A stretch of 22,524 bases of DNA, taken from a virus. The translations under genes and the position numbers were made by a program. Shown in pieces: positions 1 to 22,524 of this stretch. The notes under the pieces were generated by a model, which was not told the DNA's origin, made no database searches, and saw only the letters and a program-made list of their open reading frames with translations. The stretch's first letter is position 1; every line of letters begins with the position of its first letter. Where the stretch lies: IMG/VR virus record IMGVR_UViG_3300037247_000055, positions 1-22,524 of that record; one strand, 5' to 3'.

Positions 1-116
1 CTAAAACGTTTCCTCTTGCGTGTGTGAAAGGCTGTCAGATCAAACCACAGATAACACGTAATTCAGGAGGTAGTGGCATCACTACCCGATACGCCACAAT
101 TTACGCTACACAATAA
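1..116 (+). CDS. C-terminal end of a gene cut by the window edge
   Basis: The frame beginning at base 3 is open from the window edge to the TAA at 114-116 and encodes 37 residues ending in ITTRYATIYATQ. It lies 11 nt before the next gene, which has its own ribosome binding site, so it fits the last codons of an upstream gene in the same operon. The Thr/Gly-rich ending with alternating hydrophobic residues resembles the beta-rich tails of small phage virion proteins, but no family can be named. A 7-bp inverted repeat with a 4-nt loop (69-75 with 80-86) lies inside the frame and could be an RNA hairpin. The frame is short and could be open by chance. Confidence 0.45.
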   Translation, partial: KTFPLACVKGCQIKPQITRNSGGSGITTRYATIYATQ

Positions 117-127
117 AGGACAATAAC

Positions 128-475
128 ATGACAAAATTAATAAACAGAGCAGTATCAAGGCGCTTCAAGTCTACCAGCACATCAACAATTGATTTGACAG
201 AGGACGGTGTAAGCCAAACGCCTCACGTATTCATTGCGGTTAAGTTCATAACTGGCGGCGTTGTAGTTACCCCAAGCGCAGGGACATACACTATCGAGGT
301 TAAGGGGGTGGGTATGGATAATTTCGAGGCTATTACAAATGGTACAGCTATTGACGCCACCGCAGCACCTGCTACACTATCATATGCAACAAACGCCGAA
401 GAGCTACGCTACACACCCACGGGCGTTACTGGTGCAGATGAGGTGCAGATAACTGTAACGGGCAATTACGCTTAA
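128..475 (+). CDS. Small beta-rich protein, possibly structural, unknown
   Basis: This 115-residue protein starts at an ATG preceded by the good ribosome binding site AAAGGA at 115-120. After a basic N-terminus (about residues 1-15) it is rich in Thr, Val, Gly and Ala and has alternating hydrophobic and polar residues, the composition of a beta-sandwich. There are no Cys residues, membrane segments or signal peptide. The composition is much like that of the 111-residue protein at 12471-12806 and of small decoration or virion-associated proteins in other phages. I do not recognise a family, and a virion role is inference. It is followed 14 nt later by the basic peptide at 490-597, probably in the same transcript. 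Confidence 0.8.
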   Translation: MTKLINRAVSRRFKSTSTSTIDLTEDGVSQTPHVFIAVKFITGGVVVTPSAGTYTIEVKGVGMDNFEAITNGTAIDATAAPATLSYATNAEELRYTPTGVTGADEVQITVTGNYA

Positions 476-489
476 CATAAGGAAAAATT

Positions 490-597
490 ATGCCAAAACA
501 CACACGAGCCAAAAGAGCTTTAAACAGAAAAGTACGGACACTTAGGAAAAGCCAGAAGAAGAGAAAGGGTAGTTTCCACCGAAAAGGCAAGAAATAA
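490..597 (+). CDS. 35-residue protamine-like basic peptide
   Basis: The ATG at 490 has the strong ribosome binding site AAGGA at 479-483, and the frame ends at the TAA at 595-597. The 35-residue product has 17 Lys or Arg and 2 His, and no Asp or Glu. It contains runs such as SQKKRKGSFHRKGKK. Such composition points to nucleic-acid or other polyanion binding, as in protamine-like or ribosomal-tail peptides, but no family is recognised. It follows the 115-residue gene by 14 nt and lies before the promoter at 651-678, so it is probably the last gene of the upstream transcript. The good ribosome binding site and tight spacing argue for a real gene; its short length is the main doubt. Confidence 0.6.
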   Translation: MPKHTRAKRALNRKVRTLRKSQKKRKGSFHRKGKK

Positions 598-615
598 CCC
601 ACAAATTCCCCATAA

Positions 616-670
616 AATGACAAATAGTTTATATTTCTATCCGTTTATTGTTGACAATGACAAATAGTTT
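616..670 (+). repeat. 15-bp direct repeat at a promoter, candidate operator
   Basis: AATGACAAATAGTTT occurs at 616-630 and again at 656-670, exactly 40 bp apart (start to start). Each copy holds the near-palindrome CAAA-TAG-TTT(G). The second copy lies in the spacer of the promoter at 651-678 and touches its -35 box. Two identical sites about four helical turns apart, with one inside the promoter, is a common arrangement for a regulator binding on one face of the DNA. No protein partner is known. Confidence 0.5.
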
Positions 671-678
671 GCTAGAAT
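651..678 (+). promoter_or_regulatory. Sigma70-type promoter TTGACA-N16-TAGAAT
   Basis: A perfect -35 box TTGACA (651-656) is followed after 16 bp by TAGAAT (673-678), five of six matches to the -10 consensus. Transcription would begin near 684-686, just before the structured leader and the 51-residue gene at 828. The spacer contains one copy of the 15-bp direct repeat, so the promoter may be regulated. The match to host consensus suggests use by unmodified host RNA polymerase. Confidence 0.65.
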
Positions 679-686
679 GGTGTTAT

Positions 687-815
687 CGGGACAAAACCCG
701 TGAAACAGTGAGTGTTAAGAACACAAAATTACCTGCAAGGTCATGGCTTGTAAAACTTAACGCACCGGATGTTAGTAAAACATTCCTTTGGCATTCACTG
801 TTTCAACTTAACGCA
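687..815 (+). ncRNA. Candidate structured leader RNA (three-way junction)
   Basis: The roughly 140 nt between the promoter and the ATG at 828 can fold as nested helices. A 4-bp hairpin is at 687-690/697-700. A 10-bp closing helix P1 pairs 702-711 (GAAACAGTGA) with 795-804 (TCACTGTTTC). Inside P1, P2 pairs 714-719 with 756-761 and is capped by a hairpin at 734-739/747-752 (one G-U pair). P3 is a 7-pair hairpin at 767-773/779-785 with loop AGTAA (one G-U pair). The 11-mer AACTTAACGCA occurs at 754-764 and again at 805-815 just before the ribosome binding site, so 714-719 could pair with either copy. The second pairing would be a pseudoknot beside the start site. No known riboswitch consensus is recognised. 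An open frame also runs through here from 648, so the segment could instead be coding. Confidence 0.4.
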
Positions 816-827
816 AAGGGAAAGATT

Positions 828-983
828 ATGAATAGATTATATAATAGAATAGACGCAGAAGAAGATATGACTGATGAAGAAAAACGTGAGGCATATTTTG
901 CAGAGCAGGGCGAGCATGATGCAATGGAAGATGATATTAGCGACCACGCCTTCAGTGGTAATGTCGGTTACGGCGAATATTAA
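828..983 (+). CDS. 51-residue acidic protein, unknown
   Basis: The frame is open from 648, but starts at 648 or 657 would overlap the promoter at 651-678 and have no ribosome binding site. The ATG at 828 follows AAAGGGAAAG at 816-825 and is preferred. The 51-residue product is strongly acidic, with segments such as DAEEDMTDEEKREAYFAEQ (about residues 9-27), and is predicted to be helical in its first half. It has no Cys and no membrane segment. Small acidic phage proteins often act as inhibitors or DNA mimics, but nothing here shows that directly. If the long start is used, the protein would be 108-111 residues. Confidence 0.55.
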   Translation: MNRLYNRIDAEEDMTDEEKREAYFAEQGEHDAMEDDISDHAFSGNVGYGEY

Positions 984-1166
984 GAGATACACAGAGGGGT
1001 CATACATAAGCAAGTCATGCTAGGAAGTGCTTTCATATCGGTTGCTTCCCTTGTCGGCACAGATAGCTAGTTGGATATGAGCTTAGACCCCATATAGAGC
1101 CGCCCAATACGGGCACCGGCCCGGCGGGAGCCGCTGATACCCGCCACTTATTGAAGAAAGCCCCAA
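984..1166 (+). ncRNA. Non-coding stretch, GC-rich, candidate structured RNA
   Basis: No convincing gene lies between 983 and 1167. GGGGTC (996-1001) can pair with GACCCC (1086-1091) and close a 96-nt domain. Inside it, AAGCAA (1008-1013) with TTGCTT (1042-1047) and GGAAG (1023-1027) with CTTCC (1045-1049) are mutually exclusive. Bases 1094-1145 are 38 of 52 G or C, far above the surroundings, and hold overlapping hairpins: 1102-1105/1111-1114, 1110-1114/1119-1123 (loop ACCG), 1122-1125/1130-1133 (loop GGGA), and the 6-bp GC stem 1123-1128/1140-1145. No T-run follows, so a simple intrinsic terminator is unlikely. No tRNA features were found on either strand. A structured RNA or a protein-binding site is inference. 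Confidence 0.35.
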
Positions 1167-1460
1167 ATGACCCCCTCTAAATACATCAAGTCCCAAGGCC
1201 TACCTAGTACAGCATACGTGGCTGATAAGGTAAGCAAGCCAGCTCAGACGATTAACAACTGGTATCACAACAACTTCGCGCTGTTTGAGGTGGTTGTTGC
1301 GGGTGTGGTGGCTAAAGAGCAGGCTACTACAGATTACACTGTAAAGTGTCGTTGCGGCTGGTTAGGGCCAGTAAGTCATTTAACGCCAGATAGGAAATGT
1401 GGGGAGTGTGGGGCGCAGTTTCACGCAGCCCTTACATTATATGAAAGGAAAGAGAGATGA
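1167..1460 (+). CDS. Helix-turn-helix and zinc-ribbon protein, putative regulator
   Basis: This 97-residue protein has two parts. Residues about 3-47 (with AYVADKVSKPAQTINNWYHN) look like a Cro/CI-type helix-turn-helix, in which TINNWY would be the recognition-helix region. Residues 61-81 carry a Cys pattern C61-x-C63 ... C78-x2-C81 typical of a zinc ribbon. The combination suggests a DNA-binding regulator. It sits between the structured segment at 984-1166 and the late-operon promoter at 2424, so it is a candidate for control of late or neighbouring genes. The ribosome binding site is poor (GAAGAAAG). It overlaps the next gene as ATGA. The family is inferred from residue pattern only; the specific target is unknown. 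Confidence 0.75.
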   Translation: MTPSKYIKSQGLPSTAYVADKVSKPAQTINNWYHNNFALFEVVVAGVVAKEQATTDYTVKCRCGWLGPVSHLTPDRKCGECGAQFHAALTLYERKER

Positions 1461-1639
1461 AGGTAATTATAAATGTTTTATATGCGTTTGGCTTTGGTTG
1501 TGCGCTCATCTCTTTGGTGATGGTTTTTATTGACAATGTGTACAATGCTACTCTTGTTCTGGTTATAGCAAGTATGCTTTTGGCTGCGGGGTTTTTATTA
1601 CATCAATGGAAAGACCATGAAAGGGAGAGCGATGAGTGA
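1457..1639 (+). CDS. Small two-span membrane protein
   Basis: The 60-residue product has two hydrophobic segments, about residues 3-25 and 29-48, with a short polar turn (DNVYN) between them and a charged C-terminus (HQWKDHERESDE). It would sit in the host inner membrane. The ATG overlaps the stop of the regulator gene (ATGA), and AAAGGAAAGAGAG is directly upstream. No family is recognised. Similar small membrane proteins in phage accessory regions include exclusion and lysis-modulating proteins, but the sequence gives no way to choose. It overlaps the next gene by 8 nt, so it is translated as part of the same small-gene operon. Confidence 0.7.
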   Translation: MKVIINVLYAFGFGCALISLVMVFIDNVYNATLVLVIASMLLAAGFLLHQWKDHERESDE

Positions 1640-1793
1640 TATATACCATATTCTACCGATCAATGATATCAGAGAGCATGAGGAGTCAATAGATTGCTGG
1701 TGTGAGCCAGAAGAAGATATCAACGGGGTAATCATCCATAACTCAGCGGACGGACGAGAAGACTATGAGGTTGGGTTGAAAAAGGTTAATTGA
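1632..1793 (+). CDS. 53-residue acidic protein with CWC motif, unknown
   Basis: The ATG at 1632 overlaps the upstream gene by 8 nt and is preceded by AAGGGAGAG. The frame ends with the TGA at 1791-1793. The 53-residue product begins MSDIYHILPINDIREHEES and holds CWCEPEED (residues 22-29) and HNSADGREDYE (36-46). I recall similar short proteins, with a leading I/V-x-P-x-N-D, a Cys-Trp-Cys and an H-N-S-x-D-G-R-E pattern, as conserved hypotheticals in many phages, which supports it as a real gene. No function is known to me. There is no membrane segment. Confidence 0.75.
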   Translation: MSDIYHILPINDIREHEESIDCWCEPEEDINGVIIHNSADGREDYEVGLKKVN

Positions 1794-1810
1794 TATGAAA
1801 GGGAGAGAGA

Positions 1811-2008
1811 ATGATGACAGATAAATACGAAGGACACACGCAAACCGAGATATGGCTTATGGATACCTCAAGTATTGATGAAGAACACGAGGCTCTACAA
1901 GCAGAGAACAAACTACTGCGTGAGGCGTTGGAAGAAATAGCTATGGAATGTTATTCGGAAGGCGAGTCGGCAAACATAGCGAAGTACGCGCTAAAGGGAG
2001 ACGAATGA
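1811..2008 (+). CDS. 65-residue protein with short coiled coil, unknown
   Basis: AAGGGAGAGAG stands just before ATGATG; starts at 1811 or 1814 are both possible. The 65-residue acidic product has a heptad-like helical stretch at about residues 23-45 (EEHEALQAENKLLREALEEI), a likely coiled coil that could make it a dimer or a partner of another protein. No domain is recognised. Its leader (1795-1813) is nearly identical to those of the genes at 1457 and 1632, pointing to shared expression. Its end overlaps the next gene by four bases. Confidence 0.7.
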   Translation: MMTDKYEGHTQTEIWLMDTSSIDEEHEALQAENKLLREALEEIAMECYSEGESANIAKYALKGDE

Positions 2009-2121
2009 TGAAACCTATACTAAACACAACAGCATCACTGCTCAAAATCCCACAGATGGACCTTGCGTATAACAAGAAGAAACTTGCTGAATGGCGTGAG
2101 AAGAAGAGGTTAGAGAAATGA
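2005..2121 (+). CDS. 38-residue basic peptide
   Basis: ATGATG at 2005-2010 overlaps the preceding stop (ATGA), and AAAGGGAG lies upstream at about 1993-2000. The 38-residue product ends in a Lys/Arg-rich helix (AYNKKKLAEWREKKRLEK, residues 21-38). It is overlapped at its own stop by the next ATG, so it is held in a row of coupled genes, which supports translation. No family is recognised. A role in binding nucleic acid is possible from charge alone. Confidence 0.55.
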   Translation: MMKPILNTTASLLKIPQMDLAYNKKKLAEWREKKRLEK

Positions 2122-2312
2122 AGGTAGAGATACAAGTTTCATGTGTACACATAGCCGATCTTGCAGAGAAACAATTAAAGGACGCGGGGCTTAATCCCAA
2201 TGACTTTAAAATGTTGCACAATAGCGCGGTTAACGGTGGCGAACGCGGCGAGGGTAACTTGTCGTTTGTTAGCTATACATTCGAAAGGATGAAGCATGAA
2301 GGAGCTGACTAA
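2118..2312 (+). CDS. 64-residue protein, unknown
   Basis: Overlapping ATGA coupling with the previous gene and the ribosome binding site AAGAGGT (about 2104-2110) support this start. The 64-residue product reads as a small alpha/beta protein: a beta strand (KVEIQVSCV), a helix (ADLAEKQLKDAG), then a loop and a second strand (LSFVSYTFERM). It has no membrane segment and a single Cys. I do not recognise it. It overlaps the following membrane-protein gene by 17 nt, and the end of its coding sequence supplies that gene's ribosome binding site. Confidence 0.65.
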   Translation: MKVEIQVSCVHIADLAEKQLKDAGLNPNDFKMLHNSAVNGGERGEGNLSFVSYTFERMKHEGAD

Positions 2313-2427
2313 AGCCATATTAATTATACTTGGTTCCATAGGTTTATACTTCATAGGCTTAAGCAATATAGGGGCATGGTCACTCATAATTATATACGTC
2401 ATATGGATAACAAGACAGCAACATTGA
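2296..2427 (+). CDS. 43-residue membrane peptide
   Basis: The ATG at 2296 is preceded by AAAGGA (2285-2290) and ends at the TGA at 2425-2427. Of 43 residues, most of 7-38 is hydrophobic: two short spans (about 7-22 and 27-38) are broken by SNIG, so it is a membrane hairpin or one bent span. The N-terminus is MKELTK and the C-terminus is basic (TRQQH). The -35 box of the late promoter lies over its last codons. No family is recognised. Confidence 0.55.
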   Translation: MKELTKAILIILGSIGLYFIGLSNIGAWSLIIIYVIWITRQQH

Positions 2428-2451
2428 CCTATATTAAAAACATGATATACT
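2424..2451 (+). promoter_or_regulatory. Late-operon promoter, extended -10
   Basis: TTGACC (2424-2429), a 16-bp spacer and TATACT (2446-2451) form a sigma70-type promoter. TG at 2443-2444 one base before the -10 box gives the extended -10 form. Transcription would start near 2457-2459, only about 22 nt before the first late gene. Just after this point CCT-c-CACT (2455-2462) can pair with AGTG-AGG (2468-2474), partly hiding the ribosome binding site. Because the virion genes that follow are nearly gapless, this is the best candidate for the main late promoter. Confidence 0.6.
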
Positions 2452-2479
2452 AAGCCTCCACTCAAACAGTGAGGAATGC

Positions 2480-2812
2480 ATGACGAGCCGTAAAGTTAAA
2501 TCTCCAAAATCAACAGGTAAGGTTACACAGAAGCAAGCAAAGCAAGCCGTAAGGGTGGTCAATCTTTCTGTTCACAAAAACAATAAAGAACAGCGCCGAA
2601 AAAAAGAATTGCGTAAATCATTAATATCATCATCTAAATACTTATCCCAAACAAGCTGCGTAGAAGGCTATTTTCTATTGTCATGGGATAAGGACGGATC
2701 ATATCAAACACGGCTGCACGATCCAGAGGGTGTAATAGGGTTAAGTTATTTGCCTTCATTTACTCGTGGATGCGCACAAAGGGCGGTTAGCGAGGCTGAT
2801 TTAGATGAGTAA
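2480..2812 (+). CDS. Protein before the terminase genes, unknown
   Basis: This is the first gene after the late promoter, with ribosome binding site GAGGA at 2471-2475. The 110-residue product has a strongly basic first half (residues about 3-46, many Lys and Arg) and a more ordinary second half (about 58-105) that includes CVEGYFLLSWDKDGSY. The basic part suggests DNA or RNA binding. It overlaps the small terminase gene by 8 nt. In many phages a small DNA-binding or HNH protein sits here, but no HNH or nuclease motif is visible. I do not recognise the family. Confidence 0.75.
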   Translation: MTSRKVKSPKSTGKVTQKQAKQAVRVVNLSVHKNNKEQRRKKELRKSLISSSKYLSQTSCVEGYFLLSWDKDGSYQTRLHDPEGVIGLSYLPSFTRGCAQRAVSEADLDE

Positions 2813-3197
2813 GCTCACAGCTAAACAAGAGATGTTCTGCCAAGAGTTTATTAAGTGTGGTAACGCTTCAGAGGCATATAGAAACTCATGTGAAGTTAAG
2901 AAGGACACTAAACCAGAAAGCATATGGGTGGCAGCATGTAGGCTTATGGCTAATGCTAAGGTTTCTTCAAGGGTTTATGAATTACAGCAAGAAGCAGTAG
3001 AAAGAACGCTTGTAACTGTTGAAAGCCTTACGTTAGAGCTTGAAGAGTCTCATAAGATGGCAAAGCAGGAAAAGCAAGCAGCAGCCATGACGGGCGCAAC
3101 AATGGGGAAGGCCAAGCTTCATGGCTTAGATGTTCAGAAGATTGATTTAATACATCCCATTACTATTAAACTATCCAGCGCGGATGAAAACCTGTAA
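2805..3197 (+). CDS. terS: Terminase small subunit (Terminase_2 type)
   Basis: The 130-residue product starts SKLTAKQEMFCQEFI with GNASEAYRNS close behind, the hallmark opening of the Terminase_2 family, whose N-terminal helix-turn-helix binds the packaging site. Residues about 1-60 form that DNA-binding part. A helical middle (about 60-105) would drive ring formation, and the tail (LIHPITIKL...) would contact the large subunit. It overlaps the preceding gene by 8 nt and shares one base with the large subunit gene (TAATG), so the two are translated together. Its role is to recognise phage DNA and load the motor. Confidence 0.88.
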   Translation: MSKLTAKQEMFCQEFIKCGNASEAYRNSCEVKKDTKPESIWVAACRLMANAKVSSRVYELQQEAVERTLVTVESLTLELEESHKMAKQEKQAAAMTGATMGKAKLHGLDVQKIDLIHPITIKLSSADENL

Positions 3198-4537
3198 TGG
3201 ACTTAGGCAACCATAAGCAATTCACACTCACTGACAAGCAGAAAGAGCTACGTGATTTATGCGCTAGTGCTGCTGAAAATATCCTTTGCTACGGTGGCTC
3301 CCGTTCCGGGAAGACATTTGAATTTGTTTACAATATTATTACTCGTGCTTTAAAGGCTTCTAATTCTAGGCATGTAATCTTTAGAAAGACGGGCGTGTCT
3401 GTTAAGCAAGCTATAGGGATGGATACTTACCCCGAGGTTATGCGTCTGGCTTACCCTGAGATTTGCAAGATGCAAGGCTATAAGCTTGGATGGAATGATA
3501 AGCATGGATATTTTAAGTTGCCTAACGGGTCCGAGATTTGGCTATCAGGACTTGATGACAAAGAGCGCGTTGATAAAGTGCTTGGTAAAGAATACGCCAC
3601 CATGTACTTCAATGAGGCTTCAGAGATACCGCTTCCTTCATTTGATGTTGCACTGACACGATTGGCGCAAACTGTTAAGGATGTAAATGGTAAATGGTTA
3701 CAGCTTAAATGTTATGTCGATCTAAACCCCACCACAAAATCACACTGGACTTATCGCATGTTCGTTGATGGTATTCATCCAGATGGTGAGATTGAACTTG
3801 ACCTATCCAAGTATGTTTACATGACTGTGAACCCTAAAGACAACATAGAGAACCTACACCAATCATATCTTGATAGACTTGCGAACATGCCTGAACGCCA
3901 ACGTAAAAGGTTTTGGGATGGTGTTTATACAGGTGATGTAGAGAACGCATTGTGGAGGAGGTCGTACTTCAAGAGGACTCAGAAGCTTCCTGAACTTCAA
4001 AGAATAATTGTAGCAATCGATCCTGCTATCTCGAACGATGTAGGCTCAGATGAGACGGGTATCATTGTTGCTGGTGTATCTGCTGAAGGTAAGGGCTACA
4101 TCTTAGAGGACGCAAGCGGCAAATACAGACCGGAAGAATGGGCCTCTCGTGCCGTTGCGTTATACGATGAATACTCTGCGGATAGAATAATAGCTGAGAT
4201 AAATCAGGGTGGTGACATGGTTGGTCACACAATAAGAACGGTGCGCCAGAACATTCCTTACAGTTCGGTGAGGGCGACAAGGGGCAAGGTCATACGTGCC
4301 GAACCTATTGCATCATTATATGAACGTGGTAAGATAATACATTATGGTGACTTGTCCACGTTAGAAGATCAGCTATGTGTTTTTACTATTGATTTTGATC
4401 GTAAGTCTCAAGGATATTCTCCAGATAGATTAGATGCTTTAGTGTGGGCGCTCACGGAGTTATTCCCAAGCATAGTGACTAAGACAAAGAAAACTGTTAT
4501 TGTACAACCACCATCACGCAAAACCTATTGGACTTAA
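3197..4537 (+). CDS. terL: Terminase large subunit
   Basis: This 446-residue protein is the ATP-driven packaging motor and headful nuclease. A Walker A motif GGSRSGKT is at 33-40. The Walker B-like strand with catalytic Glu, YATMYFNEASEI, is at 133-144 (E140). The coupling motif region is YVDLNPTT (173-180). The C-terminal RNase H-like nuclease has acidic residues in IDPAISND (D275), AEINQGGD (E334) and SPDRLDALVWA (D410/D413), the pattern of the Terminase_6C group. Length is normal. Its start has no good ribosome binding site and depends on coupling through the TAATG overlap with terS. It acts at the portal vertex of the empty procapsid. Confidence 0.95.
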   Translation: MDLGNHKQFTLTDKQKELRDLCASAAENILCYGGSRSGKTFEFVYNIITRALKASNSRHVIFRKTGVSVKQAIGMDTYPEVMRLAYPEICKMQGYKLGWNDKHGYFKLPNGSEIWLSGLDDKERVDKVLGKEYATMYFNEASEIPLPSFDVALTRLAQTVKDVNGKWLQLKCYVDLNPTTKSHWTYRMFVDGIHPDGEIELDLSKYVYMTVNPKDNIENLHQSYLDRLANMPERQRKRFWDGVYTGDVENALWRRSYFKRTQKLPELQRIIVAIDPAISNDVGSDETGIIVAGVSAEGKGYILEDASGKYRPEEWASRAVALYDEYSADRIIAEINQGGDMVGHTIRTVRQNIPYSSVRATRGKVIRAEPIASLYERGKIIHYGDLSTLEDQLCVFTIDFDRKSQGYSPDRLDALVWALTELFPSIVTKTKKTVIVQPPSRKTYWT

Positions 4538-4538
4538 T

Positions 4539-6587
4539 ATGCTGCATAAAGTAGAGATAGTAAAACAAACTGACGAACTCAGAGACATCCATGAAAAATC
4601 GTTAACGGACTTTAATGACGTGCAGGGAGTGCAGAAGGATGAACGTCTTCAGAACATGAATGACAGGCGCTTTGTGACAATAGCGGGCGCACAGTGGGAG
4701 GGAAACCTTCAAGATCAATTTGAAAACAAGCCACAGTTTGAAGTAAACAAGATACAATTATCTCTCGACCGCATTAAGAATGAATACAAGAACAACCGCA
4801 TAACGGCGAACTTCGAACCGGTGAATGGTGATGAAGGTGACACTCTTGCCGATACATGCGATGATCTATACAGGGCCACGGAACGCAAGAGCGTAGCGAA
4901 GGAAGCTTATGACAATGCATTTGATGAGGGTACTTCTGGCGGTATTGGTGCATGGAGATTATCAACAGAGTTTGAGGATGAGTTTGACCCTGATAACGAT
5001 CTGAAGAATATTATTATAACTCCGCAATTTGATGCAGACAGTACGATCTTCTTTGACTTAGGTGCTAAACGTCAAGACAAGCTGGATGCCACAAAGGCAT
5101 GGGCTTTAACGGCTATGACCCGTAAGGCATACGAAGACACGTATGACGATAACCCCTCATCATGGCCTCAAGATATAGGTAATACTTTCTTCTGGGATGA
5201 AGAGACGCCCGATGTAGTTTATGTTGCCGAATATTATCAGGTCGATGAAGGCGAGAAACTTGTAACAACTTTTAAATCTTTAACTGATGATGAAGAAACG
5301 TTTGATGATATCTCTGATGAGAAGCGACAAGAGCTATTAGACTTCGGTCATGAAATGATTAGCGAACGTAAAGTTAAAATGCGCGAGGTTCATAAATACA
5401 CTATGTCTGGTAGCAAGATACTTACAGATGAAGGTATTATCGCGGGTAAGTTTATTCCCATTGTTCCTTATTATGGCAAGCGGTCTTATATTAACAACAT
5501 TGAAAGAACGTCAGGACATGTGAGATTAGCCAAGGATATGCAGCGCCTTAAGAATATGCAGATATCATGGTTAGCTGAGGTTGCATCAACGTCTGGAATA
5601 CAGAAACCTATATTTACACCTGATCAAATAGCTGGCCATGAGAATACATGGAAAAATGAGAACGTTGAAAACTTTGCCTACCTGTTACTAAACCCTATTG
5701 TCGACAAAGATGGTAACGAAGCACCCGCTGGACCGTTAGGATATACGCAACCAGCTCAAGTTCCACCTGCTACCGGTGCTTTGCTTCAAATAACAGATCA
5801 AGATATTAAGGATGTGTTAGGGGATCAAGCACAAGGTGAGAAGATTGTTTCTAATATTTCTGGTGATGCAATTGAGAAGATACAAAACCGCATAGATATG
5901 CAGACGTTCGGGTTTATGGATAACTTCGCAAGAGCGATCGAGACATCGGGTATTATATGGTTGTCAATAGCTATAGATATTTTCACAGAGGATGGCAACG
6001 AGGGACGCAAACTTAAGGGTGTCACAAGTCAGGGTACATCACGTCAAGTAGAATTGCTGCGTAAGATTAAAGACCCTAAGACCGACGAAGTAAAAGTAGA
6101 AAATGATTTCCGTAAAGCCAAGATGGAAATAACTGTAGAAGTGGGACCATCAAGCAGCACGAAGCGACAAGCAACAGTTAACACATTAACAAGTATGTTG
6201 AAGTTTGCTATTGCGCCTGAAGATCAAGAAGTGATTACATCAATGATTATGATGAACATGGAAGGCGAAGGCGTCAGTGAGGCGCGGGAGTTTTACCGCA
6301 ATAAGCTTGTTAGTCGTGGTGTGCTTAAGCCTACTGAAGACGAAGCCAAAGCTATTGCAGACGCACAGCAAGCAGCAGAGAATGCACCACCAAGTCCTGA
6401 AGATCAATTCTTACTGACTGAAGCAGAGAAGAATCAAACTCAGAGCGATAAGAATAGAGTTGATACTCAGAAGACAGCAGCCGAGACAGGCAAGACTGAG
6501 GCACAAACTGCTGAAATACTTGATGGTATTGAGAGGGATGATCGAGAAGAACTATTAAAATTAACAGATGAATTAATAACCAACTAG
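4539..6587 (+). CDS. P22-type portal protein
   Basis: The frame is open from 4500, but the ATG at 4539, one base after the terL stop and behind TTGGACTTAAT, is the sensible start and gives 682 residues (P22 gp1 has 725). Matches to the gp1 pattern include GGIGAWRLSTEFEDE (about residues 128-142), KFIPIVPYYGKRSYINN with VRLAKDMQRLKNMQ (about 305-345), and PIFTPDQIAGHE. A long Gln/Ala/Lys/Glu-rich helical tail (about 590-682) corresponds to the gp1 barrel. It forms the dodecameric DNA entry and exit channel, binds the terminase during packaging and then the gp4-type adaptor. The gene order terS-terL-portal-scaffold is that of P22. Confidence 0.93.
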   Translation: MLHKVEIVKQTDELRDIHEKSLTDFNDVQGVQKDERLQNMNDRRFVTIAGAQWEGNLQDQFENKPQFEVNKIQLSLDRIKNEYKNNRITANFEPVNGDEGDTLADTCDDLYRATERKSVAKEAYDNAFDEGTSGGIGAWRLSTEFEDEFDPDNDLKNIIITPQFDADSTIFFDLGAKRQDKLDATKAWALTAMTRKAYEDTYDDNPSSWPQDIGNTFFWDEETPDVVYVAEYYQVDEGEKLVTTFKSLTDDEETFDDISDEKRQELLDFGHEMISERKVKMREVHKYTMSGSKILTDEGIIAGKFIPIVPYYGKRSYINNIERTSGHVRLAKDMQRLKNMQISWLAEVASTSGIQKPIFTPDQIAGHENTWKNENVENFAYLLLNPIVDKDGNEAPAGPLGYTQPAQVPPATGALLQITDQDIKDVLGDQAQGEKIVSNISGDAIEKIQNRIDMQTFGFMDNFARAIETSGIIWLSIAIDIFTEDGNEGRKLKGVTSQGTSRQVELLRKIKDPKTDEVKVENDFRKAKMEITVEVGPSSSTKRQATVNTLTSMLKFAIAPEDQEVITSMIMMNMEGEGVSEAREFYRNKLVSRGVLKPTEDEAKAIADAQQAAENAPPSPEDQFLLTEAEKNQTQSDKNRVDTQKTAAETGKTEAQTAEILDGIERDDREELLKLTDELITN

Positions 6588-6617
6588 GCTCCCATGCCTA
6601 TAACAATGGAGTACACT

Positions 6618-7475
6618 ATGGAAGACCAGGACGAAGCCGTTCAAGAGAGCGAGATTAATGAAGAAGATATCAATGAAGAAGTTGAGAGTGACGAAGAAGA
6701 AGATGAAACGTTAGTTGTTTCAATCGGTGAAGATGATCCGGATGAAGACGATTTATCTATTGAAAAGGAAGACGATACTGACACCATCAAACAAATGCGC
6801 AAAGCTTTGAAGGAAAAAAATGAAACATCTAAAGCTGAAAGAAAAGAACTTAAAGAACTTAAAGCTAAGCAAGCAGAGCGGGATGCAGCCAAAGCCGAAG
6901 TGGAGCTAGGTGATAAACCTAAGGTTGATGATTATGATTATGGTCAACAAGAACAATTTGAAGATGATTTAATTGCTTGGAACGACAGGAAGAGAACGCT
7001 TAAAGATAAGAAGCAAACTGAAAAGGATGAGTCCGCCGCTGCTGATCAACGTTATCAGGATAGATTATCTACGTACAAAACAAACAGCGTAGCTCTTGGC
7101 GTTGCTGATTTCAGTGAAGTTGAGGAAGTCGTTAAAGGAAAGTTTAGCCTTCAGCAACATGCGATAGCTGTACACGCACTTGACAAGCCTGAGTTGTTTA
7201 TACTTGCTGTTGGTAAGAATAAGAAAGTTCTTGATAGATTGGCTGATATTAAAGACCCTGTAATATTTGCAGTAGAAATAGGAAAGATAGAGGCCAAATT
7301 GAAAACCACGAAAAGAAAATCTCCACAACCTGAGACAAGACTAAACGGCACGGCTGCAATGAGTGGCTCAACTGATAAGCATCTTGAGAAGCTAGAACGC
7401 GATTCTGAAAAGAGCGGCGATAGAACTAAAATACTTGCTTACAAGCGTGAACAGAGAGAGCGTAAAGAAGCCTGA
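6618..7475 (+). CDS. Scaffold protein, P22 gp8-like
   Basis: This gene lies between portal and coat, as gp8 does in P22 (303 residues). The frame allows starts at 6594, 6606 and 6618; GGAG at 6608-6611, spaced 6 nt from the ATG at 6618, favors 6618 (285 residues). The start at 6594 has only AGG upstream and gives 293. The N-terminal 60 residues are very acidic (EEVESDEEEDETL), the middle is charged and helical, and the C-terminus is basic (LAYKREQRERKEA), matching the coat-binding helix-turn-helix end of scaffolds. It directs coat assembly into the procapsid and then leaves. Assignment rests on position, charge pattern and length. Confidence 0.82.
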   Translation: MEDQDEAVQESEINEEDINEEVESDEEEDETLVVSIGEDDPDEDDLSIEKEDDTDTIKQMRKALKEKNETSKAERKELKELKAKQAERDAAKAEVELGDKPKVDDYDYGQQEQFEDDLIAWNDRKRTLKDKKQTEKDESAAADQRYQDRLSTYKTNSVALGVADFSEVEEVVKGKFSLQQHAIAVHALDKPELFILAVGKNKKVLDRLADIKDPVIFAVEIGKIEAKLKTTKRKSPQPETRLNGTAAMSGSTDKHLEKLERDSEKSGDRTKILAYKREQRERKEA

Positions 7476-7490
7476 TAAACAGAATAGTTG

Positions 7491-7527
7491 CCATTGCGGG
7501 TATAATAAGTTAATATATCTGCAATGG
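7491..7527 (+). promoter_or_regulatory. Inverted repeat upstream of the coat gene
   Basis: CCATTGC (7491-7497) is complementary to GCAATGG (7521-7527), with a 23-nt AT-rich loop that includes TATAAT at 7501-7506. The 139-nt gap before the coat gene is the longest in the late operon, so extra control of coat level is plausible, through RNA stability or an internal promoter. No good -35 box stands 16-18 bp before TATAAT, and no T-run follows the stem, so neither a promoter nor a terminator is convincing. The rest of the gap shows only the strong GGAGG site of the coat gene. Confidence 0.3.
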
Positions 7528-7614
7528 TGTCGCTTACCTAAAGAGCAGTAATGTATGGCCCCCGTTCAGCCCATTGAATGAGTATATATCAATCTTAATC
7601 AATGGAGGCCAATA

Positions 7615-8889
7615 ATGGCTAATACTTTTACTAAAGAGGAACGCGTTGCTTATGACGAAGTCCTCGAAAAATTCAATGATCAGCTTGTGCTATCCGCACT
7701 TGTTAATCAATTCAGCTTAGGCGATCAAGAGGCCGAGCGTGGATCAGACGTTATCTGGCGTCCTGTTCCTTATATCTCTCAATCATTCTCAGGAATTGAC
7801 CAATCAGCAAACTTCGGTGATTCAGTTCAATTGTCTGTACCTTCTCAGATTGGTACAATTAAATCTGCTAACTTTACAATGAATGCTCGTGAACTTCGTG
7901 ACGGACTTCAAGAAAGTAGACAGGCAGACGCAGCTAGTCAGAAACTAGCTTCTGACATCAACGTTGCACTAATGGACACCGCGGCTGATCTTGGTACTCA
8001 GGTCGTCGCAATTGCAACGTCTGCAACTGGTTATGATGATGTAGCTCTTGCTGATGCTACCTTTAACGAACAAGGTATTCAAATGGATGCTCGTGTTATG
8101 GCTCTGTCATCTCGTGATTATAACAGCATGGCTGGAAATCTAGCAGCGCGTGAGACAATGAACAAAATGCCTACTGAAGCTTTCAGAAAATCATTCGTTG
8201 GTGAAGTAGCTGGGTTCCAAACTCATAAACTTGATTATGCAAATAGTCTTGTTGCTGCGGCTGGTACAACTGTTACAATTAATGGTGCTAATCAACATCT
8301 AACTCCAGTTGCGACTCAAGCGTCAGGCAACGGCTTCAACCAAACTAACGTTGATAACCGTGAGCAACAAATTACTATTGGTGTTGTTTCGGGTACTGTT
8401 AAAGTTGGTGATGCCTTTACTATTGTTGGTGTTAATTCAGTTCACATGATTACCAAGGGTGACACAGGACAGCTTAAAACGTTCCGCATTACTGAGATTG
8501 TATCAGGCGCTGGTGGCGCTGGTGATATTAAAATCAGTCCCCCTATCATTACGATTGATGTAACCTCAACGGCTGCTGATGTGAAATATCAGAATGCAAC
8601 TGCAACACCTGCAAATGGTGCTGCTATTGTATTCTTGAATACTGTAACGGCTTCAGTTAATCCGTTCTGGCGTAAGAATGCAATTGAGCTATTACCTTCA
8701 CGTTTGATCTTGCCTGAGAATGTTGGTTTAGATGTTCTTCATGGTACGACTGATCAGGGTATTGATTTGCTAATGACCCGACAAGGAGCCATTAATGATT
8801 TATCCGTTAAGTATCGTTTCGATGTGTTCTTTGGCACTGTGATGCTAATGCCTGAACAGGCCGGTATCATGATGTTCGGACAGACTTAA
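7615..8889 (+). CDS. Major coat protein, P22 gp5 family
   Basis: The strong ribosome binding site GGAGG lies at 7604-7608. The 424-residue length fits P22 gp5 (430). The pattern follows gp5: an N-terminal arm, SDVIWRPVPYISQS (about 44-57) like the gp5 IWMPVEQE region, the Arg/Asp-rich spine NARELRDGLQESRQADAAS (about 90-108), PTEAFRKSFVGEVAGF (about 185-200), and near the insertion domain VDNREQQITIGVVSGTVKVGDAFTIVGVNSVH, comparable to gp5 NVDNR...VTLSA...GDKISFAGV. The Gly-rich C-terminus ends in FGQT. It has the HK97 fold with a family-specific inserted domain and builds the icosahedral shell around the scaffold. Confidence 0.93.
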   Translation: MANTFTKEERVAYDEVLEKFNDQLVLSALVNQFSLGDQEAERGSDVIWRPVPYISQSFSGIDQSANFGDSVQLSVPSQIGTIKSANFTMNARELRDGLQESRQADAASQKLASDINVALMDTAADLGTQVVAIATSATGYDDVALADATFNEQGIQMDARVMALSSRDYNSMAGNLAARETMNKMPTEAFRKSFVGEVAGFQTHKLDYANSLVAAAGTTVTINGANQHLTPVATQASGNGFNQTNVDNREQQITIGVVSGTVKVGDAFTIVGVNSVHMITKGDTGQLKTFRITEIVSGAGGAGDIKISPPIITIDVTSTAADVKYQNATATPANGAAIVFLNTVTASVNPFWRKNAIELLPSRLILPENVGLDVLHGTTDQGIDLLMTRQGAINDLSVKYRFDVFFGTVMLMPEQAGIMMFGQT

Positions 8890-8897
8890 TCTAATAG

Positions 8898-8919
8898 AGG
8901 GGCGGTGAGATCCGCCCTT
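8898..8919 (+). terminator. Stem-loop after coat gene, possible partial terminator
   Basis: GGGCGG (8900-8905), loop TGAGAT, and CCGCCC (8912-8917) form a 6-bp GC stem, extendable to 8 pairs with a G-U and an A-T (8898-8919). It begins 9 nt after the coat stop. There is no run of T after it, so full termination is unlikely. A read-through attenuator or an RNA-stabilising end for coat mRNA is more likely, as is common after capsid genes. Confidence 0.5.
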
Positions 8920-8924
8920 CACCT

Positions 8925-8958
8925 CACAGGACGATAAATTATGACACAGGACGATAAA
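8925..8958 (+). repeat. 14-bp tandem-type duplication across a start codon
   Basis: CACAGGACGATAAA occurs at 8925-8938 and again at 8945-8958, separated by TTATGA. The first copy supplies the ribosome binding site (AGGA) of the 67-residue gene; the second is inside its coding sequence, codons 2-6. The exact 20-bp spacing suggests a short segmental duplication. It could also make two alternative ribosome landing sites. Confidence 0.6.
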
Positions 8959-9144
8959 CCCATTTTAACAACAATGCTTTATAAGCATCCAGGTAAACAT
9001 AAAATTCACGGTGATATGTTTGATTACATTATTGTAAATGATGACGATGTTGATGCTAATCTCAAAAAGGGTTGGCATAAGTCAACGCCCGATGCCTTAA
9101 AGGGCGAGAAGAAAACTAAGACGAAGTCTAAGAAGAAAGAATAA
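8941..9144 (+). CDS. 67-residue protein between coat and adaptor, unknown
   Basis: The ribosome binding site AGGA is in the repeated segment just upstream. The first 50 residues look like a small folded domain (MLYKHPGKHKIHGDMFDYIIVNDDDVDANLKKGWHKS), and the last 17 are nearly all Lys, Thr, Ser and Glu. Short proteins with an HGxxFDY/xxVDxxDVxxxLxxGW pattern and a Lys-rich tail are common after capsid genes in podoviruses. A head-completion or DNA-binding virion role is inference. It ends 1 nt before the gp4-type gene. Confidence 0.75.
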   Translation: MTQDDKPILTTMLYKHPGKHKIHGDMFDYIIVNDDDVDANLKKGWHKSTPDALKGEKKTKTKSKKKE

Positions 9145-9145
9145 C

Positions 9146-9628
9146 ATGTCCTATACGAAGCGCCAATTCGTTGAATCTGCATTTGAAGAGGCTGGCCTAG
9201 CTTCTTACATTTTCAGTTTAACGCCTGATCAGTTACAAAGCGCATTGCGTAGGCTTGACGGAATGATGGCGACATGGGACGGTAAAGGTATTCGTATTGG
9301 TTGGCCGTTAACGACAAGTCCAGAGAATAGTGATTTAGATACAGAAACGGGCGCACCCGCTAATGCTGTTGAGCCTATCTATCTAAACCTTGCCATAAGA
9401 ATAGCCCCTATGTTTGGTAAGACGCTATCAAATGACACACAGAAGAATGCAAGGCAAGCTTACAATGAGTTAATAGCTCGACATACGCAACCTCCTGTTA
9501 AAAATCTACCTACTACATTGCCAAGGGGTGCAGGTAATAAACCGTGGGGAGAAACAGACAATGAATACATTAGTCCACCAGCTCAAACTATTGATACTGC
9601 CTTTGATGGTGAAATAGAATTGGAATAG
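9146..9628 (+). CDS. Tail accessory adaptor, P22 gp4-like
   Basis: At 160 residues it fits P22 gp4 (166). Matching features in order are: FVESAFEEAGLASY (about 8-21, gp4 LVRAALRKLGVAS), LQSALRRLDGMMATWDGKGI (about 30-49, gp4 [20 protein letters not shown]), AVEPIYLNLAIRIAPMFG (about 75-92, gp4 AVSAVFHNLACRIAPDYA), and a Pro/Gly-rich tail LPTTLPRGAGNKPWG like the gp4 MPTGSGN end. In P22 this protein joins the portal after packaging and carries the tail hub and tailspikes. The position two genes after coat agrees. The tail residues after 135 are the most divergent. Confidence 0.9.
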   Translation: MSYTKRQFVESAFEEAGLASYIFSLTPDQLQSALRRLDGMMATWDGKGIRIGWPLTTSPENSDLDTETGAPANAVEPIYLNLAIRIAPMFGKTLSNDTQKNARQAYNELIARHTQPPVKNLPTTLPRGAGNKPWGETDNEYISPPAQTIDTAFDGEIELE

Positions 9629-9631
9629 AAT

Positions 9632-10090
9632 ATGACTACGATTAATAATTTAACTGGAATTGATGAGGTTCAGGCTGGTGATTTACTCGCTGTATTTGTT
9701 AATAGTGATGGTCAAGCTCGTAAGGCCGCTATATCTACCATTCAAGACTTCATGCAAGAAAATCTTACTTTTGGCGTGTCATCATTTACAACACAATATG
9801 CAAGTCCTTCCAGTACGGGGTTTAGCGTTCAGATAACAGATAACACAGATGACACTCATTTAATCCTTACACCGACTGCAACGTTTGCTACAGGAACAAT
9901 AGTTTTACCCACTAATACGGTGGCCGTAGATAAGCAACAAGTTCTAGTTAATTCAACACAGATAGTAACTACTTTGACTATCGATGGAAATGGTGCAACT
10001 GTAACCGGTGAACCCTCTACGCTTGCTGCTAATGATTTCTTTACCCTTAAATTCGATAAACCTAACAGCGTGTGGTTCAGGGTGGGCTAA
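9632..10090 (+). CDS. 152-residue beta-rich virion protein, unknown
   Basis: The product begins with a short helical part (GIDEVQAGDLLAVFVNSDGQ, IQDFMQENL). It then turns into a Thr/Val-rich beta domain (about 55-152) ending in a strand that closes with KPNSVWFRVG. I recall the pattern of a Thr-rich domain, a segment like VDKQQVLVNSTQ, and a closing W-x-R-V as common in small phage tail or decoration proteins. It lies between the gp4- and gp10-type genes, a slot without a P22 equivalent, so it may be an extra head-neck or decoration protein. It is adjacent to both neighbours with gaps of 3 and 0 nt. Confidence 0.75.
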   Translation: MTTINNLTGIDEVQAGDLLAVFVNSDGQARKAAISTIQDFMQENLTFGVSSFTTQYASPSSTGFSVQITDNTDDTHLILTPTATFATGTIVLPTNTVAVDKQQVLVNSTQIVTTLTIDGNGATVTGEPSTLAANDFFTLKFDKPNSVWFRVG

Positions 10091-11497
10091 ATGGTACAAA
10101 TTCCCGTACTTTCTGGCATATTTACAGATGCAAACTCTGACTTCCGTAATTCATACCCGCGCAATCTTATACCAGTGCCTAAAGATGAAGGCATATCTAA
10201 GGGTTATATACGTCCCGCAGATGGTATAGTTGAGTTTTCTTCCAATGCTCCTGGCATTGATAGAGGGGGAATTAATTGGGATGGTGTGTTGTATCGTGTG
10301 ATGGGGTCTAAACTTGTTTCGATTGATGAGTTCGGCGCTATTACCACAATTGGAGATGTTGACGCTGGGGGGCAAGTTACGCTTGATTATAGCTTTGACT
10401 TTCTTGGGATTGCATCGAATAAGAAATTGTTTCTTTTTGATAAAGGAACATTGAAACAAAACACTGATGAAGACTTAGGAGATGTTATTGATTTCATATG
10501 GATTGATGGCTTCTTCATGACGACAGACGGACTATCTCTTGTTGTTACTGAATTAAATGATCCTTTCGCCGTTAATCCTTTAAAGTTTGGTAGTTCAGAG
10601 ATTGATCCGGACCCTATCGTGGGGCTTTTAGAATTAAACAATGAAGCGTATGCACTAAACAGGTTTACTATTGAAGTGTTTGAAAATGTTGGTGGGTTAG
10701 GGTTTCCGTTTCAGCGCATTGAAAGCGCGGCTATACGTCGAGGGTGCATAGGCACACATGCCAAGGCTATATTCTTGGAACAGATTGCTTTTATGGGAGG
10801 TGCGCGCAATGAGGCTACCTCCGTGTGGCTTGGTATTAGCGGGCAATCAAGACGAATAGCAACGCGTGAGATTGATCAGATATTGGCAGAGTTTACGGAG
10901 ACACAGCTTGCCGATGTTGTGATGGAGGTGCGTGTAGATAAAGGGCATCAATTTTTATACATTCACTTACCTGATAGAACTATTGTTTATGATGGTGCTG
11001 CTTCTGCTATTGTGGGCCAGCCTATTTGGTTTACGCTTGGATCAAGTGTTGTTGGTAATTCAATTTATAAAGCACGCAATCTGGTTAGAGTGTATGATAA
11101 ATGGATTGTGGGCGACCCAACGGATAATAGAGTAGGTCGTTTTGTTGATAATATATCATCTCATTATGGAGAATTAATAGGGTGGGATTTTGGGACTATC
11201 ATTGTTTATAATGGTGGGTTTGGTGCTGTTTTTCATCGGTTGGAGCTTGTTAGTTTAACTGGACGTTCTGCCTTTGGTGATGATTCAACCATCTGGATGA
11301 GTTACTCGTTTGATGGGGTAGCGTTCAGTCAAGAGTTTCCCTTACCTGTTGGCAAGCAAGGCGACAGAAACAACCGTATTGCATGGCTTCAAGCTTTTGC
11401 TATGAATAATTGGGCTGTTGTTAAGTTCAGAGGTACAAGTGATGCTCATATGTCTATTGCTAGACTTGAGGCAACCCTGGAGCCTTTGAATGTCTAA
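10091..11497 (+). CDS. Tail hub / packaged DNA stabilisation protein, P22 gp10-like
   Basis: Length 468 matches P22 gp10 (472). It starts MVQIPVLSGIFTDANSDFRNSYPRN, comparable to the gp10 start with N-x-D-x-x-N and a xxPVN/RN motif. It has the family features GLLELNNEAYALNR (about 175-188), ALN-FTIEVFENVG, RRGCIGTHAKAIF (about 215-227), the repeated beta-propeller-like blades (YRVMGSKLVSIDE, WLGISGQSRRIATREIDQIL, QFLYIHLPDRTIVYDGA), and ETQLADVVMEVR like gp10 EEMATGVMETLR. In P22 it seals the portal channel with gp4 and forms the tail hub. The ATG begins directly after the preceding stop. Confidence 0.9.
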   Translation: MVQIPVLSGIFTDANSDFRNSYPRNLIPVPKDEGISKGYIRPADGIVEFSSNAPGIDRGGINWDGVLYRVMGSKLVSIDEFGAITTIGDVDAGGQVTLDYSFDFLGIASNKKLFLFDKGTLKQNTDEDLGDVIDFIWIDGFFMTTDGLSLVVTELNDPFAVNPLKFGSSEIDPDPIVGLLELNNEAYALNRFTIEVFENVGGLGFPFQRIESAAIRRGCIGTHAKAIFLEQIAFMGGARNEATSVWLGISGQSRRIATREIDQILAEFTETQLADVVMEVRVDKGHQFLYIHLPDRTIVYDGAASAIVGQPIWFTLGSSVVGNSIYKARNLVRVYDKWIVGDPTDNRVGRFVDNISSHYGELIGWDFGTIIVYNGGFGAVFHRLELVSLTGRSAFGDDSTIWMSYSFDGVAFSQEFPLPVGKQGDRNNRIAWLQAFAMNNWAVVKFRGTSDAHMSIARLEATLEPLNV

Positions 11498-12422
11498 ACC
11501 AGTAATTCCATTAGATAGTGAGCTCGCAAAGATATTCGGTAACAATACTAGAATATTCAGGGCAATGCGTGAGTTGTTTAAGCAATCAGGTGATTTATCC
11601 CCTGCTGCTATTGATGAAGCACTGATTGCTGCGGGAACGGCTGATAATAAAGCTGTTCAGGCTCTCGATACACTTGAAAGAATAGCGAATGCAGTTGAAT
11701 CTTTATCATTAGCCCCTCAAAAAGAAGATGTTAAAGAAGATGATTTAACTCCAAGATCAGAATTGGTAATACCAGATACCTTAGCTGATTTATCGCCACG
11801 GTTTGAAGAAGACCCAACTATTTTAAAAGAGTCGGATATAGGTAAGAGTGTTCAAGCATTCAGTGCGAATTTAGATACATATGCTGCTAATTCTTTAACG
11901 TCTGGTGAACTTAGTCAATTACAAAACATCAACTCTGTAACTATTTCAAATGCACAGTGGGTTTTTCTTGGCAACTTCAATCAAGCATTAACAACAACGA
12001 GTAATGTTAATTTTGGAACAGGTACTTTCTCAGGTAAAATACAAACTGGAGATTATTTGGACTTAGCAACAGGAAGAACGACTCTTGTTGTACAGGCTGG
12101 CGGTTCGATATACAGGTCTGCCACTAGCAGTGGGTCAGCCGCTTTTCAAGGGTTTGGTAATGTGCAATACGAGGGGAGGAATGCCAATGGCTTTGGTCAT
12201 TTCTTCGTTACAGGCCCGTCAGGTTTAGAATCTCTTGCAATTGTTGATCAAAAAATAAGAATTTCTGGCACTGCGGCTACCTTGTCGAGTGGCACAGGAA
12301 CGCCGGAGGGCGCAGTCTTCGCGCCTGTTGGGTCATTATTTACAAGAACAGATGGTGGTGCAGCGACTTCTTTATATGTTAAAGAGACAGGTACGGGTAA
12401 CACTGGATGGGTTGGAAAATAA
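11490..12422 (+). CDS. Tail needle or fibre-like virion protein, positional gp26 equivalent
   Basis: It overlaps the hub gene by 8 nt, with GGAG just before the ATG. The 310 residues have a helical N-terminal part (about 1-75), an acidic linker (about 76-115), then a Gly/Ser/Thr/Asn-rich beta region (about 115-310). The C-terminal stretch with GTPEGAVFAPVGSLFTRTDG and GTGNTGWVGK resembles ends of tail fibres and short tail proteins of other phages. It holds the place of P22 gp26, the trimeric tail needle, but I see no clear gp26 sequence match or long coiled coil. A trimeric tail or fibre role is likely; needle is inference from position. Confidence 0.65.
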   Translation: MSKPVIPLDSELAKIFGNNTRIFRAMRELFKQSGDLSPAAIDEALIAAGTADNKAVQALDTLERIANAVESLSLAPQKEDVKEDDLTPRSELVIPDTLADLSPRFEEDPTILKESDIGKSVQAFSANLDTYAANSLTSGELSQLQNINSVTISNAQWVFLGNFNQALTTTSNVNFGTGTFSGKIQTGDYLDLATGRTTLVVQAGGSIYRSATSSGSAAFQGFGNVQYEGRNANGFGHFFVTGPSGLESLAIVDQKIRISGTAATLSSGTGTPEGAVFAPVGSLFTRTDGGAATSLYVKETGTGNTGWVGK

Positions 12423-12470
12423 TAAACCAACATTAGGTTAATATGTTACATTATATAAAAGGATTAAATT

Positions 12471-12806
12471 ATGACAACAACAGTTGAAAATATTATACCA
12501 GCAAAGGATGCGGAATCATCTAATACTGCTCAATACACATCGAATGATGTAAAAACGATTATTGATAAATTCACTGCAACAAATATTAGTGCTGGAACTT
12601 TAACATTATCAGTTAATATTGTTCCCACTTCAGGGAGTGCATCAAACACAAACTTAATTGTTGACGCTAGATCAATTCTTGAAGGCGAAACTTACACCTT
12701 CCCTGAGTTGGTGGGGCATATCTTGACCACAGGAGATTTTATATCTACTAACGCCAGCGCAACAGGCTTGACAATTCGCGCAAGCGGTCGAGTGACTACT
12801 ACATAG
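12471..12806 (+). CDS. 111-residue Thr/Ser-rich protein, possibly structural
   Basis: The ribosome binding site AAAAGGAT (12457-12464) precedes the ATG. The product is rich in Thr, Ser, Ala and Asn, with alternating hydrophobic residues, and holds NISAGTLTLSVNIVPTSG and a xSILEGETYTFPELVGHIL segment (about 72-90). I recall small phage proteins with the pattern T-x-x-N-x-S-x-x-x-x-x-x-S-V-N-x-V-P-x-x-G and a later LxxGExYxFPExxGhxL as conserved in tail-adjacent positions. No catalytic motif is seen. It has composition like the 115-residue protein at 128-475, though the two are not clearly homologous. A tail-related role is inference. Confidence 0.75.
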   Translation: MTTTVENIIPAKDAESSNTAQYTSNDVKTIIDKFTATNISAGTLTLSVNIVPTSGSASNTNLIVDARSILEGETYTFPELVGHILTTGDFISTNASATGLTIRASGRVTTT

Positions 12807-12889
12807 TGTTGCAATTATGGATAAATTGATGCATACTAACAAAAGTGCTGAGTTTTCGCGGTTCCAGCCTCGCATAAAGGAAGAAATTT

Positions 12890-13708
12890 ATGCAAGTTGC
12901 TGAAGTTCCCATAAATAAAATTGCTGAGATTATGCAGGATATGCCACAGGCTGAATGTCCTGTTGTTCATCGTTTTGGTGAAGGTATTTATATTCGTGAG
13001 GTGACAATGCCAGCGGGTACTCTAGCCGTTGGTCATATTCAGAAATTTAAACAGAATAATTTTCTATTGCAGGGTAAGATTGCAATGATCGGTGATGATG
13101 GCGTTAAGATACTTCAAGCACCGTTGTTTTTTGTTGGCGAGCCAGGAAGAAAAATAGGTTTAGTTCTTGAGGATATTGTTTGGCAGAATATCTGGTCTAC
13201 TGATGAAACTGATATTGAAACTCTTGAAGATACCTATATGGAAAAGAGTTCTGATAGTGTTTTAAAGAAAGAGCAGCTTGACGTTATCGATTTCATTAGC
13301 CGAGAAGCAGACCGTATAGATTATAATCAAGTTATTGAAGATTCCCCATTTACCCATGAACAAGTTAAAATTCAGGTTGAAAATGAGTTTGATCAAATTA
13401 AAATGCCTGAGCCTTGGAATGCGGTTACTACACTGAGGAAGTCCAACATTCAAGGTAAAGGTATGTTTAGCACATGGCCTATTGAAAGCCATGAATGTAT
13501 TGGCCCCGCAAGAATAGATGGGAAAAGAACACCATTAGGAAGATATACTAATCACTCAGTTAATCCTAACTCTTACCCTATTATGGAGGGTGACGATGTT
13601 TACTTATATTCATCACGTTCTCTTGACGGTTGTAAGGGTGGAAGTTTCGGTGAAGAAATCACAGTTGATTATAGAGATATGTTAAAACTTTCAGGAATTG
13701 AATTATGA
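12890..13708 (+). CDS. Cupin-SET fusion, putative protein methyltransferase
   Basis: AAAGGAAG sits before the ATG. The 272 residues hold two domains. Residues about 1-120 follow the pattern of a phage cupin family (VVHRFGEGIYIREVTMPAG, LLQGKIAMI, EPGRKIGLVLEDIVWQ, ending TLEDTYMEKS). The usual metal-binding H-x-H...H is only H49 here (GHIQKFKQNN), so metal chemistry is probably lost. After a linker, about 176-265 is a compact SET domain: GKG (189-191), RYTNHSVNPN (218-227) and GEEITVDYRD (254-263). These match the AdoMet-binding N-H-S motif and catalytic-Tyr motif of SET lysine methyltransferases. There are no pre- or post-SET Cys clusters. Length between GKG and NHS is short for the family. 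It sits where P22 has gp14, before the ejection genes, with ATGA overlap to the next gene. Methylation of a virion, ejection or host protein is inference. Confidence 0.8.
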   Translation: MQVAEVPINKIAEIMQDMPQAECPVVHRFGEGIYIREVTMPAGTLAVGHIQKFKQNNFLLQGKIAMIGDDGVKILQAPLFFVGEPGRKIGLVLEDIVWQNIWSTDETDIETLEDTYMEKSSDSVLKKEQLDVIDFISREADRIDYNQVIEDSPFTHEQVKIQVENEFDQIKMPEPWNAVTTLRKSNIQGKGMFSTWPIESHECIGPARIDGKRTPLGRYTNHSVNPNSYPIMEGDDVYLYSSRSLDGCKGGSFGEEITVDYRDMLKLSGIEL

Positions 13709-14355
13709 CAGGTGTAGCAACAGCTATTGCAGTGACAGGAATAGGAGCCTCTCTTCTTTCCGCAAGCGCACAAAAGGGCGCAGCAGAGGACGCAACAGCG
13801 GCACAAGTACAGGCGTCTGAGGCTGGCATTGAAGAACAACGAAGACAGTTTGACAAAATACAGGAACTATTGCAGCCTTTTGTTAGCGGTGGTGCAGCAG
13901 CATTCACAGCACAAGGAGCCTTAACAGGGCTTCAAGGCCCAGAGGCAGAGCAAGCGGCAATTGACGCTATACAGGCCGGTCCTGAGTTTGGCGCATTGGT
14001 TGAAACAGGTGAAGAGGCCATCTTACAGAATGCTGCTGCAACTGGTGGATTACGGGGCGGTAACGTACAACGTTCATTAGCTCAATTTAGGCCTCAGATA
14101 CTTAGCTCATTAATTAATCAAAGATTTAGCCGTCTTGGCGGTCAAGCGCAATTAGGTCAAGCATCGGCGGCTGGTGTAGGTAGTGCTGCATTGCAAACAG
14201 GTCGAGATGTACGTGCTTCTTTAGCGGCTGGTGGAGAGGCAACGGCTATCGGTGCAGCTACTAGAGGGAAAATACAAGCTAATTTATTTGGCGATTTCGG
14301 CGATGTATTTGGAGAGTTTAGAGAGTCCGAGTTCGGGCAAAGTTTAGGATTTTAA
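13705..14355 (+). CDS. DNA-ejection protein 1 (P22 gp7 position)
   Basis: This 216-residue protein, coupled to the cupin-SET gene by ATGA, begins with a hydrophobic Ala/Gly segment (about 3-22, TGVATAIAVTGIGASLLSA) suitable for membrane insertion. It then has FDKIQELLQPFVSGGAAAF (about 49-67) and the Ala/Gln/Gly-rich part ETGEEAILQNAAATGGLRGGN (about 101-121) followed by LGQASAAGVGSAALQ. I recall L-Q-P-[FY]-V-x-x-G and E-E-A-I-L-Q-N-A-x-A-T-G-G-L-R-G-G-N as a hallmark of podovirus DNA transfer proteins. Size is near P22 gp7 (229). It would be packed in the head and injected before DNA to build the trans-envelope tunnel. Confidence 0.85.
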   Translation: MTGVATAIAVTGIGASLLSASAQKGAAEDATAAQVQASEAGIEEQRRQFDKIQELLQPFVSGGAAAFTAQGALTGLQGPEAEQAAIDAIQAGPEFGALVETGEEAILQNAAATGGLRGGNVQRSLAQFRPQILSSLINQRFSRLGGQAQLGQASAAGVGSAALQTGRDVRASLAAGGEATAIGAATRGKIQANLFGDFGDVFGEFRESEFGQSLGF

Positions 14356-14356
14356 A

Positions 14357-15649
14357 ATGGCTGTAGATTTATCAAAATTTCTAGGAAATATACCAAGCCC
14401 TGTACAAAGGATAAGGGAAGGTGCTTTGTTTGGTCAACAACAAGCAGATAGAAGAACTGAACTTGAAGCCGCAAGATTGCAGAGGGAACAACAACAACAA
14501 ATAAATGCTGAACTAGCAGCTCTTGCACAAAAAGAAAACAAGACACCAGAAGATTTCATTAATTTAATGACACGGTTTCCTAGTATATCGCAACAGTTTC
14601 AAGCCCCGTTGGATGCCTTGAATACGCAACAACGTAAGACTGCTATCTCAGAAGCAACTAATGTATTTGCTGCTTTATCGGGCGGCAATAGTGAGGCTGC
14701 TATAAAGCTTTTAGAGGACAAGAAAACGGCTTCTGAAAATTCAGGTGATGAGATAGGTGCAAGACGTGCTGAAATATTGATTGAATCAATTAAACTAAAT
14801 CCTGATGCTGCTTTAACGAGTGCGGGTTTGTTCTTATCTCAAGCTGTTGGTGGTGAGAAGTTTGCCTCAACGTTTGAAACATTAACAGGTCGAGCGGGAG
14901 AAAAAGCTGAAGCGGCTATTGCTAAGGCCGCTGCTGAAACAGACAAAACTATCGCTGAAACTCTAAAAATCAAAGCAGAAACAGGTGAAGAAGAAATACC
15001 TGAATTTAAAAATATTGTCCAAAATCCAGACGGTAGTTCAATAGGCACAAACACCTTAACTGGCAAAAGAGAAATTATTCCCACTAATTTTGAAGGTGCA
15101 GCCCCACAAACGAAAGCTCAATTCGAGGCCATTAATAAACTTGTTGAAGTTGCGAAGAAAGATGATCGCGTAAAAGACTTTGTACAAGTTAGTACAAAAT
15201 TTGACAGAATAGAGAGCGCACTTGATACAGCAGCCGGTGATATTTCGCTTATATTTGCGTTTATGAAAATGCTGGACCCTGGCTCAACAGTTCGTGAGGG
15301 TGAGTTTGCCACCGCACAGAACTCTGGAAGCGTTAATGAAAATATATGGGCTACTTATAATAAGGCCATAACGGGTGAAAGACTGGTCCCGTCAAGAAGG
15401 GCAGATTTTAAAGCTCAGTCAGTAGCTATATTTGACAAATCTAAAAAAACAGCCCTCAAAACAATCGAACCCATTATGGGACAGGCTAAACGATTTAAGT
15501 TACGCCCTGAAACAATAGAAGAAGCTATCTTTGGTCTACCCGAAGAAGTGCAAGAAGAAAGTGTGGAGGCCGTTGATACGGGTCGTGTAAATGCAACAGG
15601 TGAAAGATTGTTTCAACTGTCTGATGGTTCATTTGTGGCGAGAAAATAA
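14357..15649 (+). CDS. DNA-ejection protein 2 (P22 gp20 position)
   Basis: The 430 residues (P22 gp20 has 471) are mostly helical and rich in Gln, Ala, Glu and Lys, with a coiled-coil-like N-terminus (QQQADRRTELEAARLQREQQ region, about 28-55). A conserved stretch, ISLIFAFMKMLDPGSTVREG with EFATAQN after it (about 296-325), is one I recall from many phage DNA transfer proteins. The C-terminus LFQLSDGSFVARK is a short strand pair. It is one base after the gp7-like gene and shares a base with the next (TAATG). It is expected to be a virion protein expelled into the periplasm or membrane; no catalytic motif is visible. Confidence 0.82.
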   Translation: MAVDLSKFLGNIPSPVQRIREGALFGQQQADRRTELEAARLQREQQQQINAELAALAQKENKTPEDFINLMTRFPSISQQFQAPLDALNTQQRKTAISEATNVFAALSGGNSEAAIKLLEDKKTASENSGDEIGARRAEILIESIKLNPDAALTSAGLFLSQAVGGEKFASTFETLTGRAGEKAEAAIAKAAAETDKTIAETLKIKAETGEEEIPEFKNIVQNPDGSSIGTNTLTGKREIIPTNFEGAAPQTKAQFEAINKLVEVAKKDDRVKDFVQVSTKFDRIESALDTAAGDISLIFAFMKMLDPGSTVREGEFATAQNSGSVNENIWATYNKAITGERLVPSRRADFKAQSVAIFDKSKKTALKTIEPIMGQAKRFKLRPETIEEAIFGLPEEVQEESVEAVDTGRVNATGERLFQLSDGSFVARK

Positions 15650-17535
15650 TGGTTGACAGAGCTGTATCACTAGAAGAATTAAACGAATTTCAACCAGCGG
15701 AACAGGTTGTTCCAGAGGATAGAGTCGTTTCTGCTGAAGAACTTGACACATTTCAAGTGCCGAGTGCGCCTGAAGAAACAGACTTTGCTGATGATATATT
15801 GCGTCAAGTTGGCTTAACAGGTCGCGCAGTTGCAGAGGGTGGGGCGGGGCTTGTAGGTATTGTAGCCGATCCTATTGCTGTCCCTGTAAGGTCACTTATT
15901 AATTTATTTCGAGAAGATAAACTACCCCTAGAGAGCTTTCAAACCGTTGTTGGTGATTTATTAACTCAAGCGGGTGTGCCTGAACCTGAAAACAAAACAG
16001 AAGAAATAGTTCAAGTCGTTTCACAAGCCCTTGTTGGTGGTGGCGGCGTTCCTGCAATAGCAAGGGGCGTTGCTCAAAGAGCCGCCGCGCCTGTTACGAG
16101 GGCTGTTTCTGGAGTGCTTGCAGCGCAACCTGGGGCGCAAATAGTAGGCGCAGGAACCGGACAGCTTGCAGCGGAAGTTGCTGAAGAGGCGGGGGCTGGC
16201 CCCGTTGGTCAAATTGCAGCATCTCTCGTCGGCGGTGTGGCTGGTGCGGGTGGTGTGACAAGATTGGCAGGTGCTAGAGCCACGCCCGCAATAGCAGGGG
16301 ATGTTGCAGCAGCGGAAGAGCGCGGGATTCGTGTATTAACAAGTGATGTTAAAGCACCTGATACATTTGCGGCTAAGTGGCTTCAGAGTTCAGGTGAGAA
16401 AATACCTGTAGCCGGTACGGGTCCGGTCCGTGTGGCTCAACAAGAAGAACGTGTTCAAGCTATTAAAGATACATTGCGAGAATTCGGTGCAGAAGACACG
16501 GCAGCACTTACCGATGATGTTATGAGGGATTTACTCAAGACCCGCAGGAAAGAAATTACCAAGCATACACAAGCTAAGAAAGAAGTCTTTGCTGAAGTTA
16601 AAGATGCTGGCATTGTTCCTGTGCAAAGAACAATTGACACTATTGATGCTGAAATAGGAAAACTAACACGCCTTGGCACAGATGAATTAAAACCAGCTAT
16701 TGAAAAGTTAACAGATTGGCGTAATGCAATACAAGGACAAGGTATTGATAATATTGAAACGTTAAGAAAACAATTAGGTGCTTCTTTTAGTGCTTCTGAC
16801 TTGACGACTATTAAAAATACTAGCAAAGAATCACTAAGTAATATTTATGGTGCTATCCGTGATGATATAGGTGATTTTATTATACAAAACGGAACACCCG
16901 CAGACCATAAAAAATGGCTTAACGCGAATAATAAATTATCCGGTTTAATTGGTGAGCTTGATGCTTCAGCACTTAAGTCTGCATTAAATAAAGGTGATGT
17001 AACGCCTGAAGTTGTCAGAAGTTTGCTGTTTAGTAGAAAACCTTCCGATGTTAGAACGTTATTCAAAAATCTATCCCCTAAAGGGAAATCACACGCTAGG
17101 GCGGCAATTCTTAGTGAAGCTGCTGAAAAATCAATAACTGGTGACAAAGTAAGTCCTCAAAAGTTCGTTACACAAATTAACAAATTACAAAATCAATTTG
17201 GTGTATTCTTTAAAGGCGACGATCTTAAATCAATTAAAGGTCTTGAACGCGCTTTAAGATTAACTGAACGGGCCGGTGTGGCGGGTATTAGCCCACCAAC
17301 GGGGCAACAATTAGCTATTCCTGTTGGTGCTGCAATATTAACCGACTTACTAGGTGGCGCTGGTGCCGCTTTAGCCGCCGGTGGCACGTTAGGAGGTCTT
17401 GCCCGCATTTACGAAAGCAAACCAGTTAGAAACGCTTTGATAGCACTCTCTGGAACAAAATCAGGTGGTAAAGAAGAGGCCGCAATATTTAAAAGATTAA
17501 TCGCAGCAGGTCTAACGCAGCAAAGGAATGAATAA
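15649..17535 (+). CDS. DNA-ejection protein 3 (P22 gp16 position)
   Basis: The 628-residue product (P22 gp16 has 609) opens with a repeated motif: DRAVSLEELNEFQP at 3-16 and DRVVSAEELDTFQV at about 23-36. A Gly/Ala/Val-rich hydrophobic region (about 55-225, with GLTGRAVAEGGAGLVGIVADP and AGTGQLAAEVAEEAGAG as parts) could insert into membranes. The remainder is helical and charged (about 225-540), followed by a second small hydrophobic Ala/Gly stretch (GAAILTDLLGGAGAALAAGG, about 562-581). No lysozyme or transglycosylase motif is visible. It is the last of three ejection genes and is coupled by TAATG at both ends. The gp16 role, in delivering DNA across the inner membrane, is from position and composition. 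Confidence 0.78.
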   Translation: MVDRAVSLEELNEFQPAEQVVPEDRVVSAEELDTFQVPSAPEETDFADDILRQVGLTGRAVAEGGAGLVGIVADPIAVPVRSLINLFREDKLPLESFQTVVGDLLTQAGVPEPENKTEEIVQVVSQALVGGGGVPAIARGVAQRAAAPVTRAVSGVLAAQPGAQIVGAGTGQLAAEVAEEAGAGPVGQIAASLVGGVAGAGGVTRLAGARATPAIAGDVAAAEERGIRVLTSDVKAPDTFAAKWLQSSGEKIPVAGTGPVRVAQQEERVQAIKDTLREFGAEDTAALTDDVMRDLLKTRRKEITKHTQAKKEVFAEVKDAGIVPVQRTIDTIDAEIGKLTRLGTDELKPAIEKLTDWRNAIQGQGIDNIETLRKQLGASFSASDLTTIKNTSKESLSNIYGAIRDDIGDFIIQNGTPADHKKWLNANNKLSGLIGELDASALKSALNKGDVTPEVVRSLLFSRKPSDVRTLFKNLSPKGKSHARAAILSEAAEKSITGDKVSPQKFVTQINKLQNQFGVFFKGDDLKSIKGLERALRLTERAGVAGISPPTGQQLAIPVGAAILTDLLGGAGAALAAGGTLGGLARIYESKPVRNALIALSGTKSGGKEEAAIFKRLIAAGLTQQRNE

Positions 17536-19559
17536 TGGGATTTATAGTTACAAAACCATTCGAAGTATTTAATGACTTAAAGGGTAATCCTTTAGAGAAT
17601 GGCAAATTGTTTATAGGGGTCACAAATCTAAATCCTAAAACTAATCCTGTTTCTGTGTTTTTTGATGAGGCGTTAACAATACCCGCTGATCAGCCTATTC
17701 GTACTATTGGAGGTTATCCTTCACAAAATGGAACACCGGCAAATATTTATATTGCAAACATTAATTATTCAATAACAGTCGATGACAAAAATGACAAATT
17801 TATTTATTCAAGGCTAGACAGTGATAATATACCCGATGAGGTTCTAGCGCGGGATACTATAAGCGACTTAACGGCTATTCCAAAAGCCTCTCTTGCCGAT
17901 AATCAACAAACATTAGTTAGCGGATATACCACAATAGGTGATACTGGTGGCGATCCTTTCTTTTGGAATAGCGCAAGCACAGCCACAGAGGATTTAATTG
18001 TGACGTTTGAATCCGATGAGGGCGGTACTGGAAGATGGATTAGAATATTAGAGGATAGAATAACATTTGCTATGGGTGGCGCTGTAGGCTCAGGCTCAGA
18101 CGAAACCACCGAAATGCAACGCGCTATGGACTATATAGAGGCCAACGGCGGGTTATTAACCGCAGACGGAAGCAAACAATACATCACCTCTTTAAGCCTA
18201 CTTATTGAAAACGCCAGTGATTTTATCATAGATTTTAATGGCGCTGAGATTTTCACAGCAAATAGTACCGCCGTGACATTTAATCAGGGAATCATTCGAA
18301 CGAATACATGTACTGGCTATACTATCAGAAACTTAACTGGTGACGGCAACAGAGCAAACAGAACCCCGGCAGAGGTTTCCAGCCATGCGTGCGCTTTATT
18401 TGGTTGTAGTAATTTTAGATATGAAAATATTGATATGGTAAACAGTGTTGTTGACGGATTTATTCTTACAACGCTCGATAATACTGATGCAACAAAATCA
18501 TGTTCCGATGGTGTTTTTGTTAATTGTTCTGCAGACAATTCCTTTAGAAATGGTCTTTCCGATATTAATAGTATAGATGTTGATTTTTATCATTGTAAAT
18601 TCAAAAACTCTAATGGTGTTGATCCAGAAGCTGGTGTTGATATTGAATCGGATGCAGGAAGTGTAACCCCAGCTAATTCAAGATTGAGATTTTTTGGATT
18701 AAGCACAGACGGCAATAATGGATTTGGGTTTAAAAACACCACAAAGACTGGAAATCGGGAGGTTTATTTATACTCACCACATTTTAAATCTGATTTGGGG
18801 GGTGCCATGTCTATTGGTGCCGCAACATATGTCTATGGTGGGTTATGTGAAGAGTATAGTTCTATAACTCATTCGGATAATTTATTTGAAGGCATAATTG
18901 AGTTTAATTCTTCTACAGCAGAAACACGGGGTATTATCGACGGTATGCAGTTTAAAAACATCACCGCCGCTAGTAGTAAGTGTGTGTTTGGTACAGGTTC
19001 AACAGGGCCAATCTCAGTCCTTAATTGTACTGCGGATAATGTATTATCATTCGTTGATATTAGGGCCGAAGATGGACAGATACATAAGAATTATATTGAT
19101 GGTTCTACTTCCGCTATTTTATTTCAAGGCGACGGAACGCACTGTTCTGAAAATACGGTTGTGGCGGATTTGGGCGTTGCTATTCAAGTGGCGGGGGGTA
19201 ACTATCATACCGTAACAAACAATACTGTTAAAAGTGCCGTTGGACGCGCTATGGTAGTTAATGGAATAGGAAGCACATTTACAGGAAATAAATTCTTTGG
19301 TGTAAGTACGCCAACAGACGCATGGATCAGAGATTTTGGAAGTCTCAACTATTATAGTGATAATTACTTTGAAGCAGTAAGTTCTGAGCCTACGATATTA
19401 GCTATTAAATTCTCAGGCGTTCCCGCTGTTGTAGCATGGAACCGAGTAACTAATTTACATACTACGGATGCTTATGACTTTGTAGGTGGGTTTGTAACCG
19501 CATTTTTCGGCTATAATACTGGTGGATCAGCGAATGATATAAATGTAAAAAGATCGTAG
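17535..19559 (+). CDS. Tailspike with P22-type head-binding domain
   Basis: This 674-residue protein (P22 gp9 has 667) has two regions. Residues about 1-95 match the P22 head-binding domain that docks on the gp4/gp10 tail: VTKPFEVFNDLKGNPLENGK, LFIGVTNLNPKTNPVSVFF, an xxPIRTxxGYP turn, and NYSITVDDKNDKFIYSRLDSD. After a linker (ARDTISDLTAIP...), residues about 180-670 are Asn, Ser, Thr and Gly-rich with repeating short strands (for example DSDAGSV, NCTADN, NNTVKSAV), consistent with a right-handed parallel beta-helix that binds and may cut a surface polysaccharide. Catalytic residues cannot be assigned by eye. It sets host range. It shares one base with the preceding gene. Confidence 0.9.
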   Translation: MGFIVTKPFEVFNDLKGNPLENGKLFIGVTNLNPKTNPVSVFFDEALTIPADQPIRTIGGYPSQNGTPANIYIANINYSITVDDKNDKFIYSRLDSDNIPDEVLARDTISDLTAIPKASLADNQQTLVSGYTTIGDTGGDPFFWNSASTATEDLIVTFESDEGGTGRWIRILEDRITFAMGGAVGSGSDETTEMQRAMDYIEANGGLLTADGSKQYITSLSLLIENASDFIIDFNGAEIFTANSTAVTFNQGIIRTNTCTGYTIRNLTGDGNRANRTPAEVSSHACALFGCSNFRYENIDMVNSVVDGFILTTLDNTDATKSCSDGVFVNCSADNSFRNGLSDINSIDVDFYHCKFKNSNGVDPEAGVDIESDAGSVTPANSRLRFFGLSTDGNNGFGFKNTTKTGNREVYLYSPHFKSDLGGAMSIGAATYVYGGLCEEYSSITHSDNLFEGIIEFNSSTAETRGIIDGMQFKNITAASSKCVFGTGSTGPISVLNCTADNVLSFVDIRAEDGQIHKNYIDGSTSAILFQGDGTHCSENTVVADLGVAIQVAGGNYHTVTNNTVKSAVGRAMVVNGIGSTFTGNKFFGVSTPTDAWIRDFGSLNYYSDNYFEAVSSEPTILAIKFSGVPAVVAWNRVTNLHTTDAYDFVGGFVTAFFGYNTGGSANDINVKRS

Positions 19560-19604
19560 TTCGTAGATATCCTTTGTAATTCAACAAGCTTATCTTTTTA
19601 ACTC

Positions 19605-19633
19605 TTGCCATTTATGGTACACTAAACTAAATT
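19605..19633 (+). promoter_or_regulatory. Possible internal promoter before the lysis-side genes
   Basis: The 116-nt gap after the tailspike has two overlapping promoter-like readings. TTGCCA (19605-19610), a 17-bp spacer and TAAATT (19628-19633) is one. TGG-TACACT (19615-19623) as an extended -10 with a weak -35 is the other. The extended -10 resembles the late promoter at 2424-2451. CCAT-tt-ATGG (19608-19617) is a small palindrome. No convincing terminator is seen after the tailspike, so read-through from the late operon is also likely. Confidence 0.35.
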
Positions 19634-19675
19634 CTAAGAGCCAATGATGGCACAATTTAACCAAGGACAAACGAT

Positions 19676-19792
19676 ATGCCTGGACAAACTGGCGGCAAGA
19701 AGCCAAAGAAAACCACTACCACAGAAACCGAGGCCGATAGAAAAAAAGCGCGTGAAGAAGCCGCCGCTAAGAGAGCCGCAGAGAAAAGCTAA
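19676..19792 (+). CDS. 38-residue charged peptide, unknown
   Basis: CCAAGGACAA gives a ribosome binding site 7-13 nt before the ATG at 19676, and the frame ends in TAA at 19790-19792, directly before the next ATG. The product starts MPGQTGGKKPKKTTTTE and continues as a Lys/Arg/Glu/Ala helix (DRKKAREEAAAKRAAEKS, about 21-38). No family is recognised, although similar small Lys/Glu/Ala-rich peptides are frequent near the tail end of phage operons. Tight spacing to the next gene supports translation. Confidence 0.55.
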   Translation: MPGQTGGKKPKKTTTTETEADRKKAREEAAAKRAAEKS

Positions 19793-20437
19793 ATGGAATC
19801 ATTGCTAGAAGTTATCATTAATAAGATTATTATATCTTTACCTTGGATGCTCTTGTTGGTGTTTGGGTCTTTCTCTATCTTTGTGAAAGAGGTTAGGGTA
19901 ACTTCTAGCGTGGTTTTTTTAAGTGCGGTGGTGGCTCTGGCTATGCAAGGTGTTTATGAAGAAGGAACCACTATTTCTTACCTATACAAAGGCGTTATAG
20001 ATGTAGTGACGGGCCTCGCATTAATAGTATTATACGGACAGATGGAGACTAAAAAAGCACTGTGGCAAGCTCCTATCTTTATATTGTTCATGTTTAGTCA
20101 CTATTGGTTAATATACGAATTTGAGGTTTTTGAGGTTAAGGATTACTGGTTTTATGATAGATACGACAGTGCAATGGTGGGGCTAACAATAGCTCATTTC
20201 TTAGTTATGTGGGATTATTATGAGGAACTTTATAAGAAAATTCAAGACGTATGGGCTACGCGTGGGCTTAGGTATAAACGGGCTTTACGCTTTATCAACA
20301 TGGTACGAAACAGAAAACCTAGAAAAGACGACTTGGATAGTTCTTTTCGGGGCCGGCCTATGGGGCTTTTCCGAAGCGGTACGTATGATAAAGAAAGAAA
20401 TAATGATAAAGAGGGTTCGAGCTATCGTAAATCGTGA
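19793..20437 (+). CDS. Multi-span membrane protein, unknown
   Basis: The 214-residue product has at least four hydrophobic segments: about 12-31 (ISLPWMLLLVFGSFSIFV), 37-52 (SSVVFLSAVVALAMQG), 66-82 (GVIDVVTGLALIVLYG) and 92-110 (APIFILFMFSHYWLIYEF), with a fifth weaker one near 128-142 (VGLTIAHFLVMWDYY). After about 143 the tail is basic and polar and overlaps the next gene for 218 nt in another frame. It begins with the ATG immediately after the stop of the 38-residue gene. It would sit in the host inner membrane. No family is recognised; an accessory lysis or exclusion function is possible but unsupported. Confidence 0.75.
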   Translation: MESLLEVIINKIIISLPWMLLLVFGSFSIFVKEVRVTSSVVFLSAVVALAMQGVYEEGTTISYLYKGVIDVVTGLALIVLYGQMETKKALWQAPIFILFMFSHYWLIYEFEVFEVKDYWFYDRYDSAMVGLTIAHFLVMWDYYEELYKKIQDVWATRGLRYKRALRFINMVRNRKPRKDDLDSSFRGRPMGLFRSGTYDKERNNDKEGSSYRKS

Positions 20438-20540
20438 AAACAACTTATATTTAAAAGATGACTGCTCATATTATTTACAAGACCAGTGTCATAATTGTAG
20501 AGGTTGCCCACATCAAACATTTAACAGGGATATGGACTAA
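20220..20540 (+). CDS. One-span membrane protein with Cys cluster, unknown
   Basis: The 106-residue product overlaps the preceding gene by 218 nt in another frame. Its ATG follows GTGGGATTATT, a modest ribosome binding site. An amphipathic N-terminus (MRNFIRKFKTYGLRVGLG) is followed by a hydrophobic stretch (TWIVLFGAGLWGFSEAV, about 38-54) and basic helix (MIKKEIMIKRVR). C82, C90, C93, C96 and H98 form a C-x7-C-x2-C-x2-C-x-H cluster that could bind zinc or form disulfides. The ordered features, and a next gene that begins one base after its stop, argue that it is real despite the overlap. The role is unknown. Confidence 0.65.
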   Translation: MRNFIRKFKTYGLRVGLGINGLYALSTWYETENLEKTTWIVLFGAGLWGFSEAVRMIKKEIMIKRVRAIVNRENNLYLKDDCSYYLQDQCHNCRGCPHQTFNRDMD

Positions 20541-20744
20541 ATGAGTGCGACTAAAACATTAGCATTTGCAAACGGTTCCGCAGCGGTAACAGGTGCAAGC
20601 GGATTTATGACATGGTTGGGGATTAACGCCCCTGCAATAGGCATAATATTCACAGCGCTGATGTTTTGTGTTGCTGTTATTTTTTACACGCTTAATTACC
20701 TTGAAAGTAAACGTCACAATCACGAGATGGAGAAGGATAAGTAA
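20541..20744 (+). CDS. Holin-like protein
   Basis: The 67-residue product has a small polar N-terminus (SATKTLAFANGSAAVTGAS), one or two hydrophobic stretches (about 20-31 and 33-53, FMTWLGINAPAIGIIFTALM region) and a short charged C-terminus ESKRHNHEMEKDK. This layout of small size, Gly/Ala-rich start, about one and a half to two spans and a basic-charged tail is that of class II holins such as the HP1 type. Holins assemble in the inner membrane and form holes that release endolysin at a set time. The start follows the upstream stop directly. The class is inferred from hydropathy only. Confidence 0.7.
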   Translation: MSATKTLAFANGSAAVTGASGFMTWLGINAPAIGIIFTALMFCVAVIFYTLNYLESKRHNHEMEKDK

Positions 20745-21146
20745 ATGTTAGCAGGGTTAGCAGGAAAATTAATTGGTGGTGTGACGGGCTTCTTCACAAG
20801 AAAGCAAGAGCGCAAAATGGCTGAGAGTACAGCCAAGTCTAAGCTTGTGCAATCCAAAGAAGATAACAATGCTGCAATTAACTTCACTAACGCTGAATGG
20901 GAAATCATAAGCAAAAATGCTGAAGGTGGGACATGGAAAGATGAGTATGTAACGATTGTTATCACACTTCCTATCGTGCTTATACTATTGGGGGCTATTT
21001 TAGCGGCCTTCACAGGTGACAACAGGCTTTTAGATGGAGTTAACACAGGAATAGCTAACCTAGCCACCCTTGGGCTTGATATGGGGGAATTGATGTACAT
21101 CGTGGTTCTGGCTGCTGTGGGTATTAAAGGATGGAAATCATTATGA
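20745..21146 (+). CDS. Second holin-like membrane protein (3TM-holin type)
   Basis: AAGGATAAGTAA sits directly before the ATG. The 133-residue product has an amphipathic N-terminus (LAGLAGKLIGGVTGFF, about 2-17), a charged helix (RKQERKMAESTAKSKL), then the pattern W-K-D-E-Y-V-T with hydrophobic VTIVITLPIVLILLGAILAAF (about 69-89), an amphipathic stretch (GVNTGIANLATLGLDMG), and a last span (ELMYIVVLAAVGIKGW, about 115-130). I recall the W-K-D-E-[FY]-x-T-x-x-x-x-x-P-I/x pattern from phage proteins annotated as 3TM-type holins. It overlaps the next ATG by four bases. It could be the holin, an antiholin or a pinholin beside the 67-residue protein. Confidence 0.7.
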   Translation: MLAGLAGKLIGGVTGFFTRKQERKMAESTAKSKLVQSKEDNNAAINFTNAEWEIISKNAEGGTWKDEYVTIVITLPIVLILLGAILAAFTGDNRLLDGVNTGIANLATLGLDMGELMYIVVLAAVGIKGWKSL

Positions 21147-21436
21147 TTAAACATTTAAAAGAACATGTTGGTAAATACGCCTCTATATTAGGTATATTCC
21201 CGCTGATATTCTTAGCAAATCTTGCTATGCCAACTAATATGAGCTTCGCTACTGCCGCACAGGTTAATGAAAATCGATGTAGACTTGCTTGGATAGACTA
21301 TGAAAGTAGTTTGAATAAACTTGATAAGGCTGAATACAGAGAAAAAATTGAACCCTCAGAACGTAATCGCGATGATGTCACAAAGTACTCTATCGATGTA
21401 GATAAAGCGCTCAATGACATAGACAAGTATTGTTAA
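21143..21436 (+). CDS. One-span envelope protein, possible lysis partner
   Basis: The frame is open from 21131, but the ATG at 21143 makes an ATGA overlap with the holin-like gene and has GGA about 9 nt upstream (AAGGATGGAAATCATT), so 97 residues is preferred over 101. A basic start (MIKHLKEHVGK) and one hydrophobic span (about 11-30, YASILGIFPLIFLANLAMP) suggest a signal anchor with the remainder in the periplasm. The rest is helical and charged, with Cys at about residues 46 and 97. A span plus a periplasmic helical part behind holins is the layout of an inner-membrane spanin, but no known spanin sequence is recognised, and no outer-membrane lipoprotein partner is seen. Confidence 0.65.
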   Translation: MIKHLKEHVGKYASILGIFPLIFLANLAMPTNMSFATAAQVNENRCRLAWIDYESSLNKLDKAEYREKIEPSERNRDDVTKYSIDVDKALNDIDKYC

Positions 21437-21447
21437 AACGCTAACGT

Positions 21448-21478
21448 ACACCACAGCATCCCGAAACACACCACAGCA
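21448..21478 (+). repeat. 11-bp direct repeat in the convergent junction
   Basis: ACACCACAGCA occurs at 21448-21458 and at 21468-21478, exactly 20 bp apart, within the 69-nt gap between the last rightward gene and the last leftward one. No hairpin with a T-run on either strand is visible, so this gap shows no standard terminator. The repeat may be a protein-binding site or a chance event. Confidence 0.5.
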
Positions 21479-21505
21479 GACAAGACAATAGCAAGGTTTA
21501 AAGCT

Positions 21506-21703
21506 CTACGGGGTATTGTGAACGCCAAGATAGAGCATAACAACCATCACATAAGCGACAGTACCGAATATCAATGCTGCTTTATTGAGCTTGATTGCTG
21601 CATTAGTCCCGATATTAAATCGTTGTTTAGACATACCGCCAGTGCTAATTAATAACGCTGTGACAAATATTATGTAAATCAAAGTTGCTATAATCATTTT
21701 CAA
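21506..21703 (-). CDS. Small two-span membrane protein
   Basis: Read leftward, the 65-residue product has hydrophobic segments at about 3-20 (MIIATLIYIIFVTALLIS) and 41-60 (ALIFGTVAYVMVVMLYLG), separated by a polar, basic loop (SKQRFNIGTNAAIKLNK). Its ATG overlaps the upstream gene's stop by four bases, which indicates coupled translation in the leftward operon. No family is recognised. Confidence 0.7.
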   Translation of the reverse strand: MKMIIATLIYIIFVTALLISTGGMSKQRFNIGTNAAIKLNKAALIFGTVAYVMVVMLYLGVHNTP

Positions 21704-21939
21704 TCCTTCTTAGTTTGTTGGGGAACGTTAAGTTCATCAAAATGTTGGCGCATACATACGGCTACAGGATGATCACTACCGTTATCGCCTTCCAGTACCG
21801 CAAATGCATTTTTTATATTAGACTTCACGTTATACTCACCAACCGAAAACCCAAAATAAAAAACGATGCTTATTATCGCCGCGTAAGTAAATGACGGACG
21901 TATGTTTTCTTTAACGAGATATTCTGTTCCAAATTCCAT
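21700..21939 (-). CDS. One-span membrane protein, unknown
   Basis: The 79-residue leftward product has one hydrophobic segment (about 17-33, FTYAAIISIVFYFGFSV) after a charged start (EYLVKENIRPS). It has a polar second half with a possible short fold (AFAVLEGDNGSDHPVAVCMRQ). It is between the two-span gene and the DUF551 gene, with 3-4 nt junctions. No family is recognised. It likely sits in the inner membrane with its C-terminal half on one face. Confidence 0.7.
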   Translation of the reverse strand: MEFGTEYLVKENIRPSFTYAAIISIVFYFGFSVGEYNVKSNIKNAFAVLEGDNGSDHPVAVCMRQHFDELNVPQQTKKD

Positions 21940-21942
21940 AAT

Positions 21943-22326
21943 CTAATCCTTAATTTTTGTTTGTTGTTGAACGTCTGGTGATTGCATAATTGGCTTGTCA
22001 GGCAATGGCATCCAATGAGTGGGATCATTGTAAGTCCAATATTCTTCCCCACCAGCTTCCGCCCAATTCATCCCATTCTTATTCCAGACAGAAACATACC
22101 TTCCACTTTTTGGGCCACACGTTAAAATTTTTGTCCCATCCTTTGGCGCGGTATCAATCGGTTGCCATTCAATCAATTCTTTTTTCAAATTGAACAATTC
22201 ATTACTGGTTTGCAGATGTCTAAACCCTAAATTTTCGCCATATCTTAAAGCTTCAATAATCTCGTGCTTCCTTGGATTAAGGTCTCGTGTGTATGTTAAA
22301 GATTCTGATAAAGTAGCAACGCTCAT
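21943..22326 (-). CDS. DUF551 protein
   Basis: The 127-residue leftward product has a helical N-terminal half (about 1-52, with LNPRKHEIIEALRYGENLGF). Its C-terminal DUF551-type domain is at about 53-113: EWQPIDTAPKDGTKIL, YVSVWNKNGMNWAE and THWMPLPDKP. The W-Q-P-I-x-T-A-P-K-D-G-T and H-W-M-P-L-P ends are the defining marks of DUF551, frequent in phages and of unknown function. The start ATG overlaps the upstream gene's stop by four bases (ATGA). Small DUF551 genes are often in early or accessory phage operons, consistent with a direction opposite to the late genes. Confidence 0.88.
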   Translation of the reverse strand: MSVATLSESLTYTRDLNPRKHEIIEALRYGENLGFRHLQTSNELFNLKKELIEWQPIDTAPKDGTKILTCGPKSGRYVSVWNKNGMNWAEAGGEEYWTYNDPTHWMPLPDKPIMQSPDVQQQTKIKD

Positions 22327-22524
22327 GATTGATCCTTTCTAACGTTAAGTATTTCATTAAGTGTAATGTTACCGTGTGCGCTGAGAGACTGTGCTATTAC
22401 TGACATTAAGTCAGTTAAGTCTCTAGTGTCGTTATGGGTCATTTGGTCAGTTGTTGCATTCTTAAAGCACAGTGTGAAAATGTCTTGCTTAACCCTTCGT
22501 GTTGTTCCATCGTTTACACCGCAG
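22323..22524 (-). CDS. C-terminal part of a leftward gene cut by the window edge
   Basis: On the reverse strand a frame is open from the window edge to a TGA at 22325-22323, giving at least 66 residues ending in NEILNVRKDQS. The stop overlaps the DUF551 start as ATGA, and the end of the frame supplies its ribosome binding site (AAAGGATC). The visible part includes VKQDIFTLCFKNATTDQM and TRDLTDLMSVIAQSLSAHGN and reads as a soluble helical protein. The coding pattern and coupling make it a probable gene. Its start is outside the window, and no family is recognised. Confidence 0.65.
   Translation of the reverse strand, partial: CGVNDGTTRRVKQDIFTLCFKNATTDQMTHNDTRDLTDLMSVIAQSLSAHGNITLNEILNVRKDQS

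Follow-up and report, generated by a model that had tools for sequence, protein, structure and literature searches.

Why does a phage keep a gene for a SET-type protein inside its virion operon, directly ahead of its ejection proteins, and on what might that protein act? The gene lies on the plus strand at 12890..13708 of the window, by which we mean the whole 22,524-nt stretch of viral DNA analysed. It runs from an ATG start to a TGA stop (13706–13708), encodes 272 residues and matches PHROG 34170 over its full length (E 4.5e-76). Three parts follow one another on the plus strand: a cupin domain (about residues 12–122; 12923..13255), a helical linker assigned from model secondary structure (residues 123–167; 13256..13390), and a compact SET domain supported by profile, Pfam, model and fold matches (about residues 178–262; 13421..13675). 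The ATG of the next open reading frame (ORF) is at 13705, with the SET stop and the ejection-gene start sharing an ATGA on the plus strand (13705..13708); relatives are arranged likewise.

The surroundings are those of a P22-type virion operon. Genes for the small and large terminase subunits, portal, scaffold, coat and Ad3 adaptor lead to a gp10-like head-closure protein, Hc3 (10091..11497; phrog_578, E 2.4e-92). The order then continues, all on the plus strand, with a 310-aa gene (11490..12422) assigned to the P22 gp26 (tail needle) position by place only, its PHROG matches being weak and of unknown function; a 111-aa gene (12471..12806) with homologues in many relatives, where it recurs upstream of the same position; the cupin-SET gene; a P22 gp7-like (T7 gp14-like) ejection protein (13705..14355; phrog_598 'DNA ejection', E 1.8e-26); a gp20-position ejection protein (14357..15649; phrog_917 'released from the phage upon host infection', E 1.1e-8); and a gp16-position ejection protein (15649..17535; phrog_770 'DNA transfer protein', E 2e-73). 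In P22 the corresponding order is 10-26-14-7-20-16, so the cupin-SET gene occupies the place of gene 14, as the first-pass annotation of this sequence had proposed. T7 has gp13 in the matching place before gp14, and P22 gp7 is the counterpart of T7 gp14, which forms the outer-membrane pore of the ejectosome (PMC8954989). Downstream of the ejection proteins is a 674-aa gene (17535–19559) with no Pfam or PHROG match; by position, it is perhaps a tailspike.

The SET assignment was first made from three motifs, GKG (189–191), RYTNHSVNPN (218–227) and GEEITVDYRD (254–263), and these, like H49 of the cupin part, are found at those positions of the 272-aa translation. The window protein alone scored below the Pfam SET cut-off (17.8 versus 22.4 bits, E 0.0044). 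Among 46 homologues, selected at <85% identity, 42 matched Pfam SET (E up to 0.01), the best at E 1.3e-9. Compared with the PDB, the family profile matched MLL1-4 (MLL1 at E 8.7e-10), EZH2 and vSET of PBCV-1 (9e-6). AlphaFold, given an alignment of 41 window and locus sequences with GenBank rows left out, modelled the whole protein at a mean pLDDT of 93.8. A PDB search with this model returned almost only cupins, so the SET part (residues 166–272) was modelled and searched separately. Its pLDDT was 92.5, and all 50 of the 50 PDB fold matches listed were SET-domain proteins, vSET included. The top viral fold matches were proteins annotated as SET in uncultured Caudovirales phages and in giant viruses. 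A chance match to the motifs is excluded by the homologue Pfam matches, the profile and the fold matches.

The active site is conserved as well as the fold. All of G189, G191, F193, R213, G217, R218, N221, H222, P226, E256, T258 and Y261 are invariant across the 46 homologues, and Y219 is Tyr or Phe in 45. Placed on the plus strand, the AdoMet-site motif G189-K-G191 (13454..13462) thus has both glycines invariant, RYTNHSVNPN (13541..13570) contributes R218, N221, H222 and P226, and GEEITVDYRD (13649..13678) contributes E256, T258 and the presumed catalytic Tyr, Y261. The signatures GxG, NH(S) and GEE-I/L-x-x-D-Y are conserved in the homologues with every position invariant or nearly so, apart from S223, which is Ser in 37 and Ala in nine. 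G191 and N221 are 29 residues apart, and such a short GxG-to-NHS interval indicates that the SET-I insert is small or absent. Median dN/dS (NG86; 21 independent pairs, 16 for the linker) was 0.036 for the cupin, 0.056 for the linker and 0.060 for the SET domain. With its key residues invariant and its dN/dS pointing to strong purifying selection, the domain has been kept functional and is no relic. The first-pass annotation had staked its SET reading on a profile or structure prediction giving that fold and on conservation of the N-H-S and Tyr motifs; profile and model both gave SET, and N221, H222 and Y261 are invariant with S223 varying to Ala. A SET fold with an intact site is almost certain, and the protein is probably an active lysine methyltransferase.

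How closely is this gene tied to the ejection proteins? A scan of viral contigs with the single window protein found no relatives; an alignment-based search found 414, possibly including cupin-only genes, and 80 (IMG/VR contigs), which are full-length, were kept. Rhodoferax phage P26218, Pseudoalteromonas phage PH1, zth2-2 and two Manatee Spring phages also carry the full-length gene, as do genome contigs; among the latter are Paraburkholderia contigs of 97 and 369 kb that are probably prophages. The first-pass annotation had asked whether the gene always precedes the gp7-like gene, and it nearly always does: the gp7-like gene comes next in 89 of 95 full-length loci. Of the six exceptions, four are contigs that stop at the gene or shortly after it, and two, zth2-2 and L099, have a next gene that goes unrecognised by the profile. 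The proposed coupling to the first ejection gene is likewise borne out, since the SET stop is overlapped by the following start codon in 86 of 93 informative loci (overlaps of 1, 4, 13, 16 or 19 nt), and in the remaining seven that codon lies 1–11 nt downstream.

The order differs in zth2-2, where cupin-SET follows a terminase-like gene and is itself followed 2 nt later by a small gene, with a GNAT gene just beyond. There (L003, 6929–8927), the cupin-SET and GNAT genes are each succeeded by a small protein with a similar STMLTG...LGK-TLLG tail. Two other loci, L101 (a MAG) and L102 (Paraburkholderia ferrariae), match most of the query although the best single ORF alignment leaves some of it uncovered, as would be expected of a broken or locally diverged gene. 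In MW202557 the cupin-SET ORF (L004, 4356–5240) is unannotated in GenBank.

We arrive at a reading in which the protein is a lysine methyltransferase acting on a virion or ejection protein made alongside it, and we put the probability of this at roughly 0.5; for the class of substrate taken separately, the odds are about even. The cupin-SET protein would be made together with the ejection proteins, and its cupin may dock it on a partner, as the stand-alone cupins of the same operon position may do. The SET domain would then methylate one or more lysines of a co-expressed virion protein during late assembly. The most plausible target would be an ejection protein, any of the three, or the complex they form; methylation might then adjust how the injected conduit packs, how soluble it is or how it inserts into the membrane. 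In support, other phages have at this place cupins or acetyltransferases of the GNAT type, which are a second class of enzymes that modify proteins. Methyl-lysine has been measured on structural proteins of phages for which no methyltransferase gene is known (PMC13288928).

Lysine conservation was examined as a guide to the substrate. The gp7-like neighbour has no conserved lysine among 87 SET-bearing phages, which makes a fixed methylation site on the nearest gene product unlikely, and gp10 has no conserved lysines either. Two columns of the gp20-like protein are enriched for lysine, with frequencies at window K168 and K197 of 0.72 and 0.89 in SET-bearing phages versus 0.31 and 0.33 in the rest; relatedness alone could produce this difference, which serves only as a lead. 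Some lysines are conserved in the MCP and the gp20-like protein, confounded by relatedness, and the gp16-like alignment had too few rows. Close relatives lack SET or have an unrelated helical family in its place, so methylation is not required for ejection generally. The tight gene order may also reflect an assembly partnership rather than an enzyme–substrate pairing.

The enzyme could instead be real and directed at the host, being made late or packaged and injected, and modifying translation or envelope proteins or countering defence. SET enzymes act on many protein substrates, and a place in the ejection cassette fits a protein that is injected. In another system, methylation of host EF-Tu shifts during phage infection (PMC13288928). 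However, the protein has no demonstrated secretion or packaging signal, and strict next-gene coupling over 93 loci suits an assembly partner better than a mobile moron gene, and we consider a host substrate unlikely.

What other phages keep in this place bears on the question. We surveyed 80 viral contigs, including phages without SET, through a gp7 alignment (A5). Because these contigs are the 80 that best matched a query headed by the window gp7, the following proportions describe a sample rather than a census: 37 carry a member of the cupin cluster (36 cupin only and one cupin-SET, L152), 29 a helical-looking family, phrog_21390 (two members scanned), six a P22-gp14-like protein (three scanned), three a GNAT acetyltransferase, three a 110-aa gene, and two are singletons. 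Among individual phages, Pseudomonas phage PfAn1 has an annotated acetyltransferase in this place, ct3Oc712 has a cupin, and the T7-like Sphaerotilus phage R1 has a cupin upstream of an internal virion protein. The position before the gp7-like gene is thus a swappable slot, newly recognised here. Members of phrog_21390 ('..DDVADGD..'; L113, L124 and 27 other survey loci) are without a Pfam match. One P22-gp14-like protein matches an acetyltransferase PHROG weakly (E 1.1e-5), and an hhalign comparison of two small alignments gave no support for P22 gp14 as a GNAT relative.

Short leaders accompany the slot genes. In the window, a 28-aa ORF read on the DNA, MDKLMHTNKSAEFSRFQPRIKEEIYASC ('...AE...P'; 12817..12903, plus strand), overlaps the start of the cupin-SET gene, and L092 has a short leader immediately ahead of its SET start. 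In 40 of the 80 surveyed contigs (within L113–L192), the slot gene itself carries, as an in-frame fusion, a leader whose motif is loosely similar. Near-identical leaders, such as MKDLRDTADAETNGIQQP in L114, L166 and L180, stand before a cupin, a GNAT and a helical domain, which are unrelated to one another. The slot leader could mark a recombination junction, act as a translation leader, or be a targeting tag that these proteins share. A broader, and tentative, idea is that the slot could be an exchangeable 'modifier' position in short-tailed phages, filled by SET, GNAT or other folds that act on injected conduit proteins.

The slot survey also bears on a non-enzymatic explanation: an assembly chaperone or minor structural protein in which the cupin does the work and the SET part serves as an AdoMet- or peptide-binding module with hardly any turnover, or none. 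Many relatives have a cupin-only protein in this slot, Pfam (PF11090) calls T7 gp13, in the equivalent place, a probable scaffold, and P22 gp14 is a 'head morphogenesis' protein. Yet a purely structural SET domain would not need the catalytic Tyr, NH and GxG, all of which are invariant, and this explanation strikes us as distinctly unlikely.

The N-terminal domain was called a phage cupin in the first-pass annotation, and this holds. PDB cupins were the top Foldseek matches of the whole model (E down to 8.5e-6, probability 1.00), which places the domain in the double-stranded beta-helix fold, and the family profile matched Cupin_2 (E 0.0063). The further statement that its metal-binding His set is reduced to a single His is correct for the window copy, which has H49 with K54/Q55 and has lost H55, but not for the family, which conserves H49 (41/46), Q51 (40/46) and H55 (41/46). 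In the homologue alignment, the motif-1 region (residues 49–56; 13034..13057, plus strand) reads H49-x-Q51-x3-H55, with Q55 in the window; this is motif-1-like spacing with His-to-Gln and Glu-to-His replacements. The canonical ligands of metal-binding cupins (the motif 1 HxH...E and the motif-2 His) are lacking in the family pattern of the 46 homologues, where H27 is the only other widely conserved His besides H49 and H55. A non-canonical metal site in relatives is possible, judging from these residues. On a cupin tree, most SET-bearing cupins fall together, with 3–5 gains or losses versus 22 expected for shuffled labels; given these 3–5 changes, a single origin of SET-bearing cupins is not demonstrated.

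The cupin's nearest stand-alone relatives raise the idea of a short tail fibre or adhesin, because the N-terminal domain matches phrog_12032 ('short tail fiber protein') and phrog_24280 ('tail fiber adhesin') at E ~1e-28 each. The proteins carrying these labels are cupin-type and lie directly upstream of ejection genes, and the labels are probably propagated misannotation. Since the corresponding domain of the window protein folds as a cupin, no feature of a fibre or of receptor binding turned up, and a SET domain in an adhesin makes little sense, we hold this to be very improbable. Scarcely credible is a writer–eraser fusion, in which a JmjC-like metal/2-oxoglutarate oxygenase demethylase is coupled to the SET writer: JmjC demethylases do belong to the cupin superfamily and the family keeps H49, Q51 and H55, but the H-x-D/E...H iron triad is absent (H-x-Q, with H55 lost in the window) and the best fold matches are small single-domain cupins.

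How much of this was known? The first-pass annotation had suspected that a phage SET domain might not be new and had singled out the fusion. The first point stands, as phage SET proteins are already in databases, and one GenBank relative is named after the PBCV-1 enzyme; the fusion itself is spanned end to end by PHROG 34170. That family (for example in Pseudoalteromonas phage PH1 and Rhodoferax phage P26218) has the same cupin-linker-SET architecture in the same slot before the gp7-like gene, is listed as 'unknown function' without a domain assignment, and differs from the window copy in retaining H55. We found no published description of the fusion in the open-access literature, most subscription journals being outside the search. 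With SET methyltransferases (PF00856; PBCV-1 vSET, MLL1, EZH2) the protein shares the fold and all core motifs; unlike them, it is very compact, cupin-fused and phage-encoded in a virion operon. A similar compact SET (RTPLG...NHS..PN) occurs in phrog_28741 (Pelagibacter phage Kolga gp27), but as a stand-alone mini-SET lacking a cupin and outside the ejection cassette. Conversely, the cupin-only proteins of phrog_12032/24280 (Vibrio phage 1.003.O, Dickeya phage Amaethon, Sphaerotilus phage R1) have the homologous N-terminal domain at the same position and no SET domain. P22 gp14 (DUF2824, phrog_651) and T7 gp13 (PF11090) share the operon position, directly before gp7 or T7 gp14, yet show no sequence or domain relation to cupin-SET (Pfam gave SET only, and phrog_651 was not matched). 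We thus regard the gene product as a probable SET methyltransferase whose partner domain is unusual and whose genomic position is strict and suggestive of function.

According to a 2026 mSystems study, phage-protein methylation had never been reported before it (PMC13288928). A conserved, phage-encoded SET enzyme tied so strictly to the ejection operon would provide a dedicated writer together with a short list of candidate substrates, and raises the possibility that phages chemically modify proteins of their own particles. It also offers a testable role for the little-understood gene at the P22 gp14/T7 gp13 position. If the slot does hold exchangeable modifiers, post-translational modification of ejection proteins would be a general and overlooked step of podophage assembly.
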